Shown here piece by piece: positions 1 to 64,000 of a stretch of DNA of 64,000 bases (position 1 is its first letter; every line of letters starts with the position of its first letter). This stretch comes from Desulfobacterales bacterium (GTDB taxonomy: Bacteria > Desulfobacterota > Desulfobacteria > Desulfobacterales > JAHEIW01). The translations under genes were made by a program, and so were the position numbers. The notes under the pieces are model-generated. The model saw nothing but the letters and a program-made list of their open reading frames with translations, was not told where the DNA came from and did no database searches. The stretch is from the NCBI GenBank assembly GCA_030066985.1, contig JASJAN010000030.1:1-64000 (forward strand), read 5' to 3'.

Positions 1-1
1 A

Positions 2-175
2 TCCGACATTCTGGATTATTTTATGGCCAAAAGCGACGTCGAAGCCCAGGGATTGATGCCGGCCCTCGAACAAAATTATATCGAAAAGCACCGCTCCACC
101 AATCTGACCGCCGACGCCCTGACCCGCGCCGGCATCGGCGTAGTGTGTGCCACCGAACTTCATAAAACTTCGTAA
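2..175 (+). CDS. 3' end of an unrecognised protein (partial)
   Basis: An open frame runs from the first bases of the window to a TAA at 173-175 and gives the last 57 residues of a protein whose start lies outside the window. The tail is mixed helical and polar (…DILDYFMAKSDVEAQGL…) with no metal or nucleotide motif. I do not recognise the family. Codon use looks like that of the neighbouring genes, which supports it being a real coding end. No terminator hairpin with a T-run follows directly; an inverted repeat begins about 45 bases downstream. Confidence 0.5.
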   Translation, partial: SDILDYFMAKSDVEAQGLMPALEQNYIEKHRSTNLTADALTRAGIGVVCATELHKTS

Positions 176-220
176 TATCGAAGAATAAACAAGCTAAGTT
201 ATTACATTAGACCTGATTCC

Positions 221-308
221 ACCACGAAGTTCACGAAGAACACGAAGGACAAAAATCAAGAAAAAATAAATTATACACAACTTCGTGCCCCTTCGTGTGC
301 TTCGTGGT
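221..308. repeat. inverted repeat of the cgaag type
   Basis: Two 28-base arms at 221-248 and 281-308 are imperfect reverse complements and consist of repeated ACGAAG words separated by about 32 AT-rich bases. The structure would fold into a long stem in RNA. Such short-word inverted repeats are common intergenic elements in Desulfobacterales-type genomes (general knowledge). It could end transcription of the gene before it, but there is no clean U-tract. Confidence 0.6.
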
Positions 309-474
309 GAAAAACCCATCCAGAAAAAGCAACCAGTGAGATAACCTCCAATTTGACATAAATCAAAGCCTCTGATACCCATTTTGCCCTATTCTGCGGC
401 CTAATTCAGGAATCTTCTCAATAAAATAGTTGAGGGGTCGGTGTCTATTTTGCCCAAAGCGTGATGATAGCGGA

Positions 475-680
475 ATGAATGATCAGTACGCCTAAGGCGG
501 ATGCACTGTTTGAATGCATTAGGGGGCGTTATGAAAGAACAACTTATCGTCTCATAATGATTTGGCGGCACGATGTTGAATATTTATTTAATTAACTGCT
601 ATACAAACGGGATTTGTTCTTTCGCTAGGCCCCCTTATGCATGAGTTTGCACCTCGCCCGGGCGGACTGATCATTTATGG
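475..680. repeat. about 200-bp imperfect foldback element
   Basis: Nested matching segments occur in mirror order: 478-487 pairs perfectly with 666-675, 521-527 with 629-635, and 533-542 with 614-623. Weaker matches lie between them. The whole 200 bases can therefore fold into one long interrupted stem with a loop near 543-613. No gene is evident inside it. It lies just upstream of the polyferredoxin gene. It could be a decayed foldback or MITE-like element, or a structured 5' region of that gene. Confidence 0.5.
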
Positions 681-731
681 AGCGGGCTAATTTTGCAAAC
701 GCTTCAAGCCCTTCAATAGTTAAAAGAGCAT

Positions 732-1835
732 ATGAAAAACTTACCCATACAATTCGTTCGTAAAATCATCCAATATGGTTTTCTGGCGATGATCATTTTG
801 ATCGGCGTGCAGTTTACCCTGTTTGTCAACCAGTTGGAAGAGGGCATTCTGCCGACCATCACTCGGCCGCCGGGCATCGAGGGGTTTTTGCCCATCAGCT
901 CTCTGATCAGTTTTAAATACTGGCTGGTGACCGGCATTTTCAATCCCATCCACCCGTCCGGCCTGGTCATTTTTTTGGTGATCCTGGCGACCGCCATTTT
1001 GCTCAAGCGCGGTTTCTGCAGCTGGGTGTGCCCTTTTGGCCTGTTGACCGAGTATTTAAACCGGTTGCATCGCTTTATCTTCAGAAAAGACGTCCGCGTG
1101 CCTCACTGGCTGGACTACCCGCTGCGCAGTCTCAAATATTTGCTGCTGTTGTTTTTTGTCTGGGCCATCATTATCAAGATGAACGCCCGCGATCTGGACT
1201 ATTTTATCTACAGCCCCTACAACATGGTAGCCGATATCAAGATGCTGCTCTTTTTCAGAGACATCTCCGCCTTTGCCTTCTGGGTGCTGGTGGCCTTGTT
1301 TGTTTTATCCATATTGATTCGCAATTTCTGGTGCCGTTATCTGTGCCCTTACGGGGCGCTTCTGGGTGTGCTCAGTTTTATCAGTATCTTTAAAATCCAC
1401 CGCAACGAAGACACCTGCACCCAGTGCCACCAGTGCACGCGCAGCTGTCCGGTGGACATCAAGGTCCACAAAACCACCGGTGTGCTCTCCGATGAATGCC
1501 ACGCCTGCTTAAAATGCGTGGCGGTCTGCCCGGAACCCAACACGCTCTATATTTCCGCTGCCAAAAGATCAGGTGTCCTACAGCCGGCCCTGTATGCCCT
1601 TGTCATCTGTTTGCTGTTTATCGGCGGATCGGTCATCGGTCGCTTAACCGGTCACTGGCAGACCAGCATCTCAAATGCCGAATATTCCTTTCATGTCGCC
1701 CAGCTAGACACCCCCTTTTACCAGCACAACCGCGGCCAGGTGCCGGTTTACAACAAAAAGGCCTGGATGCTGATGATGGCAAAAATCAAAGAGACCCAGA
1801 AACCCTGGCGCAAGGGGCAGCGCTTAAAGGAGTAG
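732..1835 (+). CDS. membrane polyferredoxin, NapH/NosR-type 4Fe-4S protein
   Basis: A 367-residue inner-membrane iron-sulfur protein. Hydrophobic segments lie near residues 12-32, 75-92, 134-150, 177-197 and 284-304. Two CxxxCP motifs (C96/C100 and C201/C205) follow membrane segments, as in the NapH/NosR/RdxA family. Two classic [4Fe-4S] motifs use C229-C232-C235-C239 and C256-C259-C262-C266. The family moves electrons between the quinone pool and periplasmic or cytoplasmic partners. No catalytic partner gene is adjacent, so the electron acceptor is unknown. The start is the first ATG of the frame; the ribosome site (AAAGAG) is weak. Its last 75 bases recur at 4445-4519. Confidence 0.85.
   Translation: MKNLPIQFVRKIIQYGFLAMIILIGVQFTLFVNQLEEGILPTITRPPGIEGFLPISSLISFKYWLVTGIFNPIHPSGLVIFLVILATAILLKRGFCSWVCPFGLLTEYLNRLHRFIFRKDVRVPHWLDYPLRSLKYLLLLFFVWAIIIKMNARDLDYFIYSPYNMVADIKMLLFFRDISAFAFWVLVALFVLSILIRNFWCRYLCPYGALLGVLSFISIFKIHRNEDTCTQCHQCTRSCPVDIKVHKTTGVLSDECHACLKCVAVCPEPNTLYISAAKRSGVLQPALYALVICLLFIGGSVIGRLTGHWQTSISNAEYSFHVAQLDTPFYQHNRGQVPVYNKKAWMLMMAKIKETQKPWRKGQRLKE
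1761..1835 (+). repeat. direct repeat copy 1 (polyferredoxin 3' end)
   Basis: These last 75 bases of the polyferredoxin gene, including the stop codon, are repeated at 4445-4519 in the same orientation with three mismatches. This copy is in its natural gene context; the other is a detached fragment. Confidence 0.9.
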
Positions 1836-1839
1836 GACC

Positions 1840-1935
1840 CGTCTTCGCTCTGGCGAGCTACGCCGCGGCAAGCCCGTCTCCGCTCTGACGAACTCCGCCG
1901 CGACAAGTCGACCCCACAAGTCGCCGCGGTAAAAT
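1840..1935. repeat. degenerate GC-rich dispersed repeat (minus orientation)
   Basis: A GC-rich stretch built from imperfect repeats of CGTCTCCGCTCTGACGAAC-like and CGCCGCGACAAG-like words. The same words occur in reverse orientation near 48440-48495, 55815-55860 and 57610-57665. The rest of the interval to 2178 is AT-rich and shows no gene. Confidence 0.55.
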
Positions 1936-2178
1936 GAGGAATGAGTATAGTAGGTTTGAAGAGTAATGCGTTATAGGTAGCGCTAATTTTTCGTTACACG
2001 CTCTTTATTCATAATTTTTTTGGAGGGTATTTTCGAATATTTTTGTCCCGGGATTTGCTAAATTAATAAAAGAAGCCCGTCACTCTGATCCTTTATGCGG
2101 GCCTTGAGCCGGTTGGATTTGCTGATGGCAACCTCATCTTGACCGATTATAAAGATAAAAATTGATTCATGGACTATA

Positions 2179-3333
2179 TTAGTCGTCCGGACACGGTACC
2201 TTCTGTCTGTCTCTGCGCCTCTTCTTTCCCAAATAGCACTCGGATACGATGTCTGATATACGGTCACCTATCGTGAGGTCCTGAATCCACCTGTCATGCC
2301 GATAGGGTTCGCCGGTCGAAATACAATCAAACGCACACAAGTCGGTTTCGAGTACATATGTGTGTCCCGCCTTTAGATCGACTTCGAATTCATACAACGT
2401 ACCGAATGGCCAGGTTTTAACAGTAATTGTGTACTGGTCGGGTACCAGTTGTATCGGTATATGTGGGTCCTTCTGCTTAGTTCGCTTCAGCTTTTGATTG
2501 TAATGGTATTCTATGCGTCCGTCAGAAGCGCTAACGATCTGGCGTGTATTATCCTGATGCACATTGAATATGGCCACCTCTGCGTTTACTTCGCCTGCAT
2601 CACCGGCGCCGCGGGTGTCTTCTTCGGATTTGTCCACCACCGCACTGGCCTTGTCCGCATCACCGGCGTCGCGAGTGCCTTCTTCGGATTTGACCGCCGC
2701 TGCGCTGGTTTTGCCTGCATCACCGGCGTCGCGAGTGTTCTCTTCAGCTTTGGTCGCTGCTGCGCTGGCTTTGTCTGCATCACCGGTGTCACGGGTTTCT
2801 TCTTCAACCGGACACGGTACTTTTTGCCTCTCTCCCTGCCTCTTCTTTTTCGAATAGCACTCGAATACGACGTCTGATATTCGTTTACGCGCCGTGATAT
2901 CCTGAATCCACCTGTCATGCCGATAGGGTTTGCCGGCCGCAATACATTCCAACGAACACAAGGCGGTTTGGACTTTGTACACGTGTCCTGCCTCTAAATT
3001 GACTTTGAATTCATACCGCGAACCGAATGGCCACGTTTCAGCTGTAATGGTGTACTGACCGGGTTGCAATCTTATTCGTGGATGTGCGGCGAAACCCAGC
3101 GTTGGCTTCTGCGCTGGATCGTACTCATATTCTACGCGTTCATCAGAGGCGCTGACGATCCGGCGTGTATCCTCCAAATGCGCCTTGAATATGGCCACCT
3201 CTGTGTTTGCTTTGCCTGCACCGCTGGAGTCGCGATAGTCCACCCAGGTGCCGCAGCCAAGAATGATAATGGCAATGCTTGCCATAAAAAGAAGACGAAG
3301 TCTGTCCATATATTTATGCATGAGAGCGATCAT
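2179..3333 (-). CDS. lipoprotein with duplicated domain and tandem-repeat linker
   Basis: A 384-residue predicted lipoprotein. A hydrophobic N-terminus ends in an ILGC lipobox (C27). Residues about 46-175 and 252-384 are two copies of the same unknown domain; both carry the words YTIT, WPFG, PYRHDRWIQD and end in KVPCP, with a conserved Cys pair near 126/130 and 333/337. A linker (about 178-250) of 20-residue units of the form EExTRDAGDADKAS joins them, encoded by 60-bp tandem DNA repeats. The domain's beta-rich look suggests an envelope protein, but I know no function. No good ribosome site precedes the first ATG, so a later Met (residue 6, 9 or 17) is possible. Confidence 0.65.
   Translation of the reverse strand: MIALMHKYMDRLRLLFMASIAIIILGCGTWVDYRDSSGAGKANTEVAIFKAHLEDTRRIVSASDERVEYEYDPAQKPTLGFAAHPRIRLQPGQYTITAETWPFGSRYEFKVNLEAGHVYKVQTALCSLECIAAGKPYRHDRWIQDITARKRISDVVFECYSKKKRQGERQKVPCPVEEETRDTGDADKASAAATKAEENTRDAGDAGKTSAAAVKSEEGTRDAGDADKASAVVDKSEEDTRGAGDAGEVNAEVAIFNVHQDNTRQIVSASDGRIEYHYNQKLKRTKQKDPHIPIQLVPDQYTITVKTWPFGTLYEFEVDLKAGHTYVLETDLCAFDCISTGEPYRHDRWIQDLTIGDRISDIVSECYLGKKRRRDRQKVPCPDD
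2584..2805 (-). repeat. 60-bp tandem repeat inside lipoprotein gene
   Basis: About 3.7 copies of a 60-bp unit encode the acidic, Ala-rich linker between two duplicated domains. Units differ by scattered base changes, so the array is old enough to have diverged, or is under weak selection. Slippage here would change linker length without breaking the frame. Confidence 0.8.
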
Positions 3334-3650
3334 CGTGTAACCAAATAAGATACCGGTATAACGTTTTTATATTAATTCAAGCGACAGCCTGTTTAGTGTT
3401 AGGCTGTAACGAATTATAAAAGCCTTTTTACGACGGCCCAGTGAACTATGCAACCGCAGTAGTAGCCGGTAATATCACGATCAAGGCGAAAACCAAATAC
3501 TTTTTGAATTAAGATAATCTTCAAAAAGTCATACCTTATAAAATCTGTGATATCATAAAATATAAAAATTCGATCATATTTCAGATACAGAAATGGTATC
3601 TGCAGTTTGTCAGATTTTTATCAAAGATGGGTATTTGCGTAGATTACCTA
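3334..3650. other. AT-rich intergenic region, no gene seen
   Basis: About 317 bases between two minus-strand genes. It is AT-rich and should hold the promoter of the 2179-3333 lipoprotein gene. I could not pick out a convincing -35/-10 pair, hairpin terminator or small gene. Confidence 0.5.
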
Positions 3651-4187
3651 CTAAAGCGACTGTTTTTGAAGTAACTCATGCAGCTGACCGATAAACGCGT
3701 TGCGGGTTTTTTCTACGTGTAATGCTTCCCTGTAATTGAGTTGGGCCGTATCTTGATATTTGAAGCGATCGGGTTCAACCTGCAACGCATAAGAATTGAC
3801 CTGTCTTTTCCAAAACCATTCGGCACAGCAAAATTGAATGTAATCAGGATCGATAGCCGTCATTTCCTTAAACGCCTCCAGCAGCCCCCTGCCCGAATCA
3901 TTGTTTTCAATACAAAAACAAATGTATGCGATTCGGTATTTCACCGTTTCTATCGGGTCGCTTTTTGGCAAAGGATCACAGTTATATCGATCCTGTTGCG
4001 GGTTATATATGAAATGCCCATAGCAGCATTGGATGGTAAAACAATAAGGTAGGCTGTTAAAGCCGTTAATAAGATCGATGATGGGGGCATCAATCATTCC
4101 ATCGCTGAGACCGGCCAGAGCGCGCTGCCTTTGCTTAGAATAGCCCGGGTTTTCCACGAATTCTTTAAGCTCGGTAAACGTTTCCAA
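3651..4187 (-). CDS. conserved-looking hypothetical protein, TTG start
   Basis: A 178-residue soluble protein of unknown function. It is rich in aromatic residues and Cys (FTIQCCYGHFIY near residue 51; FCCAEWFWKR near 139). It has no signal peptide or membrane segment. The start is TTG at 4187, chosen because AAAGGAG sits nine bases upstream and the translation begins cleanly at (M)ETFTELKEF. It follows the truncated MarR gene by 5 bases, so the two were probably one operon and the protein may once have been controlled by that regulator. I cannot assign a family; a small-molecule-binding role is only a guess. Confidence 0.6.
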   Translation of the reverse strand: METFTELKEFVENPGYSKQRQRALAGLSDGMIDAPIIDLINGFNSLPYCFTIQCCYGHFIYNPQQDRYNCDPLPKSDPIETVKYRIAYICFCIENNDSGRGLLEAFKEMTAIDPDYIQFCCAEWFWKRQVNSYALQVEPDRFKYQDTAQLNYREALHVEKTRNAFIGQLHELLQKQSL

Positions 4188-4192
4188 AAGCG

Positions 4193-4444
4193 CTACTCCT
4201 TTCCTTTATCTATAGCTGTCCGGATGCTTGCCAGCAATTTATGGGCTTCGATAGCCTTTTGCGGATCAATACCCGGCAAGGCCTGCTCGATGATTTTATT
4301 TTCATTCCTGCGGGCCTGTCGAAAAGCATTGCGGCCGCGATCGGACAATGCCACCAGCTTAGAACGCTTGTGACGCGGGTTGGCCATAAATTTAATATAT
4401 TCGCAAGAAAGCAATTGGATGTAGCCAAAGATGAAGGCTAATAA
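4193..4444 (-). pseudogene. 5'-truncated MarR-family regulator
   Basis: The frame encodes the wing and C-terminal helix of a MarR regulator: …FMANPRHKRSKLVALSDRGRNAF… matches the typical NPxHKRSxLVxLTxxG signature. The N-terminal dimerisation helix and the recognition helix, about 70 or more residues, are missing. The frame is open upstream to about 4453, so it runs into the repeated polyferredoxin fragment that begins at 4445, which marks the break. A TTG at 4414 could start a 73-residue remnant, but it would lack DNA binding. I treat it as a pseudogene made by the same rearrangement that created the direct repeat. Confidence 0.7.
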
Positions 4445-4519
4445 GCCTGGATGCTAATGATGGCAAAAATCAAAAAGAGCCAGAAACCCTGGCGCAAGGG
4501 GCAGCGCTTAAAGGAGTAG
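4445..4519 (+). repeat. direct repeat copy 2 (detached polyferredoxin 3' end)
   Basis: A 75-base fragment 96% identical (72/75) to 1761-1835 and in the same orientation. It has no gene body in front of it and abuts a truncated MarR gene. It marks the right junction of an inserted, duplicated or rearranged segment covering 1836-4444. Confidence 0.9.
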
Positions 4520-4544
4520 TGCCGGGCCATTGTGACGCGCTATT

Positions 4545-5537
4545 TTATTCATTTTTAAAAGCCCCCTGTGCATCAGGGGCTTTGCCAAATATGGTGTCAG
4601 TCAATTTCACATACCAGGCCGCAGACTGCACTTGAATAATGTAGGCAATGGCAATAACCAGGGCGGCACTTGAACCCTGTGCTCCAAAAGCATTTATGGC
4701 AATTGCAAGCGCAATGGAGAGATTTCGCATCACCGAGCCGTAAACCAGGGCAATGGCGTCTTCTCTGGAAAGAAGCCACTTACCAACGGTTGTACTGAGG
4801 ATATAGTTGGCGGTATAAATCAGTGAAAGCGGAATCAGGATGTAAAATAGCATATTGGGTGAACTGGCAATTCCCCTGGCTTTCAGGGCAATGGCGATAA
4901 AAACAATCCCGACGACGCCGATGGTTGAAAGCGCGGGGAAACGGGGTGCATATCGCTGCTGAAATTCTTTAACGCCGACCTTTTTCACAAGGCGCTGCTG
5001 GGTAAGGTATCCGGCAATCATGGGCAGGAACACAATCAGTACGATCTGCTTCATAACTGCCGCAATATTCACGTCAAGGTTGGCGCCCATCAGGAATTTG
5101 ACGTAAAAAGGCGTTGCAATTGAGCCGAGTGTCAAACCGATCACTGTCATTTTGACCGCAGCCGCTACATTTCCTTTTGCAAAACCTGTCCAGGATATGG
5201 TCATACCGCTGGTCGGCACAAGTCCTGCCAGAAGGAGACCAAGTGCCATGAAAGGCTGGTTTTTGAAAAACAAAACTCCGAGTCCGAATGCGACAAAGGG
5301 AACAACTCCGAAGTTGATACACTGGGTCAGCACCTGGGTTTTAATATCGCCTCCCTCAAACACCTTCTTGATTTTCAGCGTAACCATCATTGGATATACC
5401 ATCAGGAAAGTGAACGGAATGATCAGATTTTTCAGAAATGCTGCCTCAAACAAAATTCCAAAAACAAATCCGGCAGCCATCATCAGTGGAATGGCGATGA
5501 TCAGGTTTTTGTTGATCAGAGTTAGATATTTCCACAT
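4545..5537 (-). CDS. BASS/ACR3-superfamily sodium-coupled permease or efflux pump
   Basis: A 330-residue integral membrane protein with about ten hydrophobic segments, from the bile acid:sodium symporter/arsenite permease (ACR3) superfamily. Supporting features are [19 protein letters not shown] near residue 104 and the late [10 protein letters not shown] motif (near 266), which lie in the discontinuous helices of this fold. The catalytic cysteine seen in true arsenite Acr3 pumps is not present in the equivalent segment, and no ars genes are nearby. Arsenite export is therefore unproven and an organic anion is equally possible. ATG start with AAAGGA about seven bases upstream. It is divergent from the DUF255 gene. 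Confidence 0.75.
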
Positions 5538-5695
5538 TGATGTTATCCTTTTATGAGCTGCAAATCGGTTTTTTATCCAATGGGCGTTTCATGACACCTT
5601 GCTTGTTTTTGTCATTTGAGTGGTTAGTCTCTAGATACGGGCTTTCGTTAAAATTTGGAGACTTGATCAGATCATCGTTTGTCTTGGAGATTACC

Positions 5696-7933
5696 GTGAA
5701 ATCGAAGTGGTTCAAAAGAATGCCTAAAGTCGTATTCCCGGCGATGTTGTTTACCATACTGGGGATCATATGGCTACAGGGATTCGTGAGTATCAACGGT
5801 GCGGAAGCAGGTGATGACCACTCCCTCAAAAAAAATGTTAAACATAACCGCTTAATCAACGAATCCAGCCCTTATCTGCTGCAGCATGCCACCAATCCAA
5901 TCGACTGGTACCCCTGGGGCGAGGAGGCCTTTGCCAAGGCCAAAAAAGAAAACAAGCCCATCTTTTTATCCGTCGGATATTCCACCTGCCACTGGTGCCA
6001 TGTAATGGAGCGCGAATCCTTTTCGGATGCCGAGGTGGCCGCTCTGTTAAACCGCTATTTCGTTGCCATCAAGGTGGACCGCGAAGAGCGCCCGGATATC
6101 GATCAGGTCTATATGACCGTTACCCAGACCATGACCGGCCGGGGGGGCTGGCCCAATACGGTTTTTTTAACGCCCGAGCGAAAACCTTTTTTTGCAGGCA
6201 CTTATTTCCCCAAAAATACCCGCTGGGGGACCACCGGGTTAATGGAGCTGTTGCCCAAGGTGGCTGACCTCTGGCAAAATGATCAACAAAACATTTTAAA
6301 AAGCGCCGATCAGATTACCGAATTCATCGCCTCCCGACGCACCCCTGATAACGATAGCGCCCTTGACAAATCCATCATCGACAACGCCCGTAGTACACTA
6401 AATGAGTTATATGATGTCGATTTCGGCGGTTTCGGACCGGCGCCCAAATTCCCGACACCGCACGTATTTGCCTTCTTGCTCCGACAGTATTACCACGCTC
6501 AGGACCGCCAGGCACTGGCCATGGTAGAAAAAACACTGACCCGCATGCGGCTGGGCGGAATTTACGATCATGTCGGCTTTGGTTTCCACCGCTATTCAAC
6601 CGACCGGCAATGGTTAGTGCCTCATTTTGAAAAAATGCTCTACGACCAGGCCCTGCTGGCGATCGCCTATACCGAGACCTACCAGGCAACCCAAAAAGCG
6701 TTTTACGCCCAGACCGCTAATGAAATTTTGACCTATATTCTACGCGATCTGACGTCATCTGAAGGCGGATTTTACAGCGCGGAAGATGCGGACAGCGAAG
6801 GGATTGAGGGCAAGTTTTATTTATGGACCCTGCCGCAGATCCAAGAAGTCATCGGCAAAGAAAAAACCAAGACTTTTGGCAAAATTTATAATGTGGCTGC
6901 CGATGGCAACTTCACTTCTCCGGAGACCGAGCATGCCGCCGGAAAAAATATATTACACCTACAGCAGCAGCTGCCGGAGTTGGCCGGGGAACTGGGCCTG
7001 CCTGAAAAACAATTGCGCCGGCAGCTGGAAAAAAACCGCATACTGCTGTTTAAAAAGCGCCAGCAGCGCATTCATCCCTTTAAAGACGATAAGATCCTTA
7101 CCGATTGGAACGGGTTAATGATCGTTGCGCTGTCCAAAGCCGGTTCGGTTTTAAACGAGCCCCGTTACACTGCTGCGGCAGTCAAGGCCGCAGATTTTTT
7201 GCTGCGCAAGTTGCGCGCAGAAAATGGCCGTCTCGTCAAACGCTACCGTAACGGCAATGCCGGCCTGCCGGCGCATTTGGATGATTATGCCTTTACGGTC
7301 TGGGGCTTTTTGGAACTTTACGAAGCCACTTTGGAGGCAACTTATCTGCAAGAAGCCATCCGCCTCAACGATAAAATGCTCACCCATTTTTGGGATGATA
7401 ACGGCGGGGGGTTGTTTATGACGGCTGACGATAGCGAAAAATTGTTGATTCGCAGCAAAGACATCTATGACGGCGCCCTGCCATCGGGCAACTCGGTGGC
7501 CACGCTGAATTTACTGCGCCTGGGCCATATGACCGGCCGGCAGGAATATTTAGCCAAAGCCGAAGCGATCGGCCGCGCTTTTGCCGGATCGGCCAATCAA
7601 TACCCGGCGGGCCATACCCAGCTGATGGTGGCCTTGCAGTACGCGCTGAATCCAAATTATGAAGTGGTCATCGTCGGCCGCCCCGGAGCCAAAGACACGC
7701 GAACCATGCTGGCGGCATTACGCAAGCCGTTTGTGCCCGGCAAGGTAGTTTTACTGCGTCCAGCCGACAAAAAAGCGGCTGCTGACATCATTCGTCTGGC
7801 ACCGTACACCGAATTTATGACCGCTAGAGATGGCCGCGCCACCGCCTATGTCTGCACCAACTTTGTGTGCAAACTGCCTACCACCGACATTTCACAGATG
7901 CTCGCCAACCTACAGCAGTCAAAAGAAAAATGA
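5696..7933 (+). CDS. DUF255 thioredoxin-like protein (YyaL/SPATA20 family)
   Basis: A 745-residue protein of the DUF255 family. An N-terminal hydrophobic helix (residues about 12-31) suggests a signal anchor or signal peptide. A thioredoxin-fold domain follows (about 48-210), with the family motif CHWCHVME giving a CxxC pair (C98/C101). An alpha/alpha-barrel (glycosidase-like) region makes up the rest, with VGFGFHRYS and HFEKMLYDQ. The function is unknown; a redox or sugar-linked role is usually proposed. I chose the GTG at 5696 because GGAG lies six bases upstream. An ATG at 5537 overlaps the divergent permease start and would add 53 atypical residues. No terminator is evident beyond the hairpin-rich element that follows. 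Confidence 0.8.
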
Positions 7934-7934
7934 A

Positions 7935-8215
7935 AGTTGTTCACCGTAAAAACGCAGAGTTCGCAGAGAAAATTTTTTATTTTGCTTTCCGTTGAGAAGA
8001 CGGAAAGCAAAAAACAATCTGCCTGCGGCACCTATCATACCAATACCAATCCATTTAAGAATTCTTCTTGGTGCATTAGAGATAGAGGTAAATATATCAA
8101 GATGTAGGTTTTTGATAATCCGAAGGATTGAGATGTTTTGCCTTGTCGGCGTCTCAGCGACAAGGCAAAGATACTTTCTCTCTGCGCCCTCTGCGTCTCT
8201 GCGGTAAAATTTTTA
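7935..8215. repeat. composite two-hairpin repeat element, copy 1
   Basis: The ends are inverted copies of a CACCGYAAAxACGCAGAG-like sequence (about 7938-7970 and 8180-8210). Inside lie two hairpins: GCTTTCCGT/ACGGAAAGC near 7983-8008 and GCCTTGTCG/CGACAAGGC near 8140-8167. The same arrangement is found in reverse order at 36255-36565. Its position fills the space between the convergent DUF255 and deacetylase genes. No coding sequence is seen. Confidence 0.75.
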
Positions 8216-8241
8216 GTGCAATGAGGATTTAGAAACCACTT

Positions 8242-9246
8242 TTAGAGATTGTCGGGGAGGGCCCATTGAAGGAATTGCCAATCCACCTCCCAGGCGTTCT
8301 CACCGTAGCCGCCGGCGGCCACATATGCCCGTGGGATATGCTGGGATTTTAGAAAATGATAGACCAGCTGATCTCTTTCCTTTAACTGCGCCAGGGTTAG
8401 TTTCAGCTCAGCGGTCGACGGCAGCTCGTCTTTTTCAAACGGATCGGATCCAGCTAAAACAAGGGCCAGATCCGGCGGCCCGATACTGCCCAGTTTATCA
8501 AGCCCCTCTTGCAGTCTGGCGACGTAGGTGTGCTCCTCTCCGGCGGCGACGCCGATATCAATATCGCTGGGAACAAAAGAGGGATTGAGCCTGCCCTGAC
8601 TATCGTAAGCGTCACCATCCAGCGGCCAGCCGTTGGCCATGTGAATACTAAGGGTGGTGATCGAGCTGTCTTCTTCGGTTAAAACGGCCGTACCATCCCC
8701 TTTGTGTGCATCCAGATCGATCACCCAGGCCGTACGGATTAAATTTTCAGACTGCAGTTTGCGCAGGGCGACCACAATATCATTCACCAGGCAAAAACCG
8801 GCGCCAAATTCGCGTTTCGCGTGATGCATGCCGCCGCCAAAAACGAAACAAAAATTTTTTTCAAGGGCCTCCCGGCAGCATTGGACGGTCCCCGCCACTT
8901 TAAGCAAAAGACGATCAAATAAACGGATTAACGGATAGGTGGCATTGTCCGGGTTGTAGCGATAGTAACGGCCGTTTTCATCGATTAATTCAAAAGTCTT
9001 GATGATTTCTTCTTCAAGCTGGTCCGAATATAAGCGCTTTACATATTCAGCGGAATGCGCGCGCAACAGATCACTGCGGGTGATGGTTTCGTTAATCCGG
9101 CCAATATGCCACAGATCGACCTTGGGTGCCAAAACCGGGTCACGCTCTAATTTGGCAAAGGTTGTGGCCGCCCGGCTGCGCGACAGTGGAATTTCAATAC
9201 CGAATTCCACCAGGCCTTCTTTCATATTTGGGTCATAGATGATCAT
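8242..9246 (-). CDS. histone deacetylase-family (arginase/deacetylase fold) hydrolase
   Basis: A 334-residue zinc hydrolase of the HDAC/AcuC/acetylpolyamine amidohydrolase superfamily. The signature elements are in order: GGGMHHA with the His pair H141/H142, the zinc-binding D-x-H in VIDLDAHKGDG (D179, H181), the third ligand in AGSDPF (D268), and a late GGYG motif near residue 318. The family removes acetyl groups from acetyl-lysine, acetoin-like or polyamine substrates. The substrate here is unknown, because no acs, acuA or polyamine genes are adjacent. Length is typical for a bacterial single-domain member. It stands alone on the minus strand. Confidence 0.88.
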   Translation of the reverse strand: MIIYDPNMKEGLVEFGIEIPLSRSRAATTFAKLERDPVLAPKVDLWHIGRINETITRSDLLRAHSAEYVKRLYSDQLEEEIIKTFELIDENGRYYRYNPDNATYPLIRLFDRLLLKVAGTVQCCREALEKNFCFVFGGGMHHAKREFGAGFCLVNDIVVALRKLQSENLIRTAWVIDLDAHKGDGTAVLTEEDSSITTLSIHMANGWPLDGDAYDSQGRLNPSFVPSDIDIGVAAGEEHTYVARLQEGLDKLGSIGPPDLALVLAGSDPFEKDELPSTAELKLTLAQLKERDQLVYHFLKSQHIPRAYVAAGGYGENAWEVDWQFLQWALPDNL

Positions 9247-9262
9247 ATCTTTGATAGTGTTC

Positions 9263-9348
9263 AGGTGTCGGGTGTCAGGTTTCAGAAAGAGACGGCAATC
9301 GGAATCTGATGAGTTTCATCAGGTTCGTATTGCTGACACCTGACACCT
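9263..9348. repeat. inverted repeat of the ggtgtcag type
   Basis: Arms 9263-9278 and 9333-9348 are reverse complements at 15 of 16 positions and consist of tandem AGGTGTC words. The loop is about 54 bases. It lies upstream of the deacetylase start on the minus strand and upstream of the Rep promoter. It is probably an intergenic repeat relic. Confidence 0.65.
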
Positions 9349-9435
9349 AGTTAAGGGAAATGCAGCTTGAATATGAAAACTTCAGTATACGACATGAAGA
9401 AACTAATACCGAAACTTTGAGAGTACAACCTTGTT

Positions 9436-9464
9436 TTGACAATCTGCGGAATTTTCCGTACAAT
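9436..9464 (+). promoter_or_regulatory. sigma70-type promoter for the Rep-like gene
   Basis: TTGACA (9436-9441) and TACAAT (9459-9464) are separated by 17 bases, a near-consensus housekeeping promoter. Transcription would begin near 9471 and give an untranslated leader of about 160 bases before the ATG at 9635. I see no obvious operator palindrome or iteron array. Confidence 0.7.
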
Positions 9465-9634
9465 AGCAGCAACCATCCTGGCCATCCTTAAAAAGCAACA
9501 ACCATAATAGCGACACCATGAGCTGGCTTAAAAATTTAAAGGCCACTCCATAACCATACGATTGTCTGATCACTAGTTTGGAATGAACACCGCCGTGCTC
9601 GGGGAGGGCTGTGTTTAATCAACAGGAGGCACAA

Positions 9635-10600
9635 ATGCAAGGCGCAGATAAAAAGCTTTCGATCTCATCAGACATGGTGTCGCCAGCGAATCGCGTAACC
9701 GACAATCTATCGAAAAAGTTAACCGGCAAAAAGATTATCCAGCAAGCTTCTGATGATGTAAAGGCCCATATTCAGCGGCAGCCGCCGGTGCAGCGCTTTT
9801 TTAGTTTCATGCCCACCATGCTGACCCGGGTTTCACCGTTTCATTTTAAAAGTCGATTCAAATCTGCCGAGTGGCCACTCGTCCGGCTGGATTCCGGCGA
9901 TGCCAACTCGTGGGGTTGCATGCAAGTGGTCGGAGAACTGCTGATCATTTTTGACGAAACCATTTTGTTTTGTCTGCTCATGCTGATGACCCGCTTTGAA
10001 AATGACGCTTTTGAAACCTCCCTCAAGGATCTGGCCCGGATTGCAGGCATTGACCCAACCCCGTCCAACAGCGCCAAAATCTGGCAGAGTATTCAACGAC
10101 TGGCAGGCACCCGGATCGATATGCAGCTCTTAAGTGGCAAAGGGAGACAAAGAAAAACGATAAAGGAGTTGACCGGCTCGATCCTGAGTTTTGCCGATAA
10201 AGACCAGACCGGCGGCCGCATCCGAATTATCATCAATCCCTATTTTCTGGAAATGTATGCCGAAAGTTTTGTGACCAACATCGACATGCGATTCAGAAGC
10301 CGCTTGAAATCTGATGTCAGCAAAGCGTTTTACCGTTTCTATCAGGGCCAATACGAAACAGAATCGGAAATTGACATCACGCGTCTGGCCCAGGCCGTTA
10401 ATTTGAATATGGCTCAGGAAATGAAACAACTAAAATCAAAGGTACGCATCGGATTAAAGGAACTGCAGGAAAGAGGCTACCTGGAAACCTATGAGATCAC
10501 CCGGGATAATCGGGTGCGGGTGTTAAAAACCAAGGATGCGGCTGTCAAATTCGAAGGTCAGATTCTGAGCAATTCCGATATTGAATTTTTTATCGATTAA
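9635..10600 (+). CDS. replication-initiator-like protein (RepA/RPA-type winged helix)
   Basis: A 321-residue soluble protein resembling plasmid replication initiators of the RPA (replication initiator protein A) type. Supporting features are the MPTMLTRVSPFHF start of the core, the helical ILFCLLMLMTRFE stretch, a Leu/Ala-rich helix-turn-helix (SLKDLARIAGIDP) and a second winged-helix unit (KALYRFYQGQ-type, then ITRLAQAVNLN). ATG at 9635 was chosen because AGGAGG lies five bases upstream; a GTG at 9611 has no such site. No iterons, parAB or mobilisation genes accompany it, so it may be a chromosomal relic or a domesticated DNA-binding regulator. The family assignment is from memory of motifs and is moderately sure. 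Confidence 0.6.
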   Translation: MQGADKKLSISSDMVSPANRVTDNLSKKLTGKKIIQQASDDVKAHIQRQPPVQRFFSFMPTMLTRVSPFHFKSRFKSAEWPLVRLDSGDANSWGCMQVVGELLIIFDETILFCLLMLMTRFENDAFETSLKDLARIAGIDPTPSNSAKIWQSIQRLAGTRIDMQLLSGKGRQRKTIKELTGSILSFADKDQTGGRIRIIINPYFLEMYAESFVTNIDMRFRSRLKSDVSKAFYRFYQGQYETESEIDITRLAQAVNLNMAQEMKQLKSKVRIGLKELQERGYLETYEITRDNRVRVLKTKDAAVKFEGQILSNSDIEFFID

Positions 10601-10674
10601 AGAAAACCGCCGCTAATTAAAAACCACGCCATGCAGCCTTTATACCAACTATCGGACGCGACCCGCCGGGGCGA

Positions 10675-11229
10675 TCAGGTCGCTTCTGCCTTGATGACCT
10701 CAAAGCTGTTCATCAGATAACGGAAGCCCCCAATGTCTCTTTGAAAATGAAACTGATCTGAAGCCGTAAAGCGCAAGTTAAAGAAAGTGTCTTCTTTGAT
10801 AAATCCGTAATAAAGCGTTTTAAAGCTATGGCCTTCCGCATCCTGATAGGTGTAGAGGATTTTAAAACCGGCGAATCCCTTAATGGTTTCTGGAGAGTTG
10901 TTCAGCAACTTTAAATTAATCAGATTCTGATCGGATATTAACTCATCGATAACGATCTGGGCCGCCTCTTCCGGTAGCATGGTCATGCGCATTGTTTTTT
11001 TGGTATTGCGAAACGATTTGCCGATGGGACGATTTTGCACCAGGATATACTGTTTAAAGGGATTTTCTTTAGTCACCAAAAGATAGCGATTGTTATCAAT
11101 TTTACGCCAGCCCTCAGGAATATCGACAGAAAATCCGTAAGAAGCCGGCCGGGTGAACCCGCCGCCATGCGCACAGGCGAGACAGCTGACAACACCGATC
11201 AATAAACAAAACCACAATAATTTTTTCAT
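10675..11229 (-). CDS. small lipoprotein of unknown function
   Basis: A 184-residue predicted lipoprotein. The signal peptide starts at MKKLLWFCLL and ends in the lipobox CLAC, followed by AHGGG. The mature part has the look of a beta-rich ligand-binding or PsbP-like fold (YGFSVDIPEGWRKID near residue 31). It is the second gene of a pair. Its ATG shares one base with the TAA stop of the M48 protease gene (TAATG), with GAGGAAGG just upstream, so the two are translationally coupled. A role in envelope quality control together with the protease is inferred from that coupling. The longer upstream frame to 11313 overlaps the protease and was rejected. Confidence 0.75.
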   Translation of the reverse strand: MKKLLWFCLLIGVVSCLACAHGGGFTRPASYGFSVDIPEGWRKIDNNRYLLVTKENPFKQYILVQNRPIGKSFRNTKKTMRMTMLPEEAAQIVIDELISDQNLINLKLLNNSPETIKGFAGFKILYTYQDAEGHSFKTLYYGFIKEDTFFNLRFTASDQFHFQRDIGGFRYLMNSFEVIKAEAT

Positions 11230-12434
11230 TAGCCTTCCTCTTTGAACGTGCATTGTTTTAAATACCCCTGGATGTAAGCTTTGTCCGGGGAATCGGGAGA
11301 AAGCTGCAAGCACGACTCGAAAAATTTTTTGGCCAGCGCATGCTGACCTTTTTTATAATGAATGAGTCCGATCGCTTTGTGAGGGGCGGCAAAGCTCGGG
11401 TCCAGCACAATGGCTTGGCTGTAATAGCCAAGCGCTGTTTGGGCATCACTATGACTTCCGCGCTGTCTGTGAATTTCTCCGAGCAGGAAATAGGCCCGGG
11501 TGTCATCCGGCTTTATTTGCAGATATTTTTCAACTGCTGCTCTGGCAACTTGAAACCGCCCCAGCCGTATATCGGATCGTGCATTATCTAAGAGCAACCG
11601 ATCCAATTTTGCAAGGAATAATTGGTTGCTTTTAGGGTACGCCAACATCTCTATCATATCAGGCACGGGCAGATTCTGCAAATTTTCAGTTCGCTGCCGA
11701 ATTTGGGGATGGCTGCCCAAAAAGAAGGGCTCTTCATGTCCGTCATGTGCAATATCCGAAAGCATCTGGTCAAATAGGGCCAGCGCTGCTTTGGGGTTGT
11801 AGCCCGCCCGCAAAACCCAATCGAATCCAACACGATCTGCTTCAGCTTCCAGCTCCCGTGTGTACCCGCTGACGGCCGCCATCGCCCCGGCCATCCCCAG
11901 GGAATTTGCCAGATCCTGCAAACCTCTTGTTTTAAGCAGAGTTTTTTGCGCGGCAATTAAAAACGCCGGTTGGCTTTTAACCTTCCTGAATGCTTGCAGG
12001 GCATGCCGCTGGATGCAATGGGTCATCTCGTGGGCCAGCACTGTGGCCAGCTGCGCTTCATTATCCATGCGGGCCAGCAGTCCGGTATGGATATAGATCA
12101 GTCCGTTGGGATAGGCAAATGCATTCAGATACGGATTCTTGATGACTTTAACACGCAGGTTCAATTCAGCCGGTGCCGTTTCGGGCTTTAGTTTGACTAC
12201 CACCTGATTCAAATAGGCCTCAAGTTCCGGGTCTGAGTAGATAAGGCCATTGCTTTCCAGTGCGCGTTGCTCATGCTCCGATTTTTTCCAGAGCATTTGT
12301 TCATCTTCAGTTGCCAGCAAGGCATCCGGCACAAGCGACATACCGGCTTGTGGATGGGTGGAACAAGAAGTTGCCGCAGCCATTACCAAAAAGACTGAAA
12401 GGTAAAAGAATAATTTGCTGTGTCGGGTGTTCAT
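11229..12434 (-). CDS. M48-family metalloprotease lipoprotein with TPR repeats (BepA-like)
   Basis: A 401-residue envelope zinc protease. The signal peptide has lipobox ATSC (C24). The M48 active site is HEMTH (H135, E136, H139), and the third zinc ligand is in the ELEAEADRVG motif (about E194/E196). The C-terminal third (about 295-395) holds TPR-type helices (AYFLLGEIHRQRG, KAIGLIHYKKGQ). This order, M48 domain then TPR, matches BepA/YfgC, which clears misfolded outer-membrane proteins with the BAM complex. The lipid anchor in place of a plain signal peptide is a difference from E. coli BepA. It is the first gene of a coupled pair with a small lipoprotein. Confidence 0.88.
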   Translation of the reverse strand: MNTRHSKLFFYLSVFLVMAAATSCSTHPQAGMSLVPDALLATEDEQMLWKKSEHEQRALESNGLIYSDPELEAYLNQVVVKLKPETAPAELNLRVKVIKNPYLNAFAYPNGLIYIHTGLLARMDNEAQLATVLAHEMTHCIQRHALQAFRKVKSQPAFLIAAQKTLLKTRGLQDLANSLGMAGAMAAVSGYTRELEAEADRVGFDWVLRAGYNPKAALALFDQMLSDIAHDGHEEPFFLGSHPQIRQRTENLQNLPVPDMIEMLAYPKSNQLFLAKLDRLLLDNARSDIRLGRFQVARAAVEKYLQIKPDDTRAYFLLGEIHRQRGSHSDAQTALGYYSQAIVLDPSFAAPHKAIGLIHYKKGQHALAKKFFESCLQLSPDSPDKAYIQGYLKQCTFKEEG

Positions 12435-12855
12435 TTTTGCCTAAAGAAAGCAGATCGCAGAGCACATAAGCCGGATAAAAATCTATTTTTCTCAAAATAT
12501 TTCAGTATATTAAGGAATACATGCGCGATCTTAAATATTTAAAATTGGTGTTGCCGGCCTGTAAAGAGCAAAACCCATGCCTTAGATGGAACACGAAAGA
12601 ATCATCGGTCATCACGGCGGCAAACTTTAGGTTGTTCATGCACAGACGTTGGGATAGTCAAGCTATCGAAGCGGTCGATACCGATGGAGGAAGTGGGGAA
12701 TTTTACACAATACTTCTACATATAAAGTAGTACACCTTTTTTTTCTCTTCTTTTCATTTTTTTGTTGTCTTTTAATAAATTATGCTTAATATTGGCGTAT
12801 TACCAAATTCTGTATTCGGGCATTGGGGGCAGATTTTAGAAAAGGAGGAAAGAAA
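12435..12855. promoter_or_regulatory. divergent intergenic region
   Basis: About 420 AT-rich bases between the divergent protease and small lipoprotein genes, so it must hold both promoters. A loose pair, TTGTTG near 12761 and TTAATA near 12785, could serve the plus-strand gene. A short open frame at 12521-12730 has no ribosome site and unnatural composition, so I do not call it. Confidence 0.35.
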
Positions 12856-13062
12856 ATGAAAAAGCTGATAGTATTACTGATCATGGGGTTGCTGCTCTCA
12901 GGATGCAGTGACGAGTTTTTAGCTCACGACACCACGTTCAAAGATTGGGATCACGTGAAATTTAGCTGGGGCGGATACAAAAATCCGACAGCCGAACATG
13001 TGGCAATGTCATCAGATCGTGGATGGTGGGGAGAAGAAATTCCTTACATTCCAGCTGAATAA
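12856..13062 (+). CDS. small lipoprotein, 68 residues
   Basis: A short protein whose signal peptide (MKKLIVLLIMGLLLSGC) has a textbook LSGC lipobox (C17). The mature part is only about 52 residues, rich in Trp and charged residues (DWDHVKFSWGGY, DRGWWGEE), and resembles no enzyme. The start is fixed by AGGAGG seven bases before ATG 12856. A hairpin terminator lies about 165 bases after the stop. The gene appears monocistronic. Function unknown. Confidence 0.75.
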   Translation: MKKLIVLLIMGLLLSGCSDEFLAHDTTFKDWDHVKFSWGGYKNPTAEHVAMSSDRGWWGEEIPYIPAE

Positions 13063-13227
13063 CGAACGCGTCTGCGTCGCGATCGTAAATGCAGAGATCA
13101 AACCTTTCCTTGTCTGCTAGGTTGCGCTTTTCATTTTCGTCGACACCCCAACTTTTTCTGTCGGCGCCGCAGGATTTGCTTCGATGCGATTCTGATTCAG
13201 ACGTCTACCTATAAAATTCTTGAATCC

Positions 13228-13279
13228 AAAAAAGGGTGGCAATTAACCAGTATGAGCTTAGCTGGGCCGCCCTTTTTTA
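13228..13279 (+). terminator. rho-independent terminator
   Basis: A stem of AAAAAAGGGTGGC (13228-13240) pairs with GGGCCGCCCTTTTTT (about 13265-13279). It has a T-run on the plus strand and an A-run on the other, so it could work both ways. It most simply ends the small lipoprotein transcript. Confidence 0.75.
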
Positions 13280-13324
13280 GTCCCTAATCTTGCACTAAAG
13301 AACCTCACATCAGGTGCTGGCAGG

Positions 13325-13353
13325 TTGACAAGTGCGGCGGTTGGCAATATAAC
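13325..13353 (+). promoter_or_regulatory. sigma70-type promoter of the TRAP operon
   Basis: TTGACA (13325-13330) and TATAAC (13348-13353) are spaced 17 bases apart. Transcription from about 13360 would give a leader of roughly 35 bases before the tatT start. It lies right after the preceding terminator, which supports it as the operon promoter. Confidence 0.75.
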
Positions 13354-13393
13354 GCCTTGAACCCTAATCATTTAACCGCTCGAGGTGTCGGCA

Positions 13394-14272
13394 ATGGTCT
13401 TTAGGCAGAATTGGATCCGGATCCTTGCACTCATATTTGTCCTCACAATCCCGACAGCCTGTATTTCCAATAAGGAAATGACTGTCGCGTCCACCGCAAC
13501 GCTTCTGGAAGATATTTCAAGATCTGCCAACAAGCAGTCTGATTTACGCGTCATCCGCGAAGGAATGCCCGCTTATCTGATGCTGATCGACGGTATGGTT
13601 GAATCCGTACCGGACAATGCCCGTCTATTGATTACGGCAGCCCAGGTGTATGCCTCATTTGCATCCGCCTTTATTGAAGATGAAGATCCGGAATATGCCC
13701 GCGTTTTATTCGCACGCGCAAAAACATATGCCATGAGAGCTCTGAAAATCCGGGGTATAAAAGACCCTGTCGCCAAACCGTTTGACGAATTTGAGACCGC
13801 GGTTCAGTCTCTGGGCAAAAAAGATGTCCCCTATATGTTCTGGGCGGCAACATGCTGGGGAAGCTGGGTTCGGCTCAATTCAAGCTCCATCGCTGCCCTG
13901 GCGGAACTGCCCCGTGTGGAAGCCCTTATGAATCGGGTACTCGTTCTTGATGAACAATTCTACTATGGTGGCCCGCATCTGTTTATGGGCATATGGTTTG
14001 CCTCCAGGCCACAAATCGCCGGTGGCAATCTTGAAAAGGCGCACGATCATTTTCAAAAAGCCATGGCGTTTAGCCAGGATGTTTTTTTAATGACCCGGGT
14101 CTTTTTTGCCGACCAGTATGCGCGCAAAACGTTAGACCGTCAATTGTTTGAGACCAGCCTTCAGGCGGTTCTGGAATCACCCGTCAATAAGGTCCCCGAA
14201 TTAACGTTGCTCAATACCGTGGCCCAGCAAAAAGCCAGATCATTACTTGCTCAGGCAGACGAATTATTTTAG
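13394..14272 (+). CDS. tatT: TRAP transporter T-component lipoprotein TatT
   Basis: A 292-residue lipoprotein of the TatT (TRAP transporter T-component) family. The signal peptide ends in lipobox PTAC. The mature protein is all-helical with TPR-like repeats (ARLLITAAQVYASFASAF, ARVLFARAKTYAMRAL) and the aromatic/Gly signatures MFWAATCWGSWV and YGGPHLFMG. In the treponemal homologue TatT trimerises and binds the DctP-type subunit, holding substrate between them (known for the family). It is the first gene of the operon, 11 bases before dctP. I chose ATG 13394, with GAGG eight bases upstream, over a GTG at 13385. Confidence 0.88.
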   Translation: MVFRQNWIRILALIFVLTIPTACISNKEMTVASTATLLEDISRSANKQSDLRVIREGMPAYLMLIDGMVESVPDNARLLITAAQVYASFASAFIEDEDPEYARVLFARAKTYAMRALKIRGIKDPVAKPFDEFETAVQSLGKKDVPYMFWAATCWGSWVRLNSSSIAALAELPRVEALMNRVLVLDEQFYYGGPHLFMGIWFASRPQIAGGNLEKAHDHFQKAMAFSQDVFLMTRVFFADQYARKTLDRQLFETSLQAVLESPVNKVPELTLLNTVAQQKARSLLAQADELF

Positions 14273-14283
14273 GAGATCCAGAC

Positions 14284-15306
14284 ATGCAACGACCCGTAAC
14301 AATGATCCGTGTCGCCATCGCTATCATCACGTGCTTGTTTATGTTTTCACCCACACCCAGCGTAGCCAAAACAGTAGTCATTAAACTGGCCACCCTGGCG
14401 CCGGAAGGCAGTTCGTGGATCGAAACGTTTAATGCCATTAACGCTGAGATCAAACAAAAAACCGATGGCCAAGTGCGCTGTAAGTTTTATGCCGGAGGGG
14501 TGCTGGGAGATGAAAAGGATATGCTGCGCAAAATGCATATTGGTCAGATACATGCAGCGGGCCTGACGTCAGCGGGCCTGTCGGCGATTTTTAACGAAAT
14601 GGACGTCTTTCAAATACCGTTTCTTTTCAAGTCCCACGAAGAAGTTGACTATGTGTTAACCCAGATGGATGGGTTTTATCGCAAGGGTTTTGACGACAAC
14701 CAATATGTCCTTTTGGGCTGGTCCGAGGGGGGGTTTGTGCACCTGATGTCAACCCAGCCGGTGGCCACCCTCGCCGATCTCAGAAAACTCAAAGTCTGGA
14801 CCTGGGAAGATGCACCCATGACGCGCATCATTTTTGATGAAGCCAATGTTTCGGCCATTCCGCTAACAGTGCCCGATGTTTTGGTGGGTCTTCAAACCGG
14901 TCTAGTAGATGTGGTTTATGCGCCGCCCAGCGGTGCCATTTCCTTACAATGGTTTACCAAAATCCGCTACATCACCGATGTCAATCTCATCTATCTAATC
15001 GGTGCGGTGGTCATCAAGAAAAAGGTGTTCAACAAAATCACCCCCGCCCACCAAAAAATCATCATAGACGTCTGGCAGCGCCACATGAGCCAGCTGAAGC
15101 AAACCATCCGCAGCGAGAACCAGGAAGCCATGCAGGTGATGGTCAAGCAGGGCATTAAAATCATTGTCCCTACAGAGAATCAGGTGACGGAGTTTAAAGA
15201 TGTATCTGCCAAAGCCATCCAGCGGCTGGAAGGCGAAACCTTCTCCCAAAAAGTCCTGGATGAGGTCAATGCCCACATCAAAACCTATCGAAAGAAAAAT
15301 CAATAA
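14284..15306 (+). CDS. dctP: TRAP transporter substrate-binding protein DctP
   Basis: A 340-residue periplasmic binding protein of the DctP family with a cleavable signal peptide (ending near PSVAKT). The family start IKLATLAPEGSSW follows. The conserved GGVLGDEKDMLRKM region and the Arg/Trp-rich DLRKLKVWTWED segment match the ligand-clamping part of DctP proteins that bind acids. The presence of TatT suggests a hydrophobic or aromatic acid rather than C4-dicarboxylate, but that is an inference. A strong AGGAG ribosome site precedes ATG 14284. Its stop overlaps the dctQ start by one base. Confidence 0.9.
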   Translation: MQRPVTMIRVAIAIITCLFMFSPTPSVAKTVVIKLATLAPEGSSWIETFNAINAEIKQKTDGQVRCKFYAGGVLGDEKDMLRKMHIGQIHAAGLTSAGLSAIFNEMDVFQIPFLFKSHEEVDYVLTQMDGFYRKGFDDNQYVLLGWSEGGFVHLMSTQPVATLADLRKLKVWTWEDAPMTRIIFDEANVSAIPLTVPDVLVGLQTGLVDVVYAPPSGAISLQWFTKIRYITDVNLIYLIGAVVIKKKVFNKITPAHQKIIIDVWQRHMSQLKQTIRSENQEAMQVMVKQGIKIIVPTENQVTEFKDVSAKAIQRLEGETFSQKVLDEVNAHIKTYRKKNQ

Positions 15307-15821
15307 TGCAGCACTGGCAAAAATGGGATCAGACCCTCGGCCGTATCGAAAAGTTCACCCTATGCACCATGCTCAGTGTGATGATTCTGGTGGCGTTTTT
15401 GCAGATTATACTGCGCAACGTTTTTAGCAGCGGAATTTCGTGGGGCGACCCCCTGGTTCGCTATCTGGTCTTGTGGGTCGGATTTATCGGCGCCAGCCTG
15501 GCAACCAAAGAGGGCAAACATATCACCATTGAAATATTTTCAAGATGGTTTTCCGGCCGCGGCAATCAGTATCTTAAGGCCATCTCCAACTTGATCTCAA
15601 CCCTGGTTTGCGCGCTGTTGGTCTATGCGGGCTGGACATTTGTCAGCAACGAGGCCCAAATGGGCGGTACCACCTTTCTGCAAATTCCCCTCTGGGTTCC
15701 GCAAATCATTATCCCGGTCACCTTCGCATTGATGACATTGCGCTTTGGCCTGCGTTGCTGGTTCGAACTGGCGCTGATCTTTGCATCCGGCAACCCCAGC
15801 AAGCACGGAAAGCCATCATGA
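15306..15821 (+). CDS. dctQ: TRAP transporter small permease subunit DctQ
   Basis: A 171-residue inner-membrane protein with four hydrophobic segments (about 18-38, 52-70, 92-112, 130-150). It carries the family hallmark ISWGDPLVRYLVLWVGFIGA and the KEGKHITIE motif. DctQ pairs with DctM to form the sodium-driven membrane part of the transporter. It starts on the last base of dctP (TAATG) and overlaps dctM by four bases (ATGA), so translation of all three is coupled. Confidence 0.92.
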   Translation: MQHWQKWDQTLGRIEKFTLCTMLSVMILVAFLQIILRNVFSSGISWGDPLVRYLVLWVGFIGASLATKEGKHITIEIFSRWFSGRGNQYLKAISNLISTLVCALLVYAGWTFVSNEAQMGGTTFLQIPLWVPQIIIPVTFALMTLRFGLRCWFELALIFASGNPSKHGKPS

Positions 15822-17077
15822 CGCTGCTGGCCATCCTTGCCGCCATAGTTTTAATGCTGATGGGGGTGCCTGTTTTTGTGGCGATCTGCGGGCTGGCCCT
15901 TTACCTGTTTTTTATCAGCGGCATTGACCTATCGGCCGTTGTGATTGAGATGCACCGCATGGCCACTACCCCAGTGCTGGTGGCCATTCCGCTGTTTACC
16001 TTCTCCGGATTCCTGCTTTCAGAAAGCGGCGCACCCAAACGATTGATCCGTCTGTCAAACGCGATCCTGGGCTGGTTGCCCGGCGGTATCGCAGTGATTG
16101 CGCTGATTTGCTGCGCTATTTTTACTGCCCTGACCGGAGCTACCGGTTTGACTATCATTGCTTTGGGCGGCATTTTGCTGCCGGCAATGACACGCGCCAG
16201 GTATCCGGAAAATTTCTCCCTAGGCTTGCTGACTACCTCCGGAACCCTGGGATTGCTGTTTCCTCCCAGTTTGCCGCTGATCATCTATGCCATCATCGCC
16301 GGTATCAGAATCGATCAGCTGTTTATTGCCGGTATCCTGCCCGGCATTTTACTGGTCGTGCTGCTGTCTTTGTTCAGTATTACCCGAGCGCTGCGCGCCG
16401 ATGTGCCCAAAACCAGTTTTAAGCTGTCTGAAATTTTGCAGGCCCTGCGGGAGGCGCTCTGGGAATTGCCCTTACCGGTGGTGGTTCTGGGTGGCATCTA
16501 CAGCGGCAAATTTGCCGTCAGTGAGGCGGCCGCCATTACGGCGGTTTACGTGTTGCTGGTCGAAGTGATTGTTTACCGGGATATTCGCTGGAAGGACTTG
16601 CCCGAAATCATGCGCAAAAGCATGGTTTTAGTGGGTGCCATCCTGATCATTCTGGGCGCGGCCATGGGTCTGACCAACTATCTTATCGATGCTGAAATAC
16701 CGATGCAGCTGCTGGATTTTTTCAAGACCCATATCGAAAGCAAATTTCTGTTTTTGCTGGTTTTGAACCTGTTTCTTTTGGCGGTGGGCTGTACGATGGG
16801 AATTTTTTCGGCCCTGGTGGTGGTGGTCCCGCTGCTGGCGCCCATTGCGGCGGCCTATGGCATCGACCCCATTCACCTGGGCATCATCTTTTTGGCCAAC
16901 CTGGAAATCGGCGCATCCATTCCCCCACTGGGCATCAATCTTTTTATCGCCAGTATCCGCTTCGAGCGTCCGGTGCTAAGGCTCTACGGGGCCTCACTGC
17001 CCTTTATCGCTATCCTGCTGGTGGCCTTAGCCCTGATTACCTATATCCCCTGGATAAGTCTTGTATTGCTCAAATAA
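15818..17077 (+). CDS. dctM: TRAP transporter large permease subunit DctM
   Basis: A 419-residue membrane protein with 11-12 hydrophobic segments, the transport subunit of the TRAP system. It starts at ATG 15818, inside the ATGA overlap with dctQ; the reading frame is open further upstream but that would run through dctQ. Family motifs include GVPVFVAICGLAL near the start, the ALTGATGLTIIALGGILLPA loop (a scaffold position of the substrate/sodium site) and GLLFPPSLPLIIYA. The length is typical. The operon ends here. An inverted repeat lies 210 bases downstream. Confidence 0.93.
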   Translation: MTLLAILAAIVLMLMGVPVFVAICGLALYLFFISGIDLSAVVIEMHRMATTPVLVAIPLFTFSGFLLSESGAPKRLIRLSNAILGWLPGGIAVIALICCAIFTALTGATGLTIIALGGILLPAMTRARYPENFSLGLLTTSGTLGLLFPPSLPLIIYAIIAGIRIDQLFIAGILPGILLVVLLSLFSITRALRADVPKTSFKLSEILQALREALWELPLPVVVLGGIYSGKFAVSEAAAITAVYVLLVEVIVYRDIRWKDLPEIMRKSMVLVGAILIILGAAMGLTNYLIDAEIPMQLLDFFKTHIESKFLFLLVLNLFLLAVGCTMGIFSALVVVVPLLAPIAAAYGIDPIHLGIIFLANLEIGASIPPLGINLFIASIRFERPVLRLYGASLPFIAILLVALALITYIPWISLVLLK

Positions 17078-17233
17078 GCCCCTGAGATATCGATAGGCCC
17101 TTGGACCATACTTGCCCAAAAATACCACCACTAAAATTCCAATCACGGGAATCAAAAAAGTTGAGGCCGGTCATAAGGGACCGCTTTCAAGAGGGACTAA
17201 AAACTGTGAATCTTCAAATGAAATCGAAACCAT
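17027..17233 (-). CDS. candidate 68-residue membrane protein with in-frame TGA (possible selenoprotein)
   Basis: On the minus strand GGGAGG (17238-17243) is followed after four bases by ATG 17233. The frame reads 20 residues to a TGA (17173-17171) and then continues 47 more to TAA, with no other stop. The part after TGA is a good membrane helix (FLIPVIGILVVVFLG) and a basic tail (KYGPRAYRYLRGLFEQYK). A small hairpin, ATTCC/GGAAT with a seven-base loop whose second base is G, begins about 19 bases after the TGA, within bacterial SECIS limits. This could be selenocysteine read-through, a degraded gene, or chance. The 3' end overlaps dctM antisense by about 50 bases. Confidence 0.3.
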
Positions 17234-17287
17234 GATACCTCCCGAGAAATTTCCAAATGTGGTAACGTTCAAATTGAAAAACTAGCA

Positions 17288-17357
17288 CCTATCTCAAAAA
17301 TAGGTGATCACGCTCAAGGGTCCGTCTCCGGCGGATTAGATGCATTTTTGAGATGGG
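17288..17357 (-). terminator. long hairpin, likely terminator of the EamA gene
   Basis: Arms 17288-17301 and 17344-17357 pair at 13 of 14 positions plus one G-U pair, around a GC-rich loop. It lies directly after the EamA stop on the minus strand and is followed by a short T-run (GTTTTTC). It may also stop readthrough from the TRAP operon. Confidence 0.5.
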
Positions 17358-17362
17358 TTCTA

Positions 17363-18271
17363 TTACCGATTGAACAAAACCATACCCGTAAAGATAAGCA
17401 GCATTCCGATCAAATGAAAGGCCCTCAGCGATTCCCCCAGCCAGACGATGGCCAGTATGGAGGCAAACACCGGAATTAAATTGATAAACAGACCGGCACG
17501 GTTGGCGCCGATCAGCTCAACGCCGCGATTCCAGCAAAAAAAAGCCACAATTGACGGAAAAACGGCCACGTACAGAACACTGGCGGCCACTTCGAAGCTA
17601 AGCGCAAATGCCGGGCTGAATCTTAGCTCCAACAGATACAATGGCAGCAAGCCCAGGGCTCCCAGGGTAAAGGTATACATCAGGAAGCTGAACGGGTGAA
17701 TCGAGGGCCGGCGTTGCAAAAATGCGGAATACAGCGCATACAGCAAAACAGCCACCAGCATTAGCAGATCACCGCGCACAAAAGACATTTCCAGAATCGT
17801 TGATAATTGACCGCGCAATACCACCAGACCGGCGCCGATGATACATAAGCCGACCCCCAGGTTTTGCAGCCGGCTGACCTTCTCTTGAAACGCCAGCAAC
17901 GATATTAAAATAATAACGGCCGGCATGGTGGTTTGGATAAGGGCGCCGTTGATGGCCGTGGTAGTGTGCACGGCCATGTATAGCAGGGTATTAAAGCCTG
18001 AAATGCCGACCAGCGACAAAAACAGCATCATCTTCCAGTGCCGGACAAAAAGGGGCCAGTCCCGTTTGGCATGCGGATGCGCAAAAGGCCATAGCAGTAG
18101 GGAAGCAACCGTCCAGCGCCAAAAAGCAAGACTGACGGGGGGAATGATATCAACCACTCCCCGGGCTAAAACAATGTTGCCGGCCCAGCACAAAGGGGCG
18201 ATGGCCAGCAGCACATAGGGCCGCCAGTTAAACGACCGGCTTGCGGGATCGCTGGAATGTTGCAATGTCAT
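17363..18271 (-). CDS. EamA/DMT-family membrane exporter
   Basis: A 302-residue inner-membrane protein with about ten hydrophobic segments in two EamA halves. Family signatures are WAGNIVLARG in helix 1, PPVSLAFWRW in helix 2, and the repeated FxxxxPVFASILAIVWLGE near the end. DMT proteins export amino acids, metabolites or drugs; the substrate is not predictable here. I start at MTLQHSSD (18271); a TTG at 18328 would extend it by 19 residues without a ribosome site. It is single and convergent with the TRAP operon. Confidence 0.85.
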   Translation of the reverse strand: MTLQHSSDPASRSFNWRPYVLLAIAPLCWAGNIVLARGVVDIIPPVSLAFWRWTVASLLLWPFAHPHAKRDWPLFVRHWKMMLFLSLVGISGFNTLLYMAVHTTTAINGALIQTTMPAVIILISLLAFQEKVSRLQNLGVGLCIIGAGLVVLRGQLSTILEMSFVRGDLLMLVAVLLYALYSAFLQRRPSIHPFSFLMYTFTLGALGLLPLYLLELRFSPAFALSFEVAASVLYVAVFPSIVAFFCWNRGVELIGANRAGLFINLIPVFASILAIVWLGESLRAFHLIGMLLIFTGMVLFNR

Positions 18272-18657
18272 GGTAATGGCACGTCCTGGAAAAGCGTTTT
18301 CGGTTATATAAACCCGCCCCTTGGGCAACAGGCTTCGCAGGTATCATGCAAAATCGGATATAAGTCAAGTGGATCTTGGTTAAATAGGAGGTCGGGGGTT
18401 TTTATCAAACAGAACGGCCTGATTGATCGTTCGCGATTACCGCGGCCAGCACGGGCGGATCTGAGAGTATTAGGGATTGTTGCAAAAGAACAGGAACCGG
18501 TGATGTGCAGAATATCGCTGAAAAGCACAACTTATTACCTAAATTTTGCACGAGTTGGAGGCTTTCATATGCAAGGCATTTCAGGGCCAAGCTATAGTCA
18601 ACTATGTTTGGCCCTGAATAACGCAGCAGATGGACGTCTCCGGCTCGCCCGAAGGGT

Positions 18658-18775
18658 GAAAATTAATGAGATTAAATTGATCATCATCCTTTTTATCTGT
18701 TTGGTATTTGCCTTTACCTCTCAAAATTTCACAAGCTGCTGTATTTAATATTAACTTACTTTCTCATTAATTTTC
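18658..18775. repeat. 14-bp perfect inverted repeat
   Basis: GAAAATTAATGAGA at 18658-18671 is perfectly inverted at 18762-18775, bounding about 90 bases of mostly AT-rich sequence. It lies in the 911-base non-coding stretch between the EamA start and uspA. A frame at 18257-18748 crosses it but lacks coding character, so I do not call a gene. Confidence 0.65.
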
Positions 18776-18789
18776 ATGCAATCAAGAAA

Positions 18790-18817
18790 GGGCGGCCCCG
18801 CATATGGCAGGCCGCCC
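18790..18817. repeat. GC-rich hairpin, 8-bp stem
   Basis: GGGCGGCC (18790-18797) and GGCCGCCC (18810-18817) form a strong stem with a 12-base loop containing CATATG. No T-run follows, so an intrinsic terminator is unlikely. It may be part of a structured RNA leader with the next hairpin. Confidence 0.6.
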
Positions 18818-18833
18818 CGAATCAACACACAAT

Positions 18834-18869
18834 GGAGGTTGACGATATGGCATTACCGTTTTAACCTCC
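18834..18869 (+). promoter_or_regulatory. hairpin burying a ribosome site before a five-codon ORF
   Basis: GGAGGTT (18834-18840) can pair with AACCTCC (18863-18869). The loop holds ATG GCA TTA CCG TTT TAA (18847-18864), encoding MALPF, seven to eight bases after GGAGG. A ribosome site locked in a stem next to a mini-ORF is the layout of a translational control leader, but no gene follows closely, as uspA is over 300 bases away. Interpretation is open. Confidence 0.35.
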
Positions 18870-18890
18870 GGCTGCGGATAAGGACCAGGA

Positions 18891-18899
18891 TTATCCACA
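18891..18899 (+). other. consensus DnaA box
   Basis: TTATCCACA at 18891-18899 matches the E. coli consensus DnaA box exactly; an 8-of-9 match lies in reverse at 18992-19000. Two boxes without dnaA, dnaN or an AT-rich 13-mer cluster are not enough for an origin. They could be titration or regulatory sites, or chance. Confidence 0.35.
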
Positions 18900-19081
18900 G
18901 CCAACTAAATATAATACCCAAAAATCAACGGTCAATAGCCGGCAGAATCCACCATCATCACCTTTACAACCCGGCAAACGGTTAATACTGTAGTGGATAA
19001 CCCTGTGGTAAAAACCCTTTTTGCAGGGATCCAGTCTGATACTGGCCCCTTAACCGCCAACCCCGGCATCTGAGGTGGCCC

Positions 19082-19108
19082 TTGACACACCGCAACCGAT
19101 TATATAAT
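19082..19108 (+). promoter_or_regulatory. promoter for the uspA-kinase operon
   Basis: TTGACA (19082-19087) and TATAAT (19103-19108) are separated by 15 bases. That is shorter than ideal, but both hexamers are perfect. The leader would be about 70 bases. Confidence 0.55.
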
Positions 19109-19182
19109 TAAATTCGCTTATAATTCCATATTTTGATCGACTTTTATCAGAAAACATTCACCTGGATTAAGCACATTAGATT

Positions 19183-19671
19183 ATGCCGGAAAACAAAAAC
19201 ATCCTGATTTGCACCGATTTTTCAAAGCATGCTGAATCCGCTCTGGTTCATGCAATGGACCAGGCCAAAAAATACAAGGCCAAGCTGCATATCTTTCATG
19301 TGATCATGCCCTCTGACCCGTGCGGCAATTCGGATTCAAATTCGGCATCGGATGCCGGCCATGCGCAAGAACCATCCGAATCGGAAAACAACATCGTGCA
19401 GCAGACCATTGGCGCTTTAAAGCAAAAATATACCGACGTCTTGCGCAATAATATCAATGATTATGAATACATCGTAAAAATCGGTACACCGGACATCGAA
19501 ATTGTCCAATATGCCAGAGAAAACAAGATCGATGTCATCATTTTGGGCGCCCTTGGCATACCGGAAAAGGACCGCGCCACCCGCGTCCGGACCGCGGCCA
19601 ACGTCTCCAAGTTCGCACCCTGTCAGGTCATCGTCATTCAAATGAACACACGCGATAGCTTCGGCATTTAG
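19183..19671 (+). CDS. universal stress protein, UspA family
   Basis: A 162-residue soluble protein of the UspA superfamily. The first strand reads ILICTDFSKHAESALVHAM, with the Asp that usually contacts ATP. The late segment DVIILGALG followed by AANVSKFAPCQVIVI replaces the ATP-loop G-2x-G-9x-G(S/T) consensus only loosely, so nucleotide binding is doubtful. A low-complexity Ser/Asn/Asp-rich insert (residues about 47-67) separates the first two strands. It is followed after 26 bases by a PAS histidine kinase, suggesting a shared stress or energy-signal role. Confidence 0.85.
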   Translation: MPENKNILICTDFSKHAESALVHAMDQAKKYKAKLHIFHVIMPSDPCGNSDSNSASDAGHAQEPSESENNIVQQTIGALKQKYTDVLRNNINDYEYIVKIGTPDIEIVQYARENKIDVIILGALGIPEKDRATRVRTAANVSKFAPCQVIVIQMNTRDSFGI

Positions 19672-19697
19672 GCGGCCATCGCCCGACGGAATTGCAA

Positions 19698-20756
19698 ATG
19701 AGCCCATCAGACACCTCACAATTTTACGATTTAACATTTAAAAGTGTGCTGGATGCCCTTCCCTGTTATTTAACGATTCAGGACGCTGATTTGAATATCC
19801 TTTTCGCGAATCAAACCTTCCGCAACGACTTTGGAGATGCGGTGGGCAAGTCCTGCTATAATGTCTTTCAGGGCACAGAGCACAAATGCCGCAAATGCCC
19901 GGTGCAAAAAAGCTTTATCGATAAAAAAGTCCACATTGCCGAAGAAACCATTCTGCTCAAGGACGGTTCAGCCAATGAAATGATAGTTTACTCGGCGCCT
20001 CTGTTCAATTTAACCGGCAATGTGACTGCTGTGATCAAGATGCTAACCAACGTTAATATGATCAAAGAGGTGCAAAAAGAGCTGGTCACCCTGGGCCAAT
20101 CCTTTGCGGTTTTAACCCATGATTTAAAAAACATGCTGGAGGTTTTGGAGGGCGGTTCCTATGTGATCGAAGAGGGCATCAAAGACAATGATATGGCCTT
20201 AACCAGCAAGGGCTGGCAAATTGTTCGCAAAAACATCCATGAAATCTCCCGGGTCACCCAGAATATATTGTACTCTGCCAAAGAACGACCGCCCACATTT
20301 CAAAAAGTCAAACCCAGTGAAATCGCGCGTCGCGCAGTGGCGCTTTTTCAGGAAAAAGCGGGCAATTTTGAAATCCAGCTGATCAGCCAGTTGAATCCAG
20401 CCTTGCCCTATACCACGATGGATGTCCCCAGCATTGTCCGCATGCTCAGCAATTTGATTTGGAATGCGCTGGAAGCCTGCGACCAGGATAAGCGCAAAAC
20501 GTCGCACTCGGTATTTGTCCGGGCTGAATTTTATAATAAAGATTTTTATATGTTTGAAGTTGAGGACAACGCCGGTGGAATGGACAAATCGACAGAGGAA
20601 AATTTGTTCGAAGAATTTTTTTCCAACAAAGGCGACAGCGGCACCGGTTTGGGATTGATGGTCGTTGACCGCATCGTTAAAAATCACAAAGGCAAAATCG
20701 AAGTCCTTACCAAACCTGAAATCGGCAGTTTATTTCGCACCATATTCAAAGCGTAG
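19698..20756 (+). CDS. PAS-domain sensor histidine kinase
   Basis: A 352-residue cytoplasmic kinase without membrane helices. The N-terminal PAS domain (about 8-120) has a Cys cluster, C53 and C64-x2-C67 (GKSCYNVF, HKCRKCPVQ). This motif in PAS domains of anaerobes often binds a cofactor or senses redox. The H-box is LTHDLKNMLEVLEGG (H141); the N-box is LIWNALEAC, and G-boxes VEDNAGGMD and GTGLGLMVV follow. No response regulator is adjacent, so the partner is elsewhere. I chose ATG 19698 over TTG 19692. It lies between uspA and a small membrane protein, probably in one transcript. Confidence 0.87.
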   Translation: MSPSDTSQFYDLTFKSVLDALPCYLTIQDADLNILFANQTFRNDFGDAVGKSCYNVFQGTEHKCRKCPVQKSFIDKKVHIAEETILLKDGSANEMIVYSAPLFNLTGNVTAVIKMLTNVNMIKEVQKELVTLGQSFAVLTHDLKNMLEVLEGGSYVIEEGIKDNDMALTSKGWQIVRKNIHEISRVTQNILYSAKERPPTFQKVKPSEIARRAVALFQEKAGNFEIQLISQLNPALPYTTMDVPSIVRMLSNLIWNALEACDQDKRKTSHSVFVRAEFYNKDFYMFEVEDNAGGMDKSTEENLFEEFFSNKGDSGTGLGLMVVDRIVKNHKGKIEVLTKPEIGSLFRTIFKA

Positions 20757-20762
20757 GATTTT

Positions 20763-21035
20763 ATGCAAGACGCTGAAAATGAGACCCCTGAGGAGCAGCC
20801 TCAGGTCAGCCGGTACTGGTGGATCCGGCAGGTTGTCTTGGTCGTCATCGCCGGTTTTTATATGGTATTTGGCATCCAGCTGCTAATCTCCGCCTATCAG
20901 CTCGACAACCCATCTTATTTCATCTTTACCTTTTTCGCATCCAATTTTATGATTCTGTTCAGCGGGGCCTTGATGGTGGGATTCATCTGGCGCATGGTGC
21001 TCGTCTACCGTCAATTAAAAAATACCAATATCTGA
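20763..21035 (+). CDS. small two-helix membrane protein
   Basis: A 90-residue protein with an acidic N-terminus and two hydrophobic helices (about 23-44 and 55-78), ending in a basic tail. It starts six bases after the kinase stop, with TAGGA upstream, so it is almost certainly co-transcribed. It might present a signal to the soluble PAS kinase, but this is only an operon inference. I do not recognise the family. Confidence 0.7.
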   Translation: MQDAENETPEEQPQVSRYWWIRQVVLVVIAGFYMVFGIQLLISAYQLDNPSYFIFTFFASNFMILFSGALMVGFIWRMVLVYRQLKNTNI

Positions 21036-21079
21036 ATTCCAGCCCAGCGCCGCAGCATTAAACCACGTCCTAAAAGGTA

Positions 21080-22852
21080 TCACCTTAATCCTGCTTTTTG
21101 CAGGTCACCGATGATCTGTTTCAGTGTTGCCGGGTCTTTGTAAGGCTGGGTGGCCGCATAGGTTTCGAGACGAAAATCCGGGGAAATTCGCCTGATTTCA
21201 GCAGCGGCTTTTTGGGCGGCTTGCAGTCGATCCAGCGCAATATTGGCGGCGGCCAGGATCAGATAAGCAGCCTGATGATTCGCATCGGCCTGGATCGCTT
21301 CTGTCGCCGCAGCGATGGCTTTGTCGTATAAGCCGCTGCCGAAGTAGGCCGAGGCCAAAACCGCCTGAAAAAAGGGCGGGCAAACCGGCGCCAGACGAAT
21401 GGCAAATTTAGCCATGCCGATGGCTTCTTCCGCCCGGCCCAGGTATATTAAGATATTGGCTTTGGCCACAAACGAAAGATCACAACTGGGTCGTGCGATG
21501 ACCGCTTCTTCCGCAGCCGCCAGCGCTTTTTCATGATCACGATTAAAAAGATCGATTTCAGCCATCACCAGATGCGATAGCCCGGTAAAGTCATCCAGTT
21601 CCATGGCCCTGCCGGCCCGCTCAGCCGCCAGCACCAGTGATTCGGAAACATCATCGCATAGTCCCTGCGCGACCGCCCACCAGTGTGACCAGGCCGCCAT
21701 GGCATAACCGAAAGAGGCTTCCGGTTCCAGCCGGATGGTTTCTTCAAACATTTGCTGGGCTTCGCGGATATCTTCTCTGGTAGACCCAAACAGGGCTTCC
21801 CAGCCCCGGTAATAGCATTCAAGCGCTTCTGGATTTTGAAGGGTTTCCCTTATGCTGCGACCAACTTCGCCGGTCACCAGCTGTACGTCCATGGCGGTGA
21901 CGATCTGTTCGGTAATCTCATCCTGTACCAGAAAGATATCGTCAATCTTGCGATCAAACCGTTCAGCCCATATCTGTCGGCCGCTGGCGGTCTCGACCAG
22001 CCGGGCAGTGATCCGGACACGATCACCGGCTTTGCGAACCCCTCCATCCAATACATGGCTGACACCCAATTTGGTGCGCAGCTCGTCAATGGAAGGGATC
22101 TGAGCCTTGTAGCTAAACATCGAAATTTCGCTGATCAGAAAAAGACCGGGAATTCTAACCAGAGCAGTCATGACATCCATCGTCAATCCGTCACTGAAAT
22201 AATCTTGCTTGGGGTCGGCACTGAGATTTGCAAATGGCAAGACGGCCAACGAAGGCTTTTCTGGAAGCGGTGGCGTTGTGGCGGGCTGCGCTACAGCCGC
22301 CGCAGTCAATGGGGGTTTTTCAAGCCCCTCGGGGACCACCCGGTACACATGCACTGCATCGGGAATATTTTTCAGCGTCTGGGGCCCCATATCAACATAC
22401 TTATGCTCGCGTTTGTTGTGCACCTGGCTGTAAACAACTTCCGAGATACAGATGCCGCAGGTTTCAGCAAGACTTTCCAGTCGGGCGGCGATGTTGACCC
22501 CGTCACCATAGATAAGATCCCCATCTACCAGAACATCGCCAATGTTGATGCCGATGCGCAGGTTCATTTGCCGATGGGTATCAATTTGCGCATTCAGTTG
22601 GGCCAGGGTTTGTTGAATTTCCATGGCCGCATCCACCGCATCGATAGCACTTTGAAACTCGGCCAGCATATTATCGCCGACAAAATCAACCACCCGGCCT
22701 TGATGGGCATCAACAATCACAGAAATTTTTTCCCGCCAGGCAGCCAGGGTCCGTACAGTGGCGAGTTCATCTTCGGCCATCAGACGGCTGTAACCAACCA
22801 CATCGGCGCTGATAATAGCCGCCAGACGGTGTTTGAGTTCATCTTGGGTCAT
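21080..22852 (-). CDS. class III nucleotide cyclase with TolB-like and TPR domains
   Basis: A 590-residue protein. Residues about 8-175 form a class III adenylate/guanylate cyclase domain: AAIISADVVGYSRLM carries the first metal Asp, FVGDNMLAEF the second, and GVNIAARLE the transition-state Asn region. A Pro/Ala linker follows. Residues about 205-340 match the TolB N-terminal-like region (PSLAVLPFANLSADPKQDYFSDG) typical of this architecture. The rest is TPR-like helices. It is widespread in proteobacteria as an orphan signalling protein making cAMP. There is no signal peptide, so it is cytoplasmic. GAGG lies about ten bases before the ATG. Confidence 0.88.
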   Translation of the reverse strand: MTQDELKHRLAAIISADVVGYSRLMAEDELATVRTLAAWREKISVIVDAHQGRVVDFVGDNMLAEFQSAIDAVDAAMEIQQTLAQLNAQIDTHRQMNLRIGINIGDVLVDGDLIYGDGVNIAARLESLAETCGICISEVVYSQVHNKREHKYVDMGPQTLKNIPDAVHVYRVVPEGLEKPPLTAAAVAQPATTPPLPEKPSLAVLPFANLSADPKQDYFSDGLTMDVMTALVRIPGLFLISEISMFSYKAQIPSIDELRTKLGVSHVLDGGVRKAGDRVRITARLVETASGRQIWAERFDRKIDDIFLVQDEITEQIVTAMDVQLVTGEVGRSIRETLQNPEALECYYRGWEALFGSTREDIREAQQMFEETIRLEPEASFGYAMAAWSHWWAVAQGLCDDVSESLVLAAERAGRAMELDDFTGLSHLVMAEIDLFNRDHEKALAAAEEAVIARPSCDLSFVAKANILIYLGRAEEAIGMAKFAIRLAPVCPPFFQAVLASAYFGSGLYDKAIAAATEAIQADANHQAAYLILAAANIALDRLQAAQKAAAEIRRISPDFRLETYAATQPYKDPATLKQIIGDLQKAGLR

Positions 22853-23057
22853 TTTAGATACGCCTCAGCTAAAAGAAACATATGCGGGGGAATGGCAATG
22901 AGAAGGCTTAAGCGCTTCTTGGATAACACATACGTCTGAACAAATTCAAATGTCAATACCCTAAGCGGGTACGGAGGGCAGGTTGCCGTAAGCCGAGTCC
23001 GGTGGGTCGGGGCATTTATTTCATATGCGTAAGCAAAAAAAGTCTGCGATCAACGGT

Positions 23058-23405
23058 TTAACCTAGCTCCGATACGCCTTCGACAAAATCGAGCGGCAGC
23101 GTAAACAGTATCCCCTTGCCGGGCTGATCCAGATCACCGCATAAAGATTTGACGATTTTGATGGCTTTGTCCAGGCGCTGCTTTTCTCTGATGATCGTCA
23201 GAATGGTCTTGTTTGAAGATTCCAGATCGGTGGTGACCTTGTTGATTTGCTGCATCACGGGCAGCGTTGCCCGCGTGCGCATCAGCACCCGCCCCATACC
23301 GGTGCTGTCAATCACCGTTGAGCCCGTGATACCGATTTTGGCAAACTGCTCCATAATGGTTGGCAATTGTTCGGATTGCTCTAAAACATTCACCAGTAAA
23401 TACAT
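23058..23405 (-). CDS. PII-like signalling protein
   Basis: A 115-residue protein with the ferredoxin-like layout of PII proteins: strand MYLLVNVLE, helix, GITGSTVIDSTGMGRV, and the closing KGILFTLPLDFVEGV, which resembles the end of GlnB/GlnK. The T-loop region is short and lacks the uridylylated Tyr, so it is probably a PII-like variant that binds another nucleotide. No ammonium transporter or glutamine synthetase gene is adjacent. Strong AGGAGG nine bases before ATG. Confidence 0.65.
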   Translation of the reverse strand: MYLLVNVLEQSEQLPTIMEQFAKIGITGSTVIDSTGMGRVLMRTRATLPVMQQINKVTTDLESSNKTILTIIREKQRLDKAIKIVKSLCGDLDQPGKGILFTLPLDFVEGVSELG

Positions 23406-23500
23406 CTGATGGTACCTCCTCTTACTCTTTCGTCAACCGGGCTGCCGGGCTGGCCGTATTTTCTTATTATACAGCCAAAATGAGACGGCAGTGCTTAGGT

Positions 23501-23947
23501 CTACAAGCCCGACAGGCTGTCTTCTTTGATTTTAAAAATTCTGGCCGCCAGCCGTTCGGGAAACAACACCGGTACTTCCGGCTGTTTGATAAATGTAAAT
23601 TTGACAAAATTGCCGAAAAAGCGTCTGCTTCCCGCCTCAGTTGAAATGTCTTGCCAGGGGAAGAACAAAGGCGGGTGGCCGATACGAAAAATCGGCAATA
23701 TGGCCATATAGAGTCCATATTTGTTGGCGCCGACGGTGATGCAGTTGTTGTAATTGGTCCATCTGCGCAACCCGGCACTTTTGAACCACAGTTTCCGACC
23801 GTCAAAGTCAGAATTGGATCGATAGTGCCCCGCCAGCATTCTCCAGCCACCGATAGCAGATAAAATTGTACAAACACCGATCCACAAAATAATGACAATT
23901 AAGATGAGGGTCGGCACGGAAAAAGACTCAAATTGAATGGCATCCAT
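23501..23947 (-). CDS. membrane-anchored hypothetical protein
   Basis: A 148-residue protein with one N-terminal membrane helix (residues about 10-33), then a soluble beta-rich part containing FFPWQDIS and FIKQPEVPVLFPERLAARI. The layout is like small PH/YcxB-like domains that sit under the membrane. A second frame at 23467-23898 overlaps it but has poor composition. It lies 95 bases upstream of the PII-like gene on the same strand. Function unknown. Confidence 0.6.
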   Translation of the reverse strand: MDAIQFESFSVPTLILIVIILWIGVCTILSAIGGWRMLAGHYRSNSDFDGRKLWFKSAGLRRWTNYNNCITVGANKYGLYMAILPIFRIGHPPLFFPWQDISTEAGSRRFFGNFVKFTFIKQPEVPVLFPERLAARIFKIKEDSLSGL

Positions 23948-24022
23948 GCTCGTTCTTCAATAATACCGTGAGCTTACATTTATATATCGGTCAGATATAC
24001 CGATCCCTTTACGTTGGGGGCA

Positions 24023-25096
24023 TTAATGGCGCCCCAATGTTATGCTCTGAAGCCCGCTGCGCATGATGATTTTTCTGAGCAGCGGTTTGAAGATGAAATG
24101 CGCTTTCACATTTTTAAAAAATATATTTTTGCGCAGTTTTGCGGTCATCTCTAAATAGCGCTTTTCAAAACCCTCTGGTGTGCCGTGCATCGCCTCGGCC
24201 AGCATCAAGGCGCTTTTGAATGCATAGCTGAGCCCTTCGGCCGAGCTGGGGCTAATCCAGCCGCCGGCTTCACCGAGCAAGGCAATTCCTTTATGGCCGG
24301 TTGACAATTGCTGTTGCCGCACAGGCCTGAGGATTAGCGTGCCCTCTCTAAATATGGTTTTACCAATCTGCATGCCGTAGGCTTTTAGTTTTGATTTCAA
24401 GAGCGCAAATTTTTCAGCCGCTTTCTGTCGGTAAGGCAGGGCCGCTCCGATCAGCAGATAGCTGCCTTTGGGTATCGTCCAGCAATAATAGTCGGTGATG
24501 CGGCCATCAAATATGGACGTGAAATAGGGCCGGTCATTTTTTCTTTCAACCCATTCCTGTATGGCAACATATTTTTGAGGAACAGCATGCGGGGCAGAAA
24601 ACTGGGCGCGCACCTTAGATTTGGCCCCGTCGGCGCCTACGATCATTTTGGCTTGCTCGCTGAACCGCTTTTGTCCCTGCGCGACAGTGAGCTTGAAACC
24701 ATCGCCATACGCCGCATAGGATTGAAGCCGGCAACCGGTCCGGATATCCACGGAGGCCGGCACCAGTGACAGCAGCCAAGCATCAAATTTTTGGCGATTC
24801 ATATTGATGTAGTGACGCTGATAATAGCGCTCTAAACCTTGCGGTAAGTCGATGGATTTAACCACAAACAACTGCGGATCTTCTAAAACACCTTTGGGCA
24901 GGCCCAAACCCAGTTTGGACAGCATCATCTGGGCATCGGGTGCCAGCAATCCGCCGCAGCACTTGAGGGCCGCAAAACCCTCGCAGTCCTCTGTTAACCG
25001 CCGCGGTTCGATCAACAACACCTTATAGCGGTCGCCAATGAGCCGGGCGAGGGTAGCACCGGCAGGACCGCCGCCTATGATAGCCACATCATACAT
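24023..25096 (-). CDS. FAD-dependent oxidoreductase, geranylgeranyl-reductase-like
   Basis: A 357-residue flavoprotein. It begins with the Rossmann motif YDVAIIGGGPAGATLA, has the mid-protein GADGAKSKVR motif, and a late GEAGGWISPSSAEGLSYAF segment that binds FAD phosphate. These are the three fingerprints of the GR2/geranylgeranyl reductase group, which reduces isoprenoid chains or oxidises aromatics. A C64-C65-like CC pair (LKCCGG) is present. The start MYDVAI was chosen because the frame upstream overlaps the TPR gene. It starts four bases after that gene's stop, so both are in one operon. Confidence 0.82.
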   Translation of the reverse strand: MYDVAIIGGGPAGATLARLIGDRYKVLLIEPRRLTEDCEGFAALKCCGGLLAPDAQMMLSKLGLGLPKGVLEDPQLFVVKSIDLPQGLERYYQRHYINMNRQKFDAWLLSLVPASVDIRTGCRLQSYAAYGDGFKLTVAQGQKRFSEQAKMIVGADGAKSKVRAQFSAPHAVPQKYVAIQEWVERKNDRPYFTSIFDGRITDYYCWTIPKGSYLLIGAALPYRQKAAEKFALLKSKLKAYGMQIGKTIFREGTLILRPVRQQQLSTGHKGIALLGEAGGWISPSSAEGLSYAFKSALMLAEAMHGTPEGFEKRYLEMTAKLRKNIFFKNVKAHFIFKPLLRKIIMRSGLQSITLGRH

Positions 25097-25100
25097 CACG

Positions 25101-26771
25101 CTAATTTCCCCATTGATCTTTATGCCGCTGATAGCGATCACAGGCTTCTTGATTGCCCAGATCACATGATGTTTTCACATCCGCCAGTGAACGGGAAAGA
25201 TTATTTTGCTGAAAGTAATGGCGCGCTCTTTCAAGATAGGCGCTGGCATGCTCCGGCTGCAGTTCGATGAAGCGGTCCCAGTATGCCATCATCTTGCGCG
25301 ATTTGCCCAATTGATCAAGCGTGTAGTCCATCAGGGCATACGAATCATAATGCCGCGGGTCCAGCTGCATCGCATTTTGCAGATCCTCGATAACCCGTTC
25401 ATGCTGGTTTAGGTGCGAATACGCCGCTGCCCGCCAATAAAAGGCCTCCTTGTTTTGGGGATCGAACCTGAGTGCAAATCCATATTGCTCAATGGCCTGC
25501 TGCCGGTCGGTTTCAAAAACTTTATGGCCCAAGTTAAGGAAACGGGTGGTGGCCCATTGCTGCCAGTGCAGAATTTCAGGATGATGGGGCGTCAGATCGC
25601 AGGCGGTTTGCAGATCTTCTGCTGCGGCCTTAAAATTCTCTTTTTCAAAATGTATTCGAGAGCGCAGGTGAAAATTTTCGCTGACGGTCGGTCTCAGATA
25701 GATACTGCGTTCGACATCCGCCAGCCCTTTATCCAAATCCTTGAAATGGGCATAGCGCACCTGGGCCCTTTTTGAATAAAAATACCAATCATCGCCGTAA
25801 GCCATCGCTTTGGTATACAGCGCCAGGGCGTCATCATATTTTTTTTGGCGCAATAAATCGTAGGCCTGCTCGCTGTAAATATAGCCATACAGGCAGGTAA
25901 AGTGGGGATTGATATCGACATACAATTCGGCTGATTTGGCAAATTCTTCCATCCGGCGGTAACTGCCCATCCCGCGGGGTGAGATGGCGTACAGATATTG
26001 CAAGCGAAGTAAAAAGGAAGACGGAAACAAATTAAAGGCCTCTTGCGACCATCGCTGCAGATCGGTTTCTTTAGCCATGACATAGCTGATGCGGATCAAC
26101 ATCAGATAGGCGGTTAAGAGCTGTTGATTGATCCCCAGCGCAACTTGGATATCCGCCATCGATTTTTGAAAATTGGCCCAGCGCATCTTAAACTGCACCG
26201 GTTTTTTGTCTTTGACTGCGCTATAGCCCCAGCTCTCCCAGGCCTTGGCGTGATAATAATGCGCTCTGGCCAGATAAGGGGCAAAGTGGCCGGGCGAATG
26301 TAAAATCCAGGCCGCAAATATCTTCTCATAGGCGGGCAGGGTTGTTTCAAAAACCCGCCAGGCATCTTCGAGCGCGTATTCAGTGCTGAAATCGTCTTCA
26401 AATGCCTGCTGATAGGTTTCGTAAATGGTATTTAAGGATGCAAATTGACCGCTTTCAAACAGCTCTCTTAAGGCCTCGATTCGCTGCGGCGAAAGGGTGA
26501 TCGGCGGATCTTTGGGAACCGGCAGATTTTCCGAGGCCCGGGTGACTTCATAAACTGGGGATTTGCCGAGCCCCATTTTCCTGAATATGCGAAATGAATT
26601 GTCGTCGACGTTGAAGACAACGACCCCCATCACCACCAGCAGACTGATGACAATGCCGGTGATCACCAGCGCTTCCCGCAAGGCGGTTTTTTTGCTGGGG
26701 GGCTCGCCGCAGGCTTTGCATCTGTCCCAAAAACCCGTCTGGCGACCGCATGTCGGACACTTCGTATACAT
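25101..26771 (-). CDS. membrane-anchored TPR protein with N-terminal zinc ribbon
   Basis: A 556-residue protein. The N-terminus has a zinc ribbon (C5-x2-C8, C18-x2-C21), then one membrane helix (about 33-55). The long remainder is TPR-like repeats with the typical ALxxxxxxIxxxPxxxxxYxxRA pattern (about 300-550). This topology, zinc ribbon then helix then external TPRs, suggests an envelope scaffold. ATG 26771 sits seven bases after AAGGA; ATG 26777 is an alternative. It is the third gene of a minus-strand operon, with 37 bases to the gene before it. Confidence 0.78.
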   Translation of the reverse strand: MYTKCPTCGRQTGFWDRCKACGEPPSKKTALREALVITGIVISLLVVMGVVVFNVDDNSFRIFRKMGLGKSPVYEVTRASENLPVPKDPPITLSPQRIEALRELFESGQFASLNTIYETYQQAFEDDFSTEYALEDAWRVFETTLPAYEKIFAAWILHSPGHFAPYLARAHYYHAKAWESWGYSAVKDKKPVQFKMRWANFQKSMADIQVALGINQQLLTAYLMLIRISYVMAKETDLQRWSQEAFNLFPSSFLLRLQYLYAISPRGMGSYRRMEEFAKSAELYVDINPHFTCLYGYIYSEQAYDLLRQKKYDDALALYTKAMAYGDDWYFYSKRAQVRYAHFKDLDKGLADVERSIYLRPTVSENFHLRSRIHFEKENFKAAAEDLQTACDLTPHHPEILHWQQWATTRFLNLGHKVFETDRQQAIEQYGFALRFDPQNKEAFYWRAAAYSHLNQHERVIEDLQNAMQLDPRHYDSYALMDYTLDQLGKSRKMMAYWDRFIELQPEHASAYLERARHYFQQNNLSRSLADVKTSCDLGNQEACDRYQRHKDQWGN

Positions 26772-26808
26772 CACCATTTCCTTGTATCAGGATGGTCTGG
26801 CATCCACT

Positions 26809-27501
26809 TTACTTCCCATTTGCCTTGCTGTGTGACTTGACGTGCAGCCATATGTCCATGACGATTTTTAAAAAGATGAGGACACACAGCAGCACCACCG
26901 GGGAGCCCAGCTTCATAATCAAAACACCGCCCAATATAATGGCCACATGCATCAACACAATTCGTTTGTAAGGGCGGGTCATGATCTGATTCATCTTAAG
27001 CGTCAGGTATTCCTGCCCGTTGATAAAGTTGCGAATAAACGATACGCCGTGGCTGATAAAAAGACCCAATGCCGGCCACTCCAGTCCCGGTGGTCGGCTG
27101 TGCCACAATTGCATGACCACCGAATACAGCAGCTGCAAAAAGATCAGCGGGCCCATCCAGGCCTCCGGGGCTTCAAGGGCCTTGCCAGGGGATCCGATTT
27201 TAAAAAACGTCAGCAGAAAAAATCCGTGCACAGCACAAAAACCTCCGAAATGAACGCAGAAGAAAGGGATCATAAACAATTTCTTCAACTGCCGGCCCCG
27301 GGAATCGACTTTTACCAGCATCATGCGCATGATGTTGTAAAACCCGACAATCAAGTTCTCTATCCAGTACAGCAGCACGATGGCGGCCGCATCCCAGCCC
27401 AAAAAAATGACGCCAATCAGGGGTACCAGATTGGCGACAGTCAGGGAGACAATCGGAAGTGAGGGCTTGTGCGACGGAGTATGAGAAACAGAATCTGTCA
27501 T
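26809..27501 (-). CDS. DUF6498 membrane protein
   Basis: A 230-residue integral membrane protein with about six hydrophobic segments. The signature YWIENLIVGFYNIMRM near residue 45 and the GxxGxxxFxxxHG-like FCVHFGGFCAVHGFF place it in the DUF6498 family, whose function is unknown. The late HGVSFIRNFINGQEYL is also conserved. It is the second gene of the operon, 45 bases after the DUF5362 gene. Confidence 0.75.
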   Translation of the reverse strand: MTDSVSHTPSHKPSLPIVSLTVANLVPLIGVIFLGWDAAAIVLLYWIENLIVGFYNIMRMMLVKVDSRGRQLKKLFMIPFFCVHFGGFCAVHGFFLLTFFKIGSPGKALEAPEAWMGPLIFLQLLYSVVMQLWHSRPPGLEWPALGLFISHGVSFIRNFINGQEYLTLKMNQIMTRPYKRIVLMHVAIILGGVLIMKLGSPVVLLCVLIFLKIVMDIWLHVKSHSKANGK

Positions 27502-27545
27502 CTTAAAGCGCTGTTTGTGTTTATTTTTAGCCGTTTCTGAATGGG

Positions 27546-28028
27546 TTATGCACGCAGGGCAAAAAAGGCCGGAATCAGAATCGCCGCCGCAATACCCACA
27601 AGGGCCAGGCCAATGGATATCAGGGTCAGGATACCGATAAATTTCCAGAAGGATTTCTGATACGCAATCGCTTTACCCAGCTCTATGGCATCGCCGGCCT
27701 TTAAAAAAGCGCTGATGGCGGTCGCGTACTTTGACAGCCAGATCGATGGGATCAGATAAATCACACTGCTCAGAATGTACAGGATGCCCATCAGCAGCAG
27801 GGGCGGTGTTTTTTCTGAAACCGGGATAATACTTTCACCGATAATCATGCCAAGACCGGCCAGAATCGTCAGCCCGGTACCGATAAATCCCAATATCGAC
27901 AAAAATCGGGTCCAGGGCCAGGTCGCCCGCATTGATTTGCGGATGTAGTTTAAAATCGCGCGGTTACGATCGACACTGCCATCCGGCCCCAGGTCACCGG
28001 AATCCCGTCCGTCACTAAATACTTGCAT
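27546..28028 (-). CDS. DUF5362-like membrane protein
   Basis: A 160-residue protein with a soluble N-terminus and three to four hydrophobic helices (about 37-60, 72-95, 138-158). The pattern LRKSMRATWPWTRFLSILGFIGTGLT and QKSFWKFIGILTL resembles the DUF5362 family. The start is fixed by GGAGGAGG just before ATG 28028; the open frame further upstream was rejected. It is the first gene of the operon and divergent from the SEL1-protease gene. Function unknown. Confidence 0.68.
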   Translation of the reverse strand: MQVFSDGRDSGDLGPDGSVDRNRAILNYIRKSMRATWPWTRFLSILGFIGTGLTILAGLGMIIGESIIPVSEKTPPLLLMGILYILSSVIYLIPSIWLSKYATAISAFLKAGDAIELGKAIAYQKSFWKFIGILTLISIGLALVGIAAAILIPAFFALRA

Positions 28029-28177
28029 ACCCTCCTCCTTTTTTGCCGATTGTGCGGATGATACCTCACATTTTCTCATATTGTGGCTGAAAATGCAAAA
28101 AAGTCCGCGGTAAGCTATTAAATTTATAATATGATTTGATGCCGCTGCCGGGCGCGCGGGTATTGTATCCACCAAAA

Positions 28178-28206
28178 TTGACGATTTGAAAAATTTCGAC
28201 TATAAT
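28178..28206 (+). promoter_or_regulatory. sigma70-type promoter of the SEL1-protease gene
   Basis: TTGACG (28178-28183) and a perfect TATAAT (28201-28206) are spaced 17 bases apart. The transcript would start near 28213, giving a 30-base leader with GGAG before the ATG at 28242. Confidence 0.7.
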
Positions 28207-28241
28207 GATATTATCTGATTCGGAATGGAGAAACCGCCCGT

Positions 28242-29546
28242 ATGACACAACTTCGCTGGCCGATGACAGTAGCGGCCATATGCTTTCTGCTTTTTCTATC
28301 CCCCAATTTAACCCCTGCAAAATCAACCTTATCGGAGTCCCGCTACGACCAGGGATGGCAGGCCTATGATGCCGGGCACTATACTAAGGCCTTTGAGATC
28401 TGGCAGGCACTGGCCGAACAGGGTCATGAGCTGGCCCAGGTCAATCTGGGAGCCATGTACGATGCCGGGCGGGGCACAACCGAAAACCCATCCAAAGCCT
28501 TTGAGCTGTTTTTTGCTGCCGCCCAGCGGGGCAACCCCTATGCCCAGTATAATGTGGCCAACATGTACGCCGAGGGACGTGGGGTTCGTGGCGACCGCAA
28601 TCAGGCCAAAACCTGGTACCTGAAAGCCGCCGAACAGGACCTGGCCATTGCCCAATACAGCCTGGGCATGCTCAATGCCAGTAGCGCCCGGGAAGAAGAT
28701 GTGGCTGAAACCCGCAACCTGGACGTTGCCATCGGCTGGCTTTATAAAAGCGGGTTGACGCATTTAAAAAATGATAACCTCAGCGGTGCCCGCCAGGCCT
28801 ATGGTTCCATCGCAGAACTTGCCGGCGATCATCCCCTGGCCGAACAGCTCAGCTGCAAAATCGACGGCAAAAAGCAAGGCCCGGCCACCGGCAACCGCCT
28901 GGCGCCATTTAACGGGGCTTCTTTAGGCACCGGATGGCCGATCTCAGCAGGCTATGTGATTACCAATCATCACGTGGTGGCGTCGGCCGCTGAAATTTTC
29001 CTGTTGGACGCATCCGGTCAAAAGATTAAAGCCCAGCCGATTCTGTCAGATGCGCTACACGATATTGCCATTTTACAGGTGGGCGACATCGCGCAACTGC
29101 CGCCGGCTTTGCCGCTAGCCACCGACGAAATTGATGTTGGTGACAAAGTTTTTACCATCGGCTTTCCCCGTATTGATGAGATGGGTGTCGATCCCAAACT
29201 GACAGATGGGGAAATCAGCAAATTGTCCGGCCTGGAAAATGACTCGGCCAGCTATCAAACAACGGTCCCCATTCAGCCCGGCAACAGCGGCGGTCCGCTG
29301 CTCAACATGCGTGGTGAGGTGGTGGGCGTTGTGCGCTCGATGATCGCTGTCAAACACAAGCAAACCGGTGAAACCCGTGTGTATGAAAACGCCAGTTGCG
29401 CCACAAAAATAGCGCGGCTATCTGAAATCCTCAGCAAGCTGGAAGCGCCCGCGGCTACCCTGCAAACCCTGCCCCACCAGCCGGAAAACATGGCTGCCCT
29501 GCAAAAGCGCCTGCAAAACTCGCTGCTGATTGTGGTGGCACGCTAG
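28242..29546 (+). CDS. exported trypsin-like serine protease with SEL1 repeats
   Basis: A 434-residue periplasmic protein with a signal peptide (cleavage near PAKS, residue 27). Residues about 36-190 are SEL1/TPR-like repeats (AQVNLGAMYDAGRGTT, AQYNVANMYAEGRGV). Residues about 215-390 form a DegP-type serine protease with the triad H244 (ITNHHVV), D274 (LHDIAIL) and S349 (GNSGGPLL). No PDZ domain follows; the tail is Pro/Gln-rich. The SEL1 part may bind substrates or partners in place of a PDZ domain. It has its own promoter and appears monocistronic. Confidence 0.87.
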   Translation: MTQLRWPMTVAAICFLLFLSPNLTPAKSTLSESRYDQGWQAYDAGHYTKAFEIWQALAEQGHELAQVNLGAMYDAGRGTTENPSKAFELFFAAAQRGNPYAQYNVANMYAEGRGVRGDRNQAKTWYLKAAEQDLAIAQYSLGMLNASSAREEDVAETRNLDVAIGWLYKSGLTHLKNDNLSGARQAYGSIAELAGDHPLAEQLSCKIDGKKQGPATGNRLAPFNGASLGTGWPISAGYVITNHHVVASAAEIFLLDASGQKIKAQPILSDALHDIAILQVGDIAQLPPALPLATDEIDVGDKVFTIGFPRIDEMGVDPKLTDGEISKLSGLENDSASYQTTVPIQPGNSGGPLLNMRGEVVGVVRSMIAVKHKQTGETRVYENASCATKIARLSEILSKLEAPAATLQTLPHQPENMAALQKRLQNSLLIVVAR

Positions 29547-29614
29547 GGTTGCCTCCATCCTATTAACGCCAATTGCGGATTACTATCTCTACCTTCATCT
29601 AAGATCTTAAAAAA

Positions 29615-29732
29615 AAATTCCAAATCCCAAAACACAAAAATCAAATAGTTCGATCCTGAGCAGGGTCGAAGGGCAAAAACCAAATTCAAAATGCCAAAGG
29701 TTTGAATCATTGAAAATTGAGATTTGGAATTT
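29615..29732. repeat. AT-rich inverted repeat
   Basis: AAATTCCAAATC (29615-29626) is inverted perfectly at 29721-29732. Further AAATTCAAAA/TTTGATTTTT-like words lie inside and after it (to about 29790), giving several competing stems. The word CGATCCTGAGCAGGGTCGAAGG within is a dispersed palindrome-like repeat. The rest of the gap to 30071 shows no gene. Confidence 0.6.
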
Positions 29733-30071
29733 GTTTGGCCAGCGATGAGCGCCGTCGAATTGAATTTGATTTTTGATATTTTGGATTTAGATGCCCCTGT
29801 GACCTTTCTTTGGACTTTCCTTCCTGTAAATCGGGGTTATATCACCGCCAACCGCGTAATATCCCCCATTTTTGGTCCTTCATTTTAACGTATCGAATAA
29901 TTTTCTAAACAAATTTATCTAATTATATAAGCTTGTTAAAAAAATAACGGGTCGACAGTTCGTCGTCCGGCAAGAATTTTGCCACAATGTAATAGGCAGA
30001 AGTTAAAGTTGGTAGAAGTGGTGCGAACATTTTGCGTGCCGAAACACAAACATTGGAAGAGGAGGTAAATA

Positions 30072-31229
30072 ATGAAACGACCTGTAACCTCAATAATTGG
30101 TATTGTTGCCATTGGGGTTGCGGCTGCCATGCTGACCGGCTGTGCATCCAGCAGCAACAATACAATGGCCAGTAAATATGAAACCAAACTCAATGAAAAA
30201 AACAAAAAGATCGATCAACTGCGCGCTGATAATCAGGAAAAAGAAAAGATTATCGAAGTCTATAAGAAAGAGCTGAAGATGTCGAACGAGGCTGCTGCGG
30301 CTGCCGAGCAACGCGCAGCCAATGCCGGTTCTGCCGACATGAGCGCTTCTCATTCCGGAAGCAGTCTTTTTCCACCCAATGCCAAGGCGGGCGAATGCTG
30401 GGCAAGAACATTCATTGCCCCCCAGTATCGGACAGTTAGCGAGCAGGTTTTGAAACGCGGCGAATCCGAACGTCTGGAGCTCATCCCGGCCCAGTATACG
30501 TGGGAAGAGCAAAGCGTTCTGGTTAAAGAAGCTTCACAGCGGATGGAAATCATCCCCGCCCAGTATCAATGGGTTGAAGAAAAGGTGTTGGTCAAACCGG
30601 AATCCAAGCGATTGGTTGAAGTACCGGCACAGTATGAAATGCGGCAGGAACGGGTTCTGGTCAAAGAGGCCCATACCGTTTGGAAGAAAGGCCGTGGTCC
30701 GATTGAAAAAATCGATCATGCCACCGGTGAGATTATGTGCCTGGTGGAAGTACCGGCCACATATAAAACCGTATCCAAACGAGTGATGGTCAGCCCGCCG
30801 ACCACTAAGGAGCTCTTCGTACCTGCTGAATATAAAACCATCAAAAAAAGAGTTATGGTGGAACCGCCAAAAGAACGCAGAGTCGAAATTCCGGCCGAAT
30901 ACAAGACCGTTAAAGTCCGTAAAATGCTGTCAGCGGCGCAGGAACGTAAAACTACCATTCCTGCTGAATACCAGACCATTACGCGGACCGAAAAGATTAG
31001 CGACGGCCACATGGAATGGCGGCGAATCCTGTGTGAAACCAATGTCAACGCTTCGATTATCAGGCAAGTCCAGATGGGACTGCGCGATGCCGGGCATAAT
31101 CCCGGACGCATCGACGGCGTCATTGGGCGCGATACTCAGGCTGCGCTCAAATCCTACCAGCGGGCCAACAACCTCGCTGAAGGTGGTTTAACCCACGAAA
31201 CGCTTCGTCACATGAATATCAGCCTGTAA
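30072..31229 (+). CDS. lipoprotein with VPAxY tandem repeats and peptidoglycan-binding domain
   Basis: A 385-residue lipoprotein with lipobox LTGC (C24). A short coiled coil follows (about 35-85). Residues about 114-320 hold about eight copies of a 22-26-residue repeat built around (I/V)PA(Q/E)Y(K/Q)T and (K/R)VxV. The C-terminus (about 325-384) matches the PG_binding_1 domain (VQMGLRDAGHNPGRIDGVIGRDTQAALKSYQ). It therefore probably links the outer membrane to the cell wall through an extended beta-repeat arm. A strong GGAGG lies eight bases before ATG. A perfect terminator follows. Confidence 0.82.
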   Translation: MKRPVTSIIGIVAIGVAAAMLTGCASSSNNTMASKYETKLNEKNKKIDQLRADNQEKEKIIEVYKKELKMSNEAAAAAEQRAANAGSADMSASHSGSSLFPPNAKAGECWARTFIAPQYRTVSEQVLKRGESERLELIPAQYTWEEQSVLVKEASQRMEIIPAQYQWVEEKVLVKPESKRLVEVPAQYEMRQERVLVKEAHTVWKKGRGPIEKIDHATGEIMCLVEVPATYKTVSKRVMVSPPTTKELFVPAEYKTIKKRVMVEPPKERRVEIPAEYKTVKVRKMLSAAQERKTTIPAEYQTITRTEKISDGHMEWRRILCETNVNASIIRQVQMGLRDAGHNPGRIDGVIGRDTQAALKSYQRANNLAEGGLTHETLRHMNISL

Positions 31230-31260
31230 ACCCACTGCATCCGTAACATGTGCGAAGTGC

Positions 31261-31307
31261 AAAGACCCCGCCGGATTGCCGGGCAATCCGCGGGGTCTTT
31301 ATCTTTT
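31261..31307 (+). terminator. bidirectional rho-independent terminator
   Basis: A 17-base arm starting AAAGACCCCG (31261-31278) pairs with its complement ending CGGGGTCTTT (31284-31300) around a five-base loop. A T-rich tail follows on the plus strand and an A-run lies on the other. It separates the convergent repeat-lipoprotein and esterase genes. Confidence 0.9.
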
Positions 31308-31323
31308 GGCCGATGCCAGGGTC

Positions 31324-32274
31324 TTATTTTAGGCTTTTGAAAAATCCCCAGATCTCATCACAGCCGTTGATATCGCGGGTTGTGCGGCCCACCAACCATT
31401 CCGGCAGATACTGAAGTCCATCCGGCCAGGTATGGCCGCCGCCATCGATCCGATACAGCACGACCTTTGATTCATCTTCACACAAATCATATTCGATTTT
31501 GGTCACGCGGGTGCCATCATCAGCCCGATCGGCAAGCTGGGTGGTGGTGGCCTGCGGGCTGCAGCGGTTTTTTTGGCGCCAGATCCGGATGGTTTCATCG
31601 GTTGAGAGCACCGCACCCCGTTTGCGGCGAAATGCTTTGATTTGCCCGCCGTTGTAAGGCACCAGCGGATCTTCGGTGCCGTTGAAAATCGCCAGGCTGA
31701 CAGTCGAATCTGCGGTGCACAGCGGGGTGATGGCCACCGGAATCTGGGCGGTTACCGGGGCAATCGCACGAATGGTATCGGGCTGGCTGCAGGCTAGCTG
31801 AAATGACATCAGCCCGCCGTTTGAAATACCGGTTACAAAGATGCGCCGCTCATCAATCGGATAGCGCGTGCTCAGATCCGCAATCAGCGCTTGCAAAAAC
31901 CCGACGTCATCGATGCCTTTGCGGTGCGCTCCAGAAATATTATCCGGCCGACCGTCATTCCAGGATTTGTCAATGCCCTGGGGATACACCACATAAAAGC
32001 CGTCGCGGTCGGCCAGCGCGTTGAAGCGGCTGTCGGTCAGCCGCAGCATATTTTGATTCGTTCCGCCGCCGCCGTGCAGCACCAGCAGCAGCGGCCGTTT
32101 GCCCGGATGCGACGTCTGGCCGGACGGCTGATGCAAGATATAATAGCGCTCACGCCCGTCGTGACGCACGGAGCTGCCGGTCTGCTTTTTCGAATGCGCG
32201 CAGGCAAAAACGACCACTAGCGCTAGCATCGAAACCATAGCAGCGCAGGCCCTTAACCTCTGTTTTCGATTCAT
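31324..32274 (-). CDS. PHB-depolymerase-family esterase lipoprotein (LpqC-like)
   Basis: A 316-residue exported alpha/beta hydrolase. The signal peptide ends in a lipobox-like VFAC. LLLVLHGGGGTNQN gives the oxyanion loop, GISNGG the nucleophile Ser, NGTEDPLVPY the acid Asp, and GGGHTWPDG the catalytic His. This set matches the PHB depolymerase/feruloyl esterase group (COG3509), which cleaves polyesters or phenolic esters outside the cytoplasm. I start at ATG 32274; a GTG at 32292 overlaps the tautomerase gene by four bases and is possible. It forms a pair with that gene. Confidence 0.86.
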   Translation of the reverse strand: MNRKQRLRACAAMVSMLALVVVFACAHSKKQTGSSVRHDGRERYYILHQPSGQTSHPGKRPLLLVLHGGGGTNQNMLRLTDSRFNALADRDGFYVVYPQGIDKSWNDGRPDNISGAHRKGIDDVGFLQALIADLSTRYPIDERRIFVTGISNGGLMSFQLACSQPDTIRAIAPVTAQIPVAITPLCTADSTVSLAIFNGTEDPLVPYNGGQIKAFRRKRGAVLSTDETIRIWRQKNRCSPQATTTQLADRADDGTRVTKIEYDLCEDESKVVLYRIDGGGHTWPDGLQYLPEWLVGRTTRDINGCDEIWGFFKSLK

Positions 32275-32288
32275 TACAGTCAATGATA

Positions 32289-32492
32289 TCACTCTCCGCG
32301 TTGCCGTCTAACTGTGACTGTTTCCCCGCCAATGCCCCAATTATCGGTGTCAACTTCATCGATGACCACGACAGTGGTAGCGGGATTTTTGCCTAAAACA
32401 TCCTCAAGGAGTTTGGTGGCCCCTAAAATCAATTGCGCTTTTTCCTCTGAAGTGACACCCTCCCTGGTGACTTTGATGTTTACAAACGGCAT
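32289..32492 (-). CDS. 4-oxalocrotonate tautomerase-family enzyme
   Basis: A 67-residue protein starting MPF, so removal of Met exposes the catalytic Pro1 of the tautomerase superfamily. The fold words FVNIKVTREGVTSEEKAQLI and TTVVVIDEVDTDNWGIGGE match the small homo-oligomeric 4-OT group. It interconverts keto and enol forms of unsaturated acids from aromatic degradation. GGAG lies eight bases before ATG. It lies 95 bases after the YdcZ-like gene and overlaps the possible GTG start of the esterase gene. Confidence 0.85.
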   Translation of the reverse strand: MPFVNIKVTREGVTSEEKAQLILGATKLLEDVLGKNPATTVVVIDEVDTDNWGIGGETVTVRRQRGE

Positions 32493-32587
32493 GGTTTTAT
32501 CTCCTTTAGCGTTGGATCGGTAGAACCGAATTTTAATTTAAAGCCTCAAGATCAAATCAGGACGTGCGCTGCGCCCGCCGATCCGGT

Positions 32588-33022
32588 TTATTTCACCACC
32601 AGCCAGACCCCCAGCAGCATGCAGCAAAGACCCAGCGAGCGCGTCAAGTCCATCGGGCGCACCGCAGCACCCAAAAAGCCGAAATGATCGATCAATGCGG
32701 CAATCAAAAACTGCGAGGCAACGATCAGGGTAAATCCTTTGGCCACCCCCAGGCGCGGCACCACATACCCGATGGATCCGACAATCACAAGACCCAGCAC
32801 CCCGGCAGAAAAAGCATACCAGGGCACGCTTTGCCAGCTTTTAAGATTGCCGCCGCGCAAGGCGGCCATCAGCATGGCAATCACAAATCCGCCGCCGGCA
32901 TAAGTGATAAACACGCCGGTCAGGGTTCCCAGAGAACGATCCAGCAACCCCATAAACTGCGCCTGCAGTGTAACCGCAACCCCGGCCATAACGGCAATGC
33001 CGATCAGAAAAACGGTGTTCAT
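32588..33022 (-). CDS. DMT-superfamily YdcZ (DUF606) membrane protein
   Basis: A 144-residue membrane protein with five hydrophobic segments and the DUF606 signature (VTLQAQFMGLLDRSLGTLTGVFITYAGG; the later RSLGLCCMLLGVWLV). YdcZ proteins resemble half of an EamA transporter and probably work as dimers. A single copy is seen here, so a homodimer is likely. GAGGA lies nine bases before ATG. Confidence 0.85.
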   Translation of the reverse strand: MNTVFLIGIAVMAGVAVTLQAQFMGLLDRSLGTLTGVFITYAGGGFVIAMLMAALRGGNLKSWQSVPWYAFSAGVLGLVIVGSIGYVVPRLGVAKGFTLIVASQFLIAALIDHFGFLGAAVRPMDLTRSLGLCCMLLGVWLVVK

Positions 33023-33187
33023 CGCTCAATTCCTCGGTTTTATCCGTTCAATATATTCAAACAACAGGTTATCTGCCGCTTTTGTAAAAAAAGATATCCG
33101 CATCCCCGTTGCGATTATCACCCATTTCCATGTGTTTTTTCCTATCGGCTGCATTCGTCACGACCTCATTTCGGTATCAGATGGAAG

Positions 33188-33568
33188 CTAAACATCGCCG
33201 GTGGGAACGATACCGGCACTTTCGATCATTAAGATGACCGTTTTTTGCGGCGCACGGGTTTTGTGCACCACCCCTTTGGGAACAACATACCCCTGTTGGG
33301 GTTTTAGTTCAATCGAGTCGCTGTTTTTAATATCAATTATGAGCTTGCCCTCAAGCGTCAAAAAGAATTCATCTTCTTTTTCATGTTTATGCCAGTGATA
33401 TTCACCCTCGACAATGCCCAGTCGAACAACCGAATCGTTCACCCGGCAAAGGGTCTGGTTGTACCACTTATCCTTGCATGCGTTGACCAATGCCGCAATA
33501 TCGATCCGTTCGAGTGCTTGATGCAAAATGTTCATATGATTGACATACGGGTAGGTTGAATCGCTCAT
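33188..33568 (-). CDS. single-domain cupin protein
   Basis: A 126-residue cupin with motif 1 EYHWHKHEKEDEFFLTLEGKL (metal ligands His, His, Glu) and motif 2 PQQGYVVPKGVVHKTRA (His). Such small cupins bind a metal and act as dioxygenases, isomerases or sensors; the substrate is unknown. Three ATGs occur in a row (33574, 33571, 33568). I chose 33568, eight bases after AGGA. It follows the DUF6279 gene by 64 bases. Confidence 0.78.
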   Translation of the reverse strand: MSDSTYPYVNHMNILHQALERIDIAALVNACKDKWYNQTLCRVNDSVVRLGIVEGEYHWHKHEKEDEFFLTLEGKLIIDIKNSDSIELKPQQGYVVPKGVVHKTRAPQKTVILMIESAGIVPTGDV

Positions 33569-33632
33569 CATCATTTTCCTGAAGTGTTGCAAAATTAATA
33601 AACGGAAGGACGCCCCTTGGATTCCGCAACAT

Positions 33633-34520
33633 TTATCGGGCACGTATGCGCTTGTTTTCTGTTTTTATCGTGTACGGGTCGCAGCTGATGCTATCCAAAT
33701 CAGAAGCCAAAGATTCAATTCGCTTTATAAAATGCTGCCGCTGTTCGTCCGTTAGCAGACGATCCAGTTGAACCATTAACTTGAGGGTGACGTCGGTATT
33801 GAAATCGATTTTTTGCTGATAGGCTTCCGGCCGCAGACGCTCGGAATAAACGATTAGATCAAACATTTCTTTGCGAAATTCAAGGCTGTCGTCGCGCTTT
33901 TCCAGCACCGTGCGCGCATGGGCCTGGGTCCTTTCGCGGTTTTGCAGCCACTGTTCGGCAATGGGCATCAGGGTGGCATTCCATTCGGCAACAGCCTGTA
34001 TTTGCAACGCGGTGGGATCTGATATCCAATAATCCACCCTTTTGAGCATCTGCGCCTGCCGGTTTTTATCCAATTCATTTGCAGGTAAATCAACATATTT
34101 TTCCCTGAACTCCTGATTACGGCTTGCCAGATTGGCAAACAGCTCATCGATTTGCTCATCTGACGCGGTCAACAGCAAGTCGGTAACATCCGAAGCGATT
34201 TCACGCAACAGGGCTTGCCACAGTTCCATAAAGCGGGCATAGTGAAACCTTAGACGTTCAACATCGATGGGATTTGCCGGATCGGCAACATCATTTCCCA
34301 GTACGCGCAGGGCCTCGGCATAGACCGGCAACTGGGTGCGGCAATGCCATTCCAGCTGCGCCAGCAGGCGCTTTTCGAGCATGTTTTTCTGCTCGCTGTC
34401 CAGAGAAATATAATCGCTGATGTACCACGGAATCAGCCAGTCCAGGTGAAAATATATAAACCGGGTACTGCAACCCACCACCACAATCACAACAGCAGCA
34501 ATCAGGATTTTGTTTTTCAT
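33633..34520 (-). CDS. DUF6279-family lipoprotein
   Basis: A 295-residue predicted lipoprotein with lipobox VVGC (C17). The start of the mature protein, FIYFHLDWLIPWYISDYISLDSEQ, is the hallmark of DUF6279 lipoproteins. The rest is long charged helices (…RLLAQLEWHCRTQLP…, …EFRKEMFDLIVYSE…), probably a helical bundle. The family has no known function. A cupin gene follows on the same strand. Confidence 0.78.
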   Translation of the reverse strand: MKNKILIAAVVIVVVGCSTRFIYFHLDWLIPWYISDYISLDSEQKNMLEKRLLAQLEWHCRTQLPVYAEALRVLGNDVADPANPIDVERLRFHYARFMELWQALLREIASDVTDLLLTASDEQIDELFANLASRNQEFREKYVDLPANELDKNRQAQMLKRVDYWISDPTALQIQAVAEWNATLMPIAEQWLQNRERTQAHARTVLEKRDDSLEFRKEMFDLIVYSERLRPEAYQQKIDFNTDVTLKLMVQLDRLLTDEQRQHFIKRIESLASDLDSISCDPYTIKTENKRIRAR

Positions 34521-34646
34521 TGATCTAACATAACTATGGTCGACGGCATTTCAATTAACAGATAGCCGCTAATAGTCCCAACACAGGAATCATATAATAA
34601 TAAAGTGTATTATAAGTGAGAAATTGAGGCAGTCCGGCATTGCCCA

Positions 34647-35246
34647 TTACAAAACAGGCGGTATGGGGGTTTCATTATCCTGCCGGTGTTTGCGCCACGC
34701 AAAAATTCCGCCCAGGCGCACGCCCACCCAGGCGATAAAATCAATGATCGCAAAACCATTGACCTGGATGCCCACCTCTCTGAACAGATCATCCCACGCC
34801 TTGCGCCCGGCGTCTTTCATATAGGGTGCAATTTGACCGCTTGCATTTATGAACCATAATTGATTGTAGCGGTAGCCGTAGTCATGAATCAAACCGGGAA
34901 TTAAGAGCAAACCCACCGGGCTGAGAATGGCCCAGAAAATACGGGGGATGGAGGCGCCGTCAAACTCGAAATCGATGGGAAGCACGATCTCATCACCATT
35001 TTCCCGCAGGAAATGCCAGTTCTTTTTGAGCCGCCACTTGCGAATATCAAACAGCCACACCAGCAACCGCATGAGGAACGGCCTGTTTTTGGTGGGAATC
35101 GGCAACGGCAAAAGAATCGGCATGTCCTCGTCGACCATCAGCGGCGTAACATCTTTTCTGAAAATCAGATACAGAATAAATAGAACGCTGATGATCACAA
35201 ACAGGACAACAAAAATGATTCCGACGACGTGGAAGAAAGATATCAT
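34647..35246 (-). CDS. membrane-anchored DUF1353 protein
   Basis: A 199-residue protein with one N-terminal membrane helix (about 7-29). The DUF1353 domain follows (about 85-180): VLPIDFEFDGASIPRIFWAILSP and IHDYGYRYNQL are the family words. DUF1353 proteins often occur in phages and bacteria and are of unknown function; the conserved Asp/His residues look catalytic. Here the membrane anchor is extra. GGGG lies before the ATG. It is the upstream neighbour of the DUF6279 gene (126 bases). Confidence 0.75.
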   Translation of the reverse strand: MISFFHVVGIIFVVLFVIISVLFILYLIFRKDVTPLMVDEDMPILLPLPIPTKNRPFLMRLLVWLFDIRKWRLKKNWHFLRENGDEIVLPIDFEFDGASIPRIFWAILSPVGLLLIPGLIHDYGYRYNQLWFINASGQIAPYMKDAGRKAWDDLFREVGIQVNGFAIIDFIAWVGVRLGGIFAWRKHRQDNETPIPPVL

Positions 35247-35484
35247 ATTTTCCCCCTTTAATTCATGCAGGCGAAGCGTTTTAAGGTATATCGATGGAGA
35301 CTACATAAAGATGAAGACTGCTTAACAATGATAGTGCAAAATTTCAGGTTAGTCGGTTACTCCGGTAATTCGCTGAAAATGGGTAAAATATCTGATTTTA
35401 GAATTAACGGGCTAACCCACCAAAGGCGGACAAGCGGGAAACGGGCTCAACCCAAGAGTAATTGATGCACTTTTGAAATAGCGC

Positions 35485-36081
35485 TTACCTATTTAGCGGT
35501 ATGGGAGGCGGCATGGGTGGCTGAACCTGCTGATAAAAAGCGGATTTGTCTCCGGTCACAACAACAATTATTAAGATGATATCAATGATGATGCCAAAAA
35601 CGCCGCCAATCATCATGGCCGTAGCAATAAAAGAACCAGCCGATAATGCAATAGCCCCCTTAAGAACGCCCAATGCGATACTTGCACCGGCGGCCCCGTA
35701 AAATAAATGAATCGAAGATGGTTTTAATTGCAGCAATTGAATTGATGCCAACAGAAAAAATGCACAGACGAGCAGTTTCAGAATCCCCGCTATGATTGAC
35801 CATGTACCATACCATTCAGGAAAATCAAATATATTAATAATTGAATCAAAAAAGCCCATCGGAAATTCATCACCGCCCGGAGGTTGCTCTCCATTATAGG
35901 ATTGCTTGGCTCTTTCCTTTTCCATTTCGGCTTCAATCATCTCTCCAAAATCGGTAAACATTTCCTGTTGCATCTTCATTAATTTAGGCATTAGCATTTC
36001 CTGCCCGGCGCCTAAAATGCCAAGACAGGCAAAAATGATACCCAAAACCCCCACCGCGGTCACCCATGTCGGTCTTTTCAT
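35485..36081 (-). CDS. multi-pass membrane protein, hypothetical
   Basis: A 198-residue protein with an N-terminal helix (about 8-28), a soluble acidic segment with an E/K/Q-rich stretch (about 30-70), then three hydrophobic helices (about 93-112, 122-140, 146-175) and a Pro-rich tail (PPMPPPIP). GAGGAT precedes the ATG. I do not recognise it. It stands alone between a DUF1353 gene and a repeat element. Confidence 0.65.
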   Translation of the reverse strand: MKRPTWVTAVGVLGIIFACLGILGAGQEMLMPKLMKMQQEMFTDFGEMIEAEMEKERAKQSYNGEQPPGGDEFPMGFFDSIINIFDFPEWYGTWSIIAGILKLLVCAFFLLASIQLLQLKPSSIHLFYGAAGASIALGVLKGAIALSAGSFIATAMMIGGVFGIIIDIILIIVVVTGDKSAFYQQVQPPMPPPIPLNR

Positions 36082-36254
36082 CTTGATCCTCTTTGAAAAT
36101 ATTTTTAGCCTCCAGTCTGCTGACTTCCTATAGCCCGTCCTGTCAATCAGGAAAACTTAGCCGCATATCTGGTGGTTATATGATAATTATCGCCGTAACC
36201 GCTCCTAACTTAAACAAAAAATACAAATGCAGGGGGATTCAATGTTTTAATACT

Positions 36255-36565
36255 CACCGCAAAGACGCAGAGGTCGCAGAGAGAAAATTTTTTTTGCCTT
36301 GTCGTTGAGACGCCGACAAGGCAAAACCATCTCAAGCCTGCGGGTAAAACAATTTATTCTCAGCCGTATTACTAATTGAGCCACTTAAATGTTACCAAAA
36401 TAGCAGTAAAGGGATGATGATCATGGTTTGTATAATACTTGCGTAGGCAGATTTTTTTTTGCTTTCCGTCCTCCCTGCCAGGCCATAGCTTTAGCGACGG
36501 CTGGTCAACGGAAAGCAAAATTAAAAATATCTCTGCAAACTCTGCGCCTCTGCGGTAATAAATTA
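36255..36565. repeat. composite two-hairpin repeat element, copy 2 (inverted)
   Basis: The same composite as at 7935-8215 but in opposite orientation. The left part is CACCGCAAAGACGCAGAG with hairpin GCCTTGTCG/CGACAAGGC (36297-36323). The right part is hairpin GCTTTCCGT/ACGGAAAGC (36461-36519) and the inverted end CTCTGCGCCTCTGCGGTAA. The right hairpin has a 36-base loop absent from copy 1. The inner sequence is only partly conserved. Confidence 0.75.
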
Positions 36566-37420
36566 CGGCTGGTCCAAGGGAGGAAGGACCGGGTTGCGTT
36601 CTTTAAGAATGTCCTCCATGCGCGACTGAATCTGAGGTTTCAATTCCGGATGCGTGAAAATAAAAAACTTTTCCTCGGCAATAGCCTCAAATACCTTTTC
36701 CGCCACAGCTGCAGGCGACATCCCGTTTTCGATCATATGCCGAAATATGACTTCCAATTCTTCCATTCGCGAATTGGGTTCGCTGGCGGAAGGATCATTT
36801 CGGTATGCTTCGGGCCGATTACGCTCGGCATCCATGATCTGCGTGGCCACAAATCCCGGGCACAGCACCGACACAGTGATTTTGGCGCCCCTGATGGCCA
36901 GATCGTGATAGAGCTGCTCTGAAATGGCCACGATACCATGTTTGGTCAGCTGATAAAGGGCCGAGGGATGAAAGGTCGTCAGTCCTGTTATCGATGAGGT
37001 GTTGACGATATGACCGGCGGTATTCTGCTCGAGCATGAGGGGGACAAATTCGCGTATACAGTTGATCACGCCCCACATGTTAACACCAATTACCCAATCA
37101 CAATCATTTAATGTGCTTTCCCACAACGCCGCGCCGGCAGCAACACCGGCGTTGTTGATTAGCAGGTCTATGCTTTGATAAGTATCGACAACTTTTTGCG
37201 CCAGGTTTTTGACATCCTCGAGTTTGGCAACATCGGTGACCACAGCAGTCACATCCGCTCCGGCGGTTGTAAATTCGGATGCGGCTTTTTCCAGGGCCTC
37301 GGCCTCCACATCGGCCAAAACCACCTTCATTTGTTTTTCAACACTCAATTTTGCCAGACCCAGCCCGATACCGCTGGCGGCTCCCGTAATAACAACAACC
37401 TTATTTTTAAATTCTTTCAT
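36563..37420 (-). CDS. short-chain dehydrogenase/reductase (SDR)
   Basis: A 285-residue classical SDR. The cofactor motif TGAASGIG begins at residue 12. DVEAEALEK includes an Asp that usually selects NAD(H). NNAG appears near residue 90, and the active site reads S (NTSSITGL) with Y-x3-K (YQLTKHG). The C-terminal tail (IFRHMIENGMSP…) is longer than in the shortest members. The substrate is unknown. It follows the SRPBCC gene by 51 bases on the same strand, likely one operon. Confidence 0.9.
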   Translation of the reverse strand: MKEFKNKVVVITGAASGIGLGLAKLSVEKQMKVVLADVEAEALEKAASEFTTAGADVTAVVTDVAKLEDVKNLAQKVVDTYQSIDLLINNAGVAAGAALWESTLNDCDWVIGVNMWGVINCIREFVPLMLEQNTAGHIVNTSSITGLTTFHPSALYQLTKHGIVAISEQLYHDLAIRGAKITVSVLCPGFVATQIMDAERNRPEAYRNDPSASEPNSRMEELEVIFRHMIENGMSPAAVAEKVFEAIAEEKFFIFTHPELKPQIQSRMEDILKERNPVLPPLDQP

Positions 37421-37471
37421 ACCGCATCCATCCTATGGGTTTATAGCTTTCTGTCCACCCGATCTATCATA

Positions 37472-38236
37472 TCAGGGTTTGATCACGCCGTCTTCGATGG
37501 CCGCTTGATGCCAGATCGCGGCGTCTTCCCGGTTCGCAGCGCCGACTTGTTCCCCCGAGGCATAAATCGCCTGATAGAGTTGGAATTGATCCCGTGCGCC
37601 CGTCTCAGGGTGCTCCGGATCTGCAGTGCGGGTCCCGAATAGCTCAGCCCGCTTTTTGATGCCCAGCAGCTGCCGGCGCGCCATGATGCTGTCGATGATT
37701 CGATACAGCCAGCAGGCCCATTTGGCGAAAAAACCGCGGGCATCAGCCTGCATCCTGCTCAGCAGGCGGGTGCGGTTTCCGTCGCCGGTCACCCGGTAAA
37801 ACATGACGTTTCGAACGTAAGCGCCGAAAAACTGCCCGCCCTTGAGCCACCACCCCAACTCCCGGCCCGACTCGATGTGACGCAAATAGCCAACGGGACC
37901 TGCATCACCCAGCTTGGGCTCGGGCACCCAGGAAATCAGGTGCCTGGCTGATAGACGACCGCCGTTATCAAGACGGTCGTAACTGTACCAGCCCGCACCG
38001 CGGCCCATCTGCACCAGCCAGGGCCAGACATCTTTCGGTGGGGCCGCCACCCACAAGGCCCTTGTCATGCGCACGCGCACCGGCGGCCCGCCTTCCAGCC
38101 ATTCATCGCCGGGCAGCGGCATATCAAACTCCTCGGGCGTAGCGCCCCAGCGTTGCCCCCAGCTCCCGAAGGCGGATAACAGAACGAAACCAATAAGGAA
38201 AACAGTGGCCGCAACAATCGCAATGGTGATCCACAT
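37472..38236 (-). CDS. SRPBCC-like membrane-anchored protein
   Basis: A 254-residue protein with an N-terminal hydrophobic helix (about 3-23). The soluble part resembles the SRPBCC (START/polyketide cyclase-like) fold used to bind hydrophobic ligands: RALWVAAPPKDVWPWLVQMGRGAGWYSYD and the later GGQFFGAYVRNVMFYRV and RTRLLSRM. Aromatic-rich segments fit a lipid or aromatic pocket. It is translated four bases after the zinc-ribbon gene and followed by an SDR, which may act on the same ligand (inference). Confidence 0.68.
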   Translation of the reverse strand: MWITIAIVAATVFLIGFVLLSAFGSWGQRWGATPEEFDMPLPGDEWLEGGPPVRVRMTRALWVAAPPKDVWPWLVQMGRGAGWYSYDRLDNGGRLSARHLISWVPEPKLGDAGPVGYLRHIESGRELGWWLKGGQFFGAYVRNVMFYRVTGDGNRTRLLSRMQADARGFFAKWACWLYRIIDSIMARRQLLGIKKRAELFGTRTADPEHPETGARDQFQLYQAIYASGEQVGAANREDAAIWHQAAIEDGVIKP

Positions 38237-38240
38237 TTCG

Positions 38241-38429
38241 CTACTTATGCCCTTTTTTCGCCGAAATTAAATAATCGGTTTTGATGGACTTCAGATACAG
38301 CCAGTGGGTTTTGCGCGGGCGCGTTGCGCGCACCGCCATCCAGCATTCTTCGCACAATATCTTGGATTGATGATGGTGCTCGTCGTCGGCCTTAATTTTC
38401 CTTTGACAGTTATTACACCTTGTCGGCAT
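38241..38429 (-). CDS. small zinc-ribbon protein
   Basis: A 62-residue protein with C5-x2-C8 and C26-x2-C29, a treble-clef-like zinc site, and the basic tail RATRPRKTHWLYLKSIKTDYLI. Similar small Cys-rich proteins are frequent in Desulfobacterota and unstudied, to my knowledge. Its stop is four bases before the SRPBCC start, so translation is coupled. It lies 54 bases after djlA. Confidence 0.7.
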   Translation of the reverse strand: MPTRCNNCQRKIKADDEHHHQSKILCEECWMAVRATRPRKTHWLYLKSIKTDYLISAKKGHK

Positions 38430-38483
38430 TTATGGCTTTTTCTTTACGTAGGTATATAAAAGTGTGGCCCCAACTCCTTTAAA

Positions 38484-39248
38484 TCAAAAGTTTCGTTCCT
38501 GCCCAATTTTTTCATAGCTTTCCTGGATTTCACGGAACCGTTTTTCTGCAAATTCGATAAATTCCTCCGGAAGCCCTTTTGAGATAATGACGTCGGGATG
38601 AAAGTCTTTGACCAATTTTTTGTAATTGGATTTGATTTCATCATTTGATGATTCAGGTGAGCAGTTGAGCATTTTGTAGTGCTTATCCAGATCATTGAAA
38701 TAGACCGCTTTGATATCCTCATATTGCTTGTCGCTGAGGTTAAAAATCACTTTAACTTGTTTCAAAGCAGCTTCTTCAGCCGGATGATAGGTGCCGTCGG
38801 CCGCCACGATCCGGAACAGGAGCTCAAAATAGGTCAAGACCAGTGTGGGTTGGTTCTGGACCGCCTGGTACAGTTGGCTGGCAAAATCTTCGATGCGGTA
38901 GGGTGAGTCTTTGGCTTCGTTGAAAACCTGACGCGCAAATTGCTTTTCGGTTTCGTCAATCGGCAGGCTGTTGATAAAATCCTGCACAACCGCAATTTCT
39001 TCTTTGCTGACCACCCCGTCTATTTTGGAAAGCTTGCCCAAAATTGAAAACAAGCTGATAAAAAAGGTCGCCTGGGTCTGCTCGGCATACTCAAATTGCG
39101 GTCGCGGTATGGCCCTTGGATCCGCTCCGGTCAAATCAACCCGCTTATCAATCAGGACATGCCCCAATGCTGCCCCGGCAATAGCGCCAATAGGCCCGCC
39201 GATCAACATTCCCAATGATCCTAAAGCCAATTTTCCAAACCAACCCAT
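38484..39248 (-). CDS. djlA: DjlA-type membrane co-chaperone (TerB plus J domain)
   Basis: A 254-residue protein with a Gly-rich N-terminal membrane segment (about 5-30), a TerB-like helical domain (about 62-175; KLSKIDGVVSKEEIAVVQDFI) and a C-terminal J domain (about 188-250) carrying the HPD tripeptide (FHPDV), needed to stimulate the DnaK ATPase. This is the standard DjlA architecture. AGGAGG precedes the ATG. It heads an operon of zinc-ribbon, SRPBCC and SDR genes. That link is unusual and may be only positional. Confidence 0.88.
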   Translation of the reverse strand: MGWFGKLALGSLGMLIGGPIGAIAGAALGHVLIDKRVDLTGADPRAIPRPQFEYAEQTQATFFISLFSILGKLSKIDGVVSKEEIAVVQDFINSLPIDETEKQFARQVFNEAKDSPYRIEDFASQLYQAVQNQPTLVLTYFELLFRIVAADGTYHPAEEAALKQVKVIFNLSDKQYEDIKAVYFNDLDKHYKMLNCSPESSNDEIKSNYKKLVKDFHPDVIISKGLPEEFIEFAEKRFREIQESYEKIGQERNF

Positions 39249-39335
39249 AAAAATCCTCCTTTAGCAAAACCATTCGGTGTTCACTTCAAAATTGATAGCT
39301 GAAAAACAAAGAGGGGTCAAGAATGTGAGCAACTA

Positions 39336-39366
39336 GGGGGACGCCCATAAAATTATAAGTTTCTAG
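39336..39366 (-). repeat. GGGCGTCCCC-family repeat end, left (inverted)
   Basis: A 31-base segment whose reverse complement is CTAGAAACTTATAATTTTAT followed by GGGCGTCCCCC. It is identical to 56487-56517. Its degenerate inverted partner is at 39784-39803, and a 62-residue membrane protein gene lies between them. Confidence 0.8.
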
Positions 39367-39420
39367 ATGTATTATTGCCGCAGAAGGCAATACCGCATGT
39401 TTATTGCGCATCGATCCCGT

Positions 39421-39609
39421 TTATTCATTTTTCTTGGCACTGATGCGTTTCAAAAGCTCCCAAAAGGGCACAGCTGTCAGGCCGCCGATGACACCGCCGA
39501 CATAGCTGGGCAAGCTGAAGCCGAACATTCTGTGCCAGATCAAACCCGCCAGAGAGCTGGCCACCACAATGACGATTAACGTAAATACCAAACGCTGCCA
39601 GAAGGGCAT
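39421..39609 (-). CDS. small two-helix membrane protein, 62 residues
   Basis: A short membrane protein with two hydrophobic segments (about 7-25 and 33-50) and a basic tail. The Gly-rich second helix (SYVGGVIGGLTAVPFWELLKR) is typical of small envelope proteins. AGGAGG lies six bases before ATG 39609, so it is well supported as expressed. The gene sits between inverted GGGCGTCCCC repeat ends (39336-39366, 39784-39803), as if carried by the repeat. Function unknown. Confidence 0.7.
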   Translation of the reverse strand: MPFWQRLVFTLIVIVVASSLAGLIWHRMFGFSLPSYVGGVIGGLTAVPFWELLKRISAKKNE

Positions 39610-39783
39610 CTGAAACCTCCTTATGATATTTTATGATTTTCTGTCATACAGCGTTTGAAACTAATCCGCAAGTCCATGTCCGATTCAGATCCGATCAAAA
39701 CAGGCCCATCTTGATTCTTTATAGAAATGGCCATCTTACACCGAAGCCGCCTTCTTCCGCGAAGTTATATTCGGCTATTATCG

Positions 39784-39803
39784 TATAATTTTATGGGCGC
39801 CCC
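39784..39803 (+). repeat. GGGCGTCCCC-family repeat end, right (degenerate)
   Basis: TATAATTTTATGGGCGCCCC matches the family end with one missing base in the GTCCCC part. It is inverted relative to 39336-39366. Confidence 0.65.
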
Positions 39804-39823
39804 GTTTCTTTCGGGAGGACTGT

Positions 39824-40366
39824 TTAATCTGCACGCAGTGCCCTGCGGCCTTCTCCAAGAACCTCGGCAAAATAGTGTTCCAGAGCAGAATTGACCTTGG
39901 GGCATTTATTGATCACTGTCGCGGCCCAATTTAGATATGTAAGGCGACGCTCCAGGGTCCATTGGGGCGGGGGCGTGTGGGTCACGTCAATGATATTGGA
40001 TATCTTATCGCCGAGCTTGATAAGCACAGCATCCGGCGAAAGCTCGGGTGCGTGTCGTATTTGCAGCTGCTTTCTTTCATCTTTCGGCAGGGATTTATCG
40101 TCAGAGACCTCTTCGACCAGCCGGCGCACCCTTTTGCCAAAAGCTGCCTCCAACTCCTCTGGGCTGGTTTCTGTATCTTCGAGCGTGTCGTGAAGCCAGG
40201 CGGCAGCCAGTATGTGGGGATCATCAATACCGCCCACTTCAGCAATCACGCTGGCGACCGATTTTAAGTGCTCGATATAAGGGCATTCATTGCGACCCTT
40301 GCGGATTTGGCCTTTATGTTTTTGGGCGGCAAACTCAGCCGCCTTTCTGACAAGCGCATCTTTCAT
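39824..40366 (-). CDS. HD-domain phosphohydrolase, MESH1/SpoT-like
   Basis: A 180-residue single-domain HD protein. The metal motifs are H33 (YIEHLKSVA), H59-D60 (AAWLHDTLEDT) and a later Asp (KLGDKISNI). The pattern matches the hydrolase half of RelA/SpoT, so it resembles small alarmone hydrolases (MESH1), which remove pyrophosphate from ppGpp. The synthetase half is absent. A weak ribosome site (CGGATGAT) precedes the ATG. ppGpp as substrate is an inference; other nucleotides are possible. Confidence 0.82.
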   Translation of the reverse strand: MKDALVRKAAEFAAQKHKGQIRKGRNECPYIEHLKSVASVIAEVGGIDDPHILAAAWLHDTLEDTETSPEELEAAFGKRVRRLVEEVSDDKSLPKDERKQLQIRHAPELSPDAVLIKLGDKISNIIDVTHTPPPQWTLERRLTYLNWAATVINKCPKVNSALEHYFAEVLGEGRRALRAD

Positions 40367-40513
40367 ATCATCCGGTATTGGTGAAACTTCGTTTTGATCT
40401 CATACTGAGTGAAACAGATTAATGCTGCGTCATGATGAGGGTCAAATTTACCAACAAAAATTCGAAAAACAGCACGGATTCTGTATTCGGCTTCAACTGG
40501 TTTGTTTCTGCTT

Positions 40514-41074
40514 TTAGGATGAAGTAATTGAATCGGTTGTAATCACTTTGCAAAACTCACCGTTGAGGCTGGCGATGTGAACCGCATGGATATCTTCAGC
40601 AGGATAGAGTTTGCCGTCGGGACCCTTTCGATCGAAGGTCGCAGTGGCATCTGAAACCAGTAATACCTTAAAACCAAGATTGCCGGCCATCCGAGTTGTT
40701 GTTGAAACGCAATGATCTGTCGTTAGGCCGACAATCACAACATGTTCTATCCCGTTACTCCTGAGATATGTTTCGAGTTTCGTACCGATAAAGGCACTGT
40801 TGACGGTTTTCCTGAAGACCGGCTCACCCTCAACCGGTGTCGCTTCCGGCTTGAATTCAAAACCGGGCAGATCAGGCTGTAGCGGTGAATCAGGCACCAC
40901 GGAACTATGCTGGACATGTATCACCGGTCTTTTGTCTTTTCGCCACAAACGAATCAATTGCGCTATGTTGGCTTCGGCATTAGGATTATTTCTTTGTCCC
41001 CATTTGGGGTCGTCAAAGCCCTGCTGCACATCGATGATCAAAAGTGCCGCATTTGTAAGGACCAAAGGTTCCAT
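40514..41074 (-). CDS. cysteine hydrolase, isochorismatase family
   Basis: A 186-residue hydrolase with the D-K-C triad of the isochorismatase-like fold: D15 (LLIIDVQQGF), K89 (FRKTVNSAF) and C122 (TTDHCVSTT). A cis-peptide region precedes the Cys. Such enzymes cleave amides or isochorismate; nicotinamidase is less likely because its metal site is not evident. GGAG lies seven bases before the ATG. It is single, with no pathway neighbour. Confidence 0.87.
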   Translation of the reverse strand: MEPLVLTNAALLIIDVQQGFDDPKWGQRNNPNAEANIAQLIRLWRKDKRPVIHVQHSSVVPDSPLQPDLPGFEFKPEATPVEGEPVFRKTVNSAFIGTKLETYLRSNGIEHVVIVGLTTDHCVSTTTRMAGNLGFKVLLVSDATATFDRKGPDGKLYPAEDIHAVHIASLNGEFCKVITTDSITSS

Positions 41075-41257
41075 AGTATTCTCCTATCCCGCTGTCATCG
41101 GGCATAAGATTCGGATATTATTTCAATTCCGTTTCAATTTTCTAAAGACTGGATAAGTTTGACATAAATGTCAATAATTAAAGTACACCAACCCTGTCTG
41201 CAGGCGGATATTTCTATTCACAGTTCAAAATTGGACCCTTCCCGCTTAGGAAAAGCA

Positions 41258-43243
41258 TCAGGTTTGCTTTTCGGTAAGATATTGCCAGTAGCGGCGCGGC
41301 AGCTGGCGCAAATGCAGCTTGGGGTTGTCGCGCTGCGGAATGTTGACAGCATCATAGTATTGTTGCCACAGGTTTTGACAAAGCTGTTCGCTGACAGGTT
41401 CGTTTTGGCGAATCGCTTCCACCTCGGCCGCATCAAATTGCAGCTCACGCATCCGCTGCTGGTCGTAGCACAGCCCGTAGTTTCTGGACGTGTCGTAAAT
41501 GATCCAGCTCTGATCACGAAAGCGCATTTCAAAATGCCGCCGCACCAGCGGCAAAACATCAAACTGGGGAGCGATCAGGGCCAGATATTGACCCTCACCG
41601 GTTTGTTCAAATCGGACAAATCCTTTCATCCGATGTGCCTCGCGGCGCACCTTCTGGGCAAGTTTTTCGATTTGAATATGGGCGTTTAGGTGTGCCTTAT
41701 TTTTGCGGCCCTTGCGGCCAGGTATGGTATCCCAAACAAATTGATATATGGCTGTTTCCACTTTGGGGTTGTTTGACAGATAAGCTTCAAACAGCATCCG
41801 GCGTCGTTTGACACCCAGATGCGATTTGAGGCCTTTCCAGACGCGATCGGACTTATCCAGATTCGTAGTGATCGAAACCCGGCTTTCAAAAAGCCCCATT
41901 TGATGGCCATTGGCTGTCTCAATGGCATCCGGCGGCTGCTTGGCAGCATAGACCTCAAATAGCGCTGTCAGAAGCCCCTCAAAAGAGCCGTCAGTTACAA
42001 AAACAAGTCGCGATTGCCCGACCGGTGGTGTGCTGCCGGCTGCTTTGCGCTTAGAATTAGCAGATTGGTCCTTTAAAAATGTGCCTTTCCATTGTGTGCC
42101 AGGCATTCCATCACATCGGATATATGGCTGAGCACGTGAGATAACCACCCCCATTTGCTTAAGGTGCTCGAACCGAATGCGCCCTTTGCGCCGCAGGCGC
42201 ACAATTCGTTTGGCCGATGTTAGCCCGATACCCGGCACCTTTAGAATCATCCGCTGATCGGCGGAATTGATGTCGATCGGAAACAATGACGGGTTCCGCA
42301 GTGCAAAGCTCTGCTTTGGATCGATCTTCAGGTCAAGATAAGGGTCTTCGTTGCTGATCACATCATCGATACCAAATCCGTACAATCGCATTAGCCAATC
42401 GGCTTGATAGAGGCGGTTTTCACGCTGCAATGGAGGTTCGCTGAGGTCTGGCAGTTGCATCCCGGGCTCACCCACCGGTACGTAGGCGGAGTAATAGACG
42501 CGCTTAAGCGCCTGATCATGATACAGCTGGTTGGCCAGTGACAGAATCTTGTGATCGGATTCCGGGCTGGCACCGATGATCAGCTGGGTGCTTTGGCCGG
42601 CCGGCGCATAATGCGGCACGTGTCGCAACCGCTTGCGATCATGACGCACCTCAGCAATGGTTTCGCGGATGACGCCCATCGGCTCCAGGACAGAGTCATA
42701 GGTCTTTTTTTGGGTTAGCAGTTTCAGGCTTTTTTCAGAGGGCAGCTCAATATTGACACTCAAGCGGTCGGCGAACAGCCCAGCCTGCCGAATCAGGCGC
42801 TGATCTGCGTGGGGAACGCATTTTAAATGGATGTATCCGTTGAATCCCTGCTGGCGAAGCGTCTGCACCGTTCGAACCAACCGCTCCATAGTTTCATTTG
42901 AACTTCGCATGATGCCTGAGCTTAGAAAAAGGCCTTCGATGTAGTTGCGCCGATAAAAATCCATGGTGAGTGCAACCACTTCACGCGTTGAAAAAGCTGC
43001 GCGGGGAATATCGTTTCCAAGCCGGTTGACACAATAAGCGCAGTCGTAGATACAAAAGTTGGTAAACAGTATTTTTAGCAGGGAAACGCAGCGACCGTCC
43101 TCGGTGTAGGTATGGCAGATGCCGGAGGGCGCCGCATTGCCCAGCCCGCGACCCGAATTTTTCCTGCGGCTGCCACTGGATGCACATGAAACGTCATATT
43201 TAGCAGCATCCGCCAGGATGGCCAGCTTATCTTCGATGCGCAT
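41258..43243 (-). CDS. fused DNA-repair-type radical SAM protein and DUF4130 domain
   Basis: A 661-residue protein. The first part (1 to about 405) matches the radical SAM group called putative DNA modification/repair (TIGR03916 type): C64-x3-C68-x2-C71 for the [4Fe-4S]/SAM site, PHADQRLIRQA, and a helix-hairpin-helix motif (DINSADQRMILKVPGIGLTSAKRIV). The second part (about 412-661) matches the DUF4130/TIGR03915 partner (FVTDGSFEGLLTALFEVY, GFVRFEQTGEGQYLALIAPQFDVLPLVRRHF). These are usually separate adjacent genes, often with a uracil-DNA-glycosylase-like gene. I start at ATG 43243 (AAGGGA seven bases upstream); the 48 residues before it are not typical. Confidence 0.88.
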   Translation of the reverse strand: MRIEDKLAILADAAKYDVSCASSGSRRKNSGRGLGNAAPSGICHTYTEDGRCVSLLKILFTNFCIYDCAYCVNRLGNDIPRAAFSTREVVALTMDFYRRNYIEGLFLSSGIMRSSNETMERLVRTVQTLRQQGFNGYIHLKCVPHADQRLIRQAGLFADRLSVNIELPSEKSLKLLTQKKTYDSVLEPMGVIRETIAEVRHDRKRLRHVPHYAPAGQSTQLIIGASPESDHKILSLANQLYHDQALKRVYYSAYVPVGEPGMQLPDLSEPPLQRENRLYQADWLMRLYGFGIDDVISNEDPYLDLKIDPKQSFALRNPSLFPIDINSADQRMILKVPGIGLTSAKRIVRLRRKGRIRFEHLKQMGVVISRAQPYIRCDGMPGTQWKGTFLKDQSANSKRKAAGSTPPVGQSRLVFVTDGSFEGLLTALFEVYAAKQPPDAIETANGHQMGLFESRVSITTNLDKSDRVWKGLKSHLGVKRRRMLFEAYLSNNPKVETAIYQFVWDTIPGRKGRKNKAHLNAHIQIEKLAQKVRREAHRMKGFVRFEQTGEGQYLALIAPQFDVLPLVRRHFEMRFRDQSWIIYDTSRNYGLCYDQQRMRELQFDAAEVEAIRQNEPVSEQLCQNLWQQYYDAVNIPQRDNPKLHLRQLPRRYWQYLTEKQT

Positions 43244-43482
43244 GACAAGTCCCTTGCAGGTCGTTAGGAAAAGATAGGAATATAATTCATTTTGCTGGAG
43301 TCTGCAAGCTGAGGGGTGCGGCAGGGGCCTGATGCGAAAGAAAGGGGTGTTGAGAGGAGCGGCTTTGAATATGAATGTATCAGGCACTAAAAATTATGCA
43401 AATTTTCTCAAGGCAGTCACTGGCGATCAGGGTTTTACGATTCACCTAATTTGATGGGCGTATTTCTATAACCAAGTGCTTA

Positions 43483-44805
43483 TCATGCTTGCGAGGGCTT
43501 TTTTCTGCCGGGTCGCGGCAGCAAACCGCTGACACCCGCACCTGCCAGTATCAGCACAAATGCCATAAGATCGAATCCGCGCCACGGCCCGCCGCCATAA
43601 CCGTAAAGTGCGAGAAGGGCGATGCCCAGACAAAGCAAGACGGCGCCGCTGATCTGCTGTTCGGCAGTTTGCGTCGTTCTGCCGGCCGGCAGGGATCGCC
43701 GCTCGACCGGCGCGAACACAAGCGCTACGGGCAGTAAAAAGACATACAATACCAGCATCCAGACGGGCTGCAGGAGCCACCAGCCGGCAGTGCCCGGCTC
43801 GAGTGTCAGCCCAATGCCGCCGGCCAGATAAGCCAGACCTACCACAATGAACAGCACGGTCACATGCCATAAATAAATCGTCATGATCATACTGTTGACC
43901 AGAACGGTGGCCGTCCAGAGGTTAACCCGCTGCAGCAGGCGCCGCATCGGTTTTTCAATGGACAGCAGCAATCCGAACTGGAAGATCCCCAGGGCCAGCA
44001 AGGGCACTTTGGGCGGTAGAGTATTGCTGACACCATCACCCGGGGAGCCGGCCATCGCCAGCGGATACGGCCCCAAAAAGATCATCAGCACCAGTGCGGT
44101 CAGCCCCAGAAGCGATAACACCAGCAGTTGCTTCGGTCCGCTGAAACGGCCATCGTACCAGGCATAGCCGAGCTGATGCACGGCCAGCCAAATCCAGAAA
44201 TAATTGCTCCATCCCAGCCACTGCAGGCGGGTGGTAAAAAATGCCAGATCGACCAGTGCGGCAACAGCCGCAAGGGCCCAGAATGATAAAAAGCCCCAGC
44301 GGTGCCAGGCACCGCGCGTCAGGGGCGCCAGGATAACGACCATAATGTAGATAGCCAGAAACCAGATCGGGATCAATGCCGCCTGAGAGGAAAACTGAAT
44401 CATTTGGCGACCGACACCCACAAAATGCATCACCAGCGCAATCCCCGCCCAGGCCAGCAGCAGCAACAGCACCGGTGTCACCAGCCGATGCAGGCGCGCC
44501 GCCAGCCAGCCGGCATAGCCCACTGCCCTGCGGCGCGCGCTGTCCAAAGAAATGGCATTGGCATAACCACCAACGATAAAAAAGATGGGCATGACCTGAA
44601 ACAGCCAGGTCAGCCAGCGGGTTGTCGGCTGGATATCCAGTAAATCGCCGTAAGTCAGCGCACCGTTCTGGACATATGCGGTCGCGATCAGCCAATGGCC
44701 GGTAATGACGAACAGAATCGACACCGCACGCAGAAAATCAACATATTTATTTCGCTCATCCGGTGTTTTCTCCGCCAGCGACCTGGCCTGTGACCATATG
44801 CCCAT
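43483..44805 (-). CDS. acyltransferase-3 family membrane protein
   Basis: A 440-residue membrane protein with about ten helices. The N-terminal RAVSILFVITGHW (conserved His) and PIFFIVGGYANAIS are signatures of the acyltransferase-3/OafB group, which acetylates or succinylates sugars and lipids on the outer face. There is no SGNH domain. The start ATG 44805 is eight bases after AGGAG. No glycan cluster is nearby, so the acceptor is unknown. An inverted-repeat element lies right upstream. Confidence 0.85.
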   Translation of the reverse strand: MGIWSQARSLAEKTPDERNKYVDFLRAVSILFVITGHWLIATAYVQNGALTYGDLLDIQPTTRWLTWLFQVMPIFFIVGGYANAISLDSARRRAVGYAGWLAARLHRLVTPVLLLLLAWAGIALVMHFVGVGRQMIQFSSQAALIPIWFLAIYIMVVILAPLTRGAWHRWGFLSFWALAAVAALVDLAFFTTRLQWLGWSNYFWIWLAVHQLGYAWYDGRFSGPKQLLVLSLLGLTALVLMIFLGPYPLAMAGSPGDGVSNTLPPKVPLLALGIFQFGLLLSIEKPMRRLLQRVNLWTATVLVNSMIMTIYLWHVTVLFIVVGLAYLAGGIGLTLEPGTAGWWLLQPVWMLVLYVFLLPVALVFAPVERRSLPAGRTTQTAEQQISGAVLLCLGIALLALYGYGGGPWRGFDLMAFVLILAGAGVSGLLPRPGRKKPSQA

Positions 44806-44845
44806 ACGCAAAACTCCTAACTTGCATGACTAGGGGGACGACTAG

Positions 44846-45103
44846 GGGGACGCCCATAAAATTATAAGTTTCTAGTTTTATTTTTGTCTTTTGGCTTAGC
44901 TCTTGTTAGGTCTTATAAAATGCTTATCAGAGTCGGCCCCCATTTTTAATTTCTATAAAATTGGGATCAGAAGGTACACGTATATAACCTCGGAATTGTT
45001 TATGTATCGGTATTTTATAATAAAACTTAAGGATGTAAAGCAATTGAAATTGAATAGGAGAGATTGGAAGCATGAAGAAACTTATAATTTTATGGGCGTC
45101 CCC
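44846..45103. mobile_element. MITE-like element with 27-bp perfect inverted ends
   Basis: The 27 bases at 44846-44872 are the exact reverse complement of 45077-45103. Each contains the family core GGGCGTCCCC plus TTATAATTTTAT. About 204 bases lie between, with no convincing gene; the frame at 44903-45139 runs through the end repeat. A second partial left end (ACTAGGGGGACG) abuts at 44829-44840. No clear target duplication is visible. It looks non-autonomous. Confidence 0.75.
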
Positions 45104-45121
45104 TTGCTTTTACCTGATTTG

Positions 45122-47122
45122 TTATTCGATGATACCTAGAATGAGTTGGCCTTCCACAGCACCTTTCTTTACCGGGTGTTGTTGTTGATCTGTGGCATCA
45201 GGGACATGCTCCGATACATATCGATAAGCCTCATCAACCGTAATTAAACCATCCTGATCGGTGTCGGCTTTTCCTTTTAGACCTTCCAACAAAAAATATG
45301 TAAACACGCCATGCTTAAGGTTTGGTTTTTCAGCACTGACCTCATTGGCACCGCTGGCCGTCAATATGATCTTGCCCTTACCTCTTGCAATTCGATCCAA
45401 AAAGCCATCCGATAAGTTTGATCTTATATCATTCAGGCTAATCGAGCGCCCTCCACTGGCGCCACTGTAGCATGAGTCGGCGATAAAAATGAGCCGCTCT
45501 GATTGGATCCTTTTGAAAATACGTGAAATTTCTGCCATCGGCAATGCTGTGGCGTACAGGTCTTTTGGATCCACATCATAGGGCAGAAGGTATTTTTCCA
45601 GTCCATCACCGTCCGGGCTACTGACATCTTTTTCCGTCGCCCCGTGCCCGGCAAAATAGATAATTACCATGTCCTCTTTGCCAGCCTTGTTCTTTAAATG
45701 TGTGCCCAGACTGCTTCTTATCTTCGTTAGCCTTGCATCTTCATTCAGCAGCAGAATAACATTTTCCGGAGGTATTTTATTAAAATCGATCAAGTATTGA
45801 TAGAACGCTTTGGCATCGTTGTCAGCGTAGTTTAGCTGTCGAATTTGAGGGTAGCTGTTAATACCGATGACAACCGCCCAAAAATTCCGATGCATTTGAA
45901 TTTTAGTGACCGTCAGTTCACGCTCGGTCAAAAGGCCATCAGCATCAATTGCATGTAGTTTAATCCGGTTTGCGCCTTTATCAAGGGGAATACGGCTGGT
46001 GAATTCAAATCTTTTTGGATACGCTCTTTCCTGTATTTTCAATCCGCGGACATCCGGATCTTCGATAAGTCGATTATTTACATAAACGTTCAGCTCTTTT
46101 AATCCCAGATCATCGATGGCTACCCCTGTAAGATTGATAAAGGGGGCCTCTGTGGTGATGCCATCTTTGGGTGTGGCCACGACGATAACAGGCGGGGTTT
46201 TCGAGCTTTCTTCCAGCTTTGTGAGTATTTCCTGTTTTTCTTCAAGCTGTTTGGCCAGAAGATCGCTCTTTTTTCTCTCCTCCTCAAACTTCAATTTCAT
46301 TTCTTCCAGCTGGGCTAAAGTTGCCGTCAGCTGAGCAAGCTTATTTTCAAGGTAATTGACCTCTTCCTGTTCAGACGCGCTTAGCTTTACGGGTGCATCA
46401 GGCGCAATAATTTTCTCTTCCGGAATACTTTTGGTCTGCTCAGCTTTTTGCGATTCAGCCTTCTTTTTTATTTCTTCTATTTGCTTTTCAACTTTAACCA
46501 ATTCTTCGGTTGCTTTTTTCTCAGCAACGTACACGGCTCGGCGCTTGTTTGCGAGATCCGAGGCCAGTTTAATTTGTGGATTATTCGGATTCTGCTTGTA
46601 CAATGATTCATAAAAATCAGCTATCTTTTCAAAGTCATCCCGCTGCCAGACGATGATATCGATTTTAAACGAACCCAAATTATCTATAAAATAAACTTTT
46701 TGCTTGGCGTTGCCGTATCGGTCATGTCCCCCATCAGTTAGGCCCAGGTATAAATACCCGGGATAAAATGCCTTTAGAATATAACCTGAAAAGTCCATAT
46801 AAGACAGAAGAACAGCGTGGTTTTTCCCCTCCCTGGCCAGTGTATTGGCACCGGGTGAATATACATACCGTTTTTTATCGGGGTTGCTTGGCCATACATT
46901 TATACTGCCGGTCCCAAACATTGAATAAAGATCGCCTTTTTCAAGACGCACGCCGGTATTTTGCATGCCCGGAATGTGGCCATATATATTTACCGTTTTG
47001 TATTCTTTGACGATTTCCGGCAACGGTTCAGAATTTTTCAGAACGGGTTTTGAAGCACATCCGATGGCAAACAGACATGCATAAAGGCAAAAGACGCAGA
47101 GAAATGGGAGGCGCTTTGGCAT
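45122..47122 (-). CDS. caspase-like (C14) peptidase lipoprotein with coiled coil
   Basis: A 666-residue exported protein with lipobox AIGC (C22). The N-terminal third is unknown (GTGSINVWPSNPDK). A long coiled coil covers about 195-320. A beta-rich (Ig-like) section follows (about 325-405). The C-terminal caspase/metacaspase fold (about 413-665) has the catalytic dyad H493 (YFAGHGA) and C551 (ADSCYSG). An EF-hand-like loop, DTDQDGLITVDE, sits at about 620-631. A periplasmic or outer-membrane caspase homologue may process envelope proteins. No partner gene or toxin is adjacent. Confidence 0.85.
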   Translation of the reverse strand: MPKRLPFLCVFCLYACLFAIGCASKPVLKNSEPLPEIVKEYKTVNIYGHIPGMQNTGVRLEKGDLYSMFGTGSINVWPSNPDKKRYVYSPGANTLAREGKNHAVLLSYMDFSGYILKAFYPGYLYLGLTDGGHDRYGNAKQKVYFIDNLGSFKIDIIVWQRDDFEKIADFYESLYKQNPNNPQIKLASDLANKRRAVYVAEKKATEELVKVEKQIEEIKKKAESQKAEQTKSIPEEKIIAPDAPVKLSASEQEEVNYLENKLAQLTATLAQLEEMKLKFEEERKKSDLLAKQLEEKQEILTKLEESSKTPPVIVVATPKDGITTEAPFINLTGVAIDDLGLKELNVYVNNRLIEDPDVRGLKIQERAYPKRFEFTSRIPLDKGANRIKLHAIDADGLLTERELTVTKIQMHRNFWAVVIGINSYPQIRQLNYADNDAKAFYQYLIDFNKIPPENVILLLNEDARLTKIRSSLGTHLKNKAGKEDMVIIYFAGHGATEKDVSSPDGDGLEKYLLPYDVDPKDLYATALPMAEISRIFKRIQSERLIFIADSCYSGASGGRSISLNDIRSNLSDGFLDRIARGKGKIILTASGANEVSAEKPNLKHGVFTYFLLEGLKGKADTDQDGLITVDEAYRYVSEHVPDATDQQQHPVKKGAVEGQLILGIIE

Positions 47123-47486
47123 GTTTGAGGCTCTTTTTTCTGGAGATTATAGTCGGTAGCTGACTGAAAATATAATAAATCAAACTGGATATGTTTATGT
47201 CAATAAAAGATATACAAACAGACATAATAGGGCCGATCTGAGCCCTTAAATCTTTTTTTAACCTTACCGGCTAAACCATCTCTTCGGCAGCTTGACAGCT
47301 GCCACGTTGTGCCATAGTATTTTTTAACTATAAATCTACATATATAGAAAGCAGGTGATACCAGAGCTTATCATTGCGCAACCGTAAAGTTTCGTTTTGA
47401 GGCGCTGCTAAACCGCGCAGACCCATAGTTCAAATAATGATTCGTTGAGCTCCGCCTTGGATTTCTTGAAAGGAGGTCTAAGCAAA

Positions 47487-47606
47487 ATGACGTACTCAAC
47501 GAAGTGCTATACCCACACAATAATATTTCAACGCGATTCTCATGGTGGTTCAAAGACTCGCTTGCAAAAGCCCATGCCGTTTCTATGGTATGGGCTTTTT
47601 ATTTGA
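47487..47606 (+). CDS. possible 39-residue leader peptide ORF
   Basis: ATG 47487 lies nine bases after a strong AAAGGAGG (47469-47476). The frame encodes 39 residues (MTYSTKCYTHTIIF…) and ends in TGA 47604-47606, just after a hairpin with a T-run. The upstream inverted repeat TTCGTTGAG (47441-47449)/CTCAACGAA (47495-47503) could bury the ribosome site. Stop codon and terminator overlap as in attenuator leaders. It may also be a chance ORF. Confidence 0.35.
   Translation: MTYSTKCYTHTIIFQRDSHGGSKTRLQKPMPFLWYGLFI
47566..47601 (+). terminator. intrinsic terminator or attenuator hairpin
   Basis: AAAAGCCCATGCC (47566-47578) pairs with GGTATGGGCTTTT (about 47586-47598) and a T-run follows. It sits 38 bases before the next gene, so it would end any transcript before the twin-CX3C gene unless antitermination occurs. 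Confidence 0.7.
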
Positions 47607-47638
47607 ATGAAAACCTAAATGATTAATAGGAGGCAAAG

Positions 47639-47959
47639 ATGATCATAAATATTTATGGAGATGGATCGGTAGATGAGCGGGTTGGTCAAGAAAATCAAAG
47701 AGCGCCGAGTGGAGTTTCCTGGCATAACCACTGCAAAAAAAAGGACCCGGATAATGTAGGGGGATGCTGTGACGATTTGCAAACTCTTTGTATTGATAAA
47801 TGTGATGACAAATTTATCGACGACGGAAATTTTGACGGCATTGGCTGTATACGCGATTGCGATTCTGCCTGGAGTGATTGCGCCGCTGTATTAGAAGATG
47901 AAACTGATCCTACCTTAAAGGAACAGGCAAAAAAAACTCGGAAATCAAAAAAAACATAA
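47639..47959 (+). CDS. Cys-rich twin-CX3C protein
   Basis: A 106-residue protein with no signal peptide and eight cysteines. C51-x3-C55 and C70-x3-C74 are separated by 14 residues. This twin CX3C spacing matches helical-hairpin proteins held by two disulfides, such as small Tim chaperones. C32, C43, C44 and C81 are extra. The tail is very basic (KKTRKSKKT). GGAGG lies seven bases before ATG. It is next to a lipoprotein with the same cysteine pattern. Function unknown; disulfide formation would need export or an oxidising site. Confidence 0.72.
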   Translation: MIINIYGDGSVDERVGQENQRAPSGVSWHNHCKKKDPDNVGGCCDDLQTLCIDKCDDKFIDDGNFDGIGCIRDCDSAWSDCAAVLEDETDPTLKEQAKKTRKSKKT

Positions 47960-48052
47960 TCTTAAAAATTTTTATCTACAGCAAACGCAATAATTTTCAT
48001 TTACGTAAACGGGCACAGCTGCGGTAAAACCTCACGCGAAAGGAGGCCCATG

Positions 48053-48379
48053 ATGAAGAACGTTTATGCATTGTGTATCGTAATGTCCTTGATGCTCATA
48101 GCAGGTTGTGTGGCAAATCAGCCCATCCCCGACGTTAGAAATCTGCCGGAAGACTTTGCCCCCATTTATGATCAATCGCTGGCTGATCTTAGTGCAGCTG
48201 CTTTGGGTAGAAATCAATGCAGAACAAATTGCGTTGTTGAATATGAAGGGCAGATCGGCAAATTAAAAATCTGTAACGATCTTTGCGATTGCCTACACAG
48301 AGATCAGGAGCTTGCGCCGACATGGAACCGGTATATTACTTGCGTCAATGAATTGCTCGATGAAATCCTGGCAGAGTAA
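48053..48379 (+). CDS. twin-CX3C lipoprotein
   Basis: A 108-residue lipoprotein with lipobox LIAGC (C19). C56-x3-C60 and C74-x3-C78 are 13 residues apart, with C80 and C97 also present. The cysteine pattern is shared with the preceding gene, though overall similarity is low. AGGAGG lies before two ATGs; I use 48053 (six-base spacing) over 48050. Gap to the previous gene is 93 bases. Its mature part should be anchored in the envelope, where disulfides can form. Function unknown. Confidence 0.72.
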   Translation: MKNVYALCIVMSLMLIAGCVANQPIPDVRNLPEDFAPIYDQSLADLSAAALGRNQCRTNCVVEYEGQIGKLKICNDLCDCLHRDQELAPTWNRYITCVNELLDEILAE

Positions 48380-48419
48380 AACAATAAAAGATGTGTATGC
48401 ATCTAAATGCGGCGACTGA

Positions 48420-48500
48420 TGCGTACTGGGAATAAAACCCTGCTTGCCGCGGCATTTTGTTACGGCGGAGCTGGACAGAGCGGGGACGGAAGCACGATAA
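48420..48500 (+). repeat. degenerate GC-rich dispersed repeat
   Basis: ACCCTGCTTGCCGCGGC, then GGCGGAGCT and GGGGACGGAAGC, in the same order as near 55808-55860 and 57608-57665, and reversed at 1840-1935. Identity is moderate. No gene is evident. Confidence 0.55.
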
Positions 48501-48562
48501 TGCACGGACAGGAACCATTCAGGCCTTTGTCTTCCTTAACAAGATACGCCTCCTATTCACGC

Positions 48563-48590
48563 TTGAAGCCTTGCAATTTAGCACTATATT
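48563..48590 (+). promoter_or_regulatory. promoter of the VOC-family gene
   Basis: TTGAAG (48563-48568) and TATATT (48585-48590) are spaced 16 bases. The leader would be about 50 bases and contain AGGAGG just before ATG 48647. Confidence 0.5.
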
Positions 48591-48646
48591 GAACAGTTGC
48601 CAGTTTTACATGAAAAATAGTCCCCAAATAACAGTAGGAGGTAATC

Positions 48647-49153
48647 ATGATATTTCCAAGAACCTTTTCGCATATCGGCCTGTCCGTTACCGACCTTGAA
48701 AAAGCGGTAAAATTTTATACCGAAGTATTCGGCTTCTATGTAATAATGCCGCCAACGGAAATTACCGAAGACGACAGTGCCATCGGTATTATGTGCAACG
48801 ATGTTTTCGGTAAAGGATGGGGAAGTTTTAAAATCGCCCACCTATCGACGGGCGACAAGATCGGTCTTGAGATTTTTGAATTTCGTAACGCCGAGGATCC
48901 TAAAAACAATTTTGAGTATTGGAAAACCGGTATTTTTCACTTCTGTATTCAGGATCCTGACATCGAAAGCCTTGCTGAAAAGATTGTTGAACATGGCGGC
49001 AAGCAGCGCATGCCGGTTCGAGAGTATTACCCCGGTGAGAAACCATATCGAATGGTATATTGTGAAGACCCCTTCGGTAATATCCTCGAACTATACAGCC
49101 ATAGCTATGAATTGACCTATTCGGCTGGCGCTTATCAGGAAGTTAAGGCCTAA
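48647..49153 (+). CDS. VOC (glyoxalase/bleomycin-resistance) superfamily protein
   Basis: A 168-residue protein with two VOC half-repeats. The first half opens THISHIGLSV-like (FSHIGLSVTDLEKAVKFYTEVFGF). The second carries FHFCIQDPDIESLAEKI and CEDPFGNILELYSHSYE, whose Glu is the usual metal ligand. His9 and Glu near 148 are likely ligands. Members isomerise, open rings or bind drugs; the exact reaction is unknown. AGGAGG precedes ATG by six bases. It is single with its own promoter. Confidence 0.87.
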   Translation: MIFPRTFSHIGLSVTDLEKAVKFYTEVFGFYVIMPPTEITEDDSAIGIMCNDVFGKGWGSFKIAHLSTGDKIGLEIFEFRNAEDPKNNFEYWKTGIFHFCIQDPDIESLAEKIVEHGGKQRMPVREYYPGEKPYRMVYCEDPFGNILELYSHSYELTYSAGAYQEVKA

Positions 49154-49280
49154 ACCGCCACCCAGATGTTTCAGGGATGGATTCATTCAAACGGCTTTTA
49201 GGATATGCCGGCAACTCTAAAGTCGGGGTAGGTCAATTAAATTATGCGCTTTCGTGTGGTTGACTACTTTTTGCATTTTC

Positions 49281-49769
49281 TTAAAAATTGTCAGCTTCGT
49301 GGCGTGATTCGAGCCCATTGATGACTTTATAATTGGCCTCTGAAGCCTTATGCGGTTTTTCTTCCTTATCACCGCGAAACGCAAAATATAACACAATAGC
49401 AGCGATAATGGCATAAAGGGCCAGGCCCAGTAAAGACAGCATGCCGCCCGATCCATTGCCTCCTGCTCCGGCCGGGATCTGATCCATCTGGCCGGCTAGC
49501 GCGTCAATTTCGCTATCTGTCAGGCTATCGACCCGCGCCAGAGCTTCCTTGTGACTGATTCCATTGGCCTGTATCTGGGCAATCACATCCGCTTTTCCTA
49601 AAAACGCTTTTATTTGCGTGCGGTCAGAGTGTTTACTGGATTCATGATGAATAACGTATTCAGTGGTTATCATAGCGGCCCGGGAAGGGGATACCGGAAA
49701 GTATAGTAAGCATGTTGAAATCAACACGGATAAACCCATCAATTTTCTGCAGCGAAATAATTTTTGCAT
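49281..49769 (-). CDS. PA2779/DUF6627-family protein
   Basis: A 162-residue protein with a signal peptide (cleavage near SRAAMI). The mature N-terminus has the PA2779 pattern: DRTQIKAFLGKADVIAQIQANGI and ALARVDSLTDSEIDALAGQMDQIPAG. A Gly-rich turn and one membrane helix follow (about 107-128). Usually a PA2778-type peptidase gene is next to it; here a flavoprotein gene is. So the partner may be lost or elsewhere. Function unknown. Confidence 0.8.
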   Translation of the reverse strand: MQKLFRCRKLMGLSVLISTCLLYFPVSPSRAAMITTEYVIHHESSKHSDRTQIKAFLGKADVIAQIQANGISHKEALARVDSLTDSEIDALAGQMDQIPAGAGGNGSGGMLSLLGLALYAIIAAIVLYFAFRGDKEEKPHKASEANYKVINGLESRHEADNF

Positions 49770-49783
49770 GTTTTCCCGCCTTT

Positions 49784-51169
49784 TTATGAATTAGCTTTCA
49801 ATGGCTTCAGCTCTGCGAGCATGGTCGGTATCAGCTCTGACACGGTGGGATGGATATGCATGGCGCGTTGGATCACCGTGTAAGGTTGTTTCGCATACAT
49901 GACATCCAAAATAGAATGGATGGCCTCATCACCGCCAACGCCTAAAATGGCCGCACCCAAAATCTCTTTGCTGTCTGCATCCACCAAAATTTTCATAAAC
50001 CCCTGGGTTTCGCCTTTTTCAATGGCGCGGCCAATGTTTTTCATGGCTCTTTTGCCAATCAGCGCCTTGCGCCCCGATTGTTTTACCTGCGCCTCTGTCA
50101 TTCCGGCGCGCCCCAGCGGCGGATCGATGTATAAACCGTAGCAAAGAATGCGATCGCTGACCCGACGGGGGTCATCATCCAATAAATTGGCGGCAACGAT
50201 CTCGTAATCGTTATAGGATGTATGGGTAAACGCGCCCTTGCCATTGCAGTCGCCCAGCGCCCATATGCCGGGCATATTGGTGCGCAGTTGGTCATCCACC
50301 TGGACGTAGCCGCGTTCATCCGTATCAACTCCGGCTTTATCTAAGCCCAGATCATCGGTGTTGGGTGTGCGCCCGACCGCCAGGAGCAGGTGAGAGCCGT
50401 TGACGGCCTTAGCGCCCTTTTCGCAATCGAGCTTAACCTGCACACCATCGCCCTTTTTTTCAACGGCAATACATTCGGCATCGAGTCGAATGTCGATCCC
50501 CTCGTTTTGCAAAATGTCTTTAACCGCTTCAGATACATCTTCATCATCGCGCGCAATCAGGCGGGATCCCATTTCAATAACCGTCACCAGACTGCCGAAC
50601 CGCCGGTACATCTGGGCAAACTCAAGGCCAATATAGCTGCCGCCAATAATGACCAGATGCTCCGGCAGATAGTCGATCTGCATCATGCCGGAATTGGTTA
50701 AATAATCGATCTGATCAAGCCCCGGCATGGGCGGCACAAATGCCCGGCCACCGACATTGATAAATATCTTGCCTGCTTCCAGGACCTCATTGCCGATGCT
50801 CACCTTCCGGGGACCTTCAAATCGGGCATGCCCTTTGAAGACGGTCAGGTTGGATATCTTTTTCATCCATTCCGGCACTTCATGATTGGAACGGCCCGCC
50901 ACGTCATCTTTGCGTGCTTTGACCTTTTTCATGTCCACCGTAACGCTGCCGTCGATCATCACGCCGAAATCAGCCGCACGTCTGGCCATGTATGCAGCAC
51001 GGGCGCTGGCCACCATCGTTTTGGTGGGAATACACCCGGTGTTAACACACGTACCCCCGAACAATTTCCGCTCGATAATTGCGACCTTCATTCCTGCGCC
51101 GGCCAATCTTGCCGACAGCGACGGCCCCGCCTGACCGGTGCCAATGATAATGGCATCAAATTTTTTCAT
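49784..51169 (-). CDS. pyridine nucleotide-disulfide oxidoreductase (Lpd/MerA-like)
   Basis: A 461-residue FAD flavoenzyme with the redox-active disulfide C41-x4-C46 (GGTCVNTGCIPTK), an FAD site (IIIGTGQAG), an NAD(P) site (IIGGSYIGLEFA), ALGDCNG and the C-terminal His-Glu pair (AMHIHPTVSEL). The family includes dihydrolipoamide dehydrogenase and mercuric reductase; no lipoyl enzymes or mer genes are adjacent. It is closest in appearance to FAD-containing oxidoreductases of unknown substrate. GGAGG lies ten bases before ATG 51169. Confidence 0.88.
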   Translation of the reverse strand: MKKFDAIIIGTGQAGPSLSARLAGAGMKVAIIERKLFGGTCVNTGCIPTKTMVASARAAYMARRAADFGVMIDGSVTVDMKKVKARKDDVAGRSNHEVPEWMKKISNLTVFKGHARFEGPRKVSIGNEVLEAGKIFINVGGRAFVPPMPGLDQIDYLTNSGMMQIDYLPEHLVIIGGSYIGLEFAQMYRRFGSLVTVIEMGSRLIARDDEDVSEAVKDILQNEGIDIRLDAECIAVEKKGDGVQVKLDCEKGAKAVNGSHLLLAVGRTPNTDDLGLDKAGVDTDERGYVQVDDQLRTNMPGIWALGDCNGKGAFTHTSYNDYEIVAANLLDDDPRRVSDRILCYGLYIDPPLGRAGMTEAQVKQSGRKALIGKRAMKNIGRAIEKGETQGFMKILVDADSKEILGAAILGVGGDEAIHSILDVMYAKQPYTVIQRAMHIHPTVSELIPTMLAELKPLKANS

Positions 51170-51387
51170 GGGTCGTATTCCTCCATATTTAATTGCTGTC
51201 ATTGAAAAATTACGGCAGGCCCGGCAAGCTGTCAATCAATGCGCATGAAATCTATTTGCCCATTGAGGGGATAATCGCAATTTATGCCAGATTTTAAGTG
51301 TGATGCGGTAGTTACTCTACTCCAGGGTTTGTGCAAATTTTCTTAAAACGGTTGTGGCGATGGGGTACAGCAGGCGGTGCCCCCCAA

Positions 51388-52518
51388 TCACATTGGCTTT
51401 TCATGTGGCTCAAATCGATAGCGTACACCGGTGTGGAAATCGTCAAACATATTGAAAATTTGATATTGCCCGGTCGTTATGGTTTCACCTGAATTGGCCA
51501 TCATCAAAACAAAAAGGCCGACTATCAGACCACTTTCTTTTCTCTGTTTCACATTGATGCGCCCCGTAAAGGTCATTGGTGCAATACTTTCCCAGACAGC
51601 ATTCTCACTTACCTCAAGTACGCTTCCCCCCAGTATCGAAGGAGAAATGGTTTGGGTTGGCCCCTCAACGTGAATGTCCTCCATTTCCAATGTGAGACAA
51701 TCAAGATAAACCACACTGCTGCCTGCATCAGATGACATTCCTGCACCGGCTCCCAGCTCAAATTCCCAGGTTAGCCAGGAGTCACAGAGAGGGGCCGGAA
51801 ACTTGTAGCCTAATTCGGCAAAAAAATAATAATAGGCGTTTTCATCCTCATCATTTGTCATTTTACCGTAAAAGGGCAACGTTGCCTGATTCATTTGATA
51901 GGACATCCCCCCTTCACATGACGATGAGCTCTCGCATGCGCCCTTCCATTCTCCAATAGAAAACTGCTCCGGATGGGTGAGCCATCCTTTACGGATCTCA
52001 CATGGACTTGAAAATTCGGATTTTCCCTGCTGGGTAGACCACCCAAGTTCTTTCATCGCATCTTCAATTGAACCTGAGGCCATCGGGTACGGGGTTTTTC
52101 CTGGAGGCGGCGGCGGAAAGGGTCGTGCTAAGGGGGATGGAATATTACCTTTTGCTTTCTGTCCACTGGCTATTTTTTTTGCATGCTCAAGAAGCTGCTT
52201 GGTTAGCTTTTCTTTTCGTTGTCTGAAAACTTTCAAAACCTTTTTAGGGTCTGCATCGGGGGCTGTCAAAGATAGTTTTGTAACCAGCGCTGACGGGTCT
52301 CGCAATTGATTGTTTAAATATGCCAGTTCGAATTTAATACTGCGGATAGCCAGCGCCTCTTCGTCAATTTTGAAGATCGACTTTCTTTTCTCAGCAGTCA
52401 AAACTTTGGCTTGTTTTCCTTTTTTAAAAAAAGAGGATGCTGAACCTGCCTGACAAGGCAAGGTCAGGATAATGATTACTGCCAAAACGCTTGCCAGCCG
52501 AATGAGCACTTGTTTCAT
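51388..52518 (-). CDS. exported hypothetical protein
   Basis: A 376-residue secreted protein. The signal peptide cleaves near CQAGSA. The next part is charged and helical (about 40-120), followed by a Pro-rich link (RPFPPPPPGKTPYP). The main C-terminal portion is beta-rich with several Cys (CEIRKGW, CESSSSCEGG, LCDSWLTWEFELG). AGGAGG is five bases before ATG 52518. I do not recognise the family. Confidence 0.68.
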   Translation of the reverse strand: MKQVLIRLASVLAVIIILTLPCQAGSASSFFKKGKQAKVLTAEKRKSIFKIDEEALAIRSIKFELAYLNNQLRDPSALVTKLSLTAPDADPKKVLKVFRQRKEKLTKQLLEHAKKIASGQKAKGNIPSPLARPFPPPPPGKTPYPMASGSIEDAMKELGWSTQQGKSEFSSPCEIRKGWLTHPEQFSIGEWKGACESSSSCEGGMSYQMNQATLPFYGKMTNDEDENAYYYFFAELGYKFPAPLCDSWLTWEFELGAGAGMSSDAGSSVVYLDCLTLEMEDIHVEGPTQTISPSILGGSVLEVSENAVWESIAPMTFTGRINVKQRKESGLIVGLFVLMMANSGETITTGQYQIFNMFDDFHTGVRYRFEPHEKPM

Positions 52519-52700
52519 CTGGTCCTCCTTTTGCGCCAAGGGATGCCCACAACATCATAAATTTCTTCCATTATTTTTGGCCTATTTTTTAACTCTTATC
52601 TTGCATTATGTGATAGCTATCGTCGTCCGAGCTTATTTTTCATTTAATGATAGATTAACGATGATCTTTTAATAAGGCTAGTCTTGATTTAAAAATGATA

Positions 52701-53091
52701 AACCCCGCCTCTCAATTAGAGAAGCAGGGCTACTGTTTCCGTGTCATTTAGCGGCTTCTTTGATTCGGGTTATGAATTTAGATAAAATACCTTAACCGTT
52801 AAGCCTTGAGCCTGACGCCTTGCGCCTATTTTTTACTATGCCTACCTCATTATGGGGGTTAGCGCATTATTTAAACAAAATTTAAGTATCCTAAAATCTG
52901 TTTTAATGTCAAGGGGTTTTGCAGGATTGGAGTTGGGACGGAGAGCGTCAAACACCCAGAATTTTTGGAATTTTGTCCAAGCTGCTGCAAGCGATGAAGA
53001 TGCGGCAATTGACGTCTCCACTATGATTGCTAGTTTTTTACTAATTTAACTGATCAACCAATACGATGGGCGTCCCCCTGCTTTCATTTTT
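52701..53091. repeat. long dispersed repeat, copy A
   Basis: A 390-base stretch similar to 60481-60808. Both start with a hairpin (CCCCGCCTCT/AGAGAAGCAGGG), share ATTCGGGTTxTGAATTTAG, GAGCCTGACGCCTTGCGCC and ATGTCAAGGGGTTTTG, and end with a GGGCGTCCCC-type core. Copy A has about 60 more bases inside. A frame at 52852-53049 crosses it but is not gene-like. Confidence 0.7.
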
Positions 53092-53166
53092 GCCCTTTAT
53101 TATTTTCCGATGTCTGCTACACTGTAGTTCCTCTGTTAACCTTAAAACTTGGCTGGGTGATTATCC

Positions 53167-54549
53167 ATGGAAATAGCAATCGTCGGCGCAGGTGTATTGG
53201 GATCGATCTTCGGCGGTCTTTTTTTGGAAAAAGGGTTCAAGGTGACGCTGATCGAGGTGCTGGAAGAGCGTGTCCGTCTTATCGATAAGGAGGGATTATG
53301 GCTTCAGTGGCCTGACGGCAAGCGAACCCATTCGCGAATCGACATTACCTCCAACGTAGACGAAGTTGGAGATAAAGACGTGGTCATGATAGCCGTTAAA
53401 GGCTACCATACCGGATCGGCCATCAAGAGCGCCAGGCCAATGATAAGGGATGACACGATCGTTCTTTCGGTTCAAAACGGCCTTGGGAATTTAGAGGCCA
53501 TTGCCGAAAGCGTCGGATCGGAACGGGTGGTGGGCGGTATCACGGCCCATTCGGGGATGCCGGTGAGCATGAATGAAGTTCGCTACGTAGGGGGCCTCGG
53601 CCCTTTACTGGTGATCGGCCCTTATGACGGGGTATCCCGTCCGGGATTTGAGAATATGGTTGAGCAGTTCCAGTCGGTGGGTCTGGACGTGCATGCCACA
53701 AGCGACATCAACAGCGTCATCTGGAAGAAACTCATTGCCAATGTCTCAACCAATGTGGTGGCCGCCCTGACCGGTCTGACCGGCGGGGTCGCTGTAAAGC
53801 ATGAGCCGTCGGTTAGTATCATCGAAGCCCTCTCGCTCGAGCTGGGCCAGGTGGCACGCGCCAAAGGCATCGATCTACCCGAGCTCGACGATCCCCTTGA
53901 TTTTTCCTTAAAGGCCTTTGGCTCTACCAAGGACAACCGCGTCTCCATGCTGCAGGATGTTGAAGCCGGTCGCCCCACCGAGATTGGCAACTTAAATGAA
54001 GTCATCGTATCCGAAGGCCGGCGATACAACATCCCGACACCCTACAATGAGGCGGTTTCCTGGTTGACCCGCGGTGTAGAAGAGCGAAACCGCCAGAAAC
54101 GCCAGGTAGCTGAATCAAGCAAAGAATCCAAAGCCGTTCGCGATGCCATTAAAAAAGAAGATCTGGAAGCATTGCGCAAGGCCCTTGAAGCCTCCCCTTT
54201 AACCCGCGCCCTTTCCATCCAGTTTACGGAGTTTGAAGCCGGTCGCGCCTCAGCCCGTTTGCCGGGCACCAATCAATTGCCCAATTTTTTGGGGTATACC
54301 CATACGGGCGCCCTGTTTACCTTGGCTGAGCAAACCATGGCAGCTGCCGCCAATTCCCTGGGACATGTTGGATTGCCCTTGAATTGTGATGTTCAGTTTT
54401 TGAAAGCAGCGGATCCCGCAAAAGATGTCATCGCTTCTGCGCGCGTAATCGATACCCAGGGACGGATTGCCCGCGTGCAGGTGGAACTCACACAGGACGA
54501 GCAAACCGTCGCAAAAGTATCTGAGATGGTTTTTTTACGAAAAAAATAG
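53167..54549 (+). CDS. ketopantoate-reductase-like protein fused to a hotdog thioesterase domain
   Basis: A 460-residue fusion. Residues 1 to about 310 form an ApbA/PanE-type NADPH reductase: GxGxxG at 7-12 (GAGVLG), VQNGLGN, and the catalytic-type Lys/Asn in the IWKKLIANVSTN segment (about 188-199). A Lys/Glu-rich linker (about 310-340) leads to a hotdog domain (about 346-460) of the PaaI/DUF4442 kind (HTGALFTLAEQTMAAAA, NCDVQFLKAADP). A reductase joined to a thioesterase suggests a 2-oxoacyl-CoA or related substrate, not just pantothenate. The start has a weak GGGTG site. Confidence 0.85.
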   Translation: MEIAIVGAGVLGSIFGGLFLEKGFKVTLIEVLEERVRLIDKEGLWLQWPDGKRTHSRIDITSNVDEVGDKDVVMIAVKGYHTGSAIKSARPMIRDDTIVLSVQNGLGNLEAIAESVGSERVVGGITAHSGMPVSMNEVRYVGGLGPLLVIGPYDGVSRPGFENMVEQFQSVGLDVHATSDINSVIWKKLIANVSTNVVAALTGLTGGVAVKHEPSVSIIEALSLELGQVARAKGIDLPELDDPLDFSLKAFGSTKDNRVSMLQDVEAGRPTEIGNLNEVIVSEGRRYNIPTPYNEAVSWLTRGVEERNRQKRQVAESSKESKAVRDAIKKEDLEALRKALEASPLTRALSIQFTEFEAGRASARLPGTNQLPNFLGYTHTGALFTLAEQTMAAAANSLGHVGLPLNCDVQFLKAADPAKDVIASARVIDTQGRIARVQVELTQDEQTVAKVSEMVFLRKK

Positions 54550-54628
54550 ATTTGAGAACCGGCAGAAAAAATTTCTGATGGTTTAAAAAAGCGGACAGCA
54601 AGCGCAGATGCGCCCATCTTTTAGAAGC

Positions 54629-54653
54629 GCTAAAAACAACCCCGTTTTTAGCG
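54629..54653 (+). terminator. hairpin after the fusion gene
   Basis: CGCTAAAAAC (54629-54638) pairs perfectly with GTTTTTAGCG (54644-54653) around a five-base loop. The T-run is inside the stem, so termination would be weak. It lies 80 bases after the stop. Confidence 0.5.
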
Positions 54654-54659
54654 GTTCTT

Positions 54660-55006
54660 ACAAATAAACCAGTACTTACCGCGGCCCGACCCCATTTGCA
54701 GCATTTATCGATTATTCTTGACACGAATGTCAGTTTTCCGGTATTTGGTAGCCAAATATACGCTTCTTTAAGCTCAGTTTGACGCCGTAAATTCAATTTC
54801 ATTTTCAATACTCTCTATTATCCCTTCGCTGTGCAGCGACACCTCACTTCTAGTTTACATTTCCTGCGCGAGTAAACGGAATTTTTTCAGATTAAAATTT
54901 GAAAATTAGGTGAAAACAAGCTGGAAGACCCACTTTATATTAGCCTGCCTGCTAATTGATGCGTTTGGGTTAGCTTCAACACTAAACCAATAAAGGGAGG
55001 TGTATC
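54660..55006. other. non-coding stretch upstream of the ankyrin gene
   Basis: About 345 bases. It contains CGGCCCGACCCCATTT near 54682, a word also seen near 57755 and in weaker form near 56440 and 63155. A reverse frame at 54488-54808 is not gene-like. The ankyrin promoter must be near the end (TTATAT near 54937), but no -35 is clear. Confidence 0.4.
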
Positions 55007-55660
55007 ATGTTTAAATCAAGGAAACGATGGGAACATACCCTCTTATGCGTATGTGCAATCGTTTTTGTCTTGGGCGGATACGCTGCAGCAGAATCCCTAT
55101 GCGACTGTGCAATAAGAGGGGACCTTGAAAAAGTAAATCTTTTGATTGCAGAAGGCGCCGATGTAAATATGACTGCCCCAGGTGGTGTAACCCCGCTGCA
55201 TTTTGCTGCCGATAGAGGACATAAGGAGGTAGTGCAACTGCTTATCTCAAAGGGTGCTGATGTAAATGCCTGCACAAAATCTATGACTTATCCTATACAT
55301 TGGGCTACAGACAGTGGGCACAAGGATGTGGTGGAAACGCTCATTTTAAATGGCGCTAATATAGATGCGGTCGATAAAGACGGAAAAACCCCTTTGCACA
55401 GGGCAGCAAAACTTGGCTACAAGGATGTGGCGGAAATTCTTATCTTAAAAGGCGGCAATGTAAATGCACTCGATGAATATAGAGCGGCTCCTCTTCATTT
55501 GGCAATTATAAATAAACATACTGATGTAGCGGAACTGCTTATCTTAAAAGGTGCAGATGTGAACGCGGTTACCGAGTATGGCACAACTCCTTTGGATTTG
55601 GCGAATATCAATAAAGAAAAAGATGTTCTGGAACTGCTCATGAAGCAAGGTGCACAGTAA
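55007..55660 (+). CDS. exported ankyrin-repeat protein
   Basis: A 217-residue protein with a signal peptide (cleavage near AAAES, residue 28) and about six ankyrin repeats (GxTPLHxAAxxGHxxVxxxLIxxGADVNA). Repeats 2 to 6 are regular at 33 residues; the first is partial. GGGAGG lies six bases before ATG. Ankyrin repeats mediate protein binding, here in the periplasm or outside the cell. The partner is unknown. It is single, with repeats on both sides. Confidence 0.86.
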   Translation: MFKSRKRWEHTLLCVCAIVFVLGGYAAAESLCDCAIRGDLEKVNLLIAEGADVNMTAPGGVTPLHFAADRGHKEVVQLLISKGADVNACTKSMTYPIHWATDSGHKDVVETLILNGANIDAVDKDGKTPLHRAAKLGYKDVAEILILKGGNVNALDEYRAAPLHLAIINKHTDVAELLILKGADVNAVTEYGTTPLDLANINKEKDVLELLMKQGAQ

Positions 55661-55735
55661 AAATATGAAGCGGAGTAATGGCAATTATATTAGTAGGCAG
55701 GCTAATTAAAAAGGAAAAGAGGACCGACCGATCTA

Positions 55736-55936
55736 TTTATGCATTTAGGCCCAACCCCATTAGATCCAAACCCGCGCGGACCTACTATAGGCTTGGAAAT
55801 GAAACCCTACTTGCCGCGGCGCCTTGTCACGGCGCAGCATGTAAATGCGAAGACGGAAGTTTGACAAAACGACGCCGGATCCTCAGCACTCAGTCATGGA
55901 TTTACTTTTTAACCAATATAATGGGCGTCCCCCTAC
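55736..55936 (+). repeat. mosaic of dispersed repeats
   Basis: The segment carries TATTTATGCATTTAGGCCC (also at 62997-63020), then the GC-rich repeat words (CTACTTGCCGCGGCG, GCGAAGACGGAAG) and ends in TTTTAACCAATATAATGGGCG plus TCCCCCT. These are the same modules as elsewhere but joined in a new order. Confidence 0.6.
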
Positions 55937-55953
55937 TTTTTCTTTCAAAGATC

Positions 55954-56367
55954 CTAATCAGACGTAATCTTGTGATGTTCAAAAATCCCGCGGGCAGATA
56001 GAAGGAACATCCAGGCCATACTCAAGTATAGAACTGTGTCTATATGTATGAAACCATTGCTTACCAGGTTCTCAATTAGCGCGATAACAGATACTATCAA
56101 TCCCGCAACAGGAGCAGCCTTGAATTTTTTGACGATCCCCCAGCCAATCAGGCCTGCGGCCGTAAAATGAATTAGCGCATTCCAGAAAATACCGACCGAC
56201 AGGGAATCTTTTGTAAAAATAGCGCTCGCGATAACACCAATAAGTGCTACTCCCCATATTGCTGCCAAAAAAAAGGACATAAAACTGCCCATTCGAATCA
56301 TGATTTTTCTATAATTTGGGTCAGTAGCAGGAGGCCAGAAGAAAAACGTCCACTTCCTTTTTTCCAT
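55954..56367 (-). CDS. four-helix membrane protein, hypothetical
   Basis: A 137-residue membrane protein with four hydrophobic helices (about 25-47, 56-76, 83-102, 108-127). The start MEKRKWTFFFWPPATDP is four bases after GAGGATTTG-like sequence; the frame upstream to 56442 has no ribosome site. The tail is short and basic. I do not recognise it. It could be of the DUF5367 or similar small-membrane type, but I cannot tell. Confidence 0.6.
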   Translation of the reverse strand: MEKRKWTFFFWPPATDPNYRKIMIRMGSFMSFFLAAIWGVALIGVIASAIFTKDSLSVGIFWNALIHFTAAGLIGWGIVKKFKAAPVAGLIVSVIALIENLVSNGFIHIDTVLYLSMAWMFLLSARGIFEHHKITSD

Positions 56368-56486
56368 CAAATCCTCTCTTATAGAAAGGCTGCCCGGTAT
56401 GGTGTGTTTAAGTTTGACAGATCCTTTAACGGGCGACCCCATTTTTAATATTCAGCCATGAGCGTACAATTTTTTGTTTACGCCAG

Positions 56487-56517
56487 CTAGAAACTTATAA
56501 TTTTATGGGCGTCCCCC
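56487..56517 (+). repeat. GGGCGTCCCC-family repeat end
   Basis: A 31-base copy identical to the reverse complement of 39336-39366, including CTAGAAACTTATAATTTTAT and the GGGCGTCCCCC core. Its inverted partner is not evident within 500 bases. Confidence 0.8.
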
Positions 56518-56554
56518 ACTTTTACAAAGGGCATACTGTCTTTCTAGACAGATG

Positions 56555-56728
56555 CTAAGCTTTCTTTGTGAGGAAAAAGTGTTTAAGGACCAGTATGCCA
56601 ATCGGTCCAAGGATAAATCCTGCCGCGTACCCCACGGCAAAATTCTTTCCCCTGGCATCAGTTATCCAGGTGCCAATAACACCAAACACATTGGCAACAG
56701 CCAATATCAGAATAATGTACGTTTCCAT
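56555..56728 (-). CDS. small membrane protein, 57 residues
   Basis: A short gene: GGGAGATAAC precedes ATG 56728 by five bases, and the frame runs to TAG 56557-56555. It encodes METYIILILAVANVFG… with a first helix (about 4-22), a polar turn (TDARGKNFA) and a Gly-rich second helix (about 33-50; GYAAGFILGPIGILVLKHFF). The tail is basic. The composition is clearly membrane-protein-like and codon use is natural. Function unknown. It stands alone between two membrane/envelope genes on the same strand. Confidence 0.65.
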   Translation of the reverse strand: METYIILILAVANVFGVIGTWITDARGKNFAVGYAAGFILGPIGILVLKHFFLTKKA

Positions 56729-56892
56729 GTTATCTCCCTATTTATCCAGCGAAAAAGTCGGACCTATTAACAAAGGGGGCGTCTGTTCATTTTATATGTT
56801 TAGGCCCGAAAATGGTTTTTTAAACTCTTCTTATGGATTATCAACCGCTTAGCGTGTTCCGACTACAATTTTCATTTTCTGACAAATTAGCG

Positions 56893-57342
56893 TTAGGGGC
56901 CTCCTCCCATCATAGGCGGATAATATTCATGTTCCCGCCACATGCGTATATCACTGCTCTCGATTTTGAGGCACGGGCTGGGGCAGTGCTCGACCGTTTC
57001 TTCAGTCAGACCGGCTATGGTTCCGGTCACGGTGATTCGGTCATCAGGGCTGTAATCATTCGAATCGAATATGTCGTTGTGAGAAGCAAAGAATCTGCCT
57101 TCAGATTTATCCCTGGTCTGGGGTTTCGTATTCCAATCCAGCGGGGTTTGCAGGATCGTAATATCTGTCTGTTCCCCTCTTGCTTTGGAATATAAAATAT
57201 ATCCCCCCAAAGTCACAGGTTCCCCAACACGGCTATCTGCCTCCGCTACCATGGTGTTGAACGGTACTTGCGATTTACCGGCACAGGAAATAAAAAAAAT
57301 GACGATACAAATACCTATTAGCAAACCTTTTAATGTTGTCAT
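56893..57342 (-). CDS. Slp-family outer-membrane lipoprotein
   Basis: A 149-residue lipoprotein with lipobox FISC (C20). The mature part (FNTMVAEADSRVGEPVTLGGYIL, RITVTGTIAGLTEE) has the beta-strand pattern of the Slp starvation-inducible lipoprotein group. Slp proteins of enterobacteria are acid/starvation induced, but here regulation is unknown. GGAGG lies seven bases before ATG 57342. The C-terminus is Pro/Gly-rich (YYPPMMGGGP). It is single. Confidence 0.78.
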   Translation of the reverse strand: MTTLKGLLIGICIVIFFISCAGKSQVPFNTMVAEADSRVGEPVTLGGYILYSKARGEQTDITILQTPLDWNTKPQTRDKSEGRFFASHNDIFDSNDYSPDDRITVTGTIAGLTEETVEHCPSPCLKIESSDIRMWREHEYYPPMMGGGP

Positions 57343-57599
57343 TATTGTACCTCCATTTAATTCGATTATCATACTCTAAATAATGTTGTAAACAGGTGCA
57401 TGATCCTTAATTATGAGGGTCAAGATAGTTCCGCCTATTTTACCGGCCATCAAGTTTGGTAACTTTTGTTACAGTATCTATGAAGTATAAATTGAAGTCT
57501 AGGTACAGCGTTTGTTAAATGGAGAGTATATTGCGGATATGATCCAACAAATTGCGGGCGATGGGGAGGCGGCAGTTTTCTGGTACTTCGAATCGAGTA

Positions 57600-57750
57600 T
57601 TACTGAACTCAACTCGCCACGGCGACTTGTCGCGGCGTAGCTCATAGAGCGAAGACGGAAGCCCAGGGGGCGAAGACGAGTCCTCAACACTAAGGCCTAT
57701 ACCTCCGAACCTTGAACCTTTGAACCTTGGTTATGGGCGCCCCTTTTTTT
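57600..57750 (+). repeat. GC-rich dispersed repeat with GGGCG-CCCC end
   Basis: CGCCACGGCGACTTGTCGCG and GCGAAGACGGAAGC match 55815-55860 and 48440-48495. It is followed by GAACCTTGAACCTTTGAACC and ends in TTATGGGCGCCCC. The rest of the 460-base gap (57343-57803) shows no gene. Confidence 0.6.
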
Positions 57751-57803
57751 TGTGGTCCGGCCCCATTTTTACCAGAAGCGTAAACCACAAAAAGATCTCA
57801 AAT

Positions 57804-57986
57804 CTATTCCATACCACCACCGGGTAATTGGGGGTTAAACTTGAACTCACAGCCGCATTCATCACAGGTTGCATTTTTTTCAGTTTCCTTTTCGCAAAGT
57901 GCTACCTGTGCACTGAAGCATTCAGGGCATTTTAAGTTGGCAAAAGATTCCTTTAATTTACATAATTGTTCACAGGATAATTTCAT
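57804..57986 (-). CDS. small zinc-ribbon protein, 60 residues
   Basis: A short protein with C20-x2-C23 (CPECFS) and C41-x2-C44 (CDECGC), a zinc ribbon like those of small sulfonate/Mo-related or regulatory proteins. C5, C9 and C31 are additional. The tail is Gly-rich. GGGGG lies four bases before ATG. Function unknown. It is a single gene between repeats. Confidence 0.65.
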   Translation of the reverse strand: MKLSCEQLCKLKESFANLKCPECFSAQVALCEKETEKNATCDECGCEFKFNPQLPGGGME

Positions 57987-58316
57987 TTGACCCCCTGAAA
58001 TGAGTACTAAATTATGATTTGCATCTGCAAATAGTTATGAGCGTTAAGACGCCTTAATAAAAGCCGAACTGAGTGTTGTCCGGATAAACGAGCGCTACTC
58101 TGCCCTGTCTGTGATAAAGTTATTTCAGAAAGCTTATCACATTGTGGCATTTGTCAATTAATTTTTCTAACGTGGTTTGGGGGCAAGGATTTCACGAATG
58201 CTTTCCAGGCGCTCACAGGCGAAGGGGATGCAGCAAGTTACACGGTTGTATCTGACACCTAATACCCATTACCCAATCCCTCATACCTGTTAGTGATAAA
58301 TTTAATGGGCATCCCC
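57987..58316. repeat. intergenic stretch ending in a repeat core
   Basis: About 330 bases with no gene. It includes the word TGACACCTAATACCCATTACC near 58253 and ends in TTTAATGGGCATCCCCCTAA (58301-58320), a variant of the GGGCGTCCCC core that overlaps the stop of the next gene. Confidence 0.55.
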
Positions 58317-59000
58317 CTAATCCTTTTCTGCAATCTTATAGCTGATCGAAATTCCCGCACTGCTGGTTGTATCAATTGTCGTTTTGAAATTGGGCAAACC
58401 TTTTACGTAATCAATAAATTCACCGATACCTTCTGACCAGTTGTTTCTTGCATTATGCGCCGTAAAGCAACCGCCAACTTCAAGTTTGGGTGCGAGCGCT
58501 ATGAAATAATTTTTATACCAGTCTTTATCCGCGTCGGAAAAGACAAAATCAAAGGGGCCCTCTAGCTTTTCCACAAGCTCGTGGGCATCTGCCAGGCGTG
58601 CATCAATATATTCAGAAAGCCCGGCCTCTTTGAAATTGGCAAGCGCCTTTTGATATCGCCCTTCATGAATTTCAATCGTTATGAGTTTACCCCCTGTTTT
58701 GCTAAGCGCCCATGCTATCCAGATCGCTGAAAGCCCGGTGGAAGTGCCAATTTCGACAGCCCTGGTGTACTTGTTTTTAATGATCAGATCATAAAGGACT
58801 TTACCATCAGCATACGGGATGTTCCAATCTTGCCATTTGCCTTTGGTGTTTTCCAAAAACAGCTTTACCTTCTCATCAAGCGCCGGGTTATCTTGCAGCT
58901 CTTCACACTGTCCGCTGCGGATTGAAAACCCCATCATGACGATTAAAAAAACGATGATAAATGGTAAACAAATTTTTACAAAGCTGCTTATTTTTTTCAT
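58317..59000 (-). CDS. exported SAM-dependent O-methyltransferase-like protein
   Basis: A 227-residue protein with a clear signal peptide or anchor (MKKISSFVKICLPFIIVFLI, cleavage near GQCEE). The mature part is a class I methyltransferase of the COG4122 type: VEIGTSTGLSAIWIA is the SAM loop, ITIEIHEGRYQKA the acidic loop, and FVFSDADKDWYKNYF the metal-binding Asp region. Length is normal. An exported SAM enzyme is odd because SAM is cytoplasmic. It may be membrane-anchored with the domain inside, or a substrate-binding relic. It is single. Confidence 0.8.
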   Translation of the reverse strand: MKKISSFVKICLPFIIVFLIVMMGFSIRSGQCEELQDNPALDEKVKLFLENTKGKWQDWNIPYADGKVLYDLIIKNKYTRAVEIGTSTGLSAIWIAWALSKTGGKLITIEIHEGRYQKALANFKEAGLSEYIDARLADAHELVEKLEGPFDFVFSDADKDWYKNYFIALAPKLEVGGCFTAHNARNNWSEGIGEFIDYVKGLPNFKTTIDTTSSAGISISYKIAEKD

Positions 59001-59048
59001 TCTGAATTCACCCTATGCCATGAGCTAGCAAGATCCGATGGGGTTAAG

Positions 59049-59125
59049 CTAGAAACTTATAATTTTATTGGCGTCCCGCTGGTTCTTAACTATTTAACCA
59101 GTCAACCAATATGACGGGCGTCCCC
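59049..59125 (+). repeat. two adjacent GGGCGTCCCC-family ends
   Basis: CTAGAAACTTATAATTTTAT plus a mutated core TGGCGTCCCG at 59049-59080 is followed after about 25 bases by a second end, ACCAATATGACGGGCGTCCC (59105-59125). They lie just before the methyltransferase and the iron-sulfur gene on the minus strand. Confidence 0.75.
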
Positions 59126-59156
59126 TTATACTACCTAATTAATAGTAAATCGCTTT

Positions 59157-60245
59157 TTATGACTGCTTGGCAAAACTGGCCTTTAGGGCAGCAACCAATT
59201 CTTTAGTATCTTTCGGGGGTACCGGAAAATCTGCTTTGGCATCCATCACAATAGCTTCCGTTGGGCAGCCTGTCGCACAGATTGCACACCCGAAACATCT
59301 GTCAAGATTCACCTGGGGAACATCATTTTCACTCATCGTGAGTGCCTCGGACGGACAGCGTTCAATACATGTTTCGCAAGCATCACAAAGGTTGGGATCA
59401 AAAACCGGCTGAAAGCCGGAGTTAAAAATCAATCCTGGCCTGCTCTGTTTCAAGACGCTTGTTAAAACCTCACAGTGCCATCGGTCGCAGTTGCAGAGAA
59501 ATTCAATATCCTCCGTAGTATTGCGTGTCATATGGACCAGACCGGCCTCTTCAGCCCGATCCAGCACAACTCTTGCCTCCTCTTTTGTCAGCTTTCGTGC
59601 CGCCAGTCTTTCGATGGCAAATTCAGCCCCTCGGCCAAAAAACATACACACATCCGCTGGCATTCCGTGAATATCTTCGTCGCGCAACTGTGCGGTGTGA
59701 CGGCAAAAGCAGGTACCCACTGAAATCTGATCATATTTATCAATATAGGTCTGTACCTGGTCATAGGTATGGATGGCATTGCCTGCCTTAATGGTCCTAT
59801 CCACGGTGATTGTCCTTGTCGTCGGAAATGTCACCTTTGTTGGGCCCTTGGCGGAATTAAAGGCTTTTTTATAGGCGTGTATGAGTTTAGCCAGGTTTTT
59901 ATCCCTCTCAGTAGTTCTGCCCGGCATAAATAGATATTCAAAAATTCCCAACATAAACGGCGCCCCTTGATAATACCGGATGCCTTTATCCGTAAATGTT
60001 TTACAGAGCCCTTTATCCGCCATCCCCTCCAGGATTATTTTGATCTCCGCTCCATCCCTGCCCATAAGCTTTGCAATCTCTTCGGCTGTAGCAGACTCTC
60101 GGGGCATGGCGTTGTTGACCTTGGCTTCTTCCTCAGTGAAAAGCGCCTCAACCATCGCGTAAAATTCAGGTATGTCCATACCTGCATAAAACCCGCCACG
60201 TTTTTTCATAACCTCAAGCATTTGCTTGTAAACTTCTTTACTCAT
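59157..60245 (-). CDS. [4Fe-4S] ferredoxin-domain protein with winged helix
   Basis: A 362-residue cytoplasmic protein. The N-terminal part (about 45-90) looks like a winged helix (SATAEEIAKLMGRDGAEIKIILEGMADKGL). The middle has a second Cys set (CFCRH, CMFF, CNCDRWHC), and the C-terminus holds two [4Fe-4S] motifs, CDACETCIERCP and CFGCAICATGCP. This architecture is common in Desulfobacterota and acetogens, and may sense redox or pass electrons. GGAGG lies nine bases before ATG. It is monocistronic. Confidence 0.83.
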   Translation of the reverse strand: MSKEVYKQMLEVMKKRGGFYAGMDIPEFYAMVEALFTEEEAKVNNAMPRESATAEEIAKLMGRDGAEIKIILEGMADKGLCKTFTDKGIRYYQGAPFMLGIFEYLFMPGRTTERDKNLAKLIHAYKKAFNSAKGPTKVTFPTTRTITVDRTIKAGNAIHTYDQVQTYIDKYDQISVGTCFCRHTAQLRDEDIHGMPADVCMFFGRGAEFAIERLAARKLTKEEARVVLDRAEEAGLVHMTRNTTEDIEFLCNCDRWHCEVLTSVLKQSRPGLIFNSGFQPVFDPNLCDACETCIERCPSEALTMSENDVPQVNLDRCFGCAICATGCPTEAIVMDAKADFPVPPKDTKELVAALKASFAKQS

Positions 60246-60480
60246 TTTTGGGGCACCTCCGTGAGATAAATTTTTTATAAGATCTGAGTTTCTTAGAGAT
60301 CAAAAGCATAGGGAATTCTGGAATTTGCGTTGAACTCAAACGACCCGCACCATTGCAGATAGCTGTTATATATCGCACGTTGGAAATCTATTAAAAAATT
60401 TGGATATCTGATTGTCAATTGATGTTTTGAGAATCCTCTAAATATCCACAAATTACAGATACGTAAATGGTATAAGAAAA
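60246..60480. other. intergenic region upstream of the iron-sulfur gene
   Basis: About 235 AT-rich bases that should hold the minus-strand promoter. I could not place a firm -35/-10 pair. Confidence 0.35.
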
Positions 60481-60808
60481 AACCCCACCTCTCATTCAGA
60501 GAAATGGGGCTACTGTATTCGTGTCATTTCGCGGCTTCTTTGATTCGGGTTTTGAATTTAGATAAAATACCTTAAAATTTAAGACTTGAGCCTGACGCCT
60601 TGCGCCTATTTTTACTATGGCTACCTCATTTTGGGGGTCAGCACATTGTAAAGATAGGATCTTGGTTATCAATAAATCTCTATTAATGTCAAGGGGTTTT
60701 GAAAGGCTCGAACTGGATGTGGATGCGGCGGTTGCCACCCCCGCCCTGATTCATGGTTTTGTACTATTTAACCAATTAACGAATCCTATAGGCGTCGCCT
60801 TGCTTTTC
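60481..60808. repeat. long dispersed repeat, copy B
   Basis: About 330 bases similar to 52701-53091. It opens with the hairpin AACCCCACCTCT/AGAGAAATGGGG, shares TTGATTCGGGTTTTGAATTT and GAGCCTGACGCCTTGCGCC, and ends with TATAGGCGTCGCC, a decayed repeat core. On the minus strand the first hairpin is followed by a T-run and resembles a terminator. Confidence 0.7.
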
Positions 60809-60834
60809 CTCTTTCCTTGTTAAATTTACAAAAA

Positions 60835-60861
60835 TTGACATAATAACCTGTTTTGTAATAT
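60835..60861 (+). promoter_or_regulatory. promoter of the exported hydrolase gene
   Basis: TTGACA (60835-60840) and TAATAT (60856-60861) are spaced 15 bases, slightly short. The leader would be about 55 bases. Confidence 0.45.
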
Positions 60862-60924
60862 TCATGGTTATTCACATGCATTACATCCCTTTTGTGTACT
60901 AAAATTATGGGTGAGGTATGAATC

Positions 60925-61593
60925 GTGGATAAATTGAAATTATGTCTAATAGGATTGATTTGCCTTATTGGCACGATTGGATATGGCGAAACAGTTTTCT
61001 GCAGTGCAAAAACGTTCGGCGCTGATGATGATGTAATAAAAATAAAATTAAAAGATGGAACCGAAGTATCTGCAGCGTTTTTCGATGGCGCAGAAAAACA
61101 GGTCGTTGTTTCAGTGCCCGGAGGGCTGGCGGGTAAAGAAAATTATTACTTTTTGGCCAAGCGCCTTCAAAAAATTAATGTTGCCTCTCTTTTATTAGAC
61201 GGTCGAAGTGAAAATGACCTTTTGAGTGCCATTGACTTTTTAAAGCAAAAAAATTTTGAAAAAATAGTGCTCGTGGGAGGCAGTATAGGTGCAGGAACGA
61301 TATTAACGACAATAAAATATACACTGACAGAAACCCAAAAGGCCTTGATTGAAAAGATAATTCTTATCGGGCCCTACAGCGGCTCAGCGCTTCAAACGAA
61401 TAAAATCAAGAAACTTTTTATTGCTGCAAAAAGTGACAGCGTCAGCCCATTATCCGGCATTCGGGAATTATACGAAGACACATCTGAGCCTAAAATCCTA
61501 AAACTATACGAAGGGCCCTGGCATGCCGAGCAGCTATTTGAAAGCAAATACAGAGATGATGTTGCCCGAACGATCATAGATTTTATCCAATAA
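60925..61593 (+). CDS. exported alpha/beta-hydrolase-like protein
   Basis: A 222-residue protein with a signal peptide (cleavage near GYGET/VFCSA). The fold is that of a small alpha/beta hydrolase: the nucleophile motif GGSIGAG, an Asp after a late strand (AAKSDSVSPL) and His in GPWHAEQLF. The early strand/oxyanion region is SVPGGLAGKE. This is close to dienelactone-hydrolase-like enzymes. GTG 60925 is preceded by GAGGT at seven bases. The next gene follows 26 bases later and may be co-transcribed. Confidence 0.72.
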   Translation: MDKLKLCLIGLICLIGTIGYGETVFCSAKTFGADDDVIKIKLKDGTEVSAAFFDGAEKQVVVSVPGGLAGKENYYFLAKRLQKINVASLLLDGRSENDLLSAIDFLKQKNFEKIVLVGGSIGAGTILTTIKYTLTETQKALIEKIILIGPYSGSALQTNKIKKLFIAAKSDSVSPLSGIRELYEDTSEPKILKLYEGPWHAEQLFESKYRDDVARTIIDFIQ

Positions 61594-61619
61594 ACCACTC
61601 ATTTTAGATGGGGTTTGAT

Positions 61620-62090
61620 ATGAAGATCGTCAGCAATTTTCTTCTTTTAGTACTTCTTTTATCGATGGCACTTTGCGATATTTCTCAAGCCGGGGATGAA
61701 ATTCGGCTGAATGTAAAAGTTCCCCTACCCAATGACATTGATATTATCACCCCGGATGAAAGCATCCCAAAGGAGCTTGCCGCGTTTTCCGGCTGCTGGG
61801 AAGGTAAATGGAGCGATTATGCAACCGAAACCGCTTTGATCGTGGAAGAAATCAATACCAAATCTGCGAAAGTTATATATTGTTTGGGCAAGAGTTCGGG
61901 TTTATACTCAATGCCGCCAAGTTGTGACAGGTATCAAGCCAAGGTGTCACCTGATAGTATGCAGATCTCATTTCCGGTTGGTGGAACAGTTAATTACTTT
62001 TTTAGTATGCAAAAAAATTTCAATCAGATTAAGGCCACAAAAAAATCACCTTTGGATGTAATCGACATTATAATGAACAAGATCCAATAA
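61620..62090 (+). CDS. exported hypothetical protein, 156 residues
   Basis: A secreted protein: the signal peptide MKIVSNFLLLVLLLSMALC leads to a cleavage site near SQAGD. The mature part has FSGCWEGKWSDYATETALIVEEI, which looks like a small beta-barrel (lipocalin-like) unit, then YCLGKSSGLYSMPPSC with two Cys that could bridge. ATG 61620 is chosen over ATG 61608 because GGGG is better spaced. It follows the hydrolase gene closely. Function unknown. Confidence 0.68.
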   Translation: MKIVSNFLLLVLLLSMALCDISQAGDEIRLNVKVPLPNDIDIITPDESIPKELAAFSGCWEGKWSDYATETALIVEEINTKSAKVIYCLGKSSGLYSMPPSCDRYQAKVSPDSMQISFPVGGTVNYFFSMQKNFNQIKATKKSPLDVIDIIMNKIQ

Positions 62091-62153
62091 TGCCTGAATC
62101 AGAGTGTTAGTTTCTTATTTGTTTTGAATTGGCAAAATAAAAAGGAACTTGAT

Positions 62154-62972
62154 ATGACGTCATCGCCAGCGGATATTTCTCAACAAATTGTTGCTCAAGC
62201 GAAATCTTTCGGCGCATCGTTAGCCGGTATCGCCGACGCCAAGCTCCTAAAACAGTCTCCGTCCCATTTCATCTATCCCAGGTTGGAACACAACTTCGCT
62301 GTCGGCTCTCGCGAACTTGCAGCAGGTATCGAATTAGGTCAAGTTGCCTGGCCCGCAAATGCCAAATCGGTGGTGGTGGTTGCTGCTGAGCACAAAAAGG
62401 ATGCGCCGGAGTTGGATTGGTGGGATGGACAGGCAGGCACTCCCGGAAATCGAATTTTAATTCACATAAATAATAAATTGTCCGACTGGTTGGAAAAAAA
62501 ATTTGAAATTAAAACACACAAACTCCCCTACCATATCGAAAAAGGCGGCATTTTCCTCAAAGATGCAGCGGTGATGGCGGGATTGGGCTGTATTGGGAAA
62601 AACAATCTTTTGGTCACACCGGAGTTCGGTCCAAGAATTCGGCTGCGGGCGATGATTCTGGAAGCAGAAGTCGAGCCGACCGGCCCGATTCAGTTTGATC
62701 CCTGCGACGGCTGCAAGGAACCATGCAGAAAGGTCTGTCCCCAGAAAGCCTACAGCGATATCGTTTTTTCATCCATCGAAATGGGAATGCTGACCCTTCC
62801 CGGCCGCAACGGCAGCTACAGCCGGGCAACATGCAACATCCAGATGGAAAAGGATATCGATGAGGCTGAAGTCCTGCAGGCAGAAAGTACGGATAAACCG
62901 GGCAAACGCGTCAAGTATTGCAGACGCTGCGAGTTTGCATGCATCGCTGGCAAGCCTTCAAAAAATGAATAA
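62154..62972 (+). CDS. QueG-like 4Fe-4S oxidoreductase
   Basis: A 272-residue protein resembling epoxyqueuosine reductase but shorter. GCIGKNNLLVTPEFGPRIRLR is the cobalamin-site-like segment of QueG. Cys sets are CDGCKEPCRKVCP and CRRCEFAC, close to two [4Fe-4S] clusters. The C-terminal HEAT-like part of QueG is missing, so it is probably a QueG-like paralogue and not true queG. AAGGA lies eight bases before ATG 62154; a TTG at 62124 is less likely. The spacing to the previous gene is 63 bases. Confidence 0.8.
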   Translation: MTSSPADISQQIVAQAKSFGASLAGIADAKLLKQSPSHFIYPRLEHNFAVGSRELAAGIELGQVAWPANAKSVVVVAAEHKKDAPELDWWDGQAGTPGNRILIHINNKLSDWLEKKFEIKTHKLPYHIEKGGIFLKDAAVMAGLGCIGKNNLLVTPEFGPRIRLRAMILEAEVEPTGPIQFDPCDGCKEPCRKVCPQKAYSDIVFSSIEMGMLTLPGRNGSYSRATCNIQMEKDIDEAEVLQAESTDKPGKRVKYCRRCEFACIAGKPSKNE

Positions 62973-63069
62973 AGAAAAAGGGGGGGATGTCCGCTCTATT
63001 TATACATTTAGCATTTAGGCCAGAATAAGATTCTAAAAAATCACAGATCCATCGATTGCTTAAAGTGCT

Positions 63070-63120
63070 CATATTAGCCCTAATATGGCCGTTTTAAGCC
63101 CCAATAACGGCTCTTCTTTT
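63070..63120 (+). terminator. twin hairpins and T-run, likely terminator
   Basis: CATATTA/TAATATG (63070-63076 and 63081-63087, four-base loop) is directly followed by GCCGTT/AACGGC (63088-63093 and 63106-63111) and then TCTTCTTTTT. It lies 98 bases after the QueG-like gene. Confidence 0.5.
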
Positions 63121-63189
63121 TGCTTTTCATAAGAATTTATCATATACTTGCCGTGGTCCGACCTTAACTATATTACTAGACAAAGAAGT

Positions 63190-64000
63190 TCATTCAGAGG
63201 GGTGTGGCGGCAGAACAGCGTCTATCTCATATCCTTCGATCCTGGCCCGATCAGGATTCATGAGTCGAAATCTTCCGGTAAATCCGCAATCGTCATTATC
63301 AATACTCACCTCATGAATTACACCCCGATTCCGATCATCCGGGCTAAATGATATTACTGCATGTCCAGTGAAACTGTCCCTTGCTAGACCAAATGGATGT
63401 TCTCGCCACTCCTCGCCGCACCGTAACTTGTTGCAATCGAAAAATCCGATTTCTAATCTCAGCGATGCATCTACGGGATGATTGCCGACCCGGAGCGCCA
63501 AGAGATTATTATCTGGTTCGGAGGGATAGCGAGTAAAATCTTCGGTATCTAAATATTCGCGACTGCCAATTGCCCATTGATCGAAATACACGCCACTTCG
63601 TACTGTTATCCGTCCATCCAGTCTCCATTCGCCAGGCGATCGCCTGTCGCAGTTTTCATTCACGTGGATACTTTCAAAAGAAAGAATAGAAGGGAAATTG
63701 ACTTGCCAGCTAATAGTGCTTCTATTGTTTGTGTAATCTGACTCTGATATGGACCTGCTTTCATTTATTGAGATCTCGATCTGGAAAAGCCGCCCATCGG
63801 CGGGAAGTCGAAAGCCTCCGCCCGTTTCAATGATACCACCGTAATCTGGATCAAATGTTGCGGTCCCGGTATGGGAAAGGATTTCGGTACGGCCGTGGCG
63901 TGCAAGAAGGGTATAGTCGAAAGTATCTCCTCTCAGATCGGAGCGTGATTCCGAATCTCGAACCAGGAGTAGCATCTCACCCTTCCTTGGCCCCGAGTTG
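63190..64000 (-). CDS. unknown beta-rich protein, N-terminus outside window
   Basis: A minus-strand frame that stays open to the end of the window; at least 270 residues are visible. A Met at 63975 could be a start, but the frame before it (…LGPRKGEM) has no stop and looks coding, so the gene probably begins further out. The protein is rich in Tyr, Asp and Arg with alternating polar strands (FDYTLLARHG, IEISINESRS, LRLEIGFFDCNK), like extracellular CARDB/Ig-like modules. Cys are few. I do not recognise the family. Confidence 0.55.
   Translation of the reverse strand, partial: NSGPRKGEMLLLVRDSESRSDLRGDTFDYTLLARHGRTEILSHTGTATFDPDYGGIIETGGGFRLPADGRLFQIEISINESRSISESDYTNNRSTISWQVNFPSILSFESIHVNENCDRRSPGEWRLDGRITVRSGVYFDQWAIGSREYLDTEDFTRYPSEPDNNLLALRVGNHPVDASLRLEIGFFDCNKLRCGEEWREHPFGLARDSFTGHAVISFSPDDRNRGVIHEVSIDNDDCGFTGRFRLMNPDRARIEGYEIDAVLPPHPSE

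Follow-up and report, generated by a model that had tools for sequence, protein, structure and literature searches.

Two adjacent orphan genes for putative cysteine-ladder hairpin proteins in a Desulfobacterales bacterium

Two small genes, here called A and B, follow one another in the same orientation on the + strand of a 64,000-nucleotide stretch of Desulfobacterales DNA (the window, meaning the whole stretch that was analyzed) and are flanked by genes for a caspase-domain lipoprotein, a glyoxalase-family protein and a PA2779-family protein (Table 1). Both encode cysteine-rich proteins with the twin CX3C motif pointed out in the initial annotation, the two halves being separated by 14 residues in A (C51-x3-C55-x14-C70-x3-C74) and by 13 in B (C57-x3-C61-x13-C75-x3-C79). 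The cysteines of A occupy positions 32, 43, 44, 51, 55, 70, 74, and 81, the first of them within the sequence HNHC (residues 29–32). No signal peptide was found in A, and its C-terminus is basic (net charge +6 over the last 14 residues), both as initially described; the hairpin core is acidic (net −13). The frame of A opens just 3 codons upstream of the ATG and a longer start is therefore impossible. B begins with a type II signal peptide (MMKNVYALCIVMSLMLIAG, with cleavage before the lipid cysteine Cys20) that shows the consensus lipobox IAGC and a valine at +2, in agreement with the lipobox ascribed to one member of the pair. Its cysteines are located at positions 9, 20 (lipobox), 57, 61, 75, 79, 81, and 98, so that the mature protein retains six non-lipid cysteines, an even number and enough for three disulfides.

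Table 1. Features of the A/B locus and its surroundings (positions in the window).
Feature	Position	Strand	Remarks
258-bp element	44846-45103		bounded by inverted repeat
Caspase-domain (Peptidase_C14) lipoprotein	45122-47122	-	start 47122, flanks A
Sigma-70-type promoter-like site	47292..47320	+	TTGACA-17-TAGTAT; 10/12 matches, by consensus only; top-scoring 5' of A
Leader	47326..47606	+	about 270 nt up to terminator
39-codon ORF	47487-47606	+	overlaps terminator
Intrinsic terminator	47566..47604	+	15 bp stem, 4 nt loop, T-rich tail
Shine-Dalgarno of gene A	47628..47633	+	AGGAGG
Gene A	47639-47959	+	106 aa, 8 Cys
Shine-Dalgarno of gene B	48041..48046	+	AGGAGG
Gene B	48050-48379	+	109 aa lipoprotein
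Glyoxalase-family protein	48647		flank of A/B
PA2779/DUF6627 protein		-	flank of A/B
Pyridine nucleotide-disulphide oxidoreductase	49784-51235	-	adjoins PA2779/DUF6627 gene

For A as well as for B, the annotated frame has the highest codon score of all six. The scores themselves (0.10 and 0.11, respectively) are near the 5th percentile (0.12) of a reference made up of 318-nt chunks from the large genes of the window, and in synonymous codon usage A falls below the 5th percentile of these genes, while that of B is low. Such values fit young or acquired genes, of which they are not proof. The flanking genes point to no function for A or B, no metal genes are found next to them, and the gene order around them differs from that of the sister-genome loci that were examined.

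Some features of the surroundings were recorded in their own right. The Peptidase_C14 lipoprotein has a predicted coiled-coil-like middle, four further matches in the genome (the nearest with 48% identity) and a relative in a sister genus that is 53% identical. The oxidoreductase encoded beside the PA2779/DUF6627 gene carries the redox motif GGTCVNTGCIPTK. The 258-bp element has a perfect 28-nt inverted repeat at its two ends (GGGGACGCCCATAAAATTATAAGTTTCT) and represents a family of MITE-like or REP-like mobile elements; its terminus is present six times in the window with 0–3 mismatches, none being expected by chance, and the further copies are located at 39337–39359, 39782–39804, 56494–56516, and 59056–59078.

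A possible attenuator had been proposed to precede the two genes. The terminator upstream of A is real and strong (−23 kcal/mol, about 35 nt upstream of the A ATG), and the leader (47326–47640) folds better than shuffled sequences (z −2.45). No promoter-like site was found between the terminator and A, which makes read-through the likely route of expression; A is transcribed either in this way or from an unrecognised promoter, and B may be co-transcribed with it. The attenuation itself found little backing: an antiterminator is absent from the predicted ensemble (pairing of the terminator 5' arm with the upstream leader is near 1e-10), no Rfam family, riboswitch or other, matches the leader at or above gathering, no homologous leader was found for covariation, and the terminator may just end a small upstream transcript. 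A true attenuator through which a signal (e.g., cysteine or metal status) would switch on A and B, although compatible with each of the readings discussed below, is rather unlikely. The 39-codon ORF in this region has a strong ribosome site, which is paired in the predicted leader fold, and a poor codon score; it is probably not coding, or undecidable.

The cysteine arrangement of A is richer than first described, as it includes a third nested pair. The series C44-x6-C51-x3-C55-x14-C70-x3-C74-x6-C81 comprises three exactly nested pairs (44–81, 51–74, and 55–70, with a position sum of 125 each), residues C32 and C43 having no ladder partner, and B contains two nested pairs (57–79 and 61–75, position sum 136) and two further cysteines besides. 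The gaps between ladder cysteines are of 7 and 4 residues, which places them on one helix face. Because the ladder and motif criteria were picked after the sequences had been seen, the following chance figures serve as guides: when eight cysteines were placed at random, a three-rung ladder as in A arose in 70 of 200,000 trials (about 3.5 in 10,000), and two or more rungs as in B in 2.8% of random placements; twin CX3C with a spacer of 9–18 residues appeared in 1.1% (A) and 0.8% (B) of composition-preserving shuffles, and its presence in both proteins, given that both are cysteine-rich and that the motif was chosen post hoc, would be expected about once in 10,000. Elsewhere in the window twin CX3C occurs in three frames (at 16359, 35122, and 7023; 61–95 codons, 8–14 Cys) that are taken for shadow ORFs, and A and B are the only plausible genes of the window with this motif.

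The helical hairpin attributed to both proteins was examined with AlphaFold2 models built from the single sequences, with no alignment. The model of A consists of antiparallel helices 37–62 and 66–88 (block pLDDT about 61–76) and that of B of helices 34–49, 54–65, 69–82, and 92–108; in both, the ladder cysteines are predicted to lie on facing helices (54–65 versus 69–82 in B). The cysteine geometry and the models agree in this respect, but the confidence is modest (mean pLDDT 60 and pTM 0.40 for A, 59 and 0.56 for B, with block pLDDT up to 76) and a structural match is missing: Foldseek returned nothing significant, the fold searches nothing below E 1, and the best VIA-align Z values (6.8 for A and 4.4 for B) are values that unrelated helical proteins also reach. 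Neither small Tims nor Csps appear among the fold-search matches listed, an absence that does not amount to exclusion. On these models, A and B each appear to adopt a helical hairpin across which the cysteines face one another.

Relatives were sought in a variety of collections. Translated searches detected no homologue of A or B in a 116-genome set of relatives that includes their own genome or across 389 genomes of the order, and none of A, which alone was searched at this level, across 395 genomes of the phylum; neither gene has a relative in the three genomes from the genus and the additional two from the family. Scans with peptide patterns, which detect close relatives only, gave no homologue in 84,980 species or in viral contigs, and neither did phage and plasmid records. 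Pfam, NCBIfam and PDB-sequence searches revealed no family match beyond the signal peptide of B, and A has no PADLOC or PHROG match. A number of candidates were rejected: the best weak matches to both proteins, inspected individually, are due to chance or to the lipoprotein signal peptide; the PHROG matches of B (phrog_3224, Rz-like spanins) cover its first 35 residues only, i.e., the signal peptide region; and the other loci examined with the six-cysteine DNA pattern of A in the 389 order genomes are interrupted by stops or consist of repetitive low-complexity DNA, except for three open frames of 65–113 codons that are unlike A. The similarity between A and B beyond the cysteines is as low as initially stated (BLASTP E 2.1), and homology between them was discarded on an alignment score below the shuffle mean, which is weak evidence since the cysteines are out of register in that alignment. 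A and B are best read as genuine lineage-restricted (orphan) small proteins, so far found in one bacterium only.

The reading preferred here, with a probability of roughly 0.4, is that A and B are independent users of a CX3C ladder, B being stapled in the cell envelope and A being a cytosolic protein with a metal or thiol role. In each of them separately, the facing helices of a hairpin would carry cysteine rungs spaced i,i+4 and i,i+7. B would be exported and lipidated; lipoproteins with valine at +2 are directed to the outer membrane, and by this usual rule B most likely resides there. Pairing is possible for all six remaining cysteines of B, and with a VKOR oxidase gene in the genome (3.2e-26, above the curated cut-off), disulfides are feasible. 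Three of them (57–79, 61–75, and 81–98), made by the VKOR pathway, are probable, and B would then be a disulfide-stapled envelope lipoprotein. A has neither a signal nor an upstream start and is therefore probably cytosolic, its cysteines probably reduced. The two disulfides originally envisaged for each hairpin suit neither protein exactly, as A is probably reduced and has three nested pairs whereas the six non-lipid cysteines of B suffice for three bonds. While it stays in the cytosol with reduced thiols, the three-rung ladder of A (44/81, 51/74, and 55/70) may hold a soft metal ion such as Zn or Cu(I). There is precedent for such chemistry: in vitro, small Tims carrying twin CX3C in the reduced state take up Zn 1:1 (PMC3759932), and cytosolic Csp3 proteins use helical CXXXC, partly together with His, to bind Cu(I) (PMC5171941). 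A metal role would for this reason be the preferred one for A. Most likely, the locus contains two orphan cysteine-ladder hairpin proteins, perhaps linked, of which A is possibly metal-binding.

It is also quite conceivable, at less than even odds, that A and B are unrelated orphans, recently arisen or acquired, in which the motif represents convergence on hairpin stapling with no joint function. The lack of homology between them, the absence of relatives even from the nearest genomes of the genus and family, the synonymous codon usage, the missing synteny of the neighbours in those sister-genome loci that were examined and the 90-nt gap from A to B are in line with this explanation, against which stand the shared orientation, the strong ribosome sites on both genes and the fact that the motif is common to exactly these two neighbours. 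The adjacency of the genes, which had been noted at the outset, is the sole argument for a functional link. If A and B do cooperate, the simplest picture would be thiol or metal buffering in two compartments. A full two-compartment pair of thiol-ladder hairpins, expressed from an attenuated operon for the handling of soft metal or thiol stress and representing a bacterial use undescribed before, is improbable. The literature searched yielded no bacterial counterpart that has been described, as the initial annotation had supposed.

A further and very unlikely explanation is that A is the precursor of a secreted antibacterial peptide and B its immunity protein. Lipoprotein immunity is a known device, and GG at residues 41–42 of A, directly before the cysteine core, could mark a cleavage site in front of C43. 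Helical peptides with nested disulfides are represented by the glycocins (PMC12457901), and twin CX3C occurs in plant alpha-hairpinins (PMC11591084). However, the residues read back from GG are V, N, D, P, and D, so that the pattern of hydrophobic residues in double-glycine leaders is not present and a leader of the glycocin type is ruled out; moreover, A has no counterpart in PADLOC or PHROG, and neither a peptidase-transporter nor a glycosyltransferase was found by Pfam among 13 neighbouring proteins (about 39.8–57.2 kb; three of them with no Pfam match at all). The weakest explanation, a bacterial small Tim counterpart in which A and B would assemble around hydrophobic proteins as a protective ring or clamp, finds some encouragement in the helix-loop-helix models and in spacers (x14 and x13) within the 11–16 residues of small Tims (PMC5584982) and yet is highly improbable, given that the zf-Tim10_DDP match is absent, that A without an export signal and the lipidated B would occupy different compartments and that A has a very acidic hairpin core.

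Should the fold and the link between A and B prove true, two unrelated bacterial proteins would have converged on the cysteine-stapled hairpin of mitochondria and plants, one reduced in the cytosol and the other oxidised in the envelope, and nature would thereby offer a way to test which advantage, disulfide stapling or metal binding, leads to the choice of the motif. If they are no more than a couple of orphans, they would show how readily the motif originates and would caution against inferring Tim ancestry from twin CX3C alone.

A number of known systems resemble A and B to a limited extent. Glycocins are small bacterial peptides with nested disulfides, three in some cases, but come with a glycosyltransferase, a peptidase-transporter and a recognisable leader, and neither gene is seen near A and B. 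Csp1 and Csp3 share with A and B the CXXXC motif on helices and the occurrence of cytosolic and exported forms, and they have His near the metal entrance, to which the HNHC of A may be compared; in contrast, Csp monomers are four-helix bundles with many Cys (18–19 in Csp3), whereas the long helices of A number two and its Cys 8, and no Csp family match was obtained for either protein in Pfam, NCBIfam or PDB-sequence. Plant alpha-hairpinins, which are defence peptides, have a CX3C-Xn-CX3C helix-loop-helix with two disulfides in which the cysteines are sometimes the sole conserved residues. Their core is described as CX3C-X(4-20)-CX3C or, in six-cysteine forms, CX3CX3C-X(4-20)-CX3CX3C, with no CC flanking it (PMC11591084); the four-cysteine core fits A and B, but the outer cysteines of A are at x6 rather than x3 (CX6CX3C…CX3CX6C), CC precedes the core of A at 43–44 and CDC stands at the core end of B.

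The small Tims (zf-Tim10_DDP, PF02953), which act as hexameric chaperones for hydrophobic clients, are similar to A and B in their twin CX3C, a size of about 10 kDa and, if the models of modest confidence are right, a helix-loop-helix. The small-Tim-like system initially suggested is unsupported in view of the lack of a family match, the probably different compartments and the lack of detectable A–B homology: with a limit of E 10, neither A nor B gave a Pfam match to zf-Tim10_DDP (HMMER filters drop most weak matches). The family was equally without a match in the own genome and 57 relatives, a result that does not establish its absence from the genome since control genomes gave no match either. 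Compared with small Tims, A possesses a total of three nested pairs as well as two additional cysteines and is probably cytosolic, and B is lipidated, with two more cysteines and one more helix, its third. Since the same arrangement is present in small Tims and in plant alpha-hairpinins, convergence is the simpler account of the motif in A and B.
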